Source: an uncultured Mediterraneibacter sp. (GTDB lineage Bacteria; Bacillota; Clostridia; Lachnospirales; Lachnospiraceae). Taken from it: a stretch of DNA of 64,000 nucleotides. The notes beneath the pieces are model-generated. The model worked only from the letters and a program-made list of their open reading frames with translations, did not search any database and had not been told where the DNA came from. Position 1 is the stretch's first letter. Every line of letters starts with the position of its first letter. Positions 1 through 64,000 of the stretch are shown here, piece after piece. The translations under genes were made by a program, and so were the position numbers. Location of the stretch: NCBI GenBank assembly GCA_944381495.1, contig CALWLJ010000016.1, positions 18,192-82,191 on the forward strand. Direction: 5' to 3'.

Positions 1-108
1 TCCCCAAGAAATATGAGTCGTGCAATACGCAATCATATGAAGTGCATACGTGAACATATGACGCTGGATCAGACCTTGTAAATCGCAATAATATTCTTTA
101 AAGTTCAT
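1..108 (-). CDS. Partial unknown protein, N terminus only
   Basis: An open frame begins with ATG at 108-106 and runs off the left edge without a stop, giving 36 residues (starts MNFKEYYCDLQGLIQRHM). A strong GGGAGG ribosome binding site lies six bases upstream of the ATG, inside the end of the preceding gene, and the two genes overlap by 11 bp, which points to translational coupling. The visible part is rich in His, Tyr and Met and shows no motif I recognise. Function unknown; the call as a gene rests on the ribosome binding site and the overlap. Confidence 0.5.
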   Translation of the reverse strand, partial: MNFKEYYCDLQGLIQRHMFTYALHMIAYCTTHISWG

Positions 109-418
109 TCCATGCCTCCCGTATTGACTCAACATCAAGATCCTGTTCAATTTGATGGACGATAGCAGTGCTGTCAACTTCAGCTACACTGACGTTACTC
201 TGATCCATGTAAACAAAACAGATAAAGCAAAGAATACTTACCACCAGCCGTATGTAGAAGCTGCTGCTCTGAGAATTCTGCTTTTCTGCTTTTTCATCAT
301 ACAAGTCATGATACAGACTTCCATATCTTGGATGTACTGCAGGAATTTCTTGTTTATCATCATACAGTTTTCGCGTCTGCCGAAGAAGTTCTCTTCTTCG
401 GACTTCCGAATCATTCAT
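98..418 (-). CDS. Small membrane-anchored protein of unknown function
   Basis: A 106-residue protein with a charged N-terminal half (residues 1-50, many Arg, Lys, Asp, Glu), one hydrophobic segment at about residues 54-71, and an acidic C-terminal tail. This fits a single-pass membrane protein with a cytoplasmic N terminus. A GGTGAT-like ribosome binding site precedes the ATG. It overlaps the next gene (1-108) by 11 bp, so the two are probably co-transcribed and functionally linked. I do not recognise the family. Confidence 0.6.
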   Translation of the reverse strand: MNDSEVRRRELLRQTRKLYDDKQEIPAVHPRYGSLYHDLYDEKAEKQNSQSSSFYIRLVVSILCFICFVYMDQSNVSVAEVDSTAIVHQIEQDLDVESIREAWNEL

Positions 419-550
419 ATGATCACCAAATCTGTTTATTGGTTAAATTTATGATGCAGATTCTTGAACTAGAACAACAGTCGCTGTTGATGATTTACCA
501 CATGGGATCTGGAACATGTCCGTTAAATGAAAAATAGATTTGCCTAAGCA

Positions 551-601
551 ATTTAAAAACCGGGAGAGCTATCTCTTCTTTCAGAGTATAATCTCCCGGT
601 T
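551..601 (-). terminator. Rho-independent terminator of the his operon
   Basis: A 10-bp perfect stem (558-567 with 592-601, arm AACCGGGAGA) is followed on the minus strand by TTTTTAAAT. It lies 38 bp past the hisIE stop codon, as expected for the end of the histidine operon. Confidence 0.8.
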
Positions 602-638
602 CATCTATTCTTTTATATGTGAATTTCAATGCTGGCCT

Positions 639-1922
639 TTACCGGTCTGCCAGTTCGCTGGTGATATCCTCCCAGGTCACGCCGCGCTCAACCATGAGCA
701 CCATCGCATGATACAGGAAATCACAGATTTCATACTTCACTTCCTCAGGATTAGGATTCTTTGCCGCGATCACAATTTCCGTGGCTTCCTCTCCCACTTT
801 CTTCAGGATTTTGTCAATTCCCTTTTCAAAAAGATAATTGGTATAAGAGCCTTCTTTTGGATTAACCTTCCTGTCCTTGATGGTATCATACACACTTTCA
901 AATACCTGCAACGGATTTTTTGCATCATAATCCGCACCTACAATAGATGTATAGAAGCAGGAACGATTTCCGGTGTGACAGGCAGCCCCGACCTGATCCA
1001 CCTTTGCCAGCAGGGTATCTTTGTCACAGTCAACCGCTATGGATTTGACATACTGAAAATGTCCTGATGTCTCGCCTTTTACCCACTGACACTGACGGCT
1101 GCGGCTATAGTAAGTCATCCGTCCGGTCTTCACAGTATGATCAAAGGCTTCTTCATTCATATAAGCCATCATCAGCACTTCATTCGTTCTGTAATCCTGC
1201 ACGATTACCGGAATCAGACCGTCAGAATTCAGCTTGAATTCACTGAAGTCCAAAAGGCTTTCAAAAGAAGTCATTTGGATCCCTTCATTCGTACAGATAT
1301 CCTTGAATTTATTGAAATCCATATCCGGCTGACTGATAAACTTTCCGGATACCCCTTTTACACCGCCGGATTTTAAAATCCGGAGAATCTCGCTCTGTTC
1401 CATAGTATCTGTGACAACTACACACGGAATATTTGTAACATCAATTACAGAGTTTAGATCGAGACGATGCATGAAAATAATTTCTGAACTGTATTCCTCG
1501 ATCAGATGCTGCTGTTTGAATAATGCATCAAAATCATTAAGAGAAACAGCAATCCGCTCTTTTCCAAACCGCTTTGAAACTTCTTCAATCAGATCCTTTG
1601 AAATATTTTTGGAGAAATTCAGCATAGCACGTTTTGCTCCTGCGTACAGAATCTTTTTAACGTCCTCCGCTCTTCTTATATTTCCTCCTGCAATCATAGG
1701 AATACTGATCACACGGTTTATTTTTTTCATCAAATCGATGGACTCGTCATGTTCCTCATCTGAGTTAGAAAGGTCAAAAACGATTAATTCGTCAGCTCCT
1801 CTCTCACAGTACTGTTTTGCCAGTTCAATGACGTCATCAGAGAGAACCGTGTCGTCATCAAACCATCTTACCGCCTTTCCCCTGCCAATGAAAATACAGG
1901 GGGTCAGTCTTTTATAACTCAT
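639..1922 (-). CDS. hisIE: HisA/HisF-like domain fused to phosphoribosyl-AMP cyclohydrolase / phosphoribosyl-ATP pyrophosphatase
   Basis: A 427-residue protein for steps 2 and 3 of histidine synthesis. Residues about 230-328 are the HisI cyclohydrolase: the metal-binding DCDKD (298-302) and CHTGNRSC (315-322) are intact. Residues about 338-427 are the HisE pyrophosphatase (KVGEEATE near 376). HisIE alone is usually about 200-220 residues; here some 220 more residues precede it and resemble a HisA/HisF beta-alpha barrel (opening [14 protein letters not shown] at 79-84). Where HisF has its first catalytic Asp (PCLD), this protein has Phe11, so the barrel is probably not a working cyclase. It may be structural or a docking partner. 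Last gene of the operon, 28 bp after hisB. Confidence 0.9.
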
Positions 1923-1950
1923 TATGTTTTATCCTCCTGTTGTATGTATG

Positions 1951-2541
1951 TTACAGCGACCCCTTTGTAGACCATACCCCGCTAATACGTGGTTCACTGG
2001 AAGTAGCCATATCCAGAGATTTTCCGAATGCTTTGAACAATGCCTCAGCCATATGATGATTGTTTCCTCCGTCAAGGATCTTTAAATGAAGATTCATGCC
2101 TGCACTATAGGAAACAGCATAGAAAAACTCACGAACCATCTCTGTATCCATTCCGCCCAGCTTCGGTACAGTAAACTCTGCCTGGAAGTTCAAATATGGC
2201 CGTCCTGACAGATCAACAGCCCCAAGAGCAAGCGTCTCGTCCATGGGCAGAATAAAATACCCATAACGGCGGATTCCCGCCTTGTCCCCAAGAGCTTTTT
2301 GAATTGCCTGTCCAAGGACAATTCCTGTATCTTCAATCGTATGATGGCTGTCCACCTCCAGATCGCCGCTGACTCTCACATCCAGATTAAACAGCCCGTG
2401 ACGGGCAAATCCATCCAACATATGATCAAAGAAGGGAATTCCTGTATCGATATTATTCTGGCCCTGTCCATCCAGATTGATTGTAACAGTGATATCTGTT
2501 TCTTTTGTTGTCCTGGTACAGCTTCCGATCCGTTCATCCAT
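1951..2541 (-). CDS. hisB: Imidazoleglycerol-phosphate dehydratase
   Basis: 196 residues, the normal length of a monofunctional HisB. It dehydrates imidazoleglycerol phosphate to imidazoleacetol phosphate in histidine synthesis. Family motifs are present: the FFDHMLDG metal-binding segment, DSHHTIEDTG, and GNNHHMAEA near the C terminus; the paired histidines bind the manganese ions. It starts 3 bp after hisD ends, so it is translationally close-coupled within the his operon. Cytoplasmic. Confidence 0.97.
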   Translation of the reverse strand: MDERIGSCTRTTKETDITVTINLDGQGQNNIDTGIPFFDHMLDGFARHGLFNLDVRVSGDLEVDSHHTIEDTGIVLGQAIQKALGDKAGIRRYGYFILPMDETLALGAVDLSGRPYLNFQAEFTVPKLGGMDTEMVREFFYAVSYSAGMNLHLKILDGGNNHHMAEALFKAFGKSLDMATSSEPRISGVWSTKGSL

Positions 2542-2544
2542 GAT

Positions 2545-3840
2545 CTATTCCTCCTCGAACCGTACTTTGATGGAATTTGCATGTGCGGTCAAATGCTCCG
2601 CTTCTGCAAACTTCTCAATGTCTGTATGTATCTCTTCCAGTGCATCCCTGGAATAAGAGATAATGCTGGACTTTTTAATAAAGTCATCTACAGAAAGGGG
2701 CGAGAAAAATTTTGCCGTTCCATTGGTCGGAAGGACATGGTTAGGCCCTGCAAAGTAATCTCCCAGAGGCTCGCTTGAATATTCCCCGATAAAAATAGCT
2801 CCTGCGTTGCGGATCCTGGTCATGACATCAAAGGGATTTGCAGTCATAATTTCCAGATGTTCGGACGCTATTTCATTAGCTGCATCGATGGCGTCCTCCA
2901 GTGTCTCTGCCACCAGAATATGGCCGTAGTTGTCCAGGGACTTCTGGATGATTTCTCCTCTTGAAAGTTCCCTGATAAATTCATCCGTCTGTGCAGAAAC
3001 TTTTTCAGCCAGCTCCATACTGGTAGTAACAAGAATCGCGCTTGCCAGCTCATCATGCTCTGCCTGAGAGAGCAGATCCGCTGCCACATAACGCGGATTT
3101 GCCGTCTCATCTGCAAGTACAAGGATCTCGCTGGGCCCGGCAATGGAATCAATACTCACATGTCCGTATACAGCTTTTTTTGCCAGAGCAACATATATAT
3201 TTCCAGGACCAACAATCTTGTCAACCTTCGGGATACTCTCTGTACCATATGCCAGAGCCGCAATGGCCTGAGCGCCTCCCACTTTATAGATTCGGTCTGC
3301 TCCTGCCTCTTTAGCTGCAACCAGCGTTGTTGGCGTCACTTTTCCGTCTTTGCCCGGAGGAGTGACCATTGTAATCTCATCCACTCCGGCAACTTTCGCA
3401 GGCATAATATTCATCAGCACAGAGGACGGATAAGCAGCTTTTCCGCCGGGGACATAGACGCCTACCCTGTGGAGTGCTGTGACCTTCTGTCCCAGTATCG
3501 TTCCGTCCGGACGGCTGTCAAACCAGCTGTACTGCATCTGTTTTGCATGATAGGACTCAATGTTCTTCAGTGCTCTGCGTATAATGCCCAGCAGCTCCTC
3601 GCCAACTTTTTCATAAGCCTCGCTGATTTCCTCATCTGTGACAACAAGTGTTGACGGGTTGATCTCCACCCCATCAAATTTCTTCGTATATTCAAATACT
3701 GCCTGATCCCGATTCTCCTTCACATCATCAAGGATTCTCCGGACACTCTCCTCATATTCTGCATAACTGTTGGGGCTTCTCTTCAGAAGATCCTCCAGCA
3801 GATTTTTCTTTGTACTTTCATCCAATTTCTCAATTCGCAT
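2545..3840 (-). CDS. hisD: Histidinol dehydrogenase
   Basis: 431 residues, the usual HisD length. It catalyses the last two NAD-dependent oxidations of histidine synthesis, from histidinol to histidine, using zinc. Recognisable blocks include [52 protein letters not shown] and [12 protein letters not shown]. The gene sits 2 bp after hisG and 3 bp before hisB, in the middle of the operon. Confidence 0.98.
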
Positions 3841-3842
3841 AT

Positions 3843-4487
3843 CTAATCCTCCCTAACTAGCTTTCTCAGTTCTGAGATCAGTTCCCGGATCCGGTCGTTT
3901 TCCATACGCATACTGACCGGATTGACAATCATCCTGGCAGACAGAGGGCACACTTCCTCAAGTACGACCAAACCATTTTCTTTCAGCGTGGATCCTGTCT
4001 CCACGATATCAACGATAACCTCTGACAGCCCCACAATAGGAGCCAGCTCAATAGAACCATTCATCTTGATTATTTCCACAGTCTGATGTTTTTTATTATA
4101 GAAATAATCCTTTGCAATATTCGGATACTTGGTTGCCACACGGATCCGTTCATGATGCTTTAGAAGTTCTGCCGCATCCTGATACCCGCATACGCACATT
4201 CTACATTTACCAAATCCCAGATCAAGTACTTCATGCACTTTTCTTCCCTCTTCGATTATCGTATCTTTCCCTACAACACCGATATCCGCCGCTCCATATT
4301 CTACATAAGTGGGAACGTCCGGCCCTTTGGCCAGAAAGAACTTCAGCTTTAGCTCCTCGTTTGTGAAAATCAGTTTTCTTGAGCTTTTATCTTTCATCTC
4401 CTCACACGTGATTCCCAGTTTTTCAAGCATCTCCAGAGTTTTGCTGGCGAGCCTGCCTTTTGTGAGGGCAAATGTCAAATATTTCAT
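3843..4487 (-). CDS. hisG: ATP phosphoribosyltransferase, short form
   Basis: 214 residues, the short form of HisG that lacks the C-terminal regulatory domain. It makes phosphoribosyl-ATP from ATP and PRPP, the committed step of histidine synthesis. The opening [10 protein letters not shown], the [10 protein letters not shown] segment and the PRPP-binding region [11 protein letters not shown] are typical. Short HisG needs the HisZ regulatory subunit for activity and histidine feedback, and hisZ lies immediately upstream (15 bp gap), which supports the assignment. Confidence 0.97.
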
Positions 4488-4502
4488 AACTGTACTCCTT
4501 TA

Positions 4503-5750
4503 CTACTTCTTTGCCGTATCAATGACCTTTTCTTCTCCGGTAACCAGATTTACCATTTCAATCTTAAGGTCGTCCCTGAGATAAAGCATGCTGACAACAG
4601 AAGACCGTTTTCCATATGCTTCAAACTTCTCACGCCCATCCTCACTCTCCCGCTTCATCAGCAGGATATTCTTTCCCTTGTTACGGAAATTTCTCGCCAT
4701 GGAAACAGCCTGTCTCTCTGTTTCCTCTGTATAAACGATCAGATTACGATGTTCAGCGGGCGTCTCGATCTTCTGACGGTCCATTGCGCTGAGCAGCTCG
4801 TCAAGGATAATAGCAAATCCGATAGACGGTGTATTTTTCCCGAATTTTTCCAGGAGATGATCGTAACGTCCTCCTCTAACTACTGCATCGCCTGTTCCAT
4901 ATGTATAAGCCCTGAAAACAATACCACTGTAATATCCGTAGCTTCCAGTCATACTGAGATCAAATGTAATATGGTCCTCAGCCCCATACAGTTTCAGAAG
5001 ATCGTAAATATGCTGCAGACGGGTAATGGCAAGTCTTGCCTCAGCACTCGGCGCCACAGCCGCAGCCGGCTCAAGTATCTCCGGGCCGCCCATCAGTTCA
5101 GGCAGTATGCGAAAAGCCTCCTTCACGGCTTTCTCCGCTTTCCTGTTATCCAAAATCTCTTCTACGCCGAAATAATTTCTGTTCACGATCAGAGTCCGGA
5201 TTTCCTCTTTTTCCGCTTCTTCAAGATCCGTGCTTTCCAGCAGGCTGTGAATAAAATCCACGTGGCCGATATTAACCTGAAATTCCTTCAGCCCGATTTT
5301 CTTTAACCCGTCCACCACCATGGCAAGCATTTCAGCATCAGCCTCGATCGAGTCGTCGCCGATCAGCTCGGCTCCCAGCTGTGTATTCTCCTTCAGCCTT
5401 CCCTGGTAACTGCTGTGATTGATAAAAGTATTGCCTGCATAGCAAAGATGAAGAGGGAAGTCTTCATTCTCAAACAGCGTTGCGGCAGCCCTTGCAATAG
5501 ATGGTGTAATATCCGGACGCAGAGAAAGGATATTGCCGTCTCTGTCAAAAAATTTATAAAGTTCCCGAGTGGAAGTAGAGCCGATTTCCTCCCGGAATAC
5601 GTCGTAATACTCAAATGTAGGGGTCTGAATATCCTGGTATCCGTACTGATGCAGCACGGTACTCAGCTTTTTCTGGAGTGAGATTTTTTTCTCGCATTCT
5701 CTGTTGTAAATATCTCTGACACCTTCTGGTGTATGAAGTTTCTGTTCCAT
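4503..5750 (-). CDS. hisZ: ATP phosphoribosyltransferase regulatory subunit (HisS-like)
   Basis: 415 residues resembling histidyl-tRNA synthetase (motif 2-like RPDITPSIARAAATLF, GGRYDHLLEKFG) but ending in a divergent C-terminal part. HisZ proteins pair with short-form HisG, which is the next gene. The opening LHTPEGVRDIY is common to both HisZ and HisS. The partnership with a short hisG and position as first gene in the his operon argue for HisZ and against a tRNA synthetase. The ATG is preceded by a GGAGA ribosome binding site and a near-perfect promoter at 5803-5831. Confidence 0.94.
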   Translation of the reverse strand: MEQKLHTPEGVRDIYNRECEKKISLQKKLSTVLHQYGYQDIQTPTFEYYDVFREEIGSTSTRELYKFFDRDGNILSLRPDITPSIARAAATLFENEDFPLHLCYAGNTFINHSSYQGRLKENTQLGAELIGDDSIEADAEMLAMVVDGLKKIGLKEFQVNIGHVDFIHSLLESTDLEEAEKEEIRTLIVNRNYFGVEEILDNRKAEKAVKEAFRILPELMGGPEILEPAAAVAPSAEARLAITRLQHIYDLLKLYGAEDHITFDLSMTGSYGYYSGIVFRAYTYGTGDAVVRGGRYDHLLEKFGKNTPSIGFAIILDELLSAMDRQKIETPAEHRNLIVYTEETERQAVSMARNFRNKGKNILLMKRESEDGREKFEAYGKRSSVVSMLYLRDDLKIEMVNLVTGEEKVIDTAKK

Positions 5751-5802
5751 TTATGTTATCTCCTTTCACTTTACCGTGCTAATACGTTAAAATCCATCTG
5801 TC

Positions 5803-5831
5803 ATTATACGAATTTTCCCCTTTTCTGTCAA
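5803..5831 (-). promoter_or_regulatory. Consensus sigma-A promoter of the his operon
   Basis: TTGACA (5831-5826) and TATAAT (5808-5803) with exactly 17 bp between them. The -35 box overlaps the recU stop codon. The untranslated leader to hisZ is only about 50 bases, too short for a T-box or attenuator, so histidine control probably acts through HisG/HisZ feedback or a repressor. Confidence 0.88.
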
Positions 5832-6361
5832 TCCCTGAGATTGAGATCCTTCTGTATATATTCGAGATAGGGAATAAAAAAACCGTTCTTCATTTCCATG
5901 AACCATCCCGGCTCCAGTTCATCAAATCGAAAGCTCTTCCTTCCGCCCCTGACCGATCTGTCCCAGAATTTTCGAATTTGTTCATATCTCATATAATACA
6001 GCTCATCCCTTGTACTGTAGTAAATAAGAAGAAAAGCTATTCCATTCTGTTTCTCGAATCTGTCCATAAAATCCATCTGATGCTGATGCACATTCTGAAG
6101 AGGAAATGTATCGGCACTGCATTCTTTTGCGTCAAAACATACAGGAATCCCCTGGACCGCACCGATATAATCCACTGTACTGATCTTATCAAAGTAAGCC
6201 AGCGTAATATGACGGTGCTCCTTGTCGATTTTCACAGGAGTAATAGGGGTCGGAATCTTCTGGATCAGAGCCAGCCCGATCTCCGCGTACCTTTCATTGG
6301 TGCGGTTAATAAGCTCCTCCAAAGTAGATCCCCGAAGTCCTCTCGAATTCCATGTAGCCAT
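5828..6361 (-). CDS. recU: Holliday junction resolvase RecU
   Basis: 177 residues. RecU cuts Holliday junctions during recombination and chromosome segregation in Firmicutes. Evidence: N-terminal NSRGLRGSTLEELIN (5-19), the acidic VDYIG (63-67) and FDAKE (76-80) which form the metal-binding nuclease site, and the downstream aromatic-rich segment. Length is slightly below the usual 190-200. It follows the RluA-type synthase gene with one base between stop and start. In many Firmicutes recU lies next to a penicillin-binding protein gene; here it does not. Confidence 0.95.
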   Translation of the reverse strand: MATWNSRGLRGSTLEELINRTNERYAEIGLALIQKIPTPITPVKIDKEHRHITLAYFDKISTVDYIGAVQGIPVCFDAKECSADTFPLQNVHQHQMDFMDRFEKQNGIAFLLIYYSTRDELYYMRYEQIRKFWDRSVRGGRKSFRFDELEPGWFMEMKNGFFIPYLEYIQKDLNLRD

Positions 6362-6362
6362 G

Positions 6363-7421
6363 TCACATCACCCCGCAGTCCCGGCATATAGTCTCAAAAA
6401 GCTCCGGGAGAGGCGCTGTAATTTCCATCCCGGACAAGGATTCGAGCTCTCCCCGACAAAAAGGCATACACAGGCGGTAAGAATGAAGCAGCTGAGATTT
6501 CAGCCCATATTTCCTGCAGAATATATCATTCACCTGCCGGTCGCCATATTTATAATCTCCGATAAGAGGATGCCCGGATGAAGCCAGATGAGCCCGGATC
6601 TGGTGAGTTTTCCCTGTAATCAGATGAACTTCCATGAGAGTAATATCAATTGTTTTCTCAGCAGCACGCCATTCCGAACGATCTGCCTCTCCATTTTTCC
6701 GAAAAATTCTCCCTTGTCTCAGCGGCCTGTATTCAGTAGCAACAAGCGCCGCTCCTTTTACTGGCTCACGGGAAACTGATACCCGGTTAGTCTTCTCATC
6801 CTTTACCAGATATCCTTCAATATATCTGGCTTGACGAACCGTTCCTTTTACCAGACAGAGATAGTACTTTTTCATGGATCTTTCCCGAAACATGGCGCTT
6901 AAGTCCTGAAGTGCCGTTAAAGTCTTTCCGGCAGCCACAAGCCCGCTGGTATTTCGATCCAGACGATTGCAGACGGACGGGCGGAATGTTCGCAGTTCCT
7001 CCTGGCGCAGCTGTCCGCTGTCCAAAAGATAGGCAATCAGATATTCTACAAGAGATACATCCTCTGGTTTTGCCTTCTGAGACAACATTCCAGCAGGCTT
7101 GTTTATAAAAATAGTATGCGCATCCTCATAGATTATGTCCAGTTTCCCCGCATCTAAATTCATCCCTTTCGTTCTATCCCTGCCATCCTGCTTTGCGTCT
7201 ACATCTGAGAATTTGTCTATTGTCTCATCCGAAAGAAAAAGTTTCACCCGATCTCCCAGGGAGAGAATCTCTTTTCCTGTGGCTTTTTTCCCGTTCAAAG
7301 TGATATTTTTCTTCCGCAGCATCTTATAGAAGAAACTTTTTGGCGCCTGTTTCATATATTTTCCAAGAAATTTATCCAGACGCTGCCCTGCTTCGTTGTT
7401 ACCTATCGTTAGTTCTTTCAT
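6363..7421 (-). CDS. RluA-family 23S rRNA/tRNA pseudouridine synthase
   Basis: 352 residues. An S4-like RNA-binding domain occupies residues about 12-75 and a pseudouridine synthase domain about 93-345. The catalytic Asp155 lies in CNRLDRNTSG; HLITGKTHQIRAHL and GHPLIGDYKYGD are family blocks. The RluC/RluD type of architecture is clear, but the exact target uridines cannot be read from sequence. It is one of two pseudouridine synthases in the window, both in a group of genes for RNA modification. Confidence 0.92.
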   Translation of the reverse strand: MKELTIGNNEAGQRLDKFLGKYMKQAPKSFFYKMLRKKNITLNGKKATGKEILSLGDRVKLFLSDETIDKFSDVDAKQDGRDRTKGMNLDAGKLDIIYEDAHTIFINKPAGMLSQKAKPEDVSLVEYLIAYLLDSGQLRQEELRTFRPSVCNRLDRNTSGLVAAGKTLTALQDLSAMFRERSMKKYYLCLVKGTVRQARYIEGYLVKDEKTNRVSVSREPVKGAALVATEYRPLRQGRIFRKNGEADRSEWRAAEKTIDITLMEVHLITGKTHQIRAHLASSGHPLIGDYKYGDRQVNDIFCRKYGLKSQLLHSYRLCMPFCRGELESLSGMEITAPLPELFETICRDCGVM

Positions 7422-7435
7422 AATCCTCCTAAGCT

Positions 7436-8014
7436 TTACATGGAAATATTCAGGATTACATTACGGATTGCTTCCTCCCGCTCTTTCGTATCCTCTTTTT
7501 CCACTGCTGCAATATTATTCAGCCCCTCTGCCCGTGCTGCAAAAGGTTTATACTGGTTCAGTATCTTTACCGTCAGACCGGTAAACTGATTCTGAGCAAG
7601 TATGCTTCGAATGTGTTTTGCAAGTTCATCCAGATTTACCTTACTGTAGTGTGTGTATCCATAAATATTATGTCCAGAAATAACGATACAGTCCACTGGC
7701 ATGATCTTTTCCGTACTAGTGATTACCATGTCATAGCAGACTGTAAGATTTCCGGTCCTTTTTGCAATATCATCCGCCATCTTTCTGTCTATAGAACCAT
7801 ACGGAAATCTTGCAATCACTCCCACAAGCGCCTTTCCCGCCGGCAGGCAGCCAAGGATTGCAACCACAGTCAGCAGATTCAGCCTTGTATGTGTCTGACT
7901 GTATCCAAGGAAAAAAATCGCCGCCACAATTCCAAAATATATTACCGTTCGGATGATTTCTACTTTTTTCTTATAGTCCAGATATCCTGGTGTACCTTTT
8001 TCTATTTTCTTCAT
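7436..8014 (-). CDS. Conserved membrane protein, function unknown
   Basis: 192 residues: a basic N terminus, two hydrophobic segments (about 22-42 and 46-66), then a soluble C-terminal part of about 125 residues with an acidic, Lys/Glu-rich end. The soluble part would face the cytoplasm if the two segments form a hairpin. No motif I recognise. Start overlaps the stop of the SDR gene by 4 bp (ATGA), so it is translationally coupled to it. Confidence 0.7.
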   Translation of the reverse strand: MKKIEKGTPGYLDYKKKVEIIRTVIYFGIVAAIFFLGYSQTHTRLNLLTVVAILGCLPAGKALVGVIARFPYGSIDRKMADDIAKRTGNLTVCYDMVITSTEKIMPVDCIVISGHNIYGYTHYSKVNLDELAKHIRSILAQNQFTGLTVKILNQYKPFAARAEGLNNIAAVEKEDTKEREEAIRNVILNISM

Positions 8015-8778
8015 TTTGTAAATAACTCCTCTGCTTTAAGTATTAATGAACAAGGCAGGATCCCGGTCAGAATCCGCACAGCCTTCATAGGTATGCCATA
8101 CACAGACACAGCTTTGCCCGCCCGGCTGTCTTTCAGAGCCTGATGGACCACCTTGGGCGCCGACGCCATAGTCAGCTTTTTCAGCGGACTGGACACTTCT
8201 CCACTGGTCTGAAAAAACTCTGTATCTACCGGTCCCGGACACACAGCGGTTACGATAATTCCTCGATCCTTCATCTCCGCTCCAAGGCTTCTTGAAAAGC
8301 TCAGGACATAGGCTTTGGTTGCCGCATAGACCGCAAATCCAGGCTGAGGACAGAATGCAGCTGCCGATGCCAGATTTATGATGCGGCTTCCTTTTGTAAA
8401 ATAGGGCAGACACAGAAGGGTCATTCGGGTCAGAGAACGACAGTTTAAAGTGACCATTTCTGTCTGTGCTTTTCTTTCTTTTTGTACAAGATCTTCCACC
8501 CTGCCGGATTTCCCAAATCCAGCTCCGTTTACCAACATCCTGATATCGGGTTTAAGATCAGTCAATGTTTCCTCGATCCCGCGGTACACCTTCTTTTTCG
8601 TCAGATCTCCATCAAAGATACGAAGCGGAGTACGAACCTCCTGTTTCAGCTCCTCCAACCGCTCTCTTCGCCTCGCAACTACCCAGATTTCATCCAGCCC
8701 GCGGTAGAAATATTCCAGCTGGTGTACAAATTCTCTGCCCATTCCCGATGAGGCGCCTGTTACGATTGCAATCTTCAT
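8011..8778 (-). CDS. SDR-family NAD(P)-dependent oxidoreductase
   Basis: 255 residues of the classical short-chain dehydrogenase fold. The nucleotide-binding TGASSGMG is at 7-14, the NGAG motif at 84-87, and the catalytic triad is Ser138, Tyr151 and Lys155 (YAATK). The basic residues after beta-strand 2 (ARRRER, 35-40) suggest NADPH preference. Substrate unknown. It lies 79 bp after ygiQ and overlaps the downstream membrane protein gene by 4 bp. Confidence 0.9.
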   Translation of the reverse strand: MKIAIVTGASSGMGREFVHQLEYFYRGLDEIWVVARRRERLEELKQEVRTPLRIFDGDLTKKKVYRGIEETLTDLKPDIRMLVNGAGFGKSGRVEDLVQKERKAQTEMVTLNCRSLTRMTLLCLPYFTKGSRIINLASAAAFCPQPGFAVYAATKAYVLSFSRSLGAEMKDRGIIVTAVCPGPVDTEFFQTSGEVSSPLKKLTMASAPKVVHQALKDSRAGKAVSVYGIPMKAVRILTGILPCSLILKAEELFTK

Positions 8779-8857
8779 TCCGCCTTTCCTGCCCTTCTCT
8801 TCATAAAAATAATCTGTTATCCGGGACCGGCTCCGGATCCTTCCGATGCTTCAGACT

Positions 8858-10918
8858 TCAATGCTTCTTCCGGTGTATATTCCGGATGGTCTTCTTCTTC
8901 GGCATCTTTCCTTCTCTCTTTTCTCCTTTTTCAACCCGTCTTCTTTCATCCCCAGAGAGTTTTCTCCGATCCCTCTGAGCTGAGGTCCGTGCTGCCGAAG
9001 ATTTCATAGCATTCTCCGCAGCTCTCCCAGTCCCCCCGAACTTTCTGCGGGGACGGATCAGACACTTCGGACCATATCCGATAAGATCTGTCCGGCCGGC
9101 TTTCACAAGCGCCTCATGAACCAAATCATACAATTCCGGATTTCTGTACTGGATCAGAGCACGCTGCATGGCCTTTTCATGAGGACTTTTCGGCACATAA
9201 ACCGGCTGCATGTTCCTGGGATCCAGCCCGGTATAATACATACAGGTAGATAATGTGGAAGGGGTGGGATAGAAATCCTGCACCTGTTCCGGCATATATC
9301 CCAGATCTCTGCAGTATTCGGCCAGTTCAACCGCTTCCTTCAGGGTAGATCCCGGATGAGAAGACATAAGATATGGAACCAGATACTGCTTCATTCCCAG
9401 TCTGTTATTCATTTGATAAAATTGTCTCGTAAACTCCTCATAGACGCTGTGTTCCGGTTTTCCCATCAGCTTCAGCACCGGAGCGGCGACGTGTTCCGGT
9501 GCCACCTTAAGCTGTCCGCTCACATGATACTGGCACAACTCCTTCAAGAAATCTTTTTTTCGGTCAGCCAAAAGATAATCAAACCGGATACCGGAACGGA
9601 TAAATACCTTCTTCACCCCGGGTACTTCACGGAGTTTCTTCAAAAGACTTACATAGTCACTGTGATCCGCATCCAGATTGGGACAGGGTGACGGAAACAG
9701 GCACTGACGGTTAGGACAAACGCCTTTCACCATCTGTTTCTGACATGACGGATGCCGGAAATCCGCTGTGGGTCCGCCTACATCATGAATATATCCCTTA
9801 AACTCTTTATCTCGCGTGATTTCTTCTGCTTCCTTCAGGAGAGACTCATGGCTTCGGACTTGCACAATCCTGCCTTGATGAAAAGTCAGAGCGCAGAAAC
9901 TGCATCCCCCGAAACACCCCCTGCTGCTGATCAAACTGAACTTTACTTCAGCTATAGCCGGAACCCCGCCCTTTTCCCTGTATGACGGATGGTATGTCCG
10001 GGTATAGGGAAGACTGTACACATCGTCCATCTCCGTCTGAGACAGCGGCTTAGAGGCCGGATTCTGGACAACATATAGATGATCGGAATAAGGTTCCGCC
10101 AGACGTTTTCCTGCAAATGGGTCTGTATTTCGATATTGAATATAAAAACTCTCCGCATATTTTTTCTTATCTGCTTTCAATTCATCAAAGGAGGGCAGAA
10201 ACAAAGCATCATATATCCGTCCTCTGTCTTTCATCTTTACGACCGTACCGTCAATATAGGTAATCTCCTCCACAGGAATTCCTGCCTCCAGCGCCTCCGC
10301 GATCTGAGCGATGGAGCGTTCTCCCATTCCATAAGAGATAATATCTGCGCCTGAATCCAGCAGGATAGAGCGTTTCAGACTGTCCGACCAGTAATCGTAG
10401 TGCGCCATCCGGCGGAGACTTGCTTCAATTCCCCCCATAATAATCGGTGTTTTCTTATATGTTTTGCGGATCAGATTCCCATATACTGCACAGGCATGAT
10501 CCGGACGTTTTCCCATTTCACCGCCCGGCGTATAAGCATCTGTTTTTCTCCTCTTCCTGGAAACAGAATAATGGTTAACCATAGAGTCCATATTTCCAGC
10601 AGATACAAGGAAACCAAGACGTGGTTCGCCAAACTCGGTTATACTTTCCGGGTCCTTCCAGTCCGGCTGAGAAAGGATTGCAACCCGGTATCCAAGAGAC
10701 TCAAGCACACGGCTGATCACGGCATAACCGAAAGAAGGATGGTCCACATAGGCGTCACCGATCACATAAACAAAATCCGCCTGATCCCATCCTCGTTCTT
10801 CCATTTCTTTTCTGTTTACAGGAAGAAAACTCCGCTGTTCTTTTTCGAAGTTCTTCTCCGTTTCTTTCTGTGTCCTGTAATCAGGACGCCTGTTCATCTG
10901 CTTCATATTTTCCCGCAT
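8858..10918 (-). CDS. YgiQ-family radical SAM protein
   Basis: 686 residues. The radical SAM cluster motif CX3CX2C is at Cys335, Cys339 and Cys342 (GCFGGCSFCAL). The N-terminal region (about 40-330) is the UPF0313 domain seen in YgiQ proteins; the C terminus (about 630-686) is a Lys/Arg-rich tail. The biochemical role of the family is not settled. The first ATG overlaps the HAD gene by 16 bp; ATGs at codons 5 and 8 are alternatives with equally weak ribosome binding sites. Confidence 0.9.
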   Translation of the reverse strand: MRENMKQMNRRPDYRTQKETEKNFEKEQRSFLPVNRKEMEERGWDQADFVYVIGDAYVDHPSFGYAVISRVLESLGYRVAILSQPDWKDPESITEFGEPRLGFLVSAGNMDSMVNHYSVSRKRRKTDAYTPGGEMGKRPDHACAVYGNLIRKTYKKTPIIMGGIEASLRRMAHYDYWSDSLKRSILLDSGADIISYGMGERSIAQIAEALEAGIPVEEITYIDGTVVKMKDRGRIYDALFLPSFDELKADKKKYAESFYIQYRNTDPFAGKRLAEPYSDHLYVVQNPASKPLSQTEMDDVYSLPYTRTYHPSYREKGGVPAIAEVKFSLISSRGCFGGCSFCALTFHQGRIVQVRSHESLLKEAEEITRDKEFKGYIHDVGGPTADFRHPSCQKQMVKGVCPNRQCLFPSPCPNLDADHSDYVSLLKKLREVPGVKKVFIRSGIRFDYLLADRKKDFLKELCQYHVSGQLKVAPEHVAAPVLKLMGKPEHSVYEEFTRQFYQMNNRLGMKQYLVPYLMSSHPGSTLKEAVELAEYCRDLGYMPEQVQDFYPTPSTLSTCMYYTGLDPRNMQPVYVPKSPHEKAMQRALIQYRNPELYDLVHEALVKAGRTDLIGYGPKCLIRPRRKFGGTGRAAENAMKSSAARTSAQRDRRKLSGDERRRVEKGEKREGKMPKKKTIRNIHRKKH

Positions 10919-11580
10919 CTTTCATAAGTATTGTCCCGTATTTCATAGAAATCATGAATAAAATAGTCTGCCAGTCTTTTCTTTTCCGCCTCGAGAGGAC
11001 GTGAAAAATCGTCATCAACGGCGCATACCTGCATCCCCGCATTTTTCCCGGCAAGAATCCCGTTGGGTACATCTTCAAAGACCAGGCATTTTTCCGGATC
11101 CACACGAAGGTCCTCCGCCACCTTTAGATATACGTCTGGAGCCGGTTTGCCGGCAGACACTTCACAGGAAGTACGGACAGAAGAAAAAAACTCTGTCATT
11201 CCTCTTGCATCCAGCGCCGCCTGGGCGATCTGCCGGTCATTGCTGGTGGCAATTCCAAGCAGAATCCCTCGGGAACGCATGGCGTTCAAAAAATCCATAG
11301 CCCCTCTTTTTGGAAAAACTCTGGTAGCATAAAGTTCCAGCGTCATTTCCTGCCAGTCTTTCTTCACCTGATCCACAGTTCGGTGCATAGCCGGAAAAGT
11401 GTCCACAAAATACTGTGCCGTCTCCGTATAGCTCATACCTTCAATAGCTTTATGAAAATCTTCAGGAGGGGTCAGTCCGTACCGTTCCATATAGATCCGA
11501 TCTACTTCCGGCCAGATCCACATAGAATCCACCAGCGATCCGTCCATATCAAAGATTACCGCTTCCTTGTCTTTCAACAT
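10903..11580 (-). CDS. HAD-superfamily phosphatase, beta-phosphoglucomutase-like
   Basis: 225 residues. HAD motif I FDMDGSLVDS gives the nucleophile Asp10 and acid/base Asp12; motif II is in GIATSNDR; motif III/IV in CLVFEDVPNGILAGKNAGM. A helical cap (residues about 18-85) between motif I and the core places it with subclass I enzymes such as phosphoglycolate phosphatase or beta-phosphoglucomutase. Substrate unknown. It overlaps rsuA-type upstream and ygiQ downstream, so it is part of a tight operon. Confidence 0.9.
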   Translation of the reverse strand: MLKDKEAVIFDMDGSLVDSMWIWPEVDRIYMERYGLTPPEDFHKAIEGMSYTETAQYFVDTFPAMHRTVDQVKKDWQEMTLELYATRVFPKRGAMDFLNAMRSRGILLGIATSNDRQIAQAALDARGMTEFFSSVRTSCEVSAGKPAPDVYLKVAEDLRVDPEKCLVFEDVPNGILAGKNAGMQVCAVDDDFSRPLEAEKKRLADYFIHDFYEIRDNTYERCGKI

Positions 11581-12281
11581 AAACTGTCCACCTCTTCTTT
11601 CGTCAGTTTCCTGTACTCTCCCGGCATCAGCTCCTGATCCAGTACAAGAGGCCCCATCTGAAGCCGCTTTAGATATATAACTTCCTTACCCACCGCGTGA
11701 AACATGCGTTTCACCTGATGAAATCTTCCCTCCCGTATCGTCAGACAGATCCTGGAGATATCACCGCTTTCCAGGATTTGAAGCTCTGCAGGCATAGTCA
11801 ATCTGTCATCCCCGATATCCACGCCTTCCGCAAAAATAAGGACGTCCTTTTCTGTCACTTTCCCCTGTACATCTGCATAATATACTTTGTCCACATGTTT
11901 TCGCGGAGAAAGAAGCCGGTGGGCCATTTCTCCATCATTTGTGATCAAAAGCAGCCCTTCTGTATCTTTGTCCAGTCTGCCTACCGGGAAAAGTCCTTTC
12001 CGCCGCTGATCCTTCAGCAGGTCCATAACGGTCATATCCATCCGATCCTCAGTAGCGGTTACCGTCCCGGCAGGTTTGTTCAGCATATAATATTCGTATT
12101 TTTCATAAGTAACAGTCCTGCCATTATATGTGACCTGATCCTTTTCCGTATCAATCTTCTCCTCCGGACGTTTCACTGTCACTCCATTGACCGCGGCCAG
12201 ACCGCCGGCAATATCCTTTTTCACCTGACTTCTTGTGCCGCAGCCAAGATCAGCCAAATATCTGTCCAGTCGCATTCTCAT
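11574..12281 (-). CDS. RsuA/RluB-family pseudouridine synthase
   Basis: 235 residues from the ATG at 12281, whose ATGA overlaps the stop of the upstream methyltransferase gene and which has a GGTGG site eight bases upstream; the longer frame from 12299 lacks a usable site. An N-terminal S4 domain (MRLDRYLADLG) is followed by the catalytic block GRLDKDTEGLLLITNDG. The family makes one pseudouridine in 16S (RsuA) or 23S rRNA (RluB, RluE, RluF); the short length favours the RsuA type, but the target is inferred. Confidence 0.9.
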   Translation of the reverse strand: MRMRLDRYLADLGCGTRSQVKKDIAGGLAAVNGVTVKRPEEKIDTEKDQVTYNGRTVTYEKYEYYMLNKPAGTVTATEDRMDMTVMDLLKDQRRKGLFPVGRLDKDTEGLLLITNDGEMAHRLLSPRKHVDKVYYADVQGKVTEKDVLIFAEGVDIGDDRLTMPAELQILESGDISRICLTIREGRFHQVKRMFHAVGKEVIYLKRLQMGPLVLDQELMPGEYRKLTKEEVDSLC

Positions 12282-13669
12282 GATGACTGCCACCGCCATC
12301 CTGGAAGATATTTATTTTTCAACATCTGGTTCACCAGCTTTCCAAAACCAAGGGGATAGCCGTCTACACATACCAGATACCATCCCTTCTCACGAGAAGA
12401 TACCAGGTCTTCTACATCCAGTGTCTCTCCCTTTAAATACTTGATTACGCGCTCATCTGAAACAGAAAGATCCAGAATATGGCTGTATTCCTCTTTCTTC
12501 AGGTTCATAGCCAGAGCCTGGCTGGGCTCAAACCGATTTTTCTTCAGCTCCCCCATGAGCAGTCCGGTCCGAAGAAAGCGGATTCCTTTCAATGAAGGAA
12601 GTCCCTCAGGCATATAATATACCTTATCACCGCGAATATCCATCCGGGAGGAATCCATCTCTCTGTCAATATCCTGCAGGAACTTTTCCAGTTCTTCCGG
12701 AAGCTTTTTCCTCCTGCCGGAAGAGACCGGACGTCTGGGATGACTATTCCCGTCCCCCTTCTGCAGCAGCGCGAGAAAATGTCCCTCTCCCTGCATTCTG
12801 TGAGGGAAAATACGCACGGTTTTTCTTAGTTCTCCGTTCCCTGTTTCTGTTGCCTCAGGAATGCCAGAAGCGAATCCCTCATACCCATCCATTTCACAAA
12901 CACGGAACTGCGGATATTGCGCCAGAAGATACTCTATCGTCTGCTCGTTTTCCTCGGGCGAGAACGTGCAGGTTGAATAGAGCATCATCCCGCCGGGGCG
13001 CAGCATCTGCGCCGCCTGTGTAATAATACTCTTCTGGATCTTTGCAAAATACTCCGGACCATGTTCTTCCCAGGCACGTACCATTTTTCTGTCCTTGCGG
13101 AACATTCCTTCTCCGGAGCAAGGCGCGTCGATTAAAATTTTGTCAAAATATTCGCTGAAATATGAAACCAGCTTTCCAGGCTCTTCACTGAGTACCAGTA
13201 CATTTCCTATTCCGAACAATTCCAGGTTTTTCAGGAGTCCTTTCGCTCTGGAGCTGCTCAGATCATTTGCGGCAAGCAGACCGGATCCGTTCAGTCTGGC
13301 TCCAAGCTCTGTAGCTTTACCGCCGGGAGCTGCGCATACATCCAGCACACGGTCTCCCGGCTCCACAGGGAGACGGTCAGCAGGTGTCATAGCGCTTGGC
13401 TCCTGCAGATAATATAGTCCGGCAAAATAATATGGATGCTTTGCCGGCTGGCAGGCATCCCCGTCGTAATAAAAACCATTGTGTATCCAAGGGACCGGTT
13501 TCAGAGGCCAGGGTGCAATCTTAAGGAAGTCCTCTACAGATATTTTTGCTGTATTCACCCTCAGCCCATAATATCTGGGTTTATCAAAACAATCAATATA
13601 GCTGTCATATTCCTCGCCCAGCAGGTTCCTCATCTTTGCCACAAAGGCATCAGGCAGATTCTGGTTCAT
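12278..13669 (-). CDS. RsmF-like rRNA (cytosine-C5)-methyltransferase
   Basis: 463 residues of the NOL1/NOP2/Sun family. The SAM-binding motif CAAPGGKAT is at 112-120, the motif IV cysteine at DAPCSGEGMF (Cys184), and the catalytic motif VI cysteine in YSTCTF (Cys234). The C-terminal part (about 300-463) matches the extra domains of RsmF, including a PUA-like end. It methylates cytosine-5 in rRNA; the exact base is not readable here. First gene of an operon continuing with rsuA-type, HAD and ygiQ; start has GGAG six bases upstream and a structured leader. Confidence 0.92.
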   Translation of the reverse strand: MNQNLPDAFVAKMRNLLGEEYDSYIDCFDKPRYYGLRVNTAKISVEDFLKIAPWPLKPVPWIHNGFYYDGDACQPAKHPYYFAGLYYLQEPSAMTPADRLPVEPGDRVLDVCAAPGGKATELGARLNGSGLLAANDLSSSRAKGLLKNLELFGIGNVLVLSEEPGKLVSYFSEYFDKILIDAPCSGEGMFRKDRKMVRAWEEHGPEYFAKIQKSIITQAAQMLRPGGMMLYSTCTFSPEENEQTIEYLLAQYPQFRVCEMDGYEGFASGIPEATETGNGELRKTVRIFPHRMQGEGHFLALLQKGDGNSHPRRPVSSGRRKKLPEELEKFLQDIDREMDSSRMDIRGDKVYYMPEGLPSLKGIRFLRTGLLMGELKKNRFEPSQALAMNLKKEEYSHILDLSVSDERVIKYLKGETLDVEDLVSSREKGWYLVCVDGYPLGFGKLVNQMLKNKYLPGWRWQSS

Positions 13670-13684
13670 CTTTATCTCCGTTCC

Positions 13685-13782
13685 GCCGCCGGAAAAGGCG
13701 GCCAGTAAATCTTAATTTTCTCAAAATACGCGCCGGAAGACCCGGCAGACCGACAATCGGTCTGGGTTGCGCTTAGCGCAAT
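13685..13782 (-). other. Structured 5' leader of the RsmF operon
   Basis: Between the promoter and the gene lie four adjacent hairpins: 13767-13781 (TTGCGCT/AGCGCAA), 13746-13764 (CAGACCGA/TCGGTCTG), 13732-13746 (GCCGG/CCGGC) and 13685-13702 (GCCGCC/GGCGGC). The last ends 15 bases before the start codon. None has a U-tract, so these are not ordinary terminators. I do not recognise a known RNA family. Confidence 0.55.
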
Positions 13783-13783
13783 C

Positions 13784-13812
13784 ATTATACCATGATTCCA
13801 CGGCTCATGAAA
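13784..13812 (-). promoter_or_regulatory. Extended -10 promoter of the RsmF operon
   Basis: TATAAT at 13789-13784 preceded by TGG (extended -10), with a weak -35 TTTCAT 17 bp upstream (13812-13807). The palindrome at 13767-13781 follows directly at the expected start of transcription. Confidence 0.6.
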
Positions 13813-13851
13813 GCCTTTTGACAAGTTTCGTCTGAAAGGCGTTATATCGTT

Positions 13852-14676
13852 TTATTTATAACGAACCACTTTGTCTTCCACATATCGGAGCGCCGGATAT
13901 GGATTCACACTGACTTCCTCTTTTCCAGTATCCACATAAATCCCCAAATGCAGATGAACCGGAAAGTTCCCGGTCGTGCCTTCTATTTTGCTGTACCCCG
14001 TATCCCCCATATATCCGAGTAGATCTCCCGCATTCACCCGATCTCCTTCTTCAAGGTCGGCATAGGAATCAAGATGCGCATAATAGAAATATCCTCCATG
14101 AGGAGCCCGAATCCCAAGCCGGTAGCCCCCCAGTTCCAGCCAGCCTTTGCTCTCCACAACTCCATCTGTCATGCTGACCACCGGAAGAACCCCCCTTTCA
14201 TTTACTGAAGGCATAATATCTGTCCCCTCATGTCCACGGTCTCCGCCATAACTTCTTCCGTACATCCAGGAGTCTTCAAACGAAACCGAAGGTCCGGTGC
14301 CGTCCGTACTTTCTGCGACAGGAAAATAATTCAGATCGTCCCAGACAGCGCTGCATGCAGAGATATAGGAGCTCCATCCGGGACGGAGTTCCCAGCGAGC
14401 TCTGCATGCAGACATTTCTGTTATATTGCTTCGGACTTTTTCCTGCCCAAAATCAGTTTCAAGCCAGTAAATACCTAACAACTCCCCCGGCGTGCTTATT
14501 TCTTTTATCTCATCAATCCGACTGTCCGTCAGAGGCTGGCTGCGGAATTCCGGAGAACTCACAGTCCGGTCATCAAGTCGTTCTGTTTCACTCAAATATC
14601 GAAGTCTGGGAATCCACAGCGCAGGAAATAAAATCAGAAGAAAAAGGATCAACCCGCAATATCGTGCCTGTCTCAA
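13852..14676 (-). CDS. M23-family metallopeptidase, membrane-anchored
   Basis: 274 residues beginning with TTG, chosen because AAAGGAG lies seven bases upstream. Residues 7-22 form an N-terminal signal anchor. The zinc ligands of the M23/LytM fold are present: His149 and Asp153 (GHEGTDIM), and His241 in HLHLG with His201 nearby. Such enzymes cut peptide cross-links in peptidoglycan outside the membrane. The intact site suggests an active enzyme. Divergent from ylbJ; a role in sporulation or cell separation is possible but not shown. Confidence 0.88.
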   Translation of the reverse strand: MRQARYCGLILFLLILFPALWIPRLRYLSETERLDDRTVSSPEFRSQPLTDSRIDEIKEISTPGELLGIYWLETDFGQEKVRSNITEMSACRARWELRPGWSSYISACSAVWDDLNYFPVAESTDGTGPSVSFEDSWMYGRSYGGDRGHEGTDIMPSVNERGVLPVVSMTDGVVESKGWLELGGYRLGIRAPHGGYFYYAHLDSYADLEEGDRVNAGDLLGYMGDTGYSKIEGTTGNFPVHLHLGIYVDTGKEEVSVNPYPALRYVEDKVVRYK

Positions 14677-14851
14677 GGAAATCTCCTTTTTCTTTTACTA
14701 TATGAGTCTGATTTCAAAAGAATTCTGGCAAACTTTCATCCTTTAAACAGCAGAGGGCTTTTCTGAACGTTCTGATAAAATCTGTCAGAATAACCCGTTT
14801 TGCCGTATCATATATTTATAATAATCACAATGGTCTGGAGCCTTTCTTTGT

Positions 14852-15784
14852 ATGAAGCACTTTCCTTACGGTATTCTTATAACAACACTTTTTATTTTGA
14901 TGCTGATCATGCCCAAGGCTGTTTTCAACGGTGCTGCAGAAGGGCTTCTTTTATGGTATCAGGTGGTCTTTCCAACTCTATTTCCCTTCATGCTGATTAC
15001 CGGACTTCTCATGGCCACCGGCGGCCTTAACCTGATTTCCCGTATCTTCTCCGGTCTCTTCCGAAGAATTTTCCGAGTATCAGATAATGGTACTTTCGCT
15101 GTTCTGGCTGGGTTTCTCTGTGGATATCCCATGGGAGCAAAAGTTACAGCGGACCTGATGCGAAGCGGACGGATCAGCTTCCAGGAAGGTTGTTATCTTC
15201 TATCTTTCTGTAACAACACAAGTCCTGTCTTTATTTTGAATTTTATTGTATGGAAAACATTCGGCAGAGAGGATATGGCTTTCCCCACGCTGGTCATCCT
15301 TATCCTTTCACCCATGACGCTCAGCTTTCTTTTCCGAAAATTTTATCTGAAAGGACAAAACTTCTTTCCGTGTCCAGATACTGGGAAGAAATCATACTCA
15401 CGGCTCGACTTCTCTACTTTGGACACTTGTATGATGAACAGCTTTGAATCCATTGTTAAAGTAGGAGGATATATTATTCTTTTTTCTGTACTCATCACTC
15501 TTCTGGATGAGCTGCCTGGGAACCATCCGCTTATTCTTGCAGTTTCTCCTCTTCTAGAGGTTACAAACGGGATCATAATGCTGAACACTTCAATAGATAA
15601 CTTTTCCCTATGCTATCCTGCCGTCCTGGCTTTGACATCATTCGGAGGGCTCTGTTCTGTGGCTCAAACTCAGTGTATGCTCCAGGGTACAGGGATAAAA
15701 ATGCTCCCCTATATAGCAGAAAAACTGGCTGCCGCAGGGGCAGCCAGTCTGATGGCAGCAGTCTATCTGTATATAACAGGATAG
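14852..15784 (+). CDS. ylbJ: YlbJ-like sporulation membrane protein (nucleoside-recognition Gate domains)
   Basis: 310 residues with about eight hydrophobic segments and the family signature AGFLCGYPMGAKV near residue 90. It belongs to the Gate/nucleoside-recognition family. In Bacillus subtilis ylbJ, needed for spores, lies directly after ylbH (rsmD) and ylbI (coaD); here the same three genes are neighbours but ylbJ is inverted and convergent. The ribosome binding site CTGGAG is 11 bases from the ATG, rather far. Nearest -10-like box is TATAAT at 14817-14822 without a clear -35, which could mean another sigma factor. Confidence 0.85.
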   Translation: MKHFPYGILITTLFILMLIMPKAVFNGAAEGLLLWYQVVFPTLFPFMLITGLLMATGGLNLISRIFSGLFRRIFRVSDNGTFAVLAGFLCGYPMGAKVTADLMRSGRISFQEGCYLLSFCNNTSPVFILNFIVWKTFGREDMAFPTLVILILSPMTLSFLFRKFYLKGQNFFPCPDTGKKSYSRLDFSTLDTCMMNSFESIVKVGGYIILFSVLITLLDELPGNHPLILAVSPLLEVTNGIIMLNTSIDNFSLCYPAVLALTSFGGLCSVAQTQCMLQGTGIKMLPYIAEKLAAAGAASLMAAVYLYITG

Positions 15785-15797
15785 ATTATGTCATTTT

Positions 15798-16376
15798 CTA
15801 ATTTGATTCATCTGTCTGTGTATAATCATCGTCTTCTGGTATCACAAGTTCTGAACGATTGGAACGAACTGTATCATAACACTCCTGAAGAGAATTGATC
15901 AATCCGTCATATTTGGTTGTATAACTGTCAAGTGTGTGGCCGATGATGCTTTCCGCATTTGCCAGGAGGTCGTCCGTGTACTGGATTGCCCCGATCCTGA
16001 TCGTGTTGGCATCTGCGGTAGCATTGTCAATAATCTCCTGCGCCTGTGCAGTTGCCTGAGTTACGATCTCGTTTGCCTGTGCATATGCCTGCTGCATGAT
16101 CTCATGCTCACTTACCAGCTCTGTAGTCTGCACCTGTGCTTCTTCGATCATTGCATCAGCCTTCGCCTTTGCATCCGCAAGTATAGCGTCACGGTTGGCA
16201 ATAATCTTCTGGTAACGCTTAATCTCATCAGGTGTCTTCATCCTAAGTTCTCTCAGCAGTTCATCCAGATGCTCTTTATTAACAATAATCTTCGTAGTAG
16301 ACAACGGCTGGAATTTACAATCCCGGTCAATGTACTCCTCGATCTCTTCAATGATCTGTTCAATGCGGCTGCTCAT
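15798..16376 (-). CDS. Coiled-coil protein, DivIVA/ATPase-subunit-like
   Basis: 192 residues, predicted mostly helical, with a long Ala/Gln/Glu-rich coiled coil (about 50-130) and an acidic end. The pattern resembles the stalk subunits of V-type ATPases (E/H) and DivIVA-like proteins, which is why homologues are often called ATPase; no nucleotide-binding motif is present. It overlaps coaD by 17 bp and ends 13 bp from the convergent ylbJ stop, so it is the last gene of the rsmD-coaD operon. Function unknown. Confidence 0.75.
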
Positions 16377-16869
16377 TGTTACACTCTCCTTTTGTACTCA
16401 TCTTTTTCTTTAGTTCCACAGCCACCGCCTCCGGCACAAACTGTGATACATCTCCCCCAAAGGCTGCGATCTCTCTTACTGTAGTGGAACTCAAATATGA
16501 ATATTCTATGCTTGTAGTCAAAAACATGGTCTCCACGCTGGGAGCCAGCTTATTATTAGTCTGTGACATCTGCAGCTCATATTCAAAATCCGTGATCGCC
16601 CTCAGCCCTCTGATGACCACATCAGCTTCCATTCGCGTCGCGAAATCGACCAGAAGCCCCGCGAAAGGTACGATCCGTACATTCTGCAGATCTTTTGTCA
16701 CTTCCTTTAACATTTTAACACGTTCTTCTACAGAAAACAACGGCATTTTGGCTTTATTATTCAATACTCCGACGATTAATTCATCCACGATATTACAGGA
16801 ACGGCGGATGATATCCAGATGTCCGTATGTAACCGGGTCAAAGCTTCCCGGATAGACTGCCCTTAACAT
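16360..16869 (-). CDS. coaD: Phosphopantetheine adenylyltransferase
   Basis: 169 residues, normal for CoaD, which joins ATP and 4'-phosphopantetheine in coenzyme A synthesis. The nucleotidyltransferase motif is [13 protein letters not shown] near residue 6, and ISSTTVR near 128 corresponds to the ISSTxVR signature; [14 protein letters not shown] is also typical. Overlaps rsmD by 7 bp, a pairing found across Firmicutes. Confidence 0.97.
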
Positions 16870-17432
16870 ATTACTTCCTTCCCTGCCTTCTCCAGGAAGA
16901 CATGTTTATTTGTTTTATATACCTTTTCCCTGATCACAGAAAAACCAAGATCATCTGCATAGGAAAAATCAGTTTCCTTCGAAGCCTCAACAATGATAAC
17001 CGTATTCTCGTAAACAAGTCCGGAATCAGACAGATACTCCAGAACTCTTTTCTCCAGCTGTCTGTCATATGGGGGATCCATAAAAATAAAATCAAAAACT
17101 TTCTCCCCTTCCAGACGACAAAGTGCATCCAACACATCATTCGTCATTGTTGTAGCCTTCTGATCAAGTTTCGTAAATTTCAGGTTTTCTTTGATACACG
17201 CCATTGCTTTCGGATTCTTCTCCACAAAAACAGCTTCTTTTGCGCCCCTGCTGAGCGCCTCGATACCGATCCCGCCGCTGCCGCTGAACAGATCAAGGAA
17301 CACACAGTCATAAAGATACGGAGAGATCATATTAAAAAGTGTTTCTTTAATTCGGTCAGTTGTAGGTCTCGTTTCCAGTCCGTCAAGAGTCTTCAGTTTC
17401 AGTCTTTTTGCACTTCCGGCAATCACCCGCAT
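16863..17432 (-). CDS. rsmD: 16S rRNA (guanine966-N2)-methyltransferase
   Basis: 189 residues from the ATG at 17432 ([13 protein letters not shown]), preferred because AGGGGG lies seven bases upstream and RsmD proteins start there; the frame continues to 17483 without support. The SAM-binding [19 protein letters not shown] and the catalytic FMDPPYDR motif are intact. It methylates G966 of 16S rRNA. First gene of an operon with coaD and the coiled-coil gene. Confidence 0.95.
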
Positions 17433-17463
17433 ATTCTGTCCCCCTTTTCTGTAACTATGCTGA

Positions 17464-17492
17464 ATTTTAGCAGAAAAAAGCACTCAGGTCAA
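17464..17492 (-). promoter_or_regulatory. Sigma-A promoter of rsmD-coaD, inside a terminator
   Basis: TTGACC (17492-17487) and TAAAAT (17469-17464) with a 17-bp spacer. The -35 box falls in the loop of the SASP terminator (17476-17506), so one stretch of 43 bp ends one transcript and starts the next. Confidence 0.75.
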
Positions 17493-17506
17493 TCCCGAGT
17501 GCTTTT
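17476..17506 (-). terminator. Terminator after the SASP gene
   Basis: A 10-bp stem AAAAGCACTC/GAGTGCTTTT (17476-17485 with 17497-17506) with an 11-base loop and a run of T on the minus strand. It lies 43 bp after the SASP stop codon. Confidence 0.8.
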
Positions 17507-17549
17507 CTCCCAGACTTCAGCACTTTTTACTGTATCTTGCTGAACAGTG

Positions 17550-17756
17550 TTATTTGCCTGCCATCTGCTTTTCCTGCTGTTCGATCATCTTCTTGACCAT
17601 ATATCCGCCTACAGAACCGTTCTGTTTGGAAGTAAGGTCTCCGTTGTACCCGTCAGTTAACGGTACTCCCAGCTCGTTCGCTACCTCATACTTGAATTTG
17701 TCCAGGGCGCCCTTTGCTTCAGGGACTGCCGCTCTGTTGGATGAACGACTTGCCAT
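17550..17756 (-). CDS. Alpha/beta-type small acid-soluble spore protein
   Basis: 68 residues. The family motifs are clear: KYEVANELGVPL in the first half, including the germination-protease cleavage region (FKYEVANELG), and GSVGGYMVKKMIE in the second. These proteins coat spore DNA, protecting it from damage, and are degraded on germination. AAAGGAGG lies a few bases before the ATG. It is direct evidence that the organism forms spores. Expected control is by the forespore sigma factor, but I could not identify a clear sigma-G promoter. Confidence 0.96.
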   Translation of the reverse strand: MASRSSNRAAVPEAKGALDKFKYEVANELGVPLTDGYNGDLTSKQNGSVGGYMVKKMIEQQEKQMAGK

Positions 17757-18069
17757 GATCTTTTTCCTCCTTTAAGCATCTTTGTAACGTTACCGTTACT
17801 TTTTTCTGTGTTTTTGTAACGCATCATCCCGGCCGCTTCCGCATAGGATCGGTGCAGAGATTTCACAGCTTTCCTGATCATAAGAAGATTTTCCTTCCGA
17901 AAGGATCCATTTTCTTATGTTCCTGCTGAGATATCTTTGCGGCCGGTTCCTGCGTCCGCTTCCGTTCGTCTGTGTTACGCTAATAGTATATGGAGTGAAA
18001 AATAAATTACTCTGGAAATTCATAGCAGATTTTCAACAGGCAGATTCCTATGTTTCAGGCAGATCTCTT
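17757..18069 (-). promoter_or_regulatory. 313-bp intergenic region upstream of the SASP gene
   Basis: No gene is convincing here. Close to the SASP start the hexamer GTAACG occurs four times in both orientations: 17784-17789, 17788-17793 and 17794-17799 (inverse) and 17816-17821, including the palindrome GTAACGTTAC (17784-17793). This may be a regulator site. A short frame at 17681-17881 overlaps the SASP gene and is judged chance. Confidence 0.4.
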
Positions 18070-18867
18070 TTAGCTGTCTCTGCGTCTCCAGCTCATTTCC
18101 AATTCCTTTTGCCCTGTTTCTTCATCCATCTGTTCTCTCTTGACAGTAAATCCTTCTCTCTCATAAAAACGGATTGCCCTGTCATTAGACTCATACACAT
18201 GGAGGGTCAGATTTTCCCGGTCCTTTTTCGCACAGTCAAGAAGCCGGCTGCCGATCCCACAAGACCGTAGATCCTCTCTTACGAAAACTCCTGCGATATA
18301 GTCGCCGTCCAGGCCGATAAAGCCGCCGATATGACCGTTAGTCTCAAAAACATAGACTTCCGCCTCCCGGATTGCATCCTGAACATTTCCATAGTGGCTC
18401 TTCCAGTAAGCCTCCGGAACGAATGAGTGGGCCTGAAGATTTCCATTAAGCCACAGGTCCATAACTTCCGTCAGATCACCGATTTCAAATCTGCGGATAC
18501 CGAAGCCTGTAACATCCTGGCTGCCGGATACATGATCATTCCCGCTCCTTTTCACTTTCGGACTGAAGTGGACCCACAGTTCAAGTATGATCACACCGCC
18601 GAGTATCATCACGACCGCTATGTTCACCAGATACACTGCACGCAGGAGCTCAGACAATATAGACAGAATACACGCGGCAAAGCATACAAACAGAAAGGAT
18701 CCTACAGCGCGGCAAAGCACTTTTTCGTTATATCTGCTCTTTTCTCTGTCAGACATCATATTATATCCGGCTATAAACCAGGCGCATTTTCCGCGGCACA
18801 GACTGACCGCCAGCACAAGTATAAGCACAGCCAGAACAGACACTACAATATATTCCCACTGTTCCAT
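18070..18867 (-). CDS. DUF3784 membrane domain fused to GNAT acetyltransferase
   Basis: 265 residues. Residues 1-100 hold three hydrophobic segments (about 5-24, 53-72, 78-96) with the DUF3784-type sequence FIAGYNMMSDREKSRY between the first and second. Residues about 122-260 are a GNAT domain: IAGVFVREDLRSCGIGSRLL matches the acetyl-CoA binding motif, followed by LHVYESNDRAIRFYEREGF. It would acetylate a cytoplasmic substrate while anchored in the membrane. Substrate unknown. The two parts usually occur as separate proteins. Monocistronic by appearance, with recG downstream. Confidence 0.85.
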   Translation of the reverse strand: MEQWEYIVVSVLAVLILVLAVSLCRGKCAWFIAGYNMMSDREKSRYNEKVLCRAVGSFLFVCFAACILSILSELLRAVYLVNIAVVMILGGVIILELWVHFSPKVKRSGNDHVSGSQDVTGFGIRRFEIGDLTEVMDLWLNGNLQAHSFVPEAYWKSHYGNVQDAIREAEVYVFETNGHIGGFIGLDGDYIAGVFVREDLRSCGIGSRLLDCAKKDRENLTLHVYESNDRAIRFYEREGFTVKREQMDEETGQKELEMSWRRRDS

Positions 18868-18949
18868 TGGACACCTCCTTCAATCTTTATATGATAATCA
18901 TCCTTTATACACTGATCATCTGTCATAAATACCGCAATATTTTCCAGTA

Positions 18950-21010
18950 TTACAGCGTTGCCTCCAGGTTCTGATCTGTAATATATTTTTCCAGTGCCAT
19001 GGCAAGCTTCCTGTTCTCCGGATCCTTCAGCTCCGGATCCTCTCTCAGCAGTTCCCCTGCCTCCTCCGCCGCCTGGCGCAGGATAGCGTTGTCCTGGAAT
19101 ACATCGCCCAGCTTGAAATCCATGATGCCGCTCTGCCGGATGCCGAACAGATCCCCCGGGCCACGCAGTCTCAGATCCTCGCCTGCAATAAAAAATCCGT
19201 CATTCGAATGATTCAGGATATCCAGCCTCTCCTTTGTCTCCTTTGACTTCGATGAAGTCATAAAGATACAGTACGACTGATATTTTCCGCGGCCAACTCT
19301 GCCCCTGAGCTGATGGAGCTGGGCCAGGCCGAAGCGTTCCGCATTCTCTATCATGATCACAGTTGCATTCGGCACATCAATCCCCACTTCCACGACTGTT
19401 GTGGACACAAGGATCTGAATCTCATTTTTCCCGAAAGCTTCCATAATCTCATCTTTTTCCTGCTGTTTCATCTTCCCGTGGAGATATCCGGTCCGGATCT
19501 GAGGGCCCATCACCTCGGAGATCGTCTCATGGTAGTCCAGTACATTTTCCGCTTCCATACTTTCACTTTCTTCTACCATAGGGCAGATGATATAGCACTG
19601 CCGGCCGTTCATAACCTGCTTTTTCATAAAATTGTAAGCGGTATCACGGTATCCGGTATCTACCACACAGTTTTTGATAGGAAGACGGTTCTTCGGCATT
19701 TCATCAATAACAGAAATATCCAGATCTCCGTACAGGATGATAGCCAGAGTCCTCGGAATCGGTGTAGCGCTCATGACAAGGATATGGGGTGTTCTTCCCT
19801 TTCCTGCCAGTGCCTCTCTCTGACGGACTCCAAACCTGTGCTGTTCATCCGTGACTACAAGCGCCAGATCCTTATAAATCACTTTATCCTGTATGAGGGC
19901 ATGAGTTCCGATAACGATAGAAACCTCCCCCTCCGAAATACGGGCGTAGGCTTCCCGTTTCTGTGCAGCAGTCATAGATCCGGTCAGCAGTTCCGCTTTC
20001 AGAGGAATACCGTACTGCTCAAGCATACCGGAAATATTCTCATAATGCTGCCTTGCCAGCACCTCGGTCGGCGCCATAAGCGCTCCCTGATATCCGTTCA
20101 ATCCTGCAAGAAGAAGGGCGAGGAAAGCAACGATTGTCTTACCTGATCCTACATCTCCCTGAACCAGCCTGGACATGACATGCTCTCCCTGCATATCCCT
20201 TTTTATTTCCTGCCATACTTTAGTCTGAGCCCCGGTCAGTTCATAAGGCAGTTCCTGCAGAAAACGGTCAATTTCCGGACAGTCAGAGAAAGAAAAACTG
20301 TTTCCGGCCCGTTTTCCGCTGTCCCGCAGTCTCCGCAGAGACAAAACAAAGAGGAAAAATTCTTCAAAAACAAACCGTCTTCTTGCAGCTGCGAACGCCT
20401 CCTTGCTTTCCGGAAAATGGATCTCATTCAGAGCCTGACGATAGGGCACAAACCCATATTTTCTGTCATACCGCGCAGGAAGAACAGAGCCTGCAGGATC
20501 TGCAGCCTGCAGCGCCTGCCTTACCGCTTTTATGACAGCATTATTCGTAAGCCCCGCTGTCAATGTATAGACCGGCTGCATGGAATTTCTCTTTTCCTCG
20601 TATTTGGACGCCGGGTAATAAATCTCCGGATGCTCCATGACAAGCCCGTCTTTTCTGCGGACTACACGTCCTCTCAGGATCAGGATACCGCCTCCGGAAA
20701 GCGTATTTCTCAGAAAAGGCATACGGAACCAGATTACCTTAATCGTTCCGGTAAGATCCTTCAGATATAATGTGGTGACCTGCAGCTTCCTGTTCGCAGA
20801 AACCTGTATTCGCCCAAATACACTGCCGGATATGGTATTAATTTTCCCTTCTTCCGCCTCCCCGATGGAGACCGGATCTTCGAATATCTCATATGTCCTG
20901 GGATAATAGCGGATCAGATCCCTTACAGTCCGCACGTCCAGACGGCGAAAAAGTTCCTCTGTTTTTGCGCCGATTCCTTTCAGCTCCCCTATGCTGCTTC
21001 TTTCATTCAT
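18950..21010 (-). CDS. recG: ATP-dependent DNA helicase RecG
   Basis: 686 residues, full length. RecG reverses stalled replication forks and moves branched DNA junctions. The wedge/OB domain occupies about residues 50-150. Walker A GDVGSGKT is at 285-292, followed by TDEQHRFG (motif II), SATPIPRT (motif III), and the C-terminal RGRVGRG (motif VI) and TRG-type region. Terminator at 21098-21131 separates it from fakA. Confidence 0.98.
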   Translation of the reverse strand: MNERSSIGELKGIGAKTEELFRRLDVRTVRDLIRYYPRTYEIFEDPVSIGEAEEGKINTISGSVFGRIQVSANRKLQVTTLYLKDLTGTIKVIWFRMPFLRNTLSGGGILILRGRVVRRKDGLVMEHPEIYYPASKYEEKRNSMQPVYTLTAGLTNNAVIKAVRQALQAADPAGSVLPARYDRKYGFVPYRQALNEIHFPESKEAFAAARRRFVFEEFFLFVLSLRRLRDSGKRAGNSFSFSDCPEIDRFLQELPYELTGAQTKVWQEIKRDMQGEHVMSRLVQGDVGSGKTIVAFLALLLAGLNGYQGALMAPTEVLARQHYENISGMLEQYGIPLKAELLTGSMTAAQKREAYARISEGEVSIVIGTHALIQDKVIYKDLALVVTDEQHRFGVRQREALAGKGRTPHILVMSATPIPRTLAIILYGDLDISVIDEMPKNRLPIKNCVVDTGYRDTAYNFMKKQVMNGRQCYIICPMVEESESMEAENVLDYHETISEVMGPQIRTGYLHGKMKQQEKDEIMEAFGKNEIQILVSTTVVEVGIDVPNATVIMIENAERFGLAQLHQLRGRVGRGKYQSYCIFMTSSKSKETKERLDILNHSNDGFFIAGEDLRLRGPGDLFGIRQSGIMDFKLGDVFQDNAILRQAAEEAGELLREDPELKDPENRKLAMALEKYITDQNLEATL

Positions 21011-21097
21011 ACTGTATTTCCCGCCTCCCGGTATACTTGTTTATATTATACTTCCTGCCTCCGGCATTTTGCATGCATACTCAGTATAGGAAAGAAA

Positions 21098-21131
21098 AGC
21101 AGGACACTTCCGTCCAGGAAAGCGTCCTGCT
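21098..21131 (-). terminator. Terminator of the asp23-fakA operon
   Basis: An 8-bp stem AGCAGGAC/GTCCTGCT (21098-21105 with 21124-21131), extended by a weaker inner CTTTCC/GGAAG pairing, followed by TTTTCTTTCC on the minus strand. It lies 32 bp past the fakA stop. Confidence 0.7.
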
Positions 21132-21162
21132 CTCTGCTGTAACCTATATCTTGTCCTGCCTC

Positions 21163-22857
21163 CTATTCTACGGAAAGCACATAGTAATAAATCGGCTGTC
21201 CGCCGGAATGAACATCCACATCCACATCCGGATACGCCTCTTCTACTTTATGAGCGAATGCTTCTGCATCCTCTTCACGGACATCCTGGCCGTAATACAG
21301 ACTGATCAGTTCTGAGTCATCATCTACCAGCTGTTCAAGCATTTCCTTCGTTGTCTCTTCCACAGACTGTCCTACTGCAAGGATTCCTTTATCGCCGATT
21401 CCCATGATATCGCCCTCATGAATTTCCTTATCATCAATATGCGTATCACGTACCGCATAGGTGACCTGCCCGGTTTTTACATTTGCGATTCCATCTTTCA
21501 TCGCATCGATATTTGTATCTATATCTGCTTCCGGCATATAGCTGATCACTGCAGTAATCCCCTGAGGAACTGTCTTTGTCGGGATCACGATGATATCTTT
21601 ATCTTTTGTCAGTGTCTGAGCCTGGTTTGCCGCCATAATGATATTTTTATTATTAGGAAGGATAAAAATATGGTCGGCATTCACCTGATCAATCGCATTC
21701 AGCATATCATCTGTACTGGGATTCATTGTCTGACCGCCTTCGATAATATAATCCACACCCAGTTCCCGGAATATTTCATTCATACCATCTCCAATGGACA
21801 CGGCAATAAACCCGACAGCCTTGCGCGGCTCTTTCTTTTTCTTTTCTTCTTCCGCTTTCGCCTGCTGAGCAGCAACCTTCTCAGCATCCCGTATCAGCTT
21901 CTCATGATGCTCCTCGCGCATATTGTCAATCTTCATTCTTGACAGCTGTCCATATGTGAGAGCCTTCTGGATTGCAAGCCCCGGATCATTGGTATGAACA
22001 TGAATCTTCACAATATCATCATCAGCCACACATACAATGGAGTCGCCGATAGATTCCAGATAAGCCTTGAACTCGGTCTCATCTTTCTCTGTAAACGGCT
22101 TCTCTGTCATAATGATGAATTCTGTACAATAGCCAAATTTGATATCCGTCTCTTTCTGCTCGGAAGGCTTAACCATAGTAGTTCCGCCTCCGGCTCCCAC
22201 TGCAGTATAATCAATCTCTTTTCCGGCAAATGCGTCATAAGCGCCGTGAAGGACTTCGATCAGCCCCTGTCCGCCGGAATCAACCACACCTGCTTCTTTC
22301 AGGACCGGGAGCATATCCGGCGTCTGCGCCAGCACCTCTTCCCCGTAACGAATGATCTCCGGAAGAAAGATTTCCAGATCTTCCGTCGTCTCCGCCAGTT
22401 CCTGTGCCTTCTGGGAAATTCCCTTCGCCACAGTCAGGATCGTACCTTCCTTCGGTTTCATAACAGCCTTATACGCTGTAGCCGTAGCTCGTTCGCAGGC
22501 TTTGGCAAGAATATTGACGTCAAGTTCCTGATAATCCCGTATCTCCTTTGTAAATCCCCGGAGAAGCTGAGAAAGGATCACACCGGAGTTTCCTCTGGCG
22601 CCTCTTAATGAGCCGGAAGAAATTGCTTTTGCCATGGAAAGCATGTCCGGCTCTTCGATCGAATTCACCTCTTTTGCCGCTGACATAATCGTAAGCGTCA
22701 TATTTGTACCCGTATCCCCATCCGGGACAGGAAATACATTCAGTTCATTGATAAGCTCTTTCTTCGCTTCAAGATTTGCAGCTCCGGCAAGAAACATCTT
22801 GCGGAACATTACCGTATCTATTGTTTTAACAGCCACGTCAGGGTCCTCCTTAATCAA
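21163..22857 (-). CDS. fakA: DAK2-domain fatty acid kinase subunit FakA (YloV-like)
   Basis: 564 residues. The N-terminal DAK2 kinase domain (about 10-210) holds NVFPVPDGDTGTNM (metal and ATP binding) and RGARGNSGVILSQ. The middle and C-terminal parts (about 240-564) are the YloV-type domains. FakA phosphorylates fatty acids presented by FakB proteins for phospholipid synthesis. Its start overlaps the Asp23 gene by 8 bp, the same pairing as yloU-yloV in Bacillus. No fakB in this window. Confidence 0.93.
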   Translation of the reverse strand: MIKEDPDVAVKTIDTVMFRKMFLAGAANLEAKKELINELNVFPVPDGDTGTNMTLTIMSAAKEVNSIEEPDMLSMAKAISSGSLRGARGNSGVILSQLLRGFTKEIRDYQELDVNILAKACERATATAYKAVMKPKEGTILTVAKGISQKAQELAETTEDLEIFLPEIIRYGEEVLAQTPDMLPVLKEAGVVDSGGQGLIEVLHGAYDAFAGKEIDYTAVGAGGGTTMVKPSEQKETDIKFGYCTEFIIMTEKPFTEKDETEFKAYLESIGDSIVCVADDDIVKIHVHTNDPGLAIQKALTYGQLSRMKIDNMREEHHEKLIRDAEKVAAQQAKAEEEKKKKEPRKAVGFIAVSIGDGMNEIFRELGVDYIIEGGQTMNPSTDDMLNAIDQVNADHIFILPNNKNIIMAANQAQTLTKDKDIIVIPTKTVPQGITAVISYMPEADIDTNIDAMKDGIANVKTGQVTYAVRDTHIDDKEIHEGDIMGIGDKGILAVGQSVEETTKEMLEQLVDDDSELISLYYGQDVREEDAEAFAHKVEEAYPDVDVDVHSGGQPIYYYVLSVE

Positions 22858-23209
22858 TCACTCTCACACCTTCAACGAAGATGTTAATTTTATCTACCTT
22901 CATGCCGGTAAACTCTTCCACCTTATATTTTACATTGCTCATAAGGTTGTCAGAAACAGAAAGAATATTCACTCCATAGGAGACTATGACATGAAAGTTT
23001 AATGTGAGGGTGTTCTCATCTGAGATCTCGACCTGAATCCCATGTGTCAGGCTGTCTCTCTTCAAAAGGCGCACCAGTCCATCTTTCATATTCACCGCGG
23101 CCATCCCCACAATACCGAAACACTCAACCGCGACCGACCCTGCATACTTGGCGATCACCTCAGGATTAACAGTAATAATTCCGAGATCCGTGCTCATGCT
23201 TCCTTTCAT
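22850..23209 (-). CDS. Asp23/Gls24 family protein (YloU-like)
   Basis: 119 residues of the Asp23/Gls24 family: VNPEVIAKYAGSVAVECFGIVGMAA at the start and LNFHVIVSYGVNILSVSDNLMSNVKYKVEEFTG later. Family members are abundant envelope-associated proteins of unclear biochemical role. AGGTAAT-type ribosome binding site and a good promoter at 23261-23289. Partner of fakA by overlap. Confidence 0.93.
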   Translation of the reverse strand: MKGSMSTDLGIITVNPEVIAKYAGSVAVECFGIVGMAAVNMKDGLVRLLKRDSLTHGIQVEISDENTLTLNFHVIVSYGVNILSVSDNLMSNVKYKVEEFTGMKVDKINIFVEGVRVID

Positions 23210-23260
23210 AATATATTACCTCCAGTTCTCTAATTGGATTCTTCCACAAATAACATGATT

Positions 23261-23289
23261 ATTATACTATCTCTTCGAAATATTTACAA
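23261..23289 (-). promoter_or_regulatory. Sigma-A promoter of asp23-fakA
   Basis: TTGTAA (23289-23284), 17-bp spacer, TATAAT (23266-23261). Back to back with the rpmB promoter, 41 bp between the two -35 boxes. Confidence 0.8.
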
Positions 23290-23330
23290 CAAAGGATTCA
23301 TTTTTTGTTTTACTTTTTATAAAAAAATAC

Positions 23331-23359
23331 TTGCATTAGTATTATCTTTCTGCTAGAAT
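23331..23359 (+). promoter_or_regulatory. Sigma-A promoter of rpmB
   Basis: TTGCAT (23331-23336), 17-bp spacer, TAGAAT (23354-23359). The upstream DNA is AT-rich with runs of A and T, as in strong promoters of ribosomal protein genes. Confidence 0.75.
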
Positions 23360-23410
23360 ATCATTGTTATGAGTCTAAATGACCAGTTCAGATTGTTAGG
23401 AGGTGCAGTC

Positions 23411-23596
23411 ATGGCTAAATGTGCTATTTGTGAAAAGGGTGCTCACTTTGGAAACAGCGTAAGCCACTCTCATAGAAAAACACCGAAAATGTGGAAATCA
23501 AATGTGAAGTCCGTTAGAGTAAAGACAGAAGGCGGATCCAAAAAGATGTATGTTTGTACATCATGCTTAAAGTCAGGACGCGTAGAACGTGCCTAA
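23411..23596 (+). CDS. rpmB: 50S ribosomal protein L28
   Basis: 61 residues from the ATG at 23411, which has AGGAGGT eight bases upstream; a longer frame from 23369 adds 14 residues with no support. MAKCAICEKGAHFGNSVSHSH is the L28 start, and two CXXC pairs (CAIC, CTSC) make this the zinc-binding form. Followed by an exceptionally long terminator hairpin. Confidence 0.97.
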   Translation: MAKCAICEKGAHFGNSVSHSHRKTPKMWKSNVKSVRVKTEGGSKKMYVCTSCLKSGRVERA

Positions 23597-23610
23597 TCGT
23601 TCAGACGTGC

Positions 23611-23671
23611 ACGAAGAAAAATAAAAGATCGATGCAAGCTTGCTTGTAATCGGTCTTTTATTTTTCTTCGT
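23611..23671 (+). terminator. Long-stem terminator after rpmB
   Basis: An inverted repeat of 61 bp: arms 23611-23640 and 23642-23671 start and end with ACGAAG/CTTCGT, are A/T-rich (AAAATAAAAGA/TCTTTTATTTT) and close with CAAGC/GCTTG. The T-rich 3' arm serves as a U-tract on either strand, so it can end both rpmB and transcripts arriving from the right. Confidence 0.8.
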
Positions 23672-23880
23672 ATAGGGCGGGACGCCCTCAGCGAGATGCA
23701 GCGATAGCGGAATCGAGCTGCACGGCTGAACGGTTATACCTCCCGTACTGCATGCCGATGCAAGCTTGCTTGTAATCGGCTTTTTATCTTCTTTCATATA
23801 GGGCGGAACGCCCTCAGCGAGATGCAGCGATAGCGGAATCGAGCTGCACGGCTGAAGGGTTTACCTCCTGTAATACGATG
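23631..23880. repeat. Tandem intergenic repeat, two copies of 126 and 120 bp
   Basis: Copies at 23631-23756 and 23757-23876, nearly identical over their first 100 bp, with the first bases of a third copy at 23877-23880. Each has three modules: hairpin GATGCAAGC/GCTTGTAATC with a T-run, hairpin AGGGCG/CGCCCT (23674-23688; 23800-23814), and a nested element CAGC..TGCAGC..GCTGCA..GCTG. The order and conserved stems suggest a structured RNA or a mobile intergenic unit, not coding sequence. Confidence 0.75.
23754..23785 (+). terminator. Second terminator hairpin in the repeat
   Basis: Stem GCCGATGCAAGC/GCTTGTAATCGGC (23754-23780) with a small bulge, followed by TTTTT. Effective only on the plus strand because the minus side lacks a U-tract. 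Confidence 0.65.
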
Positions 23881-24018
23881 CTAACAGCAGAACAGCTTAT
23901 ACCCTGCCGCCAGACATATCACTGTCAATATCACGCCCCAGACAATCTCCGAAAGCAGCATCATGATGATCATACCGACTGCAATCCAGAAAAGAGCAAA
24001 GCCACAGACTTTTTTCAT
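23881..24018 (-). CDS. 45-residue hydrophobic membrane peptide
   Basis: A frame of 45 codons from ATG at 24018 to TAG at 23881. The product begins MKKVCGFALFWIAVG and ends YKLFCC. It has two hydrophobic stretches (about 5-21 and 25-39), a lysine-rich start, and three cysteines, two of them terminal. GGAAGTGG lies about six bases upstream. The stop codon abuts the tandem repeat. Lies downstream of gerW in the same direction. The protein-like composition and position argue for a real gene; function unknown. Confidence 0.6.
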   Translation of the reverse strand: MKKVCGFALFWIAVGMIIMMLLSEIVWGVILTVICLAAGYKLFCC

Positions 24019-24085
24019 TTATACCACTTCCGGGATATATCCGATTCATTATATTATATTCACCAAAATTTTTATCATGACACCA

Positions 24086-24484
24086 TCAATCATTTTCCTG
24101 AGAATCAAGAATGTCTTTTACCTGCTTTTCTGTCATGCGGTCATCTTTATCCGCTGTGAACCGGTCGATCACATCCGGAACCATGTCAAGGATTTTAGTG
24201 ATCATATCCTGATTTTTAATGTTCACAAGCCGTGTTTTTCCATCCTGAATCACGATCACAGCACTGGGAGAGATTCTTCCTCCGATTCCTCCGAGTCCCT
24301 TGTCTTTCTTCTCTGCCGAAAAAGCTCCTGCCCCCATCCCGAAGGATACATCTACAAGCGGAAGAATGATCGTCCCGTTAATGTGGATTGCTTCTCCCAC
24401 AACTGTCTTTGACGATACAACACCGTCCATTCCCTTGAAGAGAGATTCCACTGTTTCTCTGAAATTATTGTTTCCGTCAGCCAT
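24086..24484 (-). CDS. ytfJ: GerW-family sporulation protein (YtfJ)
   Basis: 132 residues from ATG at 24484; AGGAGG lies eight bases upstream of it, whereas the longer GTG frame from 24505 contains that site within its coding part. The Gly-rich FGMGAGAF and GGIGGRISPSAVIVI stretches are typical of YtfJ/GerW, a spore protein needed for proper germination in Bacillus. It follows a DUF2953 (YtfI) gene, as ytfJ does in Bacillus. Confidence 0.92.
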   Translation of the reverse strand: MADGNNNFRETVESLFKGMDGVVSSKTVVGEAIHINGTIILPLVDVSFGMGAGAFSAEKKDKGLGGIGGRISPSAVIVIQDGKTRLVNIKNQDMITKILDMVPDVIDRFTADKDDRMTEKQVKDILDSQEND

Positions 24485-24505
24485 CTTCATTTCCTCCTGT
24501 GACAC

Positions 24506-25534
24506 TTATAGTCTGAATTTTCTGATATGCCCGAACGTCGTACGGACATTTTTATCCAACAACATATTCCACACAAAAATAAACGCATATAATATTCTGA
24601 ACTTTCCCTCGGCATATATTCTTCCTCTGAATACTCTGCGTTCAAAATCAGGATGTATATCCGTATATTCCCCGATCATAGGATAAACCATACTCAGCCA
24701 TGCCAGAATATATCCTGTATAAGCCGGATCCTTGCAGCCGAATGTTATGTCAGCTTCAAGACGGGAAGGCCTGAGAAATCGAAAAAATCTTCTTATCTCC
24801 CTGAGCAGCCGGGAAAATGCCTTCTTATGGATTTCATTTGTAATAAATACCTCCAGACGTTCTCTCTTTCTGTCCAGCGATTTTATCTTATCACAAATCT
24901 TCCGAAATGTATATTTGATCTTCTCGACCCACTTTTTTATCCTGCCGACCAGAGTCTCGTCCTTTTCACTGGACTTCTTCGGCTTTTCAGATACTTTTAC
25001 AGCTTTTTCCGCATTTTGTTTTCCGGAAGCCGCCTTTTCTTTTTGGATATTTTCTGTTTTTGTATCCTCTCCGTCCGGCTTGCTTGCCGTTATCTCTGCT
25101 GCAGGCGGCTTTCGATTCTCTTCCCTTCTTTTCTCTTCTTTCGTGCTGTCTGATCCGGTTGACTTCGCCGCCTTCAGATTATCTGTGCCAATTGATTTTC
25201 GCTCCCTCACAGCCTCTGCTCCGGTCAATTTCGATCTCTTCTCGGTGTCTGATCCGCCTGTTTCGTTCCTCTCACTTCCGAATCGTTTCCAACCTGCACG
25301 GAAATGCCATCTGAAGTCTCCGTTTTCAAAGAAGAACTCCCCCGAAAATAAATGAAACAGCCAGTGGAATCCCGCCTCACCTTCCAGGCTCTCCAGCGTC
25401 TCTCCAGCAGAAAGCCGGACTCTGTAACATAGAGGCGAAAAGATCAGAAACGCAGCGGCCAGGAGCAGCAGTCCCAGCAGGATCAATATGATCAGTCCGA
25501 TTATTTTTAAAATCAGCAACAATATATGTAACAT
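24506..25534 (-). CDS. ytfI: DUF2953 membrane protein (YtfI-like)
   Basis: 342 residues. One long hydrophobic segment at about 2-34 anchors the protein; residues about 85-195 are a low-complexity Lys/Glu/Ser-rich linker; the C-terminal part (about 255-330) carries the DUF2953 core DITFGCKDPAYTGYILAW. Next to gerW/ytfJ, a pairing kept from Bacillus. The start shares one base with the stop of the preceding gene (TAATG). Probably sporulation-related, role unknown. Confidence 0.85.
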   Translation of the reverse strand: MLHILLLILKIIGLIILILLGLLLLAAAFLIFSPLCYRVRLSAGETLESLEGEAGFHWLFHLFSGEFFFENGDFRWHFRAGWKRFGSERNETGGSDTEKRSKLTGAEAVRERKSIGTDNLKAAKSTGSDSTKEEKRREENRKPPAAEITASKPDGEDTKTENIQKEKAASGKQNAEKAVKVSEKPKKSSEKDETLVGRIKKWVEKIKYTFRKICDKIKSLDRKRERLEVFITNEIHKKAFSRLLREIRRFFRFLRPSRLEADITFGCKDPAYTGYILAWLSMVYPMIGEYTDIHPDFERRVFRGRIYAEGKFRILYAFIFVWNMLLDKNVRTTFGHIRKFRL

Positions 25535-25884
25535 TATCTTTCCCGCTCCGTCTCCTCGAATTCTTCCTGCCGGATCTGTATATAGCGTCTCAGGTAAGCG
25601 TCTCCGGTCTCCTGATATACCTTCCCGGTAATATCATGCACGATCTGCAGAGCTTCACCATATCCGTCAGCGATCCCTATGACAAAAAGCTCACTGTTGT
25701 CAAATATATGCTGACGGAGCAGAATCCCCTGAAAGAACTCCAGATTATTCTGCTCTCCCTGTGAAAGCGTTATAATATACGTATCCGGAAATATCTTATT
25801 CTTTTTTATTCTTTCCATAATCTGCCGCTTTTTATTCTTCCAGCATTCGCTGATATAGAGATCGCAGAAAAATTTCACCTGCAT
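25534..25884 (-). CDS. Small protein of unknown function upstream of ytfI
   Basis: 116 residues, soluble, with charged ends and no recognisable motif. GGAGG lies about ten bases before the ATG. Its stop overlaps the ytfI start in TAATG, so it is translated with the sporulation pair and may share their regulation. Confidence 0.65.
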   Translation of the reverse strand: MQVKFFCDLYISECWKNKKRQIMERIKKNKIFPDTYIITLSQGEQNNLEFFQGILLRQHIFDNSELFVIGIADGYGEALQIVHDITGKVYQETGDAYLRRYIQIRQEEFEETERER

Positions 25885-25910
25885 AATTTCATTTCCTCCG
25901 CATCCGAAGA

Positions 25911-25968
25911 AAACAGACCCACGACAGCCTGATTTCGGGATATGATACTTTTAAGTATTCGTCTGTTT
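25911..25968 (-). terminator. Candidate terminator after the penicillin-binding protein gene
   Basis: Outer arms AAACAGAC/GTCTGTTT (25911-25918 with 25961-25968) enclose a small hairpin ATACTT/AAGTAT (25947-25960). On the minus strand GTCTGTTTTCTTC follows. The wide internal loop makes this less certain than the other terminators. Confidence 0.4.
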
Positions 25969-25983
25969 GTCCGCATTCAGATA

Positions 25984-27489
25984 TTAATCATAATAAGAAT
26001 CCAGAATGTCCGCAGCAATTGAAACAGCCTTTCCTCCCGGGCTTCCGTCCGAGCCTTCTGTGATCACGCAGATAACAAGATCCGGGTTGTCAACATTGGT
26101 AAATCCCATGAACCAGGAATGCGTCCGGTCACTGTCAGACATGCTGTATTCGGCTGTTCCTGTTTTTCCCGCCGCAGTGTATGACTTGCCGCTGAGCACG
26201 GAACCGGTTCCTTCTTCCACAACAGCTTCCATATATTCCTTCAGCTGAGACGCCTCCGCCGAAGTCATGACTTTCCGATAACTCTGAGGCACATTATGCC
26301 GGATTTCAGAACCTGTATAATTCGTAATACTGTCCACAAGATAAGGCCGCATCATAGTTCCGCCATTTGCAATTGCCTGTGTGATCATGGCCATGTGGTA
26401 CGGACTTGTCATCGTCTTTCCCTGTCCCATGGCAGTCATCATTACTTCGGAATCCTCCGAGTCTTCTGTCAGTGCAAAAGAACTCTTCGTATAATTCAGG
26501 ACAGACGGAAGACTGTTATTAAACAGGAGATCCTCAGCTGTTTCTCTGTATTTCGAAATATCAAGAGACAGTCCGATATTCGCAAAAGAACTGTTACAGG
26601 AGTTGGCAACCGAACTTCGAAGATCCTCATGGCCATGGGCCGTGCTTCCAAAGCAGTGGATCGTTGTATTGCCTTCTGTGATCTCTCCATCACAGTCATA
26701 AGTATAGTCAGCGTAATTGCTGTTCTGTCTCATAAAAGCCAGAGTCGTAATGATCTTAAAAGTAGATCCGGGAGCATAAGATCCCTGTGTAGCACGGTTC
26801 AGCATAGGACTGTTCTTAGAATCATTGTTCAGATCTGACCAGTCTTCCGCAATATCATTCGGATCAAAATCCGGCTTTGATACCATTGCAAGGATCTTTC
26901 CTGTACTGGCCTCTATGATCACCACAGCTCCCTTGTAACTCCCCAGAGCATCATAGGAAGCCTGCTGAAGATCCGCATCCAGTGTCGTCACTACAGTATC
27001 ACCGATGTTTTTAGCTCCGTCAAATTCATTCTGAAGCTTTTCAAGGAAAAATGCATTTGAGGTAAGCAGCTCGAAATTCTCTACTGATTCAAGTCCCATA
27101 TTTCCATACTGGGGATCACTGTATCCGATCACATGAGCAAATACAGATCCGTAAGGATAATTTCTGGTCTCTGTTCCATCATCGCTTACCAGTGTCTCTG
27201 CCAGCACATTTCCGTTTCTGTCTGTTATCGTCCCGCGGACGACATTTTCCGCAAATGTCTCCTGTCTCTGGTTATAAGGGCTGTTAATTACCGTACTTGC
27301 ACGGAACACAGTAAAATAAATCAGATACGCCATAAGTGCAATAAACAGGATTACAAAAAAATAAGTCACTCTAGCGAATTCTTTGTTTTGAGCGTGCTCT
27401 TTTTCTCTGGCGCGTCCTCTGTTTTGGGACTTCCTCGAATCTCGGTTTGTTCTCTGACGCTTTCTTTCTGGTCGTTCTTCCCGATACAT
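25984..27489 (-). CDS. Class B penicillin-binding protein (FtsI/PbpA-type transpeptidase)
   Basis: 501 residues from ATG at 27489, chosen for its AGGGAG site seven bases upstream; an ATG at 27534 has GGGAGG touching it and is less likely. A basic cytoplasmic tail (about 1-40) and one membrane segment (about 42-62) precede the dimerisation region. Transpeptidase motifs: active serine in PGSTFK, SCNSS, and AAGKTGTAEYS. It cross-links peptidoglycan, probably with the FtsW/RodA polymerase whose gene lies upstream. Their coding regions overlap by 119 bp in different frames. Confidence 0.92.
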   Translation of the reverse strand: MYREERPERKRQRTNRDSRKSQNRGRAREKEHAQNKEFARVTYFFVILFIALMAYLIYFTVFRASTVINSPYNQRQETFAENVVRGTITDRNGNVLAETLVSDDGTETRNYPYGSVFAHVIGYSDPQYGNMGLESVENFELLTSNAFFLEKLQNEFDGAKNIGDTVVTTLDADLQQASYDALGSYKGAVVIIEASTGKILAMVSKPDFDPNDIAEDWSDLNNDSKNSPMLNRATQGSYAPGSTFKIITTLAFMRQNSNYADYTYDCDGEITEGNTTIHCFGSTAHGHEDLRSSVANSCNSSFANIGLSLDISKYRETAEDLLFNNSLPSVLNYTKSSFALTEDSEDSEVMMTAMGQGKTMTSPYHMAMITQAIANGGTMMRPYLVDSITNYTGSEIRHNVPQSYRKVMTSAEASQLKEYMEAVVEEGTGSVLSGKSYTAAGKTGTAEYSMSDSDRTHSWFMGFTNVDNPDLVICVITEGSDGSPGGKAVSIAADILDSYYD

Positions 27490-28846
27490 CTCTTGACTCC
27501 CTTTCTTTTTTTCTCTCGATTTTTTCCTCTTCATCCTCCCTCACAATATACAATCCCTGTATAATACCGAACATGATCATTGTACTGAGCATAGAACTTC
27601 CTCCATAACTTACCAGAGGAAGTGTCAGTCCTGTCAGAGGAATAAATTTCGTTACACCGCCAACCTGAAGGAATACCTGGAAAATGTAGCAAGTTCCAAG
27701 CCCCAGGGCAACAAGCTTATAAAACGGATCTCGAAGTTCCATGGCTATATTCAGGAACATGATATAACAGCTCACGCATACAAGAATCAGGCACAGTCCG
27801 AAGATGACTCCCATCTCCTCTGTAATTGCCGAAAATATAAAGTCTGTCTCTGACACAGGTATGGAGCCCGGCTGTCCCTGAAAAAGACCAGTACCGAACC
27901 AGCTTCCGGTTCCAATGCCAAAAAGTGACTGGGCGATCTGATAACCGCCCCCGGAATAAGTTGCGAAGGGATCCTGCCACGCTTCCACACGTACACGGAT
28001 ATGGGAAAACAGATGATACCCCACAACCGCAGCTCCGCAGCCCGCGGCAATCCCGGCAAGAGCATACAGAGGCTGACGGGTCGCCACATACAGCATGACC
28101 AGATAAACAATAAAGAATATCAATGCGGCTCCAAGGTCTGTAGAAACAACAAGAATCAGGACATGAGCCGCAGCTACAGCCGTCGTGACCACTACATTTT
28201 TAAACTCTACAGACGCCTTCAGACTTGCGGCCACAAAAAACACAAAAATAATCTTCACAAACTCTGACGGCTGGATATTAACCGGTCCCAGATCAAAACT
28301 TAATTTCGCACCGCCGGACCGGCCTCCGAAAAGGGCCACGGCAAGCAGTGCAGCGCCTCCCACAGCTGCATAAATATATGTCCACTGTTCCAGAAACGTA
28401 AGTTTCTTGATCAGGATCGGTACGATCAGCCCGAAGATGACTCCAAGTATAATAAAGATCAGCTGTCTGACTGAGCTTCCATATGGCGACGGATTATCTG
28501 ATGACAGTCTGGTGATCATGATCATCCCGGCCGTCATCAACATACACATATTGTTGACCACCAGCCTTGACACACTTGGATAGATCAGGTTGTACAGAAG
28601 GATTACAGCCAGAAGAACAACTGCAAGTGCAGCCCCGATAAATAGGATCCTCATATCTTCTTCCGCCAGATACATTGCGCCGAAAGCAGTACAGAGGATC
28701 AGGAACATCAGTACATCCTGCCTGATCAAAACCGGTGTTTCCTCGTCTTCATAATTTCGTGTAAAAATCGAAAAACAGGAAAACGTATAAGCCGCCATCA
28801 GTATGATGATCAGATATTTAGATAGTTGAATAATTATATTTGCCAA
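27371..28846 (-). CDS. FtsW/RodA/SpoVE-family peptidoglycan polymerase
   Basis: 491 residues with about ten to twelve membrane segments. Family blocks include QPSEFVKIIFVFF, DLGAALIFFIVYL, GSGGGYQ-like YSGGGYQIAQSLFGIGTGSWFG, and the closing LTGLTLPLVSYGGSSM. SEDS proteins polymerise glycan strands from lipid II and work with a class B penicillin-binding protein, here the next gene. The C-terminal 55 residues are a Lys/Arg/Glu-rich tail whose DNA also encodes the start of that protein. Which of FtsW, RodA or SpoVE it is cannot be told from sequence alone. Confidence 0.93.
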   Translation of the reverse strand: MANIIIQLSKYLIIILMAAYTFSCFSIFTRNYEDEETPVLIRQDVLMFLILCTAFGAMYLAEEDMRILFIGAALAVVLLAVILLYNLIYPSVSRLVVNNMCMLMTAGMIMITRLSSDNPSPYGSSVRQLIFIILGVIFGLIVPILIKKLTFLEQWTYIYAAVGGAALLAVALFGGRSGGAKLSFDLGPVNIQPSEFVKIIFVFFVAASLKASVEFKNVVVTTAVAAAHVLILVVSTDLGAALIFFIVYLVMLYVATRQPLYALAGIAAGCGAAVVGYHLFSHIRVRVEAWQDPFATYSGGGYQIAQSLFGIGTGSWFGTGLFQGQPGSIPVSETDFIFSAITEEMGVIFGLCLILVCVSCYIMFLNIAMELRDPFYKLVALGLGTCYIFQVFLQVGGVTKFIPLTGLTLPLVSYGGSSMLSTMIMFGIIQGLYIVREDEEEKIERKKERESRDVSGRTTRKKASENKPRFEEVPKQRTRQRKRARSKQRIR

Positions 28847-28859
28847 ATTTTCACCCGCC

Positions 28860-31334
28860 TTATATGATTCCTCTTGTAAAATGTCCCGTTGTACTCTCCG
28901 GGATCAGACCGTCTGTATTTTTCCCGTCTGTATACGCCGCTCCTCTTTCACCGGGATGCTGTTCTTTCCCGTCATCTTCTGACACTGCAAATACATCTGC
29001 TGCAAGACGCAGGAGTTCAGCTGTCTCCTCTTTGTTTTCCACACTGAAGCGAAGGACCATCCCCTCCGGAGACAGTTCGCGTATTCTGTCCGCCTGACTG
29101 CCCAGATACAGCACAGACATGTTATAAACCACATTATAACAGAAGTTACAGTAATTTCGAACCGGGTATTTTTTATCCTTCCTGTCCGTCAGATACAAAA
29201 CACCCTTTTTCCCCGAACATTCCGATACGGTTTTCCTGATACATTGTGCAGATACCATAACAGGGAAACGGCCGTACACGGTCAGAGCACATCCGTTCAT
29301 TCCCATCATCGCCATTTCATCCGCATTCAGTTCGGCCGGCGCCGTAAACTCTTCTACGCCAAGGTCACGCCAGAACTGCTTGGCATATCGGTTAAACACA
29401 TAAAGATTATGGTCTAAAATGATCCGTTTGTCAAATTTATGCTTTTTCAGAAAGTAAAAACTCTCATAATTACGGAGCATCAGTCCATCCATCGGAAAAT
29501 CAAATACATCATCAGCCATTTCTTCAAATACTTTCTCTGCGTTATTTCTGAAAATATAGGGCATGACAGGAACTACTTCAATTCCTTGTTTTCTCAGGCT
29601 TTCAGCCAGTATTCGGATCTCACTGTTCCGGAAGAAATCCGATACCATCTGGCAGTCCGGACAAATACGGCTTACGGCATATTTTCCCGCTTCATCTTTT
29701 TTTCTGACATAATCTGCCGCAGCCTCAAACTGCTCCCGTGTTTCAGCGATTATGATCAGCCGTTCATTAACATTCTGCTTCGTCTGCTCTTTCGGGAGAT
29801 ATTTTCGAATCCCGGAAGCTCTGTAGAAGGAAGAGACAATCTCCCTGCGCAGTCCCTCCAGTGCCATTCGTCTCAAGCTGTTCAGCTGCTGCATGGGAAG
29901 AAAAACAGACTCGTCCATATATATATCCATATTCTCGAAAACAAATTCCGTATTACCAGTTTTCAACAGTCTTGCTCGGACGCCGGCTTCTTCGAGAGGC
30001 TGCTTCTGTGCATGCTGTACCCTCTCCTCTGACTGCACAGTAAAAGTATGCTCCCCGGCGGATACAGTAAGGACAGCAGGGCTTTCTTCTGATAGATATA
30101 ATGAAGCATCCGCTTTTACAGGCAGTTTTGCTTCAACATAACGATCTTTCACATCACGGATCAGTTTTTCATTACGGATCCGGCAGAGTACAGTGCCTTT
30201 TCGGAAATGTCTTCCCTTTGGCGAAAGGAATTTCAGCTCTTCCCCCTTTTTTATATCACTTCCCAGTGTATAGTTTTCTCTCCCTTCCCCGATTTCAATC
30301 ACATCGCCTCTGTTCACTTCCGTCAGTGCGGCTGCCCTGACCTCTCTCCCCTTCTGTGACAGGACACGGAACGCAGGAACGCCGGCATGATTCGGACGCC
30401 CCAGAGAAATCATGTCTTTTCCATTGTGCTGACGGTAATACCCTGTTCCCGATCCGCCTCTGTTATACAGATCCATCAGCTTTTCTCTGTCAGATGGATC
30501 AACATGAAATCCTTCTCTTCCTTTCAGCAGATAAAGATCCGCATATTTCCGGTACATTGCAGTTACAAGAGCCACGTATTCCGGCGATTTCATCCTGCCT
30601 TCGATTTTAAACGAATCAATCCCGGCCTCGATCAGCTCAGGGATCATATCCAGGGTACAGATATCCTTTAGACTGAGAAGATGTCCCTTACGTCCTTCCG
30701 CCGACCAGAGCAGACGACAGGGCTGCGCGCATTGTCCCCGGTTGCCGCTTCTCCCTCCGATCATACTGCTCATCAGGCACTGCCCGGAATAGCAGTAGCA
30801 AAGCGCACCATGGACAAAACACTCCACCTCCAGAGACGTTTCATCATGAATTCGCCGCACCTCTTTCAAAGACAGTTCTCTCGCAGGCACAACCCGCGAT
30901 GCGCCCTGCTCTTCCATCAGTTTAGCTCCTGCCGCGCTGGTGATCGTCATCTGTGTGCTGGCATGAATATCCATCTCAGGAAAACACTCCCGAATATAGC
31001 GGAAGACTCCCGGATCCTGAACGATCACCGCATCAAGTCCGCAGCGATAGAGGGGATCCAGATAATCGAATAGACTGTCAATCTCGCTTTCTTTCAGCAG
31101 TGTATTTACAGTCAGATAGAATTTCTTCCCGTGAAAATGCGCTTCTTCAATTGCTTCGACAAGTTCCTCTTCAGAGAAATTGTCGGCATAAGCTCTGGCT
31201 CCAAAACGGGGGCCGCCTGCATAGACAGCGTCCGCGCCGGCACACAACGCCGCGCGGAAACAGGTATAAGACCCCGCCGGAGCCAATATTTCAATATTTC
31301 TATTTTTATTTAACATTCTGTTTTTTCCTGACAT
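28860..31334 (-). CDS. U32-family peptidase with DUF3656 (RlhA-like)
   Basis: 824 residues. The U32 core (about 14-290) starts IEILAPAGSYTCFRAALCAGADAVY and includes ECFVHGALCYCYSGQCLMSS and the cysteine-bearing NRGQCAQPCRLLW, which may hold an iron-sulfur cluster. The DUF3656 region follows (about 350-480). RlhA members hydroxylate a cytidine of 23S rRNA; other members act in tRNA or ubiquinone hydroxylation, so peptidase is a historic name. Start uncertain: ATG at 31334 lies in a TGACATA/TATGTCA palindrome, and ATG at 31316 has AGGA nine bases upstream. Gap to ftsW is 13 bp. Confidence 0.88.
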   Translation of the reverse strand: MSGKNRMLNKNRNIEILAPAGSYTCFRAALCAGADAVYAGGPRFGARAYADNFSEEELVEAIEEAHFHGKKFYLTVNTLLKESEIDSLFDYLDPLYRCGLDAVIVQDPGVFRYIRECFPEMDIHASTQMTITSAAGAKLMEEQGASRVVPARELSLKEVRRIHDETSLEVECFVHGALCYCYSGQCLMSSMIGGRSGNRGQCAQPCRLLWSAEGRKGHLLSLKDICTLDMIPELIEAGIDSFKIEGRMKSPEYVALVTAMYRKYADLYLLKGREGFHVDPSDREKLMDLYNRGGSGTGYYRQHNGKDMISLGRPNHAGVPAFRVLSQKGREVRAAALTEVNRGDVIEIGEGRENYTLGSDIKKGEELKFLSPKGRHFRKGTVLCRIRNEKLIRDVKDRYVEAKLPVKADASLYLSEESPAVLTVSAGEHTFTVQSEERVQHAQKQPLEEAGVRARLLKTGNTEFVFENMDIYMDESVFLPMQQLNSLRRMALEGLRREIVSSFYRASGIRKYLPKEQTKQNVNERLIIIAETREQFEAAADYVRKKDEAGKYAVSRICPDCQMVSDFFRNSEIRILAESLRKQGIEVVPVMPYIFRNNAEKVFEEMADDVFDFPMDGLMLRNYESFYFLKKHKFDKRIILDHNLYVFNRYAKQFWRDLGVEEFTAPAELNADEMAMMGMNGCALTVYGRFPVMVSAQCIRKTVSECSGKKGVLYLTDRKDKKYPVRNYCNFCYNVVYNMSVLYLGSQADRIRELSPEGMVLRFSVENKEETAELLRLAADVFAVSEDDGKEQHPGERGAAYTDGKNTDGLIPESTTGHFTRGII

Positions 31335-31458
31335 AATATGTCATTTTCTCCTTGATTTTCTGAGTATAACAATTCTCCCCCACCCCTTCTGACACAAAAA
31401 TATTCCATTGGGCGGCATTACATCAGCGGGCAGCAGCTGTCTACCGTCCTGCTTAATG

Positions 31459-31488
31459 AAACAGGCTGTCGTTTCTGACAGCCTGTTT
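31459..31488 (-). terminator. Terminator hairpin after zapA
   Basis: A 12-bp perfect stem AAACAGGCTGTC/GACAGCCTGTTT (31459-31470 with 31477-31488) begins one base after the zapA stop codon. The U-tract is short (TTTC). Confidence 0.7.
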
Positions 31489-31489
31489 G

Positions 31490-31900
31490 TTACCTTCTGC
31501 GGTTTTTCATCTCTGTTTCGAGCTTGACAATCTGCATCTGGAGATCATTGTTCTCCTCCTTTACCTTTGCAAGCTCCTTCTCCGTATTCTCCAGCTTGAT
31601 CTGCGCTGAGATCAGTTCATGCTTGAGATCATACATCTCTTTATCCTTCAGTTCAATATCATTCTCAAGGGAATCTCCCTGTTTCTTCGCCTTAAAATAG
31701 TCATCCGCGATATTCAGAGCAAGAAGCACGTTCCTTGTATCTGCACTCTGCTTCCTGTAGCCTTCACTGTTGGCACACTCTGTAATCTTGTGGTTCAGGT
31801 AGGAAGACACTTTCTGCAGATACTCTTCGCCTTCAAATCCGCTCAGGGTATATACTTTCCCCCCGATTAATACTTCCGTAAAATGTTTTGCTGAACTCAT
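31490..31900 (-). CDS. zapA: Cell division protein ZapA
   Basis: 136 residues from ATG at 31900, five bases after GAGGAGG; the longer frame to 31930 includes the site. The N-terminal ZapA domain (VLIGGKVYTLSGFEGEEYLQKV) and a long coiled coil (about 75-136) are as expected for the Firmicute form. ZapA bundles FtsZ filaments at the division septum. A promoter lies directly upstream (31929-31957), and a terminator directly after, so it is likely its own transcript. Confidence 0.92.
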   Translation of the reverse strand: MSSAKHFTEVLIGGKVYTLSGFEGEEYLQKVSSYLNHKITECANSEGYRKQSADTRNVLLALNIADDYFKAKKQGDSLENDIELKDKEMYDLKHELISAQIKLENTEKELAKVKEENNDLQMQIVKLETEMKNRRR

Positions 31901-31928
31901 AGCATCCTCCTCATGTTTCTTATTAAAC

Positions 31929-31957
31929 ATTATAAACTATCTTCCAGTAAAAACCAA
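31929..31957 (-). promoter_or_regulatory. Sigma-A promoter of zapA
   Basis: TTGGTT (31957-31952), 17-bp spacer, TATAAT (31934-31929), about 30 bp before the start codon. Confidence 0.7.
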
Positions 31958-32004
31958 CTGTTTTTTCAGGAAATCTGTCAGCACGCTTCAGACGGAAAAT
32001 CGCC

Positions 32005-33012
32005 TCACTCTCCCCGCTCAGGCATTGGGATGCCAAGATGGGAGTATGCCAGATCAGTCACAACTCTGCCCCTCGGCGTTCTCTGGATAAAGCCATTCTT
32101 CAGCAGATACGGCTCATATACATCTTCCAGAGTGCCCGCATCTTCGGAAATGGATGCCGCAAGAGTATCCAGTCCCACTGGTCCTCCCTGGAATTTCTCG
32201 ATCATTGTCAGCAGGATCGAACGGTCTATGTGATCCAGACCGTATTTATCTACGTCAAGCAGATCGAGTGCATAATCCGCAACACTCTTTGTGATCCTGC
32301 CATCATACTTCACCTGGGCAAAATCCCTGACTCTCTTCAGGAGACGGTTTGCAAGTCTGGGGGTTCCTCTGGAACGTCTGGCCAGCTCCAGCGCACCTTC
32401 CTCTTCAATCTCCACATTCAGTACTTTGGCAGACCGCAGAATAATTGTCTTGAGTTCCTGATCCGTATAAAACTCCAGACGGTTCACCACCCCAAAACGA
32501 TCTCTCAGAGGCGCCGTCAGCATTCCCGCACGGGTAGTAGCCCCTACCAGTGTAAACTCGGGCAAATTCAGTCTTATAGACCTTGCCCCTGCGCCTTTTC
32601 CGATCATGATATCAATGGCGTAATCTTCCATTGCCGGATAAAGCACTTCCTCCACCTGCCGGTTCAGCCGGTGGATCTCATCCACAAAAAGGACGTCATG
32701 TTCCTGAAGACTGTTCAGGATTGCCGCCATTTCTCCCGGTTTCTCGATCGCAGGACCAGAGGTGACTTTCATATGAACGCCCATCTCATTGGCAATAATT
32801 CCGGCAAGTGTTGTTTTTCCCAGACCGGGAGGGCCATAAAACAGCACATGATCCAACGCCTCTCCTCTTGCCTTCGCAGCCTCAATATAAATCTTAAGTG
32901 TCTCCTTCGCCTTCTCCTGTCCGATATAATCTTTCAGGAGCTGCGGCCTCAGTTCACTCTCTATCTTGATATCTTCTTCCAGATTTTCTGTCGTAATGAT
33001 TCTTCTGCTCAT
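32005..33012 (-). CDS. ruvB: Holliday junction branch migration helicase RuvB
   Basis: 335 residues, full length. Walker A GPPGLGKT at 60-67, DEIHRL Walker B, and the RuvB-specific [18 protein letters not shown] are present. It is the AAA+ motor that drives branch migration with RuvA. Follows ruvA by 61 bp. There is no ruvC, as expected in Firmicutes, where RecU (5828-6361) fills the role. Confidence 0.98.
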
Positions 33013-33073
33013 ATTTTCCTCTGTTTCAAATAACGATTCTGGTCATGCCTTCATCAAACGATACGGATAACTG

Positions 33074-33685
33074 CTAAAAAAGATACTTCAACGCCTCTTT
33101 CAGAATATCTTCCACACTAGCACAGTCAGGTGAAGTATTCTTAACGGCACGAAGACTCTCTGCGCTTCCGTACCCCAGAGCAACAAGAGCCTGCACTGCC
33201 TCGGCCTGCATCGTGCTTTCACTTGAAACCGATTCAGCTCTTTCCGGTTCATTTCCGTGTGCGGCACGATCCAGCATATCCTCTATGTTTAACTTATCCT
33301 TCAGTTCAAGGATCAACTTTTCTGCCGTTTTCTTTCCTATTCCAGGCGCAGCTGCGATTGCCTTGGCGTCCCCTGACATAACAGCAAATCTTAGTTCATC
33401 CGGCGACAGGCAGGAGAGAATATTCAATCCCCCTTTCGGTCCGATGCCGCTGACGCCGATAAGAAGTCTGAAGATTTCAAGATCATCTCTTGTCGGGAAA
33501 CCGTAAAGCTGAAGTGCATCTTCTTTTACATTCAGATATGTATAGATCTTCACTTCGTTTCCCGTCTGAGGCAGAAGGGAAAGCGCCTGCCTCGACATGA
33601 ATATTCCATAGCCGATGCCTCCGGCTTCCACGATCGCCTTCTGCTCTTCTACCGCTGCAAGTTCCCCTCGTACATATGATATCAT
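33074..33685 (-). CDS. ruvA: Holliday junction DNA-binding protein RuvA
   Basis: 203 residues. Residues 1-62 form the OB domain (MISYVRGELAAVEEQ), followed by two helix-hairpin-helix repeats (GVSGIGPKGGLNILS; APGIGKKTAEKLILELK) and a C-terminal helical domain that contacts RuvB. Tetramers hold the four-way junction. Confidence 0.97.
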   Translation of the reverse strand: MISYVRGELAAVEEQKAIVEAGGIGYGIFMSRQALSLLPQTGNEVKIYTYLNVKEDALQLYGFPTRDDLEIFRLLIGVSGIGPKGGLNILSCLSPDELRFAVMSGDAKAIAAAPGIGKKTAEKLILELKDKLNIEDMLDRAAHGNEPERAESVSSESTMQAEAVQALVALGYGSAESLRAVKNTSPDCASVEDILKEALKYLF

Positions 33686-33765
33686 TTATCTTCTCTCCAC
33701 TTCTGATATTCTTCTGCTGATCTTCCGTATTTTATCCGTGCAGTTCACGCACGATCCTGTCTGTT

Positions 33766-34257
33766 TCAGCCGTCAATAAACCTGATTCTCTTCAGGATTC
33801 CGGCCGAAAGGATCCCGATCAGAAGTCCGGTCAGAACACCTGCGATCAGCAATGCAGGCAGATACCACCCGACCTGATACGTCTCCACCACCGCCATGGC
33901 CACAAGCAGCTGTCCGACATTGTGACTGACGCCGCCTGCAATACTTACGCCGGTCACACTGAATATATTTTTCCACTTCAGGAGTGACATCACGCCAAGA
34001 CTGAGGATCCCGCCTGCAAGACTGTACAGGATACTGAACAGATTGGTAAACATAAACCCTGCCAGCACAATCCTTACAACAGACAGAAGAAACGCTTCTT
34101 TCCATCCGTTCCGGTAAAGGACAACAACGATCACCAGATTGGCCAGTCCCAGCTTAGCTCCCGGTATGCCGAAATTGATCGGAATCAGCAGCTCCACATA
34201 GCTTAAGATCAGCGCAAGCGCAGTAAACACTCCGAAATATGCCGCTCTGTTTTTCAT
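33766..34257 (-). CDS. Gx transporter family membrane protein
   Basis: 163 residues from ATG at 34257, which has GAGGAGG five bases upstream; the GTG frame to 34272 spans that site. About five membrane segments with a Gly-rich pattern (PGAKLGLANLVIVV, GGVSHNVGQLLVA). Annotated elsewhere as heptaprenyl diphosphate synthase component I-like, but it looks like an S-component-type transporter. It stands with a NusG-II protein and apbE near rnf, a grouping seen in clostridia, so a flavin- or redox-related substrate is possible. Confidence 0.85.
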   Translation of the reverse strand: MKNRAAYFGVFTALALILSYVELLIPINFGIPGAKLGLANLVIVVVLYRNGWKEAFLLSVVRIVLAGFMFTNLFSILYSLAGGILSLGVMSLLKWKNIFSVTGVSIAGGVSHNVGQLLVAMAVVETYQVGWYLPALLIAGVLTGLLIGILSAGILKRIRFIDG

Positions 34258-34268
34258 GCTGCCTCCTC

Positions 34269-34631
34269 TCACTGTACCATACCGTCCAATTCAGGCTCAG
34301 CGCCTCCCTGTATAGAGACAACCACTTCATTTGGAAGGCAGATAATACTCTCGCCATTTCGTGAGACGGAGCTGTGATGAACACAGATCTGATCAGGACA
34401 GTCTGCCCATTCCATCACCGCTGTTCCCCCGCTGATCACCAGACGGTTTGTCTCTCCTATATCCACCGAACAGTCTTCTGTCAGCGGATAGCTTCCGTAC
34501 TCCTCTCCGTCAACCGTAACAACAACTACACTCTCAGATGGATCCCCGCCGTTCGCGAGAAACTGATATCCAAGGAGCGCAACAGCAATGATCAGAATCC
34601 CCCCAGCCAGAAACCAGTCGCTTTTCTTCAT
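34269..34631 (-). CDS. NusG domain II-containing exported protein
   Basis: 120 residues. One membrane anchor (about 7-25), then a small outside domain with CPDQICVHHSSV and ICLPNEVVVSIQG, signatures of the NusG-II family in clostridia. Despite the name this is not the transcription factor. Its genes often accompany ApbE and Rnf/Nqr systems. Ends 12 bp from the next gene. Confidence 0.85.
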   Translation of the reverse strand: MKKSDWFLAGGILIIAVALLGYQFLANGGDPSESVVVVTVDGEEYGSYPLTEDCSVDIGETNRLVISGGTAVMEWADCPDQICVHHSSVSRNGESIICLPNEVVVSIQGGAEPELDGMVQ

Positions 34632-34664
34632 ATTGCCACCTCTCTGAAGTTACTTCCGAAAGAC

Positions 34665-34693
34665 ATAATAGCACATTGGTAAACTTTGCGCAA
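34665..34693 (-). promoter_or_regulatory. Promoter of the NusG-II / Gx transporter pair
   Basis: TTGCGC (34693-34688), 17-bp spacer, TATTAT (34670-34665) with TGC before it, an extended -10. Confidence 0.65.
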
Positions 34694-34741
34694 CCGTATG
34701 TTCGGATAAGCGGCTACATGCCCATCTAGCGAAAACGATTC

Positions 34742-34770
34742 TTGTTTTCCTCATATACAGGCGCTATAAT
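34742..34770 (+). promoter_or_regulatory. Promoter of apbE
   Basis: TTGTTT (34742-34747), 17-bp spacer, TATAAT (34765-34770), about 40 bp before the ATG. Back to back with 34665-34693. Confidence 0.7.
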
Positions 34771-34810
34771 AACAGTCATGCAGTATGAATCATTAAAAAG
34801 GAGACTCTGA

Positions 34811-35800
34811 ATGAAACGATTTACAGCAATTCTTACAGCTGCAGTTTCGGCACTCACACTCTGCAGCTGCAGCACGCCACCATCATCCGAGCCGCTCTCT
34901 ATGACCGGTGTGTTTTTTGATACAATCGTCAGCATCGATATCTGGAACGGAACACAGGAGATTCTTGATCACTGCGAGGAACTCTGCAGCACCTATGAGC
35001 AGATGTTCAGTGCGACCATAGAAACCAGTGAAATTTCCCAGATAAACAATGCCGGCGGCCAGGCCGTAGATGTATCCGAAGAAACAGCCGATCTGATCCG
35101 GCTTGGAATAAAATACGGCGAGATATCCGACGGCGCGTTTGATATTACAATTGCTCCCGCCAGTTCTCTGTGGAATTTTACGGATAACGAAGAAAAAGTT
35201 CTTCCTGACAAAGAAAAACTTGCAGAAGCCGTTTCCCATATTGATTACCGATGTGTCGAAGTGACCGGCACCTCGGTGCGTCTTACCGATCCAGAAGCGC
35301 AGATAGATCTGGGGGGAATAGCAAAAGGTTATATTGCAGATCAGTTGAAACAATATCTGAAAAGCGAAGGGATCGAACATGCTCTCATTGATCTGGGAGG
35401 GAATATCCTGACAGTGGGCGGCAGATATGACGGGACGCCGTTTCGGATCGGCCTGCAGAAACCATTTGCAGATAACGGAACTGCCATTGCCACGCTGGAA
35501 CTGACAGATCAGTCCGCCGTATCTTCCGGCAACTCGGAGCGGTATTTTGAAAAGGACGGGATCATCTATCACCATATTCTTGATCCGGATACCGGGATGC
35601 CTGTCCAGAATAATCTGTTTCAGGTCACGATCATTTCTGACAGTTCCGCCGACGGAGATGCGCTGAGCACTTCCTGTTATGCACTCGGTCTGGAAAAGGG
35701 GATGGAACTGATCAAAAGTATAGAAGGTACAGAAGCAATATTCATTACAGACGATTACGAAATCATTACGACAAGCGACTCGCTGCCGATTTCCTACTAA
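34811..35800 (+). CDS. apbE: FAD:protein FMN transferase (ApbE), lipoprotein
   Basis: 329 residues. A signal peptide ends in a lipobox-like LCSC (Cys near 20-22). ApbE blocks: FDTIVSIDIW, SDGAFDITIAPASSLWNF, DLGGIAKGYIADQL, and SGNSERYFEKDGIIYHHILDPDTG with the metal-binding Asp. It attaches FMN covalently to Thr in SGAT-type motifs of RnfG, RnfD or NqrB/C outside the membrane. Position just before the rnf operon (convergent) supports that role. AAGGAG lies seven bases upstream of the ATG. Confidence 0.94.
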   Translation: MKRFTAILTAAVSALTLCSCSTPPSSEPLSMTGVFFDTIVSIDIWNGTQEILDHCEELCSTYEQMFSATIETSEISQINNAGGQAVDVSEETADLIRLGIKYGEISDGAFDITIAPASSLWNFTDNEEKVLPDKEKLAEAVSHIDYRCVEVTGTSVRLTDPEAQIDLGGIAKGYIADQLKQYLKSEGIEHALIDLGGNILTVGGRYDGTPFRIGLQKPFADNGTAIATLELTDQSAVSSGNSERYFEKDGIIYHHILDPDTGMPVQNNLFQVTIISDSSADGDALSTSCYALGLEKGMELIKSIEGTEAIFITDDYEIITTSDSLPISY

Positions 35801-35812
35801 AATAAGTTATAA

Positions 35813-35855
35813 AACAGAGGCACAGACAGTCCGTAAATCTGTCTGTGCCTCTGTT
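35813..35855. terminator. Bidirectional terminator between apbE and rnfB
   Basis: A 17-bp perfect stem (35813-35829 with 35839-35855) with a 9-base loop. T-rich sequence follows on the minus strand (TTATAACTTATTTT) and a short T-rich stretch on the plus strand. It ends both apbE and the rnf operon. Confidence 0.88.
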
Positions 35856-35862
35856 CATCTCA

Positions 35863-36657
35863 TCATATCCTAATGATCTTCCGTGGACATTTCTCCGCAC
35901 ATACTCCGCAGTTTGTACACTTATCAGCATCAATATGGGCAAGAAAATTACTTACAGTAATAGCTCCTGACTCACAGTTTTTCTCGCATAAACGGCAGCC
36001 GATACATCCCACCTGACATACTTCCATCAGTGCTTTTCCCTTTTCATTGGAATTACACTGAACGAAAGTCTTCTGTTTATACGGGATCAGCTCGATCAGA
36101 TGCTTGGGACATGCGGCAACGCATTTTCCGCATGCTTTGCAGGCTTCCTTATCTACTACTGCAATACCATCAACTATATGAATCGCGTCAAATGGACATG
36201 CCTTGACACAGCTCCCGTAACCAAGACATCCGTAAGCGCATCCTTTTGCTCCGCCGTCCTGCATCTGGCTTGCCATAAGACAATCCTTGATTCCGTCATA
36301 TTCATATTCTGTTATAGCCTTCTCACAAGTTCCCGCGCACTTAACAAAAGCAACTTTACGCTCCTGTGTTCCAGCCTCCACTCCCATAATTTTCCCTATC
36401 TTGTCCGCTACGGGCGCACCGCCTACCGGACATCCGTTTACTTCCGCCTGGCCAGCCACAATAGCCGCCGCCAGTCCGGAACATCCGGCATATCCGCAGC
36501 CGCCACAGTTATTCCCCGGGAGTACCTCAAGGATCGCCTCTTCTCTCTCATCCACTTCTACGGCGAACTTTTTACCGGAGATTCCAAGGAAGACACCGAT
36601 GAACAGTCCAGTACCGCCCACGATAACAGCAGCTAAAATAATTTCTGTTACACTCAT
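35863..36657 (-). CDS. rnfB: Rnf complex subunit RnfB (ferredoxin-type)
   Basis: 264 residues. N-terminal membrane anchor (about 5-27), then the NCGGCGYAGCSGLA iron-sulfur site (near 50-63), then ferredoxin-like repeats with CX2CX2CX3C cysteines at SCVKACPFDA, CKACGKCVAACP, CIGCRLCEKNC and CTNCGVCAEKCP. RnfB is thought to take electrons from reduced ferredoxin. Clostridial RnfB is longer than the proteobacterial one, and this fits. Last gene of the operon. Confidence 0.96.
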   Translation of the reverse strand: MSVTEIILAAVIVGGTGLFIGVFLGISGKKFAVEVDEREEAILEVLPGNNCGGCGYAGCSGLAAAIVAGQAEVNGCPVGGAPVADKIGKIMGVEAGTQERKVAFVKCAGTCEKAITEYEYDGIKDCLMASQMQDGGAKGCAYGCLGYGSCVKACPFDAIHIVDGIAVVDKEACKACGKCVAACPKHLIELIPYKQKTFVQCNSNEKGKALMEVCQVGCIGCRLCEKNCESGAITVSNFLAHIDADKCTNCGVCAEKCPRKIIRI

Positions 36658-36670
36658 ATCATCTTTCCTC

Positions 36671-37267
36671 CTATATCAGTCCTGAAAATCCGAAGAACGC
36701 AATAGCCATCAGCCCTGCTGTTACAAGTACGATGGGCGTACCCTGGAAAGATTCACTAATGTCGTTATGTTCGATTTTTTCGCGGATTCCTGCCATAAGT
36801 ACGATAGAAATCAAGAAACCGAAAGCGGTTGCAAATCCATTCACAACGCCCGTCAGAATTCCATATCCGCTTTCCACATTAGTTAATGCGACACCAAGAA
36901 CTGCACAGTTCGTCGTGATCAGCGGAAGATACACGCCCAGCGCATTATACAAAGACGGCATGGATTTCTTCAAAAACATTTCCACAAACTGTACAAGAGC
37001 AGCTATGACAAGGATAAATACGATGGTGTTCAGATACTCCAGTTCACCATTCATGATATTCTTGTTGCCAAGTATAAACTTATAGATCAGCCCTGTTACA
37101 AAGGAAGCAATTGTAATAACAAACACAACAGCGCTTCCCATACCAGCTGCTGTCTTTACATTTTTGGATACCCCGAGAAACGGGCAAATTCCAAGGAACT
37201 GACTGAGTACTACGTTATTTACAAATGCAGAACCAACTGCAATCAATAATAATTCCTGTATTCCCAT
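36671..37267 (-). CDS. rnfA: Rnf complex subunit RnfA
   Basis: 198 residues with six membrane segments. Family blocks: VNNVVLSQFLGICPFLGVS and YLPLITTNCAVLGVAL. RnfA and RnfE are homologous, face opposite ways, and hold an iron-sulfur cluster within the membrane with the conserved cysteines. 13 bp before rnfB. Confidence 0.96.
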   Translation of the reverse strand: MGIQELLLIAVGSAFVNNVVLSQFLGICPFLGVSKNVKTAAGMGSAVVFVITIASFVTGLIYKFILGNKNIMNGELEYLNTIVFILVIAALVQFVEMFLKKSMPSLYNALGVYLPLITTNCAVLGVALTNVESGYGILTGVVNGFATAFGFLISIVLMAGIREKIEHNDISESFQGTPIVLVTAGLMAIAFFGFSGLI

Positions 37268-37278
37268 ACCTGTTCCTC

Positions 37279-38001
37279 CTATCCTCTATTATTATTTCCG
37301 CTCTGGGAAACCGTCATATGACCGCCGCAGGCTCCGCGGTTTCCGCAGGCTGCACACCCTGCTCCGCAGTCAGCTGCCGCCGGTACTTCTTTTCCTTTTT
37401 TCGCAGCTGCTCTTTTTATCTTATTCTGAAGAGCAACCAGTGCAGCTAACACGAAGAAAGCTCCAGGCGCCAGGACAAAAATTGTAAGCGGTACATAAGA
37501 GTCCGGCATAACCTGAATGCCGAAAATCTGTCCGGCTCCGATCAGCTCTCTGACGATACCGATAGATGTCAGTCCAACAGTAAATCCAAGTCCCATTCCC
37601 ACTCCATCAAAGATAGAAGGAAGAACAGGATTTTTGGAAGCGTAACTCTCAGCTCGTCCGAGAATGATACAGTTTACAACGATAAGAGGAATATAGAGTC
37701 CCAGCGAATCATAGAGGCTGGGAACAAATCCTTCAAGCAGGAAATCCACGATCGTTACAAAGGAAGCTACAACTACGATGAAGGCCGGCATTCTGACTGA
37801 ATCAGGAATAATCTTTCTCAGCATGGAGATCAGCATATTTGACATGATCAGCACCGCCGTAGTAGAAAGTCCCATACCAATTCCATTGATCGCAGATGTT
37901 GTGACAGCCAGAGTAGGACACATCCCCAGCATCAGGACAAAGGTCGGGTTCTCTTTTACAAGTCCGTTATAGATTCTTTCTGTACATTTATTCACTGACA
38001 A
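37279..38001 (-). CDS. rnfE: Rnf complex subunit RnfE
   Basis: 240 residues, six membrane segments. NPTFVLMLGMCPTLAVTTSA and YIPLIVVNCIILGRAE match RnfE. The C terminus carries an added Gly/Cys-rich stretch (CGAGCAACGNRGACGGH) not needed in the core family; it might bind metal. Overlaps rnfG by 14 bp. Confidence 0.95.
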   Translation of the reverse strand: MSVNKCTERIYNGLVKENPTFVLMLGMCPTLAVTTSAINGIGMGLSTTAVLIMSNMLISMLRKIIPDSVRMPAFIVVVASFVTIVDFLLEGFVPSLYDSLGLYIPLIVVNCIILGRAESYASKNPVLPSIFDGVGMGLGFTVGLTSIGIVRELIGAGQIFGIQVMPDSYVPLTIFVLAPGAFFVLAALVALQNKIKRAAAKKGKEVPAAADCGAGCAACGNRGACGGHMTVSQSGNNNRG

Positions 38002-38602
38002 CGCCTCCTAACTCATTCTGATAATAAACGAGGGCAGAGTTTACCGCATTGGTAACTGCATTGGTAGTGATCGTCGCTCCACTGATGGCATCGATCTTAT
38101 CATCTCCTGTTTCCCCGCTCTTTGTATAGGAAAACCGCTCCACCTGTTTGTCTTTAAACTGGTCTTTAAACTCTGCTTCATCAGCTTTCATTCCAAGACC
38201 GGCCGTCTCACTGATGGAGAGCATCTCCACTCCTTTTACTGTACCGTCAGTGGCGATTCCGACGGACAGCTGGAGTTCCCCGTCATAAGCCTCGCTGGAA
38301 GTCACATTAATGACATATCCGACAGTCTCCCCACTGTCATCTGTCCCTTCCGCCACCTCAGTAATCGTATCTGAAGTGTAGCCATTCTCCTGAAGCAGCT
38401 CTGTTGCTGTATCCGTATCAAATCCTTCGTAATCTTCAAAGGAAGACGCATCCGCCAGTACCGTGCGGAAGGCTTCCTGCTTTGTATTCTCCTGCGCACG
38501 GGCAATGGGTTCCTTCGTAACTCCGTAAACAACTCCAAGCAGAAGGCCGGAAACAACAGTAATCGATGTCAGAATCATCGTATTTTTCAAAATATTGTTC
38601 AT
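37988..38602 (-). CDS. rnfG: Rnf complex subunit RnfG (covalent FMN)
   Basis: 204 residues. Membrane anchor at about 8-30 and an outside FMN domain. DAISGATITTNAV near 175 holds the threonine that ApbE modifies. Links to rnfD by the TAATG overlap at 38602. Confidence 0.95.
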   Translation of the reverse strand: MNNILKNTMILTSITVVSGLLLGVVYGVTKEPIARAQENTKQEAFRTVLADASSFEDYEGFDTDTATELLQENGYTSDTITEVAEGTDDSGETVGYVINVTSSEAYDGELQLSVGIATDGTVKGVEMLSISETAGLGMKADEAEFKDQFKDKQVERFSYTKSGETGDDKIDAISGATITTNAVTNAVNSALVYYQNELGGVVSE

Positions 38603-39534
38603 TACCTCTCGCCTCCTTTTCCAAACGGTTTCGGAAGAGTGATTTTCTCGATCAGCGGAACAAGAAGATTACTGATGATAATAGCATAGGAAACCCCCTC
38701 TGCGGAACCGCCGAAAAGCCGGAACAGACCAGTCAGAAGCCCCATGCACACACCATACAAAATCCTTCCCTTTGTAGTAATCGGTGATGTGACATAATCC
38801 GTCGCCATAAACCATGCGCCAAGCATAAGACCGCCGCCGCAAAGATGTGCGGTAATATATTGCGGATCCAGGCCATGTCCCCCAAAAATCACGATAAACA
38901 CAACAAAAGAAATAAGGTAAGACGCCGGAATCGTCAGATCGATCACACCCATCAGGATCAGGAACATCGCTCCGATCATGATAGCGATCACAGAAGTCTC
39001 TCCAATCGTACCTCTGATATTTCCAATCAGCATATCCATCGTGTTCACAGCTTCTCCTGCCTTCAGATCAGCGAGAGGTGTAGGACCGGTAACACCGTCA
39101 TAGACAAAGGATGTCATCTGCCCTGTAAAACAGATAAGGAGAAAACATCTTGCTGCAAGGGCAGGGTTCATGAAATTCTGTCCAAGACCGCCAAAAAGCT
39201 GTTTTACAACTACAATCGCAAACACGGAGCCAAGGACTCCCATCCACCATGGAAGCGTAGGCGGAAGATTCAATGCAAGCAAAAGACCTGTCACTACCGC
39301 GCTGAAATCATTGATCGTGATCGGTTTATGCATCAGTTTTTCATATATGTACTCTGATAAAACTGCCGCTGCTGTCGTCACCACAACAAGGATCCATGCA
39401 TTCTCATGCCGGAAATTCCAAATACCGAAAACAGTAGCAGGCAGAAGACCGATCACTACCATGAGCATAATATTGCTGCTCTTTATCTTATCCCTGATAT
39501 GCGGTGAAGATGATACTCTATATTTTTCGTTCAA
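38602..39534 (-). CDS. rnfD: Rnf complex subunit RnfD
   Basis: 310 residues with about nine membrane segments. Family blocks are SSPHIRDKIKSSNIM at the start, FGGLGQNFMNPALAARCFLL, and DGVTGPTPLAD, which corresponds to the flavinylation site (usually GATPLA), here with Pro in place of Ala. The Thr is kept. Confidence 0.95.
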   Translation of the reverse strand: MNEKYRVSSSPHIRDKIKSSNIMLMVVIGLLPATVFGIWNFRHENAWILVVVTTAAAVLSEYIYEKLMHKPITINDFSAVVTGLLLALNLPPTLPWWMGVLGSVFAIVVVKQLFGGLGQNFMNPALAARCFLLICFTGQMTSFVYDGVTGPTPLADLKAGEAVNTMDMLIGNIRGTIGETSVIAIMIGAMFLILMGVIDLTIPASYLISFVVFIVIFGGHGLDPQYITAHLCGGGLMLGAWFMATDYVTSPITTKGRILYGVCMGLLTGLFRLFGGSAEGVSYAIIISNLLVPLIEKITLPKPFGKGGER

Positions 39535-39550
39535 TTTCCAGTCACCTCTC

Positions 39551-40870
39551 TTACTTCTTCCTCTTATTCGCCAGAGCCGTCTTACGCATGGAGCCGATCG
39601 CCTGTTTCAGCTGTCGTTTTGCCGGACAGACATAGCTGCAGGAACCACATTCCACACATTCGAGACCGTTCATCGCCACAAACGAATCGATATCCTGTCT
39701 TCTTGCATAATCAGCAAGTCTGGACGGAATGATCCTGCTCGGGCATACTTCAACACATCTTCCGCAATTAATACATGCTGTCTCCGGATTTCTGGAGACA
39801 ACATCCTTCTTAAACGCGAGAATAGCTGATGACGTCTTTGTCACAGGTGCGTCGGGAGTAACCATTGCAAATCCCATCATGGGACCTCCGGAAATCAGCT
39901 TCGCTGGCTGTTCTGTAAATCCGCCTGCCGCTTTGATCAGATTCAGATGATTTGTTCCCAGAAGCACACGGAAGTTTCCCGGATTCTGAACGGCATCTCC
40001 GCTGACTGTGACAACTCGTTCTGTCAGAGGCCGCCCGTTGATCACCGCATTATGAATAGCAATCAGCGTTTCCACATTATCTACGATACAACCCGCATCA
40101 GCCGGAAGCATCGAGGAATTAATCGCTCTCTTTGTAACAGCATAAATCAGCTGACGTTCTGCTCCCTGAGGATATTTTGTCACCAGAGCTTTTACATCCA
40201 TCCTGGGCTCATCCGCAACAGCTTCCTGAAGTTTGCTGATACAGTCCCTCTTATTATCTTCAACAGCAAAAATTCCCTTTGCATTCGGGAAAAGAGAAAG
40301 CACCACACGCATTCCACTGACAAGATCTGATGTATTTTCCAGCATCCGTCTGTAATCTGCCGTAATATACGGCTCACATTCCGCACAGTTTGCTATGATA
40401 TAATCAATCTTCTCAGGCTCCTTTGGAGACAGCTTGACCCGTGTCGGAAAACCTGCTCCTCCCATTCCGACAATACCGGCATCTCCTATCTTTTCCAGGA
40501 TTTCCTCCGAAGTCATCTCTTCCATCGGCTTTACCGGTCCATAATCTACCTCGTTGTATTCCCCGTCATTTTCAATCACAATACATTCCACTTTGTTCCC
40601 GGCAGGATTGAAATGCTGCTCCATTCCTTTTACCGTCCCGGAAACAGAAGAATAAACCGGTGCAGAAACAAATCCGCCGGCTTCAGCTATCTTCTGCCCT
40701 TTCAGAACATGATCTCCCTTTTTTACTATCGGATTGGCAGGCGCTCCAATATGTTGTGAAAGGGGGTATATCATATCTCCTTCAGGCAGCAGCGGCCGGA
40801 TCGGCTGGTCCTTTGAAAAGCGTTTTCCATCATCCGGATGTATTCCGCCTTTAAATGTCAAAAGTCCCAT
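39551..40870 (-). CDS. rnfC: Rnf complex subunit RnfC (NADH-binding)
   Basis: 439 residues. Contains the flavin/NADH-binding region (GMGGAGFPTRVKL; NCAECEPYITADY) and two ferredoxin-type clusters (CINCGRCVEVCP, CVECGSCSYVCP) near 365-415. RnfC passes electrons to NAD from the complex. First gene of rnfCDGEAB, the order typical of acetogens and clostridia; the pump moves Na+ or H+ outward while reducing NAD with ferredoxin. Confidence 0.96.
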   Translation of the reverse strand: MGLLTFKGGIHPDDGKRFSKDQPIRPLLPEGDMIYPLSQHIGAPANPIVKKGDHVLKGQKIAEAGGFVSAPVYSSVSGTVKGMEQHFNPAGNKVECIVIENDGEYNEVDYGPVKPMEEMTSEEILEKIGDAGIVGMGGAGFPTRVKLSPKEPEKIDYIIANCAECEPYITADYRRMLENTSDLVSGMRVVLSLFPNAKGIFAVEDNKRDCISKLQEAVADEPRMDVKALVTKYPQGAERQLIYAVTKRAINSSMLPADAGCIVDNVETLIAIHNAVINGRPLTERVVTVSGDAVQNPGNFRVLLGTNHLNLIKAAGGFTEQPAKLISGGPMMGFAMVTPDAPVTKTSSAILAFKKDVVSRNPETACINCGRCVEVCPSRIIPSRLADYARRQDIDSFVAMNGLECVECGSCSYVCPAKRQLKQAIGSMRKTALANKRKK

Positions 40871-40952
40871 TCTTTATCTCCTTCCTTTCTTTTGTTTTCT
40901 GCAGGCTTTTTATAAAAAATGCCCCTTGATCTGCTTTTTCGCATTAAAACTA

Positions 40953-40968
40953 TTGTACTAAAATACAA
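40953..40968. promoter_or_regulatory. Inverted repeat in the rnf promoter region
   Basis: TTGTA-N6-TACAA (40953-40968) lies 83 bp upstream of rnfC in a very AT-rich region of 228 bp with no gene. It could be a regulator site. The closest -10-like box on the minus strand, TACAAT, overlaps it. No exact Rex-type site was seen. Confidence 0.35.
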
Positions 40969-41098
40969 CGTTAAAATCTAGTATATAATTATTTGAAAAT
41001 TGTATATTTCCGAAAACATCTTGTCGTTTTTTTAACACATCCAAACACTCTTTTTACTGAAAAAACAGTCATATGAACTCTTCTTCTGAAACAAAAAA

Positions 41099-41120
41099 GA
41101 CAGCTGCCAAAGCAGCTGTC
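41099..41120 (-). terminator. Terminator of the cmk-ispH-S1 operon
   Basis: A 9-bp perfect stem GACAGCTGC/GCAGCTGTC with a 4-base loop, followed on the minus strand by TTTTTTG. It lies 14 bp past the S1 stop. Confidence 0.88.
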
Positions 41121-41134
41121 CATCTCATTTATAC

Positions 41135-42229
41135 TTATTCTTCTTCCATTGTCTCTGCAGCCGGCTCTTCTGCATGATCTGCTTCCAGAGCCTTCATGCT
41201 GAGGCTGATCTTCTTCTCTGCCTCATTGAGATCAACAATCTTAGCTGTAATCTCCTGTCCGATAGACAATACATCAGACGGCTTGTCCACATGTGCCCGT
41301 GAAATCTGAGACACATGAAGAAGTGCATCAACACCCGGTGCAAGCTCGACAAAAGCTCCAAAATCCGTCATACGTGCAACTTTTCCAGTGATGACTTTTC
41401 CAACTGCAAAGTCTTCTGCAGCATTTACCCACGGATTTGTCTCCGGGAATTTCAGGCTAAGTGCAATCTTTGTATCATGGATATCTTTCACAAGTACTTC
41501 AAGGGTATCTCCTACATGAAATACTTTCTTCGGATTATCAACTCTTCCCCAGGACATCTCGGAAATATGAAGGAGTCCGTCAACTCCGCCCAGGTCTACG
41601 AAAGCTCCGAAATCTGTTACATTTTTAACAGTGCCTGTAACTCTGTCGCCAACCTTAAGTTTAGCAAAAAGTTCTTTCTGACGCTCTGCGCGCTCTGCAA
41701 CAAGCAGCTGTCTTCTGTCGCCGATCACACGGTTTCTTCTCGGATTGAACTCGCTGATCACAAACTCGATCTCCTGTCCAAGATATTTTGCAAGATCCTT
41801 CTCATATGAATCAGATACCAGGCTTGCCGGGATAAATACTCTCACCTCATCAACTGTAGCACAGATGCCTCCTCCAAGGATCTGAGTTACTGTAGCCTTG
41901 AGAACTTCCTTATTCTCATACGCCTCGCGAAGTCTTTCATTTCCTTTTTCAGCAGCAAGTCTCTTATATGTAAGAAGAACCTGCCCTTCACCATCATTTA
42001 CCTTCAGAACCTTGACGGTCATTGTATCTCCCACCGATACAACTGTTGTCAGATCAAGAGACTGGTCGTTGGAATATTCGCTTTTTGTAATAATACCATC
42101 TGCCTTATATCCGATATTCAGGATAATCTCATCTGGTTTTACATCGATTACAGTTCCCTCAACAACCTCACCATTATGAATTGTTTTAAATGATTCGTCT
42201 AACATCTGTTCAAAAGATAATTCTGACAT
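41135..42229 (-). CDS. rpsA: S1 RNA-binding domain protein, ribosomal S1-like
   Basis: 364 residues from ATG at 42229, preceded by GAGGAGGT. Four S1 repeats: about 22-90, 108-172, 190-260, 275-350. The third and fourth have the classic VTDFGAFVDLGGVDGLLHISE and MTDFGAFVELAPGVDALLHVSQ forms; the first two are more divergent. Acidic end. It binds mRNA at the ribosome. Firmicutes have shorter, partly degenerate S1 proteins, and in many clostridia this part is fused to IspH; here the genes overlap by 20 bp instead. Confidence 0.9.
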   Translation of the reverse strand: MSELSFEQMLDESFKTIHNGEVVEGTVIDVKPDEIILNIGYKADGIITKSEYSNDQSLDLTTVVSVGDTMTVKVLKVNDGEGQVLLTYKRLAAEKGNERLREAYENKEVLKATVTQILGGGICATVDEVRVFIPASLVSDSYEKDLAKYLGQEIEFVISEFNPRRNRVIGDRRQLLVAERAERQKELFAKLKVGDRVTGTVKNVTDFGAFVDLGGVDGLLHISEMSWGRVDNPKKVFHVGDTLEVLVKDIHDTKIALSLKFPETNPWVNAAEDFAVGKVITGKVARMTDFGAFVELAPGVDALLHVSQISRAHVDKPSDVLSIGQEITAKIVDLNEAEKKISLSMKALEADHAEEPAAETMEEE

Positions 42230-43064
42230 TATTTTGAACCTCCTCAATTATATTGTTGGGCGTGGATGCCCCTGCTGTAATACCTACTGTTTCCACTGAC
42301 CCTAATTGATTCAAATTCAAATCGCCAAGTGTCTGTATATAGTACGTATTGTTACATGCCTTGCAGCATATTTCAAATAACTTCTGGGTATTGGAACTAT
42401 GTTTGTCACCAATCACGATCATAGCATCCACCGTCTCTGCTATGCTTCGAGCCTCTGTCTGACGCTCTTTTGTAGCATTACAGATTGTATTTAAAACACT
42501 TACATCATAACTCTTTTCAGAAATAATTTCAACTAAATATTTAAATTTATTGTAATTAAATGTCGTTTGAGAGACTATACAGACTTTTCCATTTTCAGCT
42601 GGAGAAAATTTTTCCGCGTCAGCTGCATCCTGTATGACACAGACCCGTTCTCCTGCCCATCCACGGATCCCCTGCACTTCAGGATGTTCCGGATTGCCGA
42701 TGATGACAATAGTTCTGCCCTGACTGCTCTGCTCCTGGACAATCCGGTGGATTTTCTTAACGAAAGGACAGGTGGCATCGACAATATGGACATTTTTTTC
42801 ATTCAACCTGTCATAAATCCTTTTTTCCACTCCGTGGGAACGGATGATCACAGTACCGCCCTGCAAATCTTCCAGCTCCGCCTCAGAACGCAGGACCTTA
42901 ACGCCTTTCTTCTCCATGTCCTTGATCACTTCTTCGTTATGGATGATCGGGCCATATGTGTAGATCGGACCGTCCGTACATTTTTCCACCTGTTCATAAA
43001 CTGTGTCCACAGCTCTTTTTACGCCGAAACAAAATCCGGCTGTTTTTGCCTTGATTACTTTCAT
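42210..43064 (-). CDS. ispH: 4-hydroxy-3-methylbut-2-enyl diphosphate reductase
   Basis: 284 residues from ATG at 43064. IspH makes isopentenyl and dimethylallyl diphosphate, the last step of the MEP pathway. Three cluster-binding cysteines are in GFCFGVKRA, DATCPFVKK and NTICNATKERQ; HGVEKRIYD and GDKHSSNTQKL are also typical. A better ribosome binding site (AGGAG, six bases) precedes an ATG at 43100, which would add a basic 12-residue leader, so that start is a real alternative. Overlaps the S1 gene by 20 bp. Confidence 0.95.
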   Translation of the reverse strand: MKVIKAKTAGFCFGVKRAVDTVYEQVEKCTDGPIYTYGPIIHNEEVIKDMEKKGVKVLRSEAELEDLQGGTVIIRSHGVEKRIYDRLNEKNVHIVDATCPFVKKIHRIVQEQSSQGRTIVIIGNPEHPEVQGIRGWAGERVCVIQDAADAEKFSPAENGKVCIVSQTTFNYNKFKYLVEIISEKSYDVSVLNTICNATKERQTEARSIAETVDAMIVIGDKHSSNTQKLFEICCKACNNTYYIQTLGDLNLNQLGSVETVGITAGASTPNNIIEEVQNNVRIIF

Positions 43065-43144
43065 ATCGTACACTCTTCTCCTGATCCGGCTTCCAGCCAT
43101 CGTGTTCTCCTGAGAACCAAATTGTTCATCCAACAGCTGATCTT

Positions 43145-43801
43145 CTATCTGCAGAGGCTGCAGATCCTATCAACAACCTCTTCTATCGTCATATCCGAAC
43201 TGTCGATCAGCACTGCATCATCGGCCTTTTTCAGCGGCGCGATTTCTCTGTTCATATCTCTTGCATCTCTCTCCCGGATATCCTGCTCGATCTCTTTGAG
43301 TTCGCAGGCTTCTCCCTTTTCTCTCAACTCATTATATCTGCGCATCGCCCTTGTTTCAACACTTGCCGTAAGGTAAATTTTGACATCTGCATCCGGAAGT
43401 ATATTCGTTCCGATATCTCTTCCATCCATGATCACATCTTTTTCCCTGGCAAGAGAGCGCTGCAGATCAAGAAGTTTCTCTCTGACTTCGGGGATAACGG
43501 ATGTCTTCGACGCCATATTTCCAACCTCCTCTGTCCGAAGCAGGGAGGTTATATTTTCTCCATTCAGATATACCTGCTGAACTCCGTCTTCGTATCCGAT
43601 CGTCACCTGTGCATCCCTGCAGCATTCAGCCACAGCCTCCCGGTTCTCCGGATCCACGCCTTTCTTGATGAAATGGATCGCCAGTCCGCGGTACATGGCT
43701 CCTGTATCCACATAAATATATCCTTTTTCTTTCGCAACCAGCTTTGCGATCGTACTCTTGCCGGCGCCGGCAGGGCCGTCAATTGCAACATTATATCCCA
43801 T
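43145..43801 (-). CDS. cmk: Cytidylate kinase
   Basis: 218 residues from ATG at 43801 (GGAGGG seven bases upstream). P-loop GPAGAGKST at about 9-17, YVDTGAMYRG CMP-binding and DGRDIGTNILPDADVKIYLTA are all present. It phosphorylates CMP and dCMP. The order cmk-ispH-S1 is common in clostridia. Confidence 0.97.
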   Translation of the reverse strand: MGYNVAIDGPAGAGKSTIAKLVAKEKGYIYVDTGAMYRGLAIHFIKKGVDPENREAVAECCRDAQVTIGYEDGVQQVYLNGENITSLLRTEEVGNMASKTSVIPEVREKLLDLQRSLAREKDVIMDGRDIGTNILPDADVKIYLTASVETRAMRRYNELREKGEACELKEIEQDIRERDARDMNREIAPLKKADDAVLIDSSDMTIEEVVDRICSLCR

Positions 43802-43819
43802 AGAAGATCCCTCCATTCA

Positions 43820-45121
43820 TTATTTCACTTTTAAGACTTGCCCGTGAAGTCCGGCATTCATTCCTGCCAGATATCCGGTTGACCACGCAATCTGAAGATT
43901 ATATCCGCCAGTTAATGCATCAAGATCAAGAACTTCTCCGGCAAAATAAAGGCCGGAAGATTTCTTGGACTCCATTGTCCCCGGATCAATATCTTTTACG
44001 GAAACTCCGCCTTTTGTAATAATCGCCTCACTATAGCCCCGCAGCCCGGTCAGAGTCATTTTGAAATCTTTGATAAGCCTGACAAAATTCAGACGTTCTT
44101 CTCTCGTTATCTCGTTGACTTTTTTATCATCCGGTATTCCGGAAAGCTCAACCATAACCGGCCGTAATTTTGCAGGAAACAGGCTGTCCACCGAATTTCT
44201 GAAAAGACGGTTATGGTTTGCTTCAAATTCCCGCAGCACTCTTTTATCAAGCTGTTCCTCATCCAGCGCAGGCTTGAGATCTATATGAAGCGTCAATTCC
44301 CGTTCCTTTAATTTTTTGCCGACAACACTGCTGGCACTCAGGATCACCGGACCAGTAACTCCATAATGGGTGAATAACATCTCGCCAAACTCTTCATAGA
44401 GCTTCTTTTTCCCGTCTGTCACCCGGATGCTGATATTTCTGAGGGAGAGTCCCATCAGTTCTCCGGCGTATGATTCCTTTACTACCATCGGAACAAGAGA
44501 CGGCAGAAGTTCTGTTACCTTATGTCCTGTCTCTCTTGCAAAACGATAGCCGTCTCCTGTAGATCCGGTAGATGGATAAGATATTCCACCTGTCGCTACG
44601 ATAACAGCGTCACCAGATATCTCTCTGCCGTCAGACAGCCGCACTCCAGTCGTTTTACCTTCCTCTCCGATCAGTTCTTTCACCTCAGAGTTCAGAGATA
44701 CCGTAACACCCAGATTCTTCATTTCACGTGCGAGAGCCTGGATCACATCCGAAGAATGATCCGAAAGGGGGAAAACTCTACCGCCCCGTTCCACTTTTGT
44801 CTTTACCCCAAGCTCTTCAAAAAATTCTACGGCCTGCATATTGGAAAATGTATAAAATCCACTATAAAGAAACTTGGGATTTGTCACAACAGAGCAGAAC
44901 AAATCTTCTATATCTGCGGCATTCGTAATATTACAGCGCCCTTTTCCTGTGATAAACAGCTTTTTTCCAAGTCTGTCATTTTTTTCAAAGAGATGAACAT
45001 TGCTGCCGCAGCGGGCTGCAGTAACAGCCGCCATCATACCTGCAGCACCTCCACCAACAATCAGCACCGTACTATTCTGTCCGCTCACCTTTTCCACCGC
45101 CTTCTGATTTTTTTCTTTCAT
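43820..45121 (-). CDS. BaiN/HI0933-like FAD-dependent oxidoreductase
   Basis: 433 residues. Dinucleotide-binding VLIVGGGAAGMMAAVTAARCG at about 20-40, then GKGRCNITN, and the C-terminal GVSVKDIDPGTMESKKSSGLYFAGEVLDLDALTGGYNLQIAWSTG, which is highly typical of the HI0933/YhiN family. Substrate unknown; one member, BaiN, acts in bile acid reduction, but most do not. Overlaps the regulator gene by 50 bp; the ribosome binding site GAAGGGG is very close to the ATG. Confidence 0.88.
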   Translation of the reverse strand: MKEKNQKAVEKVSGQNSTVLIVGGGAAGMMAAVTAARCGSNVHLFEKNDRLGKKLFITGKGRCNITNAADIEDLFCSVVTNPKFLYSGFYTFSNMQAVEFFEELGVKTKVERGGRVFPLSDHSSDVIQALAREMKNLGVTVSLNSEVKELIGEEGKTTGVRLSDGREISGDAVIVATGGISYPSTGSTGDGYRFARETGHKVTELLPSLVPMVVKESYAGELMGLSLRNISIRVTDGKKKLYEEFGEMLFTHYGVTGPVILSASSVVGKKLKERELTLHIDLKPALDEEQLDKRVLREFEANHNRLFRNSVDSLFPAKLRPVMVELSGIPDDKKVNEITREERLNFVRLIKDFKMTLTGLRGYSEAIITKGGVSVKDIDPGTMESKKSSGLYFAGEVLDLDALTGGYNLQIAWSTGYLAGMNAGLHGQVLKVK

Positions 45122-46037
45122 ATCCCCTTCGAACCGAAAAGGAACTCCTTACGTGATCCAGTTCGTCCCCGCTGTAAACCTGATACTCATCCCAAAGTTT
45201 CTCCAGCATTTCAAGCGTTGTCACCACTTCTTTCTGCTTTTTCATACACAAAGCAACAATCAGAGCATTGATAACGCTAAGCGGCGCAACAAGTGAGTCC
45301 ACAATAGATGCCATATCACTGCGTGCGATCAGATTACAGGACGAATATAAATTCATCGGCGAATGAATACTGTCTGTAAGAGTAATAACCTTAGCTTTCC
45401 TGTTGCTGGCAAATTCCAACGCTTTCAATGTACGCATGGAATAACGAGGGAAACTGATACCGATTGCCACATCTTTATCACTGATCCTGAGCATCTGCTC
45501 AAAAATCTCGCTGGAACTGTTTGTGTGTACCACGATCACGTCTTCGCAAATCGTATTCAGGTAAAATCCCAGAAATTCTGCAAGGGGCGCACAACTGCGG
45601 ATTCCTATCACATAGATTCTCCTTGCGCCAAGAATGGTATCAATCGCAAGGTTAAACGCCTTATGGTCGATCCCGGACAACGTAAGTTTGATTTTCTCAA
45701 TATCTGACTGTAGTACAGTCTCCAGAATCTCACTCTGGCTGATTCGCCCATATGTCACTTCCATTCGCTGAATGGAATTCAGACGGTTCCTGACCAGTTC
45801 TTCCAGAGCTTTCTGGAAGCCAGGATACCCCTTATATCCCAGCTGCGTGGCGAAGCGGACGACTGTGGATTCACTGACTCCCACAGTTTCTCCGAGTTTT
45901 GCAGCTGTTAGAAATACCGCTTTGTCATAGTTGGTGCGGATATAGTCTGCAAGGCAACGCTGACCTTTGCTCATCTTCGCATATCTTTCTTCAATTCTGG
46001 AGAGCAGTTCATTTACATTGCTTTCTGTTGGTTCCAT
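45072..46037 (-). CDS. MurR/RpiR-family transcriptional regulator
   Basis: 321 residues. N-terminal helix-turn-helix (about 10-85; AAKLGETVGVSESTVVRFATQLGYKGYPGFQKAL), then a SIS sugar-phosphate-binding domain (about 130-260; IYVIGIRSCAPLAEFLGFYL, DVAIGISFPRYS). The SIS domain suggests a phosphosugar ligand. A TCCGG-N6-CCGGA inverted repeat at 46100-46115 upstream may be its own operator. C-terminal tail is Arg/Lys/Gly-rich. Confidence 0.92.
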   Translation of the reverse strand: MEPTESNVNELLSRIEERYAKMSKGQRCLADYIRTNYDKAVFLTAAKLGETVGVSESTVVRFATQLGYKGYPGFQKALEELVRNRLNSIQRMEVTYGRISQSEILETVLQSDIEKIKLTLSGIDHKAFNLAIDTILGARRIYVIGIRSCAPLAEFLGFYLNTICEDVIVVHTNSSSEIFEQMLRISDKDVAIGISFPRYSMRTLKALEFASNRKAKVITLTDSIHSPMNLYSSCNLIARSDMASIVDSLVAPLSVINALIVALCMKKQKEVVTTLEMLEKLWDEYQVYSGDELDHVRSSFSVRRGYERKKSEGGGKGERTE

Positions 46038-46099
46038 TGTATTTTTCCTGTTCTAAACAATCTAGTGCCATGTTAAGCACTATTTATTATATAATAATT

Positions 46100-46115
46100 T
46101 CCGGTACAATCCGGA
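46100..46115. promoter_or_regulatory. Inverted repeat upstream of the RpiR-type regulator
   Basis: TCCGG-N6-CCGGA, 63 bp before the start codon, next to a TATAAT-like box (TATTATATAATA, 46086-46097). Spacing to the promoter suits an operator. Confidence 0.4.
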
Positions 46116-46169
46116 CTTTCACTACAGAACTCAGATCAACATAATCTGACATCATCTGCCTTTGTTTTG

Positions 46170-47957
46170 TCATACCGGCCGCGTATATTCTCTCAGCCAC
46201 TGACGTTCCTCTTCATTCAGATATGGTCCTATCTTCTCATAAACCTGCCTGTGGTATGTGTTGAGGAGCTTTCTCTCATCCTCTGTCATTCTCTCCGGCA
46301 GAAGAGCATCCAGATCGACAGGAACATATGTCAGGATCTCGAACTTCATAAACTGGCCGTATTCATTCATTTCATCTTCCTGTACCAGCAGAAGGTTCTC
46401 AAGACGAATTCCATGTGAGCCGCCGATATATATTCCAGGCTCATCCGATATAACCATATTCTTTTCCAGCGACTGAACAGGATATGAGCTTTCCTTCCAC
46501 CGGAAATTTATCGGCCCTTCATGCACGTTGAGCAGATACCCTACCCCGTGTCCTGTTCCATGATTAAAATTGATTCTCTCTTTCCAAAGAACTTCACGGG
46601 CGATACAATCCAGATTTGACCCGGTACATCCATGAAGGAATACTGTGTCTGCAAGACGAAGCATCGCGCGGGCTACAAGCGTAAAATGTTCCTTCTGTTC
46701 CTGTGTCACATCACCAAGCGCAACTGTTCTTGTAATATCTGTTGTTCCCTCCAGATAATGTCCCCCCGTATCTGTAAGGAACAGAGCACCTTTTTGAAGC
46801 GGTACATTGCTTTCTTCTGTAGCACTGTAATGGATCACTGCCCCATGTTGCCCATAAGCGCTGATAGGCGCGAAGCTTGCCTCCAGATATCCTTCCTGCT
46901 CTCTTCGGAACTCCTCCAGCTTTTCCGCAGCGGAAATCTCTGTGATCGGAATTTTTCCAATGTTCTTTTTCAGCCAGTACATAAAACGGGTATGTGCAAT
47001 ACCATCCTTCAGATGGGCACGTCGGATATTCTCTGCTTCCGTGTCATTTTTCATGGACTTCATAAGGATCGTCGGGTTCTGTGCCTCAATAATCCGGCAT
47101 GTTTTCGGAATATCCTGGTAAAGAGTATAACTGATTCTTTCCGGGTCCACAAGAACAGAAGCTTTTTCACGAACTGACTTCACTGCATTTCTGATTTCAT
47201 CATATGGATGGATGCGCACGCCATCTCTGAGAAACTCTTCACAAATGTCTGCAGAAAACTTGTCCGGATCGGCAAAAAGGTCCAGATGATCTTCTGAAAT
47301 CATTGCATAGGACAGAACAAGCGGACAATATGCAATATCATTGCCGCGCATATTGAGAAGCCATGCAATGTCATCCAGACTGGAAAGAAGATGGAAATCC
47401 GCCCCCATTGCTTTCATCTTATCCCGGATGCGTTTCAACTTGGAACTTCTACTCTCACCTGTCCACTGCTCATCCAGCAGAAATGCAGGATCCTTCGGAA
47501 GAGCAGGACGGTCTTCCCATACTGCATCCGCAAGGTCTCTGTCGGTCGAAACCGTACCTCCTTTATTCCGCGCTATTTTTTCATACTTTTTTCCTTCTGT
47601 ATAACCTGCCACACGACCGTCAAAACCGATCACACCCCCTTCCGGAAGCTCTTTCTCAAGGAACTCTTCCATGGTATCTACACCCGGTTCCCCCATCTTA
47701 TACAGACGGATGCCGCTTCCTTCCAGCTGTTCCTCTGCCTGCAGAAAATACCGTCCGTCTGTCCACAATCCTGCTTTGTTCTGTGTAAAAACTGCTGTTC
47801 CTGCTGAACCGGTAAATCCCGTAAGGAACTTTCTTGTTTTAAAATATTCTCCTACATATTCACTGTGATGATAATCAGCCGTAGGCACAATATAAATATC
47901 TATCCCTTCCCGCTGCATCTCGCCTCGCAGTCCGGCTATTCTCTCAGATACATTCAT
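46170..47957 (-). CDS. pepP: Xaa-Pro aminopeptidase P
   Basis: 595 residues from ATG at 47957 (GGAGG seven bases upstream). Three-domain long form of M24B peptidase: creatinase-like N domain, a second similar domain, and the metal catalytic domain with LTDTGGHYLEGTTDITRT, HGTGHGVGYLLNVHEGP and EPGIYIGGSHGIRLE. It removes N-terminal residues next to proline. Cytoplasmic. Its own transcript seems likely; 120 bp and a terminator separate it from the decarboxylase cluster. Confidence 0.93.
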   Translation of the reverse strand: MNVSERIAGLRGEMQREGIDIYIVPTADYHHSEYVGEYFKTRKFLTGFTGSAGTAVFTQNKAGLWTDGRYFLQAEEQLEGSGIRLYKMGEPGVDTMEEFLEKELPEGGVIGFDGRVAGYTEGKKYEKIARNKGGTVSTDRDLADAVWEDRPALPKDPAFLLDEQWTGESRSSKLKRIRDKMKAMGADFHLLSSLDDIAWLLNMRGNDIAYCPLVLSYAMISEDHLDLFADPDKFSADICEEFLRDGVRIHPYDEIRNAVKSVREKASVLVDPERISYTLYQDIPKTCRIIEAQNPTILMKSMKNDTEAENIRRAHLKDGIAHTRFMYWLKKNIGKIPITEISAAEKLEEFRREQEGYLEASFAPISAYGQHGAVIHYSATEESNVPLQKGALFLTDTGGHYLEGTTDITRTVALGDVTQEQKEHFTLVARAMLRLADTVFLHGCTGSNLDCIAREVLWKERINFNHGTGHGVGYLLNVHEGPINFRWKESSYPVQSLEKNMVISDEPGIYIGGSHGIRLENLLLVQEDEMNEYGQFMKFEILTYVPVDLDALLPERMTEDERKLLNTYHRQVYEKIGPYLNEEERQWLREYTRPV

Positions 47958-48039
47958 TGTGCAACCTCCGTTCATTTTACCTTTGAACTTTCATAACTTA
48001 TAAATACAGTTCTGCCGGAACAGAACCTCATCCATGAAA

Positions 48040-48067
48040 CAGGACCGGTTCCATAGAATCGGTCCTG
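48040..48067 (-). terminator. Terminator of the decarboxylase cluster
   Basis: A 12-bp stem with one G.U pair (CAGGACCGGTTC/GAATCGGTCCTG) and CATA loop, 29 bp past the OadA stop. The T-tract is short. Confidence 0.7.
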
Positions 48068-48095
48068 CATATTATCTTTCCTTATTTGCTGAAGA

Positions 48096-49511
48096 CTATA
48101 CCGGATAAGCTCCGTTAGCCGTATCAGCTACTGCCGGGTCAACCTTTGTCTGCTGAGCCTGTCTGTATTTGAAGAAATCTACCGCTACCTGCGGGAACAG
48201 TGCATATGTCAGCACATCCTCATCCTGCTGGATCCACTGCTCGCACTCTTTTCTCAGAGTATCAAGCTCATTGGGGATCAGATCAGCCGGACGGCATGTA
48301 ATGATCTCTGCATCTTCTCCCAGGATCTTCTTCTGAAGCTCCGGATTAACCGGCTTCACTGTAGCGCCGTATTTTCCTGCAAGGATATCCTTCGTCTCCT
48401 GAGTTGCCACCTTATAGCGCTCACCCATAAGAACATTCAGAACAGCCTGTGTTCCAACGATCTGTGAAGAAGGAGTAACCAGCGGCGGCTCACCCAGATC
48501 CTTACGCACACGCGGAACCTCTTCCAGTACATCATAGAACTTATCTTCTGCACCCTGCTCTTTCAGCTGGGATGTCAGGTTGGAGAGCATACCGCCCGGA
48601 ACCTGATAGAGAAGCGTCTTGATATTAACACCGAGGTTCGTCGGATTGAGCAGGCCGCTCTTGAGAGCCTCATCCTTGATCGGACGGAAGTAATCAGCGA
48701 TCTCAGCCAGGAGATTCTGATCAAGCCCTGTATCATAAGGTGTGCCTCTGAACGTCTCGACCATAACCTCTGTAGCCGGCTGAGAAGTTCCGAGCGCAAA
48801 CGGTGAAATAGCAGTATCAATGATATCAGCTCCTGCTTCTACCGCTTTCATATAAGTCATTGATGCAACACCGGACGTATAATGTGTGTGCATCTCAATC
48901 GGAATGCTGACCGCTTCTTTCAGAGCTGTTACAAGCTCCGTAGCCTGATACGGAAGAAGAAGACCTGCCATATCCTTTACACAGATAGAGTTTGCTCCCA
49001 TGTCCTCGATTCTCTTTGCAAGATCTACCCAGTAATCAAGGGTATAAGCATCGCCGAGAGTATAGGACATTGCGACCTGCGCATGAGCCTTTTCCTTGTT
49101 AGCGGCCGTAACTGCTGTCTGAAGATTTCTGATGTCGTTCAGGCAGTCAAAGATACGGATGATATCGATTCCGTTGGCACAGGATTTCTGTACAAAATAC
49201 TCTACTACATCATCAGCATAGGGACGATATCCAAGGATATTCTGTCCACGGAAAAGCATCTGCAGCTTTGTATTCTTAAAGCCGTCACGGAACTTTCTCA
49301 GTCTCTCCCAGGGATCTTCTTTCAGGAAACGCAGGGATGCGTCAAAAGTAGCGCCGCCCCAGCACTCTACTGCATGATACCCAACTTTATCCATTTTATC
49401 AATGATGGGGAGCATCTGTTCCGTCGTCATTCTGGTGGCAATCAGGGACTGATGTGCGTCACGCAGAATGGTTTCAACTATTTTAACTGGTTTCTTTTCA
49501 ATTTCTGCCAT
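48096..49511 (-). CDS. oadA: Oxaloacetate decarboxylase/pyruvate carboxylase-type carboxyltransferase (OadA, 5S-like)
   Basis: 471 residues. The carboxyltransferase barrel (about 8-290) shows VETILRDAHQSLIATRM, CWGGATFDASLRFL, DIIRIFDCLND, CVKDMAGLL and HTHYTSG; the conserved Lys of KDM becomes carbamylated and holds a metal. Residues about 300-471 are the PYC_OADA domain. No biotinyl domain is attached; that is encoded separately at 50705-51094. This fits the 5S subunit of transcarboxylase, acting on pyruvate/oxaloacetate. Confidence 0.9.
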   Translation of the reverse strand: MAEIEKKPVKIVETILRDAHQSLIATRMTTEQMLPIIDKMDKVGYHAVECWGGATFDASLRFLKEDPWERLRKFRDGFKNTKLQMLFRGQNILGYRPYADDVVEYFVQKSCANGIDIIRIFDCLNDIRNLQTAVTAANKEKAHAQVAMSYTLGDAYTLDYWVDLAKRIEDMGANSICVKDMAGLLLPYQATELVTALKEAVSIPIEMHTHYTSGVASMTYMKAVEAGADIIDTAISPFALGTSQPATEVMVETFRGTPYDTGLDQNLLAEIADYFRPIKDEALKSGLLNPTNLGVNIKTLLYQVPGGMLSNLTSQLKEQGAEDKFYDVLEEVPRVRKDLGEPPLVTPSSQIVGTQAVLNVLMGERYKVATQETKDILAGKYGATVKPVNPELQKKILGEDAEIITCRPADLIPNELDTLRKECEQWIQQDEDVLTYALFPQVAVDFFKYRQAQQTKVDPAVADTANGAYPV

Positions 49512-49529
49512 TTATTTGTCCTCCATTAA

Positions 49530-50681
49530 TTACTTAACGCCAAAGATTGCCATGAATGTACCGGCAACGACTGCTGTTCCGATAACACCTGCCACGTTCG
49601 GCCCCATGGCATGCATCAGAAGGAAATTGGTAGGATCAGCCTCGGAACCAACCTTCTGTGACACACGCGCCGCCATAGGTACAGCGGACACGCCGGCGGA
49701 ACCGATCAGCGGATTTACTTTTCCCTTTGTTACCCAGCACATCAGTTTACCAAAGAGCACACCTGCAGCAGTACCGAATGCGAATGCGATAAGACCGAGG
49801 ATAACGATCTTGATCGTATCCATATTCAGGAATGCTTCCGCGCTTGTTGTAGCGCCAACGGATGTACCCAGCAGGATAACAACGATATACATCAGAACAT
49901 TTGCAGCAGTATCTGTCAGCTGTCTTACAACGCCTGACTCCTTGAACAGGTTACCAAGCATCAGCATACCTACCAGCGGAGCAGTCGTAGGAAGGATCAC
50001 GCAGACAACGATCGTAATGATGATCGGGAACAGGATTCTCTCCAGTTTAGATACCGGACGGAGCTGCTCCATCTTGATCTGACGCTCTTCCTTTGTTGTA
50101 AGGAGCTTCATGATCGGCGGCTGAATAATCGGCACAAGAGACATATAAGAATATGCCGCTACCGCAATCGGTCCGAGGATAGCCGTCTGCTCCAGTTTTC
50201 CTGCGAGGAAAATAGAAGTCGGTCCGTCAGCTCCACCGATAATGGAGATAGCCGCTGCAGCTCTGTCGGAGAATCCCATTGCCATAGCTCCCAGATATGC
50301 GGCGAAAATACCGAACTGGGCAGCCGCTCCGAGAAGGAAACTCTTCGGATTGGCGATCAGCGGTCCGAAATCCGTCATAGCTCCGACGCCAAGGAAGATC
50401 AGAGACGGAAGGATCGACCATTCATCAAGTACATAAAAGTAATAAAGAAGTCCGCCAGTTCCGTTTGACGCCTCTTCCGGGCTGATCATGATATCAGGAT
50501 AGATATTGACGAGCAGCATACCGAAGGCGATCGGAACAAGCAGCAGCGGCTCGAAGCCGTGCCTGATCGCTAAGTAGAGAAAGATGCAGGCAACACCGAT
50601 CATGATCAGGTTTCCAACCGTCAGGTTCATGAAAGCGGTCTGCTCAACAAGGTTCCCCAGCGTATTTGAAATATATTCCAT
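49530..50681 (-). CDS. oadB: Sodium-pumping decarboxylase beta subunit
   Basis: 383 residues with about nine to eleven membrane segments. GGADGPTSIFLA near 165 has the Asp that is key for Na+ coupling in this family, and TAPLVGMLMLGNLFKESGVV and MHAMGPNVAGVIGTAVVAG are diagnostic. It decarboxylates carboxybiotin while moving Na+ outward. One such subunit serves the cluster. Confidence 0.95.
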   Translation of the reverse strand: MEYISNTLGNLVEQTAFMNLTVGNLIMIGVACIFLYLAIRHGFEPLLLVPIAFGMLLVNIYPDIMISPEEASNGTGGLLYYFYVLDEWSILPSLIFLGVGAMTDFGPLIANPKSFLLGAAAQFGIFAAYLGAMAMGFSDRAAAAISIIGGADGPTSIFLAGKLEQTAILGPIAVAAYSYMSLVPIIQPPIMKLLTTKEERQIKMEQLRPVSKLERILFPIIITIVVCVILPTTAPLVGMLMLGNLFKESGVVRQLTDTAANVLMYIVVILLGTSVGATTSAEAFLNMDTIKIVILGLIAFAFGTAAGVLFGKLMCWVTKGKVNPLIGSAGVSAVPMAARVSQKVGSEADPTNFLLMHAMGPNVAGVIGTAVVAGTFMAIFGVK

Positions 50682-50704
50682 TTTTCAAACCTCCTGGTAA
50701 GTCA

Positions 50705-51094
50705 TTAATTTAATGTCGCTAATACTGCTCCTGCCTCGATAGAGTCGCCTACGGCTACGTCGATGCTGGCAATGGTTCCTGCCTCAGGAGCAACAACCGG
50801 GATCTCCATTTTCATAGCCTCGATGATCACAACCGCATCTCCGGCCTGAACAGACTGTCCAACTGTAGTCGGGATCTGATAAACCTTTCCTGCAGCTCCC
50901 GCTTTCACCTGGATCTTACCGGCTCCAGCCGCTTTCGGAGCAGCTGCCGGTGCTGGTGCAGCCTTCGGTGCAGCTGCGGGTGCTTTCGGTGCAGCTGTCG
51001 GTGCAGCAGCAGGCGCAGATCCTGCAGCCTTCTCTTCTACTGTTACATCATATACGTTTCCGTTTACTGTGATGGTATAGTTTTTCATTTCCAT
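50705..51094 (-). CDS. Biotin carboxyl carrier protein
   Basis: 129 residues. The biotinyl domain (about 58-129) has EAMKME with the Lys that receives biotin. It is preceded by an Ala/Pro-rich flexible linker (about 25-55) with repeated APAAAPKA-type units. Start region (MKNYTITVNGNVYDVTVEE) matches gamma subunits/1.3S proteins of decarboxylases. It shuttles carboxyl groups between the carboxyltransferases and OadB. Confidence 0.94.
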   Translation of the reverse strand: MEMKNYTITVNGNVYDVTVEEKAAGSAPAAAPTAAPKAPAAAPKAAPAPAAAPKAAGAGKIQVKAGAAGKVYQIPTTVGQSVQAGDAVVIIEAMKMEIPVVAPEAGTIASIDVAVGDSIEAGAVLATLN

Positions 51095-51106
51095 ATCCTC
51101 CTGATA

Positions 51107-51886
51107 TTAATTCCATTTATTTGATTTTCTTCTCCTGATCGAGCGGACAACAAATCCGTCCGTGGAGGTTCCCTCATACTCAGCGACAGCCGCAGCTATT
51201 ACAGCTGCAAGCTCTGTATCATCTGTCTCATCTTCTGCGGGGATCTCTTCCACCACAGGTTCAGCCGGCGCAGCCGGTGCTGGCGCCGCAGTCTCTTCGA
51301 CTGTTTTGTTTTTCCGGAACTTCTGCTCCAGAACCGGGATAAATTTCAGAAGCCAGATTACAAAGGACAGGAAGATCAGTACAACAAATACCGTTCCCAT
51401 TCCGAGGATCGTGTTAAGTCCTGCCTTCTGAAGGATCTCTCCTGTTGAATACTCAGCGCTGACTGTCAGACTCTCCATGTTCATTTCATCGTCAAAGGAA
51501 ATCTGGATCGTAGCATCCCTGTCAGCATACTCGGCGTCTGCTTCCATTGTAGCGCCGTCATTAGTCACTTCCATTTCGAAACCATCCACACCGATGAATG
51601 CACCGCACTCTTCAATTCCTGCATTCCACGCATTGATCATAGAAAGGAAATTCTCACCGGTGATCGGGAATCCTGCCTGGAGCAGGGTCAGATCAAGCTG
51701 CAGCTCAGACATATTCTGGAAGCTTGCAAAATCATCTTCTGACATGGAACTGAAATTCTGGATGAGAGCCTCTGAGTACTGGGCCATCTGGTTCTCATCA
51801 TATCCTGTCGTGTCGGACTGTCCGCATCCCGTAAAACTCAGAACAAGGATGAGGACAAGTCCCAATATACTGATTTTTTTCTTCAC
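51107..51886 (-). CDS. Lipoprotein domain fused to OadG-type subunit
   Basis: 259 residues. Residues 1-21 are a lipoprotein signal with lipobox SFTGC. Residues about 25-145 are an exported domain of unknown role with acidic, repetitive stretches. One membrane segment (about 155-178) follows, then an Ala/Pro/Glu-rich part and the ending GFVVRSIRRRK, typical of the OadG/decarboxylase gamma subunit. OadG alone is about 80-120 residues. The exported domain may sense or stabilise the complex outside the cell. Confidence 0.85.
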   Translation of the reverse strand: MKKKISILGLVLILVLSFTGCGQSDTTGYDENQMAQYSEALIQNFSSMSEDDFASFQNMSELQLDLTLLQAGFPITGENFLSMINAWNAGIEECGAFIGVDGFEMEVTNDGATMEADAEYADRDATIQISFDDEMNMESLTVSAEYSTGEILQKAGLNTILGMGTVFVVLIFLSFVIWLLKFIPVLEQKFRKNKTVEETAAPAPAAPAEPVVEEIPAEDETDDTELAAVIAAAVAEYEGTSTDGFVVRSIRRRKSNKWN

Positions 51887-51900
51887 TTCGCCTCACCTCA

Positions 51901-53340
51901 CTAAACCGTACCATGTTTTTTGTCGGGACGGTCCTCTCTCTTCGTGAACAGCATCTCAAAGGCGCCGATCACATATTTTCTCGTATCAGCCGGATTGATC
52001 ACTGCATCTACATATCCTCTCCTTGCTGCTGATTCCGGACTGGACTGAAGGTCTCTGTACTGAGCCGCCTTTTCTCTCTGTGTTGCAACATCTGCATCTG
52101 CATACATGATCTTTGCCGCCAGATCAGCATCCATCATTCCAATCTGAGCAGTCGGCCATGCATATACCATATCTGCTCCGATAGACTTGCTGTTCATTGT
52201 AACATATGCACTTCCATACGCCTTGCCGATGATCACATTTACTTTCGGAACTGTAGCATTTGCAAAAGTATATGTCAGTCTTGCAGCAGCTCTAGCCATG
52301 TTCTTCTCAGACTCGACTGTAGCAGCAAATCCAGCCACATTAGTGAGCGTAAGTACCGGAATGGAAAATGCATCGCAGAAATTAACGAAATCAATCGCTT
52401 TCTTGCAGCCGTCAACGGAAAGCGCGCAGTCAAAAGATGCTTCTTCATTTCCTTCTGCATCATAAACTTTTGTACGGTTCGCAACAGCACCTACAGTCAT
52501 TCCATTCAGACGGATAAATCCAGTCACCATATCTCTCGCATAATTTTTCTTTGCTTCAAAAAGAACATTGCCGTCAGAAATCTGTGCCAGAGCAATCGCA
52601 GTATCTTCTGAAGCATTCTCAATTTCCGTGCAAAGTCTGTTCAGATCATCTGTACAGTCTTCGTACGAAAGATCATCCTCGTAATTTGCAGGAATCATAC
52701 ATACCAGTGAGCGGATCTGAGAAAGGATCTCCGCTTCTGTTCCGATTCCATCGACAAGCCCAGCTACAGAACTCTGATACTCAGCTCCTGCAGTATCACA
52801 CTTGGAAGAATCATTTTCTTCCAGAGCGTTCGGAGAGTTTACAAAAAGTTTGGCACTTTTCGACTCCATAAATGTAAAATCAGCAAGTCCCGGAACAATG
52901 GCAAGTCCGCCGCCGCAAGTGCCGAAAATGGCTGTAATCTGCGGAACTACACCTGAAGCCATTGTCTGTCTGTAGTATAAACCGCCGAATGCCTCCAGTG
53001 CATCTGTAGCCTCCTGAAGTCTCATCCCGGCACAGTCGATCAGACCGATAACAGGTGCCCCCATCTTCATTGCCATGTCATAGATGTTTGCGATCTTCTT
53101 CGCGTGCATCTCTCCGATCGTTCCGCCAAGCACAGCGGCATCCTGGCTGTATACATACACAAGATTGCCGTCGATCACGCCGTATCCGGTGATAACGCCG
53201 TCAGACGGAGCTGCCTTTTCCTGCATGTTGAAATCAGTACTTCTGGCAGTAACAGCACCGCCGATTTCAACAAAACTTCCCTCATCAAGCAATGCCGCAA
53301 TTCGTCTGCCCGCTGAGTTTTCTGTTGCATTGTAGCTCAT
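51901..53340 (-). CDS. mmdA: Acyl-CoA carboxyltransferase (MmdA/12S-like)
   Basis: 479 residues of the carboxyl transferase family: N half with DGVITGYGVIDG and GMRLQEATDALEAFGG, C half with FATVESEKNMARAAARL-like AGFAATVESEKN and GKAYGSAYVTMNSKSIGADMVYAWP. This matches the alpha subunit of methylmalonyl-CoA decarboxylase or 12S subunit of transcarboxylase; glutaconyl-CoA forms differ somewhat and cannot be fully excluded. Family members are typically about 510 residues, so it is slightly short. First gene of the cluster, after a good promoter. Confidence 0.88.
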   Translation of the reverse strand: MSYNATENSAGRRIAALLDEGSFVEIGGAVTARSTDFNMQEKAAPSDGVITGYGVIDGNLVYVYSQDAAVLGGTIGEMHAKKIANIYDMAMKMGAPVIGLIDCAGMRLQEATDALEAFGGLYYRQTMASGVVPQITAIFGTCGGGLAIVPGLADFTFMESKSAKLFVNSPNALEENDSSKCDTAGAEYQSSVAGLVDGIGTEAEILSQIRSLVCMIPANYEDDLSYEDCTDDLNRLCTEIENASEDTAIALAQISDGNVLFEAKKNYARDMVTGFIRLNGMTVGAVANRTKVYDAEGNEEASFDCALSVDGCKKAIDFVNFCDAFSIPVLTLTNVAGFAATVESEKNMARAAARLTYTFANATVPKVNVIIGKAYGSAYVTMNSKSIGADMVYAWPTAQIGMMDADLAAKIMYADADVATQREKAAQYRDLQSSPESAARRGYVDAVINPADTRKYVIGAFEMLFTKREDRPDKKHGTV

Positions 53341-53373
53341 ATTTTAGCCCTCCATATCAATAAATTTGTCTGT

Positions 53374-53416
53374 GCAGAAATACCAAAGCATCTCTGCTCC
53401 AAACCAAAATTTCTGC
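53374..53416 (-). other. Hairpin in the leader of the decarboxylase cluster
   Basis: GCAGAAAT/ATTTCTGC (53374-53381 with 53409-53416) with an inner AGCA/TGCT pair, placed almost at the predicted transcription start. May stabilise the mRNA 5' end or be a regulator site. Confidence 0.45.
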
Positions 53417-53423
53417 CTATTCT

Positions 53424-53452
53424 AGTATATAACAGCGGTTAGCTAATTTCAA
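53424..53452 (-). promoter_or_regulatory. Sigma-A promoter of the decarboxylase cluster
   Basis: TTGAAA (53452-53447), 17-bp spacer, TATACT (53429-53424). Intergenic 53341-53630 holds only this, the leader hairpin and the leuA terminator. Confidence 0.72.
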
Positions 53453-53540
53453 TTCAAAATTCATTTTATCTGACAAATTTTTCACATATAATCAATCATT
53501 TCCGTGCGTTCCTTCATCAAAAAGCACAAAAGGACAGACA

Positions 53541-53582
53541 AAGGCGAAGGCAGCCATACAGCAGAGTGGCCGTCTTCGCCCT
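53541..53582 (-). terminator. Terminator of the leuA-AraC gene
   Basis: Stem GGCGAAG/CTTCGCC (53543-53549 with 53574-53580) extended by GCC/GGC pairings within, followed by TTTGTCTGTCCTTTT on the minus strand. Confidence 0.7.
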
Positions 53583-53630
53583 TGCAAAATCCTGCCAGTT
53601 CTTCCTTCCGTTAACCGCCGGATTATCAGG

Positions 53631-55619
53631 CTACTTCCGGTTTCTGTACTGGACAGGTGTTATATTATACATCTTTTTGAAGACACGGTTAAAGTGCTCC
53701 ACATTCTGATATCCTACAGACTCAGCTATACTTTCAACCGTTGCGCTGCTGCTTTTGAGCATGGCACGCGCTTTCTTCATCCGGACTTTCTTCAGGATAT
53801 CTCCAAATGTCATTCCCGATTTTTCTTTAATATATTTGGACAGATACGGTTTTGAAAGGAAGAACTTCTCCGCCAGATCATCCAGAGTCACATCTTTATA
53901 ATTTGCATAGATATAATTCGTGATCTCTAAAAGGCGTTCATCCTTATCAACCTGTGATTCAGTAACCTCTCTGATCTTGTTCACAGCAACTACAAGCGCT
54001 TCTATTGACGCCTTGATAATGTCTGCGTCAATACCGACGCCCCAGTAGCGTTTCTTATTGCAGAGTACTCCAACATATGCAACCGCTCTGGAGGAAGATC
54101 CTCTTGTAAGCGAATGTTCTTCATAAGATTCCAGTTCATAGCTTACGTCAAAGTAATGCTTGATGGCATTGCTGACCGCATCCAGACGTCCATTTCCCAC
54201 GCCGGTGATCTTCAGATCGTTTCCGTTGTGATGTATTGTTGCCTCTGCAACAATGCCGTCCTCCTGCTTGAAGTGGCACTCGTCAACAGAAAAGATCGGT
54301 TTCGCATTGATATAGTGATCTTCGAAGATCCGGTAAACCAGATCCGGAGTAAGCTCTTTATGAGCTTTGTCAGAAACATCTTTAACAAGATACCCGACTT
54401 CTTCCTTCATCTTGTCCGGAAGGCTGATGCCGAAGCTTTGCTTCAGGATGTAATTTACGCCGCCTTTACCAGACTGGCTGTTGATGCGGATAACGTCTGA
54501 ATCATATCGGCGTCCCACATCCTGCGGATCGATAGGAAGATAAGGAACTGTCCACTTCTCGCAGTGTTTCTCTTCACGCCATGCCATTCCCTTGGCAATG
54601 GCATCCTGATGGGAACCGGAAAATGCAGTAAATACAAGTTCGCCGGCATAGGGCTGTCTCGGGGAGACTTTCATTCTTGTCACACGCTCATATACTTCGC
54701 AGATATCGCTCATATTAGAGAAATCAAGTCCCGGATCTACTCCCTGTGAGAACATGTTCATGGCAAGTGTAATAATATCCACATTGCCGGTTCTCTCACC
54801 ATTTCCAAAGAGTGTGCCTTCAATCCGGTCTGCTCCTGCAAGGATACCAAGCTCTGCATCACTGATGCCGGATCCACGGTCATTATGCGGATGCAGGGAC
54901 AGGACCACGCTGTCTCTGTGAAGAAGGTGTTTATTAAAATATTCTACCTGAGATGCAAACACATGAGGCATTGCGTTCTCCACTGTTGTAGGAAGATTGA
55001 TAATTGCTTTGTTTTCCGGCGTAGGCGACCAGATATCAAGCACTGCATTGCAGACCTCGAGGGCATAATCCACTTCTGTTCCCTGGAAACTTTCCGGGCT
55101 GTATTCGAATGTAAAATTACCTTCCGTCTCCTCTGCCAGTTTTTTCAGCAGTTCTGCTCCATCCGTAGCAATTTTCTTAACTTCTTCTTTGCTCTTTCTA
55201 AACACCTGCTCTCTCTGAGCTACCGAAGTTGAATTGTATACATGTATAATCGCATGCGGCGCTCCTTTTACAGCATCGAAAGTTCGTTTAATAATATGCT
55301 CTCTTGCCTGAGTAAGCACCTGAATCGTTACATCATCCGGGATCATGTTCTGTTCGATCAGTGTCCGAAGGAACTGATACTCTGTCTCTGAAGCAGCCGG
55401 GAAGCCAACCTCGATCACTTTAAACCCTACATCTACAAGCAGCTGAAAAAATTCAAGTTTCTCATCCAGACTCATAGGTTCGATCAGAGCCTGATTTCCA
55501 TCTCTCAGATCGACACTGCACCAGATTGGATGTTTATCAATTGAATCTTTCTTTACCCAGTCATAGCATGGCTCGGGCGGCATAAAATAAGTCTTTTCAT
55601 ATTTCTTCCAGTTTTCCAT
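53631..55619 (-). CDS. leuA: 2-isopropylmalate synthase fused to AraC-type DNA-binding domain
   Basis: 662 residues; LeuA of this long type is usually about 560. Residues 1-430 are the synthase: DLRDGNQAL (37-45), HPHND (243-247) and GNGERTGN (272-279) supply the metal and catalytic residues. Residues about 440-555 are the leucine-binding regulatory domain. Residues 560-662 are a full AraC HTH pair: [20 protein letters not shown] and [20 protein letters not shown]. It condenses acetyl-CoA and 2-oxoisovalerate, first step of leucine synthesis; the fused domain could make it a leucine-sensing regulator. Single unbroken frame with AAGGAG upstream. No other leu gene is nearby. The fusion is seen; the regulatory role is inferred. 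Confidence 0.95.
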
Positions 55620-55679
55620 GATAGCCCTTCTCCTTATATTTCATCAATTTTATTGTTTGATTTTATCTTCACATATACT

Positions 55680-55730
55680 ATCATAGATTTCTTTTCTATA
55701 CCAGTGGCAAATTTAATCATTTGAATTGAT
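55680..55730 (-). promoter_or_regulatory. Candidate promoter and operator of leuA-AraC
   Basis: A TTGCCA box (55710-55705) and TATGAT (55685-55680) are 19 bp apart, a poor spacing typical of activated promoters. Just upstream lie an imperfect 15-bp palindrome (55716-55730, ATCA..TGAT) and CAAAT-N6-ATTTG (55708-55723), candidate sites for the fused AraC domain. Weak evidence. Confidence 0.35.
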
Positions 55731-55815
55731 CTTTTTTATCTTTCCTTGAAATTATACGATTTTCTTCTTCATTTATTTAAAAATAATTATTCCATATGAT
55801 CACTGCTTACAAAAA

Positions 55816-57069
55816 TCAGCCCGCCATAAGAAAGCAGTCTCTTATATACCGTATACAGGAAGCGGCATCTCTTACTCCCACCGCACGATCTGCTTTCACC
55901 GGATACTCTCTCAGGATAATGCCATCTATACTGAATGTCACCGTTCCCAGAACATCTCCCTCTTTAACCGGAGCGGAAATAATTGCCGGGACAGTACATT
56001 CCCGTCTTACATCCTCACCATTTTTCAGAAGGAGCGGAAATGGTTCTGCCGCAGCAGAAGCTGTCAGCTCTGCCGGATCCAAATCAGGGAAACCGTCTGT
56101 AAAACCATTTTCCACCTTGACTGAAAACATCATATCTTCTGCATCCACCTGTCTGAGAAGATAATTATCCAGACCGTACTTCATCAGCTTCCTTGTATCC
56201 GACCATTTATATCCTTTGTTATTGGGCCACCCGCAGGCAAGCAGAGCCACAATAAAAGTTCTTTCATCCTGCCGCAGCGCTCCAACGTAGCAATAACCGG
56301 CATCCGCTGTAAATCCGGTCTTGCCGGATAGCGCGCCATCCATCATATTCAGAAAAGCGTTATGATTGGTACAGCTATAGGACCCATTGCCGCCGCTGTC
56401 TCTGAACGTATAAGATGCCGTCTGAGTAATATGAAGGAATTCACTTTTTTTCCCGGAATCCATGATACAGTATTTCATGATTTTTGCGAGATCCTCTGCG
56501 GTAGTATGATGAACTCCCCGTTCATCCTGTGCATCCAGTCCGTTTGGTGTGATAAAATATGTATCCGTACAGCCGATCTGTTCCGCCTTTTCGTTCATCA
56601 TGTCAGCAAATTCCTGTACGCTTCCTCCGATATGCTCTGCAATCGCCACAGCAGAATCATTATGAGATTCCAGCATCAGTGAGTAGAGCAGATCTTCCAG
56701 AGCAAACTTCTGACCTTCTTTTGCTCCCAGTTTTACCTGTGGCTGACGCGCTGCCTCGGCGCTTATTTTTACCGTATCAGATAGCGTTCCGTTTTCCAGG
56801 GCAAGAATACATGTCATGATTTTCGTTGTGCTTGCCATAGGGAGCGCCTCCTGTCCCTTTTTTGCAAATAAAATACGCCCTGTGTCTGCATCCATAAGGA
56901 CTGCCGACTGGGCGTACAGGTCGGAAGGCTTCACCTCTGTTTTTACCTCCGGCTGTGCAGCCGCGTGGGAAACACAGGCAGTCCATACAATTGCTATAGA
57001 TAGTATCGTTAACAACACACTGCGTTTCCTTTGCGTCATTCTGTTCATTTTATTTTTCTCTGTTTTCAT
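55816..57069 (-). CDS. D-alanyl-D-alanine carboxypeptidase (S11, DacF-like)
   Basis: 417 residues from ATG at 57069. Signal peptide (hydrophobic about 15-35), then the S11 motifs ASTTK, SHNDS and KTGFT. The C-terminal domain (about 310-400) is the PBP5-type. It trims the fifth residue of peptidoglycan stem peptides. In Bacillus, dacF lies with spoIIA; scpAB also lies near it, as here. A second paralogue lies at 60441-61727. Confidence 0.92.
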   Translation of the reverse strand: MKTEKNKMNRMTQRKRSVLLTILSIAIVWTACVSHAAAQPEVKTEVKPSDLYAQSAVLMDADTGRILFAKKGQEALPMASTTKIMTCILALENGTLSDTVKISAEAARQPQVKLGAKEGQKFALEDLLYSLMLESHNDSAVAIAEHIGGSVQEFADMMNEKAEQIGCTDTYFITPNGLDAQDERGVHHTTAEDLAKIMKYCIMDSGKKSEFLHITQTASYTFRDSGGNGSYSCTNHNAFLNMMDGALSGKTGFTADAGYCYVGALRQDERTFIVALLACGWPNNKGYKWSDTRKLMKYGLDNYLLRQVDAEDMMFSVKVENGFTDGFPDLDPAELTASAAAEPFPLLLKNGEDVRRECTVPAIISAPVKEGDVLGTVTFSIDGIILREYPVKADRAVGVRDAASCIRYIRDCFLMAG

Positions 57070-57145
57070 GCCGGGCTTCACTCCCGCCCTATTGTCTCAT
57101 TGAGAATATATGCTTCTCCCGGCGTCAGTATGACAGCCTTTCCCG

Positions 57146-57715
57146 TCATATATCAAGGCGAAGCTGCGCTTCATCCTCAGCTTCTTCTTTAAAGTGTTCA
57201 ATCTGTTCCTGATCCAGTGTGGGCAGCTCATCCAGAGAATGTACGCTGAATCTCCGGAGAAATTCCTCCGTCGTCCCGAACAGGATGGGACGCCCGGGTG
57301 CATCCAGTCTTCCGGTTTCCTCCACAAGACCATACTCTACTAATTTATTTACCGCATGATCCGACTTGACTCCGCGGATCTTCTCAATCTCCAGTTTTGT
57401 CACAGGCTGCCGGTATGCGATAATAGAGAGAGTTTCAAGCAGTACATCCGTAAGGACATATTTTTTTGGCTGCTTTGCCACACGGATCAGATATTCATAC
57501 ATTTCCTTTTTTGTACACATCTGAAAAGAGCCGTCCAGCTCTATGATTCGGACGCCCCGGTCCTCCTCGTCATACCGGTCCATCATATTGTGAATGATCT
57601 TCCTGGTCGTCTCTTCATCATGACCGATAGCCGCTGCGATCCTGGAAAGCTCTACGGAATCTCCCATTGTAAAAAGAATCGCTTCAACCGCTGCCTGCAG
57701 CTTCTCAATCCCCAT
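57146..57715 (-). CDS. scpB: Segregation and condensation protein B
   Basis: 189 residues from ATG at 57715, whose ATG..TGA overlap with scpA is the usual arrangement. Two winged-helix domains; LETLSIIAYRQPVTKLEIEKIRGVKSD and GRLDAPGRPILFGTT are diagnostic. Part of the SMC-ScpAB complex for chromosome organisation. No smc in the window. Confidence 0.96.
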   Translation of the reverse strand: MGIEKLQAAVEAILFTMGDSVELSRIAAAIGHDEETTRKIIHNMMDRYDEEDRGVRIIELDGSFQMCTKKEMYEYLIRVAKQPKKYVLTDVLLETLSIIAYRQPVTKLEIEKIRGVKSDHAVNKLVEYGLVEETGRLDAPGRPILFGTTEEFLRRFSVHSLDELPTLDQEQIEHFKEEAEDEAQLRLDI

Positions 57716-58463
57716 TTCCGTCCCCAGTCCTTTCAATCATAATTTCCCCGCAATTGTACTCCTGTTCTACATGAATCTCTCCCAGCTTCATCATTTCCAG
57801 GATTGCAAGAAATGTAACCACGATGTACAGTTTACTGTGCTGCTCTTCCAGAAGCTGCCGGAAACTGAATCTTCTGTGCTTATCCATGTATTCATGTATA
57901 TAAGCAAACCGGTCAGAAACCGTAACCTCTTCCTTCTCAATCTTGCCGAACTTACTGCGTACAGGATCGATCTTATCCGTCTGGCGCTTCATCACATCCT
58001 GAAAAATCCTGCTCAGTCGGGCAAGCGACAACCCGTCCAGCAGCACGTCCAGATCAACGGGCTCAACATATTCCTGTACTTCTTCCGGAATATCCGGATT
58101 TCTGTACATAACAAGATCTGCTCCGTTTTCCCGCTCCTTCAGTTCATTTGCCATATATTTATACATTTTATACTGGAGAAGCTGCTCTACCAGCTCCTGA
58201 CGCGGATCCATCTCCTCTCCTTCCTCTGTTACCTCTTTCGGAAGAAGCATCCTGCACTTGATATCGAGCAATGTGGCAGCCATGACAAGGAATTCACTCA
58301 TAACATTCAGATCTTCCTTCTGCATAGCCTGAATATAATCCATATATTGATTGGTAATCTCAACAATCGGGATATCATAAATATCAATTTTATTCTTTTC
58401 AATCAGATGAAGCAGAAGATCCAGAGGACCTTCAAAAGCTTCCAGTTTAACCGGTATTCCCAT
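57705..58463 (-). CDS. scpA: Segregation and condensation protein A
   Basis: 252 residues from ATG at 58463 (AGGAG upstream); the frame to 58556 is not supported. FEGPLDLLLHLIEKNKIDIYDIPI is the kleisin N-terminal signature. C-terminal winged helix (about 175-250) includes VTFLAILEMMKLGEI. It bridges the SMC heads. Overlaps scpB by 11 bp. Confidence 0.97.
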   Translation of the reverse strand: MGIPVKLEAFEGPLDLLLHLIEKNKIDIYDIPIVEITNQYMDYIQAMQKEDLNVMSEFLVMAATLLDIKCRMLLPKEVTEEGEEMDPRQELVEQLLQYKMYKYMANELKERENGADLVMYRNPDIPEEVQEYVEPVDLDVLLDGLSLARLSRIFQDVMKRQTDKIDPVRSKFGKIEKEEVTVSDRFAYIHEYMDKHRRFSFRQLLEEQHSKLYIVVTFLAILEMMKLGEIHVEQEYNCGEIMIERTGDGNGD

Positions 58464-58511
58464 ATCTTCTCCTGTATTATCCAGATAAAGCCTGCATCTC
58501 TGAAATATTAT

Positions 58512-58544
58512 GAAAGTATAGCTCCCAGGCAAAGCTATACTTTC
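58512..58544 (-). other. Stable hairpin in the scpA leader
   Basis: A 12-bp perfect stem GAAAGTATAGCT/AGCTATACTTTC with a 9-base loop, about 50 bases before scpA and 40 after its promoter. No T-run follows, so probably not a terminator. Confidence 0.55.
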
Positions 58545-58581
58545 TTCGCTCCTCATTCTTTTCAGAACACACTAAAGCTTA

Positions 58582-58610
58582 ATTATAATAGAATCGTACA
58601 GGTTTTACAA
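58582..58610 (-). promoter_or_regulatory. Sigma-A promoter of scpAB
   Basis: TTGTAA (58610-58605), 17-bp spacer, TATAAT (58587-58582). The leader to scpA is about 110 bases. Confidence 0.78.
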
Positions 58611-58621
58611 CAATTTTCATG

Positions 58622-58641
58622 TAAAAACCTCTGCATAGAGG
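58622..58641 (-). terminator. Weak terminator after the metallophosphoesterase gene
   Basis: Stem CCTCT/AGAGG (58628-58632 with 58637-58641) followed by TTTTTA on the minus strand. Confidence 0.45.
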
Positions 58642-58696
58642 CGCTCTTCGATGTAAAACTTCTCAGTGCCTTCATTTTCCGAAGAGACATGACTGC

Positions 58697-59605
58697 TTAT
58701 CCCCCCAGCTTCAGTGAAACCACTTCAGCAGTATTAAACAGCCTGAAATTGATTGTATGTGTTCCAAGACCGCGGCTGACAATTACAGCCTGCTGCCCTT
58801 CTTCCCGCATTTCTCCGGAATATCTGGGAAACAGAAAAGCCTGAGGTGTTATAATGCCTCCAATTCCCGGAAGTCGGATCATTCCCCCGTGAAGATGTCC
58901 GGAAAGGATCAAATCTGCCCCCCATTCTTTGTAAGCCCTCATATACGATGGATTATGGGCAAGCAAAATGTAATAGTGACTGCCGATTGGCCAATCCGAT
59001 GACGGAACTTCAAATCCCAGCCGTTTGGTCAGATCCGTCCTGGTTACGGAAGCTTTCGAGAACTTTCTATAGGAATCCAAGGGAAGCTCTAATCCGGAAA
59101 CCACCAGATTCATCCCTTTGATACGAATACTTGCGTTTTCATTTTCCAGGAAACGAACCCCATACCGCTTCAGAGACTCCTTATACTTTTTATAAGAATA
59201 CTTATACTGCTCCGGCTGTTCCTTCATTCTCTGCTCATGATTGCCGTTTGCATAAAACACTGGACAGATATCCGGAAGTTTCCGCACAAATTCCAGCGCA
59301 GGTCTGTATGAAACATTATCTTTTCCGACCAGCATATCTCCTCCGATCAGAATCAGATCCGGCTTTTCCCTTCTCACTGCACGATAGAGAACATCATTTT
59401 TCTCACCATAAACTTTATTATGGAGGTCACTGAGGAATATGATTCTGACAGAAGAGCCGCTCCCTGACAGTTTCTTCGGATGAAGTTCATAATGAGTCAC
59501 CACAAAATAATGAAGTTCCCGATAGATTTCGATCACAGCTGCCGCGATCAAAATCACCGCGATAACTGCCAGTATTATCCATACTATTCCCATTCCTGCC
59601 GTCAT
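58697..59605 (-). CDS. Membrane-anchored metallophosphoesterase
   Basis: 302 residues from ATG at 59605 (GGAGAGG nine bases upstream). N-terminal membrane segment (about 5-26). Calcineurin-like motifs in order: FLSDLHN, GGDML, ANGNHEQR, LAHNPS and SGHLHGGM, so the two-metal site is complete. Similar to YaeI-type phosphodiesterases; substrate unknown, perhaps a lipid or nucleotide. Position after deoC is consistent with an operon. Confidence 0.9.
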   Translation of the reverse strand: MTAGMGIVWIILAVIAVILIAAAVIEIYRELHYFVVTHYELHPKKLSGSGSSVRIIFLSDLHNKVYGEKNDVLYRAVRREKPDLILIGGDMLVGKDNVSYRPALEFVRKLPDICPVFYANGNHEQRMKEQPEQYKYSYKKYKESLKRYGVRFLENENASIRIKGMNLVVSGLELPLDSYRKFSKASVTRTDLTKRLGFEVPSSDWPIGSHYYILLAHNPSYMRAYKEWGADLILSGHLHGGMIRLPGIGGIITPQAFLFPRYSGEMREEGQQAVIVSRGLGTHTINFRLFNTAEVVSLKLGG

Positions 59606-59663
59606 ACCGAAGTTCCTCTCCTTCTGATGTTTTCCAGGAAAGACACACTTCGTAATACATTTC

Positions 59664-60323
59664 TCATAAATCTGTGCTTTCCTCTTCAATAATTGCAATC
59701 CCCGAACTTGTTCCCAGACGGTCGGCTCCTGCGCGGATCATGCGTTCCGCATCCTCTCTTGTGCGGATACCGCCAGACGCCTTTACTCCCATCCTGTCTC
59801 CAACGGTCCTTCTCATAAGCGCTACATCTTCCTCCCTGGCGCCTCCCTTTGAGAAGCCTGTAGAAGTCTTGACAAAATCTGCTCCTGCCTCCATGCTGAT
59901 CTGGCACGCCTTCACGATTTCCTCTTCAGTCAGGAGGCAGGTTTCAAGGATAACCTTCACAATCGCTCTCTTCTCTGCCGACTCGACAACAGAGGCTATG
60001 TCCTGCTTCACATAATCCCAGTCGCCGCTTTTTATCATTCCTACATGGATCACCATATCCAGTTCTTCCGCGCCATCCCGGACGGCCCCCCTTGCCTCTG
60101 CAGCCTTGCCCTCTGTAGACATCGCTCCCAGCGGAAACCCGATCACAGTACACACCTTCACTCCCGTCCCCTTCAGAAGCTCAGCACAATAATATACATA
60201 ACCGGAATTCACACAGACTGAATGAAATCCATAGTTTACAGCTTCCTCGCACAGCTTTTTCATCTGCGTTTTGGACGCCTCCGGTTTTAACAATGTATGA
60301 TCGATCATCTTCGCGTAATTCAT
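59664..60323 (-). CDS. deoC: Deoxyribose-phosphate aldolase
   Basis: 219 residues from ATG at 60323 with AGGAGG upstream. [33 protein letters not shown] (Schiff-base Lys) and VKASGGIRT are diagnostic. It splits deoxyribose 5-phosphate to glyceraldehyde 3-phosphate and acetaldehyde. No other deo gene is next to it. Confidence 0.97.
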
Positions 60324-60440
60324 ATTTTCCTCCTGGTATCTTCCATTCATGCCACGTTCCGGCCAACAGCCCGGAATCTGGATCCGTCTCAGTTATTTCT
60401 GATTATAAATCATCCTCTGCCGCAGAACAACCCGAAATTT

Positions 60441-61727
60441 TCAGAGAAGGAATGCCTCAGCAGCAAATCTTAAATAGTCTGCCATCCCTGCCTCTTCCAC
60501 ATCTGCCTTTGTAATAATATCTACTCCGCCGATTTCTTCCCCCTCCAGAATGTATGTATATCTGCCCACAACATCTCCTTTTTTCAAAGGCGCTTCCAAA
60601 GGTTCCATGAGCTGCATGGACTTCTCTATCAGATTCAGATTTGCTCCTGTCGTATCCAGCCAGGTGAACTGCTCCGCGTATTCCAGATCCACCTGCTCTT
60701 CCACGCCATTTTCCACTTCCGCCGGAGACAGCTGCGGCATAGCTTCATCCCGATAAAGCTGACATTTGCCAAATCCATAATTTAACAGTGTCACCGCATC
60801 CTTAAAACGGGTTTTCGAATTATCCGCCGCCATGATAACAGCGATCAGCTCCACTCCATTTTTCTCAGCTGTCGCAGAGACACAGAAGCCGGCATCACCT
60901 GTCGAACCGGTTTTCAGACCGGTAGCATACTCATACTGCCGGACCAGCTTATTTGTGTTTGTCAGTCCGAATTCTGATGTTCCCTTGTCTGTCTTATGCG
61001 TGATGTTTTCCATCCAGATCATACAATAATCATGGATCTGAGGATACTTTGTGATCAACTCCCTGGACATAATGGCAATATCACGCGCACTCGTCTCATG
61101 CCCCTCGGCGTCCAGTCCATTGCAGTTGACAAAATGAGTATTATTCATTCCAAGCTCCGACGCCCGTTCATTCATCCTGCTGACAAACTCCTCTTCGTTC
61201 CCACATATGTACTCCGCCATTGCCACACAGGCGTCGTTGGCACTTGCCACAGAAATACACTTGATAAGCGTTTCCACTGTCTGAACTTCCCCGGCCTCAA
61301 GAAACACCTGGGAGCCGCCCATAGAGGCAGCATGCTCTGATGTTGTCACTTCATCTTCCAGCTGAATTGCGCCGCTTTCCAGAGCATCAAAAATCAACAG
61401 AAGCGTCATAACCTTCGTCACGCTTGCCGGAGGTCTCGGTGTGTCTGCATCCTTCTCAAATATGACTGTTCCCGCGGATGACTCCATAAGAAGAGCGGAA
61501 GGGGAATCCACCTCAACTGACACAGTGCTGTCATTCGAAGAGTCCTTCTCTCCCGTTGCTTCCGATTTTCCCTCTTCCGACTCCTCTCCTGTTTGATTTT
61601 CTCCTGCCTGACCTTCTCCCGCCTGTGACGAGTCCGTTCCCGGCTGGGCATATACACTTTCTACATTGAAGCTAAGGCTATACAGCAATAGCGTCATCCC
61701 AAGAACAGCTGCCAGTGCTTTTTTCAT
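60441..61727 (-). CDS. D-alanyl-D-alanine carboxypeptidase (S11), second copy
   Basis: 428 residues. Signal peptide (about 1-27), then a Glu/Ser/Gly-rich exported linker (about 30-72), then the S11 motifs ASVTK, SAND and KTGST. The linker is absent from the paralogue at 55816-57069 and is unusual. C-terminal PBP5-like domain ends in an amphipathic helix (ADYLRFAAEAFLL) for membrane attachment. Confidence 0.92.
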   Translation of the reverse strand: MKKALAAVLGMTLLLYSLSFNVESVYAQPGTDSSQAGEGQAGENQTGEESEEGKSEATGEKDSSNDSTVSVEVDSPSALLMESSAGTVIFEKDADTPRPPASVTKVMTLLLIFDALESGAIQLEDEVTTSEHAASMGGSQVFLEAGEVQTVETLIKCISVASANDACVAMAEYICGNEEEFVSRMNERASELGMNNTHFVNCNGLDAEGHETSARDIAIMSRELITKYPQIHDYCMIWMENITHKTDKGTSEFGLTNTNKLVRQYEYATGLKTGSTGDAGFCVSATAEKNGVELIAVIMAADNSKTRFKDAVTLLNYGFGKCQLYRDEAMPQLSPAEVENGVEEQVDLEYAEQFTWLDTTGANLNLIEKSMQLMEPLEAPLKKGDVVGRYTYILEGEEIGGVDIITKADVEEAGMADYLRFAAEAFLL

Positions 61728-61835
61728 TTCAAAATCTCCTCTGCGATTTCGTCTGTTACCAATATAGTCAGGTCCTCACGGAAATATGACCTTATAATCG
61801 TCTCTTTTTTCTGAATTTTACAGCATTTGCTACAA

Positions 61836-61864
61836 TTGACTTTTTCCATTTCCTGGCGTATAGT
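61836..61864 (+). promoter_or_regulatory. Sigma-A promoter of the J-domain gene
   Basis: TTGACT (61836-61841), 17-bp spacer, TATAGT (61859-61864). A small ACGGC/GCCGT hairpin (61883-61895) lies in the leader. Confidence 0.72.
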
Positions 61865-61929
61865 TAACCGTGGGAGTTTGGCACGGCAGAGCCGTATGTC
61901 AAAAGGGCAAAATTAATAAGGAGGTCACA

Positions 61930-62652
61930 ATGAAATCTCACACTTATTATGATATTTTAGGTGTTTCCAGAGATGCGACTTTAGAAGAAATAACAAGTGC
62001 GAAAAACGCACTGGCAAAGGTATACCACCCGGATGCAAATTTACATAAGGATATTGACACAACTGCTTTTATGCAGGAAATCCTGGAAGCTTATCAGGTA
62101 CTTTCTGATCCTGAGAAACGCAAAGCTTATAACCACGAGGTATTCGGAGAACCTCAGCGTGTATTCCGAACTTTTACAGTAGGGCCAGAAAAAGGGAAAG
62201 AGACAAAAAACAGCTCATCTTCCTTCGTAACTTACTGGAATGCTGCTACCCGTCTCAATGAGACACTGCAGGAAAGCTTGAAGCTTATGGAAATGGACGC
62301 CCGGGAGAAAAGCATTTCCCGCAAATTTCTCCGCCGTATCAGCAAAGGCAGTCAGGAGGAGGAACTATCCTGCAGCCGGCAGATCGCAGATCTGTCCGTC
62401 CAGGCTGTGCAATATATAACTGTTCTGAAAATGGCCGGAATTCCCATGAGGTACTGGAATCCGGACGCAATGAATTGGGTTCTGATCCGCTGGGGCCAGA
62501 AACAGGATATGGATTATCTCGCACTGTTTTCCAGATATGCCGCTTATGTAGAGCGCACAAAGACCAATTCCGAAAAGATGAAAATCCGTTCCCGGAACCG
62601 GCAGTTCCACAACAATTTAAAAAAGCTGCTCTCCTACGCTTTAGAGTCGTAG
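61930..62652 (+). CDS. J-domain (DnaJ-like) protein
   Basis: 240 residues from ATG at 61930 (AAGGAGGT upstream). J domain at about 2-65, with HPD at about 35-37 in KVYHPDANLH, needed to activate DnaK. The rest (about 85-240) has no Gly/Phe or zinc-finger region, so it is a specialised co-chaperone, not DnaJ itself. Client unknown. Its 3' end overlaps the convergent phosphatase gene by 12 bp. Confidence 0.85.
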   Translation: MKSHTYYDILGVSRDATLEEITSAKNALAKVYHPDANLHKDIDTTAFMQEILEAYQVLSDPEKRKAYNHEVFGEPQRVFRTFTVGPEKGKETKNSSSSFVTYWNAATRLNETLQESLKLMEMDAREKSISRKFLRRISKGSQEEELSCSRQIADLSVQAVQYITVLKMAGIPMRYWNPDAMNWVLIRWGQKQDMDYLALFSRYAAYVERTKTNSEKMKIRSRNRQFHNNLKKLLSYALES

Positions 62653-63102
62653 GAGGCATTCATTCAGGAGGGCTTCACAGCCCTCTTTTACGTCCCTGTA
62701 TGTCGCATCGAAATCTCCGGTATACCAGGGATCCGCAATATCTTCGTCCATCCTTCCTGTAAAATCCAGGAGTTTGGATACCTTTCCATCCGGATCCGAT
62801 CCAAGAATGCGCATTATGTTTCTGAGATTCCACGTATCCATTCCGATAATGTAGTCAAAATCATCATATTCATCACGGCGCATCTGGCGGGCCCGGTGAT
62901 CACCGCAGGGGATACCTACCTCTTTTAATTTCCACCGGGTACCATAGTGAGGCGGATTGCCGATCTCCTCCCGGCTGGTGGCAGCAGAATCAATGTAGAA
63001 TGAGTCTGTAAGACCGGCAAGATCAACAAGATGCTGCATAACGTATTGGGCCATGGTGGAACGACAGATATTGCCGTGGCAGATAAAAAGTATTCTAATC
63101 AT
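62641..63102 (-). CDS. Low-molecular-weight protein-tyrosine phosphatase
   Basis: 153 residues. CX5R motif CHGNICRS with Cys8 and Arg14, and DPWYTGDF with the general acid Asp. Standard length for the family. AAGGAG lies ten bases before the ATG, within the region where the mobile element joins. It may act on bacterial tyrosine kinases; no kinase is adjacent. Confidence 0.93.
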   Translation of the reverse strand: MIRILFICHGNICRSTMAQYVMQHLVDLAGLTDSFYIDSAATSREEIGNPPHYGTRWKLKEVGIPCGDHRARQMRRDEYDDFDYIIGMDTWNLRNIMRILGSDPDGKVSKLLDFTGRMDEDIADPWYTGDFDATYRDVKEGCEALLNECLLRL

Positions 63103-63109
63103 CTATTCA

Positions 63110-63270
63110 AAACTCCTTGAAAATACTGTATTTCCTTGATTTATCGGTACTTTCCTTGCTTCTTCATTTCCTCTTGTCCGTGGCATATCGTGGCATAAAT
63201 TCGCACATCTTTTCCCTCAAAAGTAGTAAAAAAAGTAGTAAATTAAGGGCTGTTTCCCCATTTTACTACT
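63110..63270. mobile_element. End of a Tn916-type element: arm-site and junction repeats
   Basis: Between the integrase and the phosphatase lie AGTAGTAAA at 63222-63230 and 63234-63242 and inversely at 63262-63270, resembling the DR2 arm site bound by Tn916 Int. GTGGCATA occurs at 63180-63187 and 63190-63197 (10-bp period). TCCTTG occurs at 63114, 63133 and 63153 near an AAATAC-T-GTATTT palindrome (63121-63133), a candidate core or junction. The exact attachment site is not determined. Confidence 0.6.
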
Positions 63271-64000
63271 CGGCATTTACTACCCTTTTCAGTTCCTCTT
63301 TTGCGTCGTCGTAACCTATATGCGTGTAGGTATTCAGGGTTACTCCAATGTCAGAGTGTCCCATAAGGTATTGTAGGGTTTTAGGGTTCATGCCGCTTTT
63401 TGCCATATTAGAACAAAAGGTATGTCTGCAAACGTGCGGCGTAACTTTCGGCATTTGTACTTTATAAATACTGTTGTACTTCTCGCAGATATGCTGAAAA
63501 TATTTTTCCCAGTGCAGAGCCACCATAGGCATATCATTCTTATCCAGATATAAGAAACCGCATTTGCCGTCTATCATAGGCTCTACTCTCGGCTTCTTCC
63601 TGTTGGCAATAATCCGCTCAAAGCACTCGTACACTTCGTCAGACATGGGAATTTCTCTTGTCCCGCAAGTGGTCTTTGTATCTTCAATCACATATTCCAT
63701 GTTTCTTTTTCGTTGGAGCTGATGATTGACACTGATTTTTCTATTCGTCATATCAATATCCGCAAGTGTCAGTCCAACAAATTCAGAGATACGCAGCCCG
63801 GTCTTAAACAGGATATATATTCCCTCATAGTATCTGCAAAAATGCTTGTCGTTCGCCACAAATTCAAGGAAAGTCCTTTCCTGCTTTCTTGTGATTGCTT
63901 CTCTTGTCACGCTGTCATTCACGACAACAGTAGCAAGTTGAAATTCAAACGGATTTTTGCGTATCAAATCATCATCAACCGCCATTTGAAATGCAGGTCT
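63266..64000 (-). CDS. int: Tyrosine integrase of Tn916 type, 3' part
   Basis: The frame is open to the window edge; 245 C-terminal residues visible (RPAFQMAVDDDLIRKNPFEF onward). Catalytic residues: Arg in TGLRISEF, Lys in EDTKTTCG, HVCRH (His-x-x-Arg), His in MGHSDIG, and Tyr in NTYTH. Strong resemblance to the Tn916/Tn1545 integrase. The missing N terminus would hold the arm-binding domain. The stop codon lies within an AGTAGTAAA arm repeat. Other element genes lie beyond the window. Confidence 0.93.
   Translation of the reverse strand, partial: RPAFQMAVDDDLIRKNPFEFQLATVVVNDSVTREAITRKQERTFLEFVANDKHFCRYYEGIYILFKTGLRISEFVGLTLADIDMTNRKISVNHQLQRKRNMEYVIEDTKTTCGTREIPMSDEVYECFERIIANRKKPRVEPMIDGKCGFLYLDKNDMPMVALHWEKYFQHICEKYNSIYKVQMPKVTPHVCRHTFCSNMAKSGMNPKTLQYLMGHSDIGVTLNTYTHIGYDDAKEELKRVVNAE

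Follow-up and report, generated by a model that had tools for sequence, protein, structure and literature searches.

The leuA gene analysed here continues in frame into an AraC-type DNA-binding domain, and its promoter holds a 36-bp operator-like element, O1, which tracks the AraC domain among relatives and is new here. The gene lies in a stretch of 64,000 nucleotides (the window) from an uncultured Mediterraneibacter sp. (contig CALWLJ010000016.1). We consider it likely, with a probability of roughly two in three, that LeuA-AraC acts as a leucine-sensing activator of its own gene that replaces a T-box leader, with leucine as the off-switch and with DNA looping in part of the family.

A leuA gene fused in frame to an AraC-type domain

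The fusion gene occupies 53631..55619 on the reverse strand and is a single ATG-started open frame of 662 aa that runs uninterrupted through LeuA and the AraC-type domain. The original prediction, made from the letters of the window, had called a complete LeuA and an AraC domain in one frame, and this is borne out by the open frame and by Pfam. The limits it gave for the AraC part (residues 560-662) were correct, and the sequence contains no frameshift or missed stop between residues 555 and 560, where it had placed the weak point of the claim. The next gene downstream lies at 290 bp and the gene upstream at 196 bp. Given these intergenic gaps leuA-araC is probably transcribed alone, with read-through from the same-strand upstream gene a possibility. 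Elsewhere in the window, the genes downstream of leuA (48096-53340) look like a sodium-pumping biotin-dependent decarboxylase set, with carboxyltransferases, a biotin carrier and beta and gamma-like subunits, and a six-gene set at 35863-40870 resembles the Rnf electron transport complex; both sets are named from the appearance of their sequences.

The 2-isopropylmalate synthase part comprises residues 1-550 (53970..55619, reverse strand) and was recognised by Pfam, by Foldseek and by invariant catalytic residues. Pfam matched HMGL-like at residues 31-307 (1.6e-70), IPMS_D2 at 327-393 and LeuA_dimer at 422-549, that is, the catalytic TIM barrel, IPMS_D2 and the leucine-binding domain in the order expected of a 2-isopropylmalate synthase. 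The fusion protein scored 805.5 bits against NF002991, for which the cut-off is 455. A linker follows (residues 551-564; 53928..53969, reverse strand), variable in sequence and constant in length, and leads into the AraC-type DNA-binding domain at residues 565-662 (53634..53927, reverse strand). This domain was identified by Pfam, with HTH_18 at 582-661 (6.7e-22) and HTH_AraC at 621-660 (6e-13), and by predicted helices. PF12833 was matched over its whole length (1-80) and PF00165 was matched as well; AraC was the only type of DNA-binding domain that Pfam found in the fusion protein, and no domain of the PutA type was present.

In an AlphaFold2 model of the fusion (65-row alignment, mean pLDDT 84, pTM 0.64) the AraC part forms seven helices from residue 561 to 660, with block pLDDT values of 81-90 save for the last two residues. 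This pattern fits a pair of helix-turn-helix units with a long helix between them, so that the two motifs and joining helix of an AraC/XylS domain are indicated by the Pfam matches and the predicted helices alike. The placing of the domains relative to each other is unreliable in this model because pLDDT falls below 50 at residues 321-332, 374-376 and 380-384. The top Foldseek matches were the M. tuberculosis LeuA structures 3hps, 1sr9 and 3fig, the last of which is the leucine-bound form; the whole-chain alignment to M. tuberculosis LeuA reached a TM of only 0.46 (rmsd 17-22 A), and the domain placing was therefore not interpreted. The fusion is the sole LeuA found in its own genome. The protein search of that genome gave 34 other matches, 33 of them AraC-type domains (residues from about 538 on) and one weak (residues 237-344).

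Conservation of the enzyme and the AraC domain

The key catalytic residues R39, D40, H243, H245, GNGERTGN, H337 and Y372 do not vary among the 53 fused homologues and align to 1sr9. Beyond H379, Y410 and the GxGERxG motif of M. tuberculosis LeuA, the metal and substrate residues have roles that we take to be those usual for LeuA. The three exceptions are named in an excerpt of PMC2704214. The leucine-pocket loop GNGRL is kept in 52 of the 53 fused homologues. By a hand count against the residue list in the same excerpt of PMC2704214, M. tuberculosis G531, G533 and L535 keep their residue in the fusion, and A536, which belongs to the M. tuberculosis leucine pocket and feedback set, corresponds to D480 here and is aspartate in all 53 fused proteins. 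From the residues that are kept, catalysis and leucine inhibition of the fusion are predicted.

Constraint extends to the AraC domain. Mean column conservation among 40 diverse representatives was 0.80 in the AraC domain, 0.88 in the catalytic domain, 0.77 in LeuA_dimer and 0.50 in the linker (residues 550-564). All but one of the 53 fused homologues have 43 residues in the segment from residue 546 to 588. In a set of 40 close relatives pN was 0.026 in the AraC domain versus 0.041 in the catalytic domain; no dN/dS ratio is given for the AraC part because synonymous sites are saturated.

Distribution and phylogeny of the fusion

A full-length fusion was present in 44 of 200 sampled genomes of the family, the window's own genome included (counted by hand from the listing), and this sample also held one fusion cut at a contig end and two that were split. 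Within the genus, 29 of 31 genomes had the full-length fusion; one of the other two had a fragment in a 164-aa open frame and one had no match. A class-wide draw of 391 genomes contained 13 full-length fusions, three of them in two other families, which suggests transfer. Carriers by name include Mediterraneibacter, Faecalicatena, Muricomes, Claveliimonas, Schaedlerella and [Ruminococcus] torques. LeuA homologues longer than 640 residues, for which a search had been proposed, were found: 108 of 110 loci checked for length (30 from the own-genome and family searches, 80 from a further homologue set) align beyond residue 640. The remaining two are L090, which meets a contig end, and L099, from one MAG, whose frame breaks at the enzyme/AraC junction near residue 556-560. 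In L187 (genome G061) and L190 (genome G078) the AraC domain lies in a different frame right after the leuA stop and O1 is kept; this could be a real gene split or an assembly or sequence break.

In a quick tree built from the enzyme parts of 90 LeuA proteins and rooted at the midpoint for drawing only, the 56 domain-bearing rows fall within one group of 61, with a support of 91, below the 95 taken as firm. The other five rows of this group are domain-less and nested among AraC-bearing ones. The fewest domain changes that the tree allows is six, of which three are forced by well-supported branches. One gain of the AraC domain and several losses would be the simplest, if unproven, reading, and the five nested domain-less leuA genes are probably separate losses.

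O1, a putative self-operator upstream of the fused gene

Alignment of the upstream regions exposed an element with the consensus TAAAAAAAATCAATAAAAATGATTAAATTTATCACT. In the window it lies at 55703..55738 (reverse strand), inside the region 55620-55815 that had been suggested as a binding target for the protein. A matrix was made from 41 sites and 900 bp upstream were scanned leave-one-out. The window site scored 42.8 bits leave-one-out and 44.6 bits with the full matrix; as a chance control, 1740 dinucleotide-shuffled upstream regions gave a mean of -17.7 and a maximum of 12.4 bits. O1 reached at least 12.3 bits in 52 of the 53 fused loci, and most scored above 20. The two lowest scores, 12.3 at L217 and 14.8 at L036, are close to the highest shuffled ones, and L217 does not exceed 12.4. 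The one fused protein without a recognisable O1 is that of L218 (-4.1 bits).

Both split loci (44.7 and 21.1 bits) and the contig-cut locus (42.6 bits) carry O1. Overall O1 was present at 55 of 56 loci with an AraC domain, whether fused, split or contig-cut, versus none of the 34 without, where the best score within the 900 bp scanned was 4.5 bits. The two split loci look unfused yet have O1, and in both the leuA stop is followed closely by sequence that encodes the AraC domain. None of the five nested domain-less leuA genes has O1. Sites that lie upstream of T-box leaders were missed in a 400-bp scan and were recovered with longer flanks. In the further set of 80 loci, which contains many near relatives of the window and includes the contig-cut L090 and the frame-broken L099, 79 had enough flank and all 79 scored above 10 bits. 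The three genomes of the two other families likewise have both the domain and O1. An independent-pair test could not reach significance (median p 0.25) because there are only three well-supported domain changes and the rows are related.

The exact O1 core TAAANNNNATCAANNNNNNTGATTAA was found in 29 of 200 genomes, once in each and in all 29 upstream of leuA, and a reversed-core control gave no occurrence in the 200 genomes. Degenerate sites would escape this exact-match screen. The comparison as a whole strongly supports O1 as the putative self-operator of LeuA-AraC.

Promoter geometry and a second candidate site

Compared with itself, the O1 matrix gives its best match when shifted by 22 bp (-0.04; the next best is -0.39 at 23 bp), and by this measure O1 is a predicted direct repeat with a period of 22 bp and half-sites about two helical turns apart. 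Some sites are in addition partly palindromic (TGATTAAATTTAATCA; GGAAAGTGA..TCACTTTCC), which a pure direct-repeat reading does not explain. These palindromes are clade-specific and lie in the right half of O1 (GGAAAGTGA...TCACTTTCC; TGATTAAATTTAATCA) at L015, L017-L020 and L028, L032-L035.

An extended -10 element, TGATAGTAT, lies at 55675..55683 (reverse strand), 19 bp after O1. Of 55 loci, 47 have the corresponding element (TGNTANNNT) at a spacing of exactly 19 bp from O1 to its start and five at 17-18 bp; in three it was not found there, and at the 57 other offsets it occurs only seven times. The best -35 match at a spacing of 16-18 bp agrees at two, three or four of six positions in 8, 21 and 16 loci, respectively, among the 45 loci whose O1 scores at least 30 bits. 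When the -10 hexamer is set at -12 to -7 by convention, O1 extends from -70 to -35 and is centred at -52.5. An excerpt of PMC7408454 describes the AraC half-sites I1 and I2 at PBAD as direct repeats centred at -52.5 and overlapping the -35 region, and with the start placed by convention the centre of O1 is the same. O1 thus has the predicted layout of an AraC-type activator site, namely a direct repeat that overlaps -35 at a fixed distance from the promoter.

A weaker candidate second site, O2 (55640..55665, reverse strand; 13.3 bits), lies at about +4 to +29 and in the window adjoins the inferred start of transcription on its downstream side. Start to start, O1 and O2 are 73 bp apart in the window. 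In 18 of 55 loci, nearly all in the clade around the window, plus L190, a candidate O2 is found at 72-77 bp when counted from the start of O1, or about two less when counted between the two starts; at L014 the candidate is about one turn closer (65, i.e. 63). From this spacing we infer that O1 and O2 may be joined by looping.

Other possible targets

Other branched-chain amino acid promoters had also been put forward as targets, and this part of the original prediction did not hold up. No O1-like site above 10 bits was found at leuB-ilvD-ilvB or ilvC of the window's own genome or at 20 leuC regions of fused genomes, among which the best score was 9.3 bits (L144). The leuC genes of L149 and L157 were located by match coordinates, and a longer reverse-strand frame overlies them in the list of open reading frames. 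An earlier mismatch search had given scattered matches to the O1 core with one or two mismatches. With one mismatch allowed, the own genome contains 13 further places, versus five in all for the reversed control; two of the 13 were read and neither is amino-acid related.

No LeuC was found in the own genome (G000), which has only an aconitase of about 757 aa on contig C6, with leuB-ilvD-ilvB and ilvC present; this reflects either a gap in the 91% complete assembly or a real loss. The missing LeuC might suggest that LeuA has lost its metabolic role, but the genus does not bear this out: a full-length LeuC match in an open frame of LeuC size (426-467 aa) is present in 26 of its 31 genomes. Two genus relatives have extra aconitase-family matches in pieces (G590:C4:187685-190678 and G592:C25:22222-23238), some of which share one LeuC-size open frame. 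G590 also has two shorter frames (297 and 197 aa) beside its LeuC-size frame, perhaps a decayed copy.

The fused gene and T-box leaders

T-box leaders are RNA elements that read uncharged tRNA and raise expression when charged tRNA is scarce. Rfam detected a T-box leader at 15 of 20 unfused leuA loci scanned and at 5 of 20 domain-bearing loci (18 fused and two split), the latter figure not being a rate because the loci were chosen, five of them for a T-box motif. Across all 87 loci the motif precedes 22 of the 34 unfused genes and six of the 53 fused ones; in these six O1 lies upstream of the T-box. Among the nested domain-less genes, L189 and L193 have an Rfam T-box and L195 has the motif only; L188 and L192 have neither, nor do they have O1. 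In a few T-boxes CTC or CTG stands in a specifier-like context, as judged by motif reading with no fold, and this would fit leucine.

The best reading of this distribution is that the AraC domain together with O1 forms a module that would substitute for the T-box leader. A T-box turns expression up when charged tRNA runs short, and whatever replaces it should work in the same direction; this is the main argument for leucine as the off-signal.

A model for LeuA-AraC and its alternatives

In the model that we favour LeuA-AraC would be an enzyme and a transcription factor in one chain, with its own gene as the main or only target, and it probably switches its own production on and off. The AraC domain would bind the O1 half-sites that abut the -35 region (-70 to -35), and the bound protein would recruit RNA polymerase to the extended -10 promoter and turn leuA on. 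When leucine is plentiful it would bind LeuA_dimer, which directly precedes the AraC domain at a fixed linker length; catalysis would then be inhibited and the activator disengaged. In part of the family disengagement could proceed by pairing of O1 with O2, as AraC does with a distant operator.

Binding of O1 by the AraC domain, activation, leucine as the signal and any looping are steps that we infer. Activation is the most likely mode because O1 keeps a fixed phase with the -10 element, and leucine is the presumed natural ligand because the leucine domain adjoins the AraC domain at a fixed distance; ketoisovalerate, acetyl-CoA or the product could signal in its place. The original prediction had proposed that the enzyme senses leucine and regulates transcription itself. 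Control of its own promoter is well supported by comparison, the conserved site tracking the AraC domain, and leucine may be the signal. The co-occurrence of domain and O1 points to the own gene as the target, which would make LeuA-AraC a trigger enzyme. A fuller version of the model, to which we give a little less than even odds, is a one-gene homeostat: the feedback-inhibited enzyme would be the dedicated activator of its own promoter, one leucine domain would set both catalysis and transcription through an AraC-like half-site switch, with an O2 loop in part of the family, and the unit would be inherited or transferred as a whole and replace the T-box.

The same self-operator could work with the opposite sign: LeuA-AraC would then occlude the -35 region and repress leuA, and leucine would be the co-repressor or the product or substrate would carry the signal. 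Protein bound at O1, next to the promoter, or at O2, across the start of transcription, would be placed where it can block polymerase, and an extended -10 promoter can be active without an activator. We nevertheless regard repression as unlikely: base-pair-exact spacing to the -10 element at 47 of 55 loci is expected more for contact with polymerase than for blocking, AraC at the equivalent position activates PBAD (excerpt of PMC7408454), and an excerpt of PMC4486848 describes the XylS-AraC family regulators as activators in general. It is more doubtful still that the chief targets of the AraC domain are other genes, forming a branched-chain amino acid regulon, with autoregulation only incidental. 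Exact-core searches do miss degenerate sites, O2 itself has only 13 bits and the L144 leuC region reaches 9.3; against this stand the core found solely before leuA in 200 genomes, the lack of sites above 10 bits at the leuB-ilvD-ilvB, ilvC and 20 leuC regions searched, and the two one-mismatch places read in the own genome.

That O1 belongs to another regulator, the AraC domain being a passenger or a structural add-on, strikes us as very improbable. Binding of O1 by this domain is a prediction, but O1 accompanies the domain at 55 of 56 loci and is found at none of 34 without it, nonsynonymous change among close relatives is no higher in the AraC domain than in the catalytic part, and domain and site appear together in other families. 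An assembly chimera or a frameshift that joined leuA to an AraC gene has next to no chance of explaining the fusion. One relative, L099, does show a frame break at the junction, with nothing of the kind in this window, and such an artefact is ruled out by the full-length fusions, which come from 44 of the 200 genomes of the family, with different genus codes, and from 29 of the 31 of the genus, single-contig assemblies included.

Comparison with known systems

Among the papers listed by searches of open-access PubMed Central, no title concerned a LeuA-AraC fusion, and the searches met no biosynthetic enzyme under feedback inhibition that combines an AraC domain with a dedicated self-operator. 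End-product control of activity and of expression is usually exerted by separate molecules, and here one chain with one leucine site apparently serves both. Sister genes with a T-box, genes with both T-box and O1, and joint losses of domain and site are natural controls, so that the evolution of this gene control is testable. LeuA-AraC would also offer a compact switch that responds to leucine. The fusion is common in Lachnospiraceae of the gut, where the supply of branched-chain amino acids matters to the host.

The fusion shares its barrel, IPMS_D2, leucine-binding dimer domain and key residues with LeuA of the NF002991/PRK03739 type (M. tuberculosis 1sr9, 3fig), to which it adds the C-terminal AraC DNA-binding domain and the putative self-operator. 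T-box leaders precede many of the sister leuA genes without an AraC domain and are RNA-based, whereas LeuA-AraC would act as a protein on DNA. The DNA-binding folds of PutA and BirA, ribbon-helix-helix and winged helix, differ from the AraC type. Like the proposed LeuA-AraC, both combine a metabolic enzyme and a transcription factor in one chain, and an excerpt of PMC6978683 describes them as enzyme-repressors, PutA repressing the put operon. The original prediction had called the fusion PutA-like; this holds for enzyme and regulator in one chain, but PutA is a repressor and the site here has the geometry of an AraC activator site.

Ada and AraC appear to be the closer analogues. The DNA-binding part of Ada is of the AraC type. 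As in our reading of LeuA-AraC, Ada is an enzyme that activates transcription of its own gene, which it does in its methylated form (excerpt of PMC4437013). Ada differs in being a suicide DNA-repair protein with several targets; in LeuA-AraC the residues are those of an anabolic enzyme that is catalytic and feedback-inhibited, and one target was detected. With AraC at PBAD of E. coli the fusion shares the two-HTH domain, direct-repeat half-sites centred at -52.5 and overlapping -35, and a further operator that would permit a loop (excerpts of PMC7408454 and PMC4486848). In LeuA-AraC, however, the ligand-binding half is a full biosynthetic enzyme, the candidate second site lies downstream at about 73 bp and not 211 bp upstream as for AraC, and the effect of the ligand is expected to be reversed, with the end product switching the gene off.
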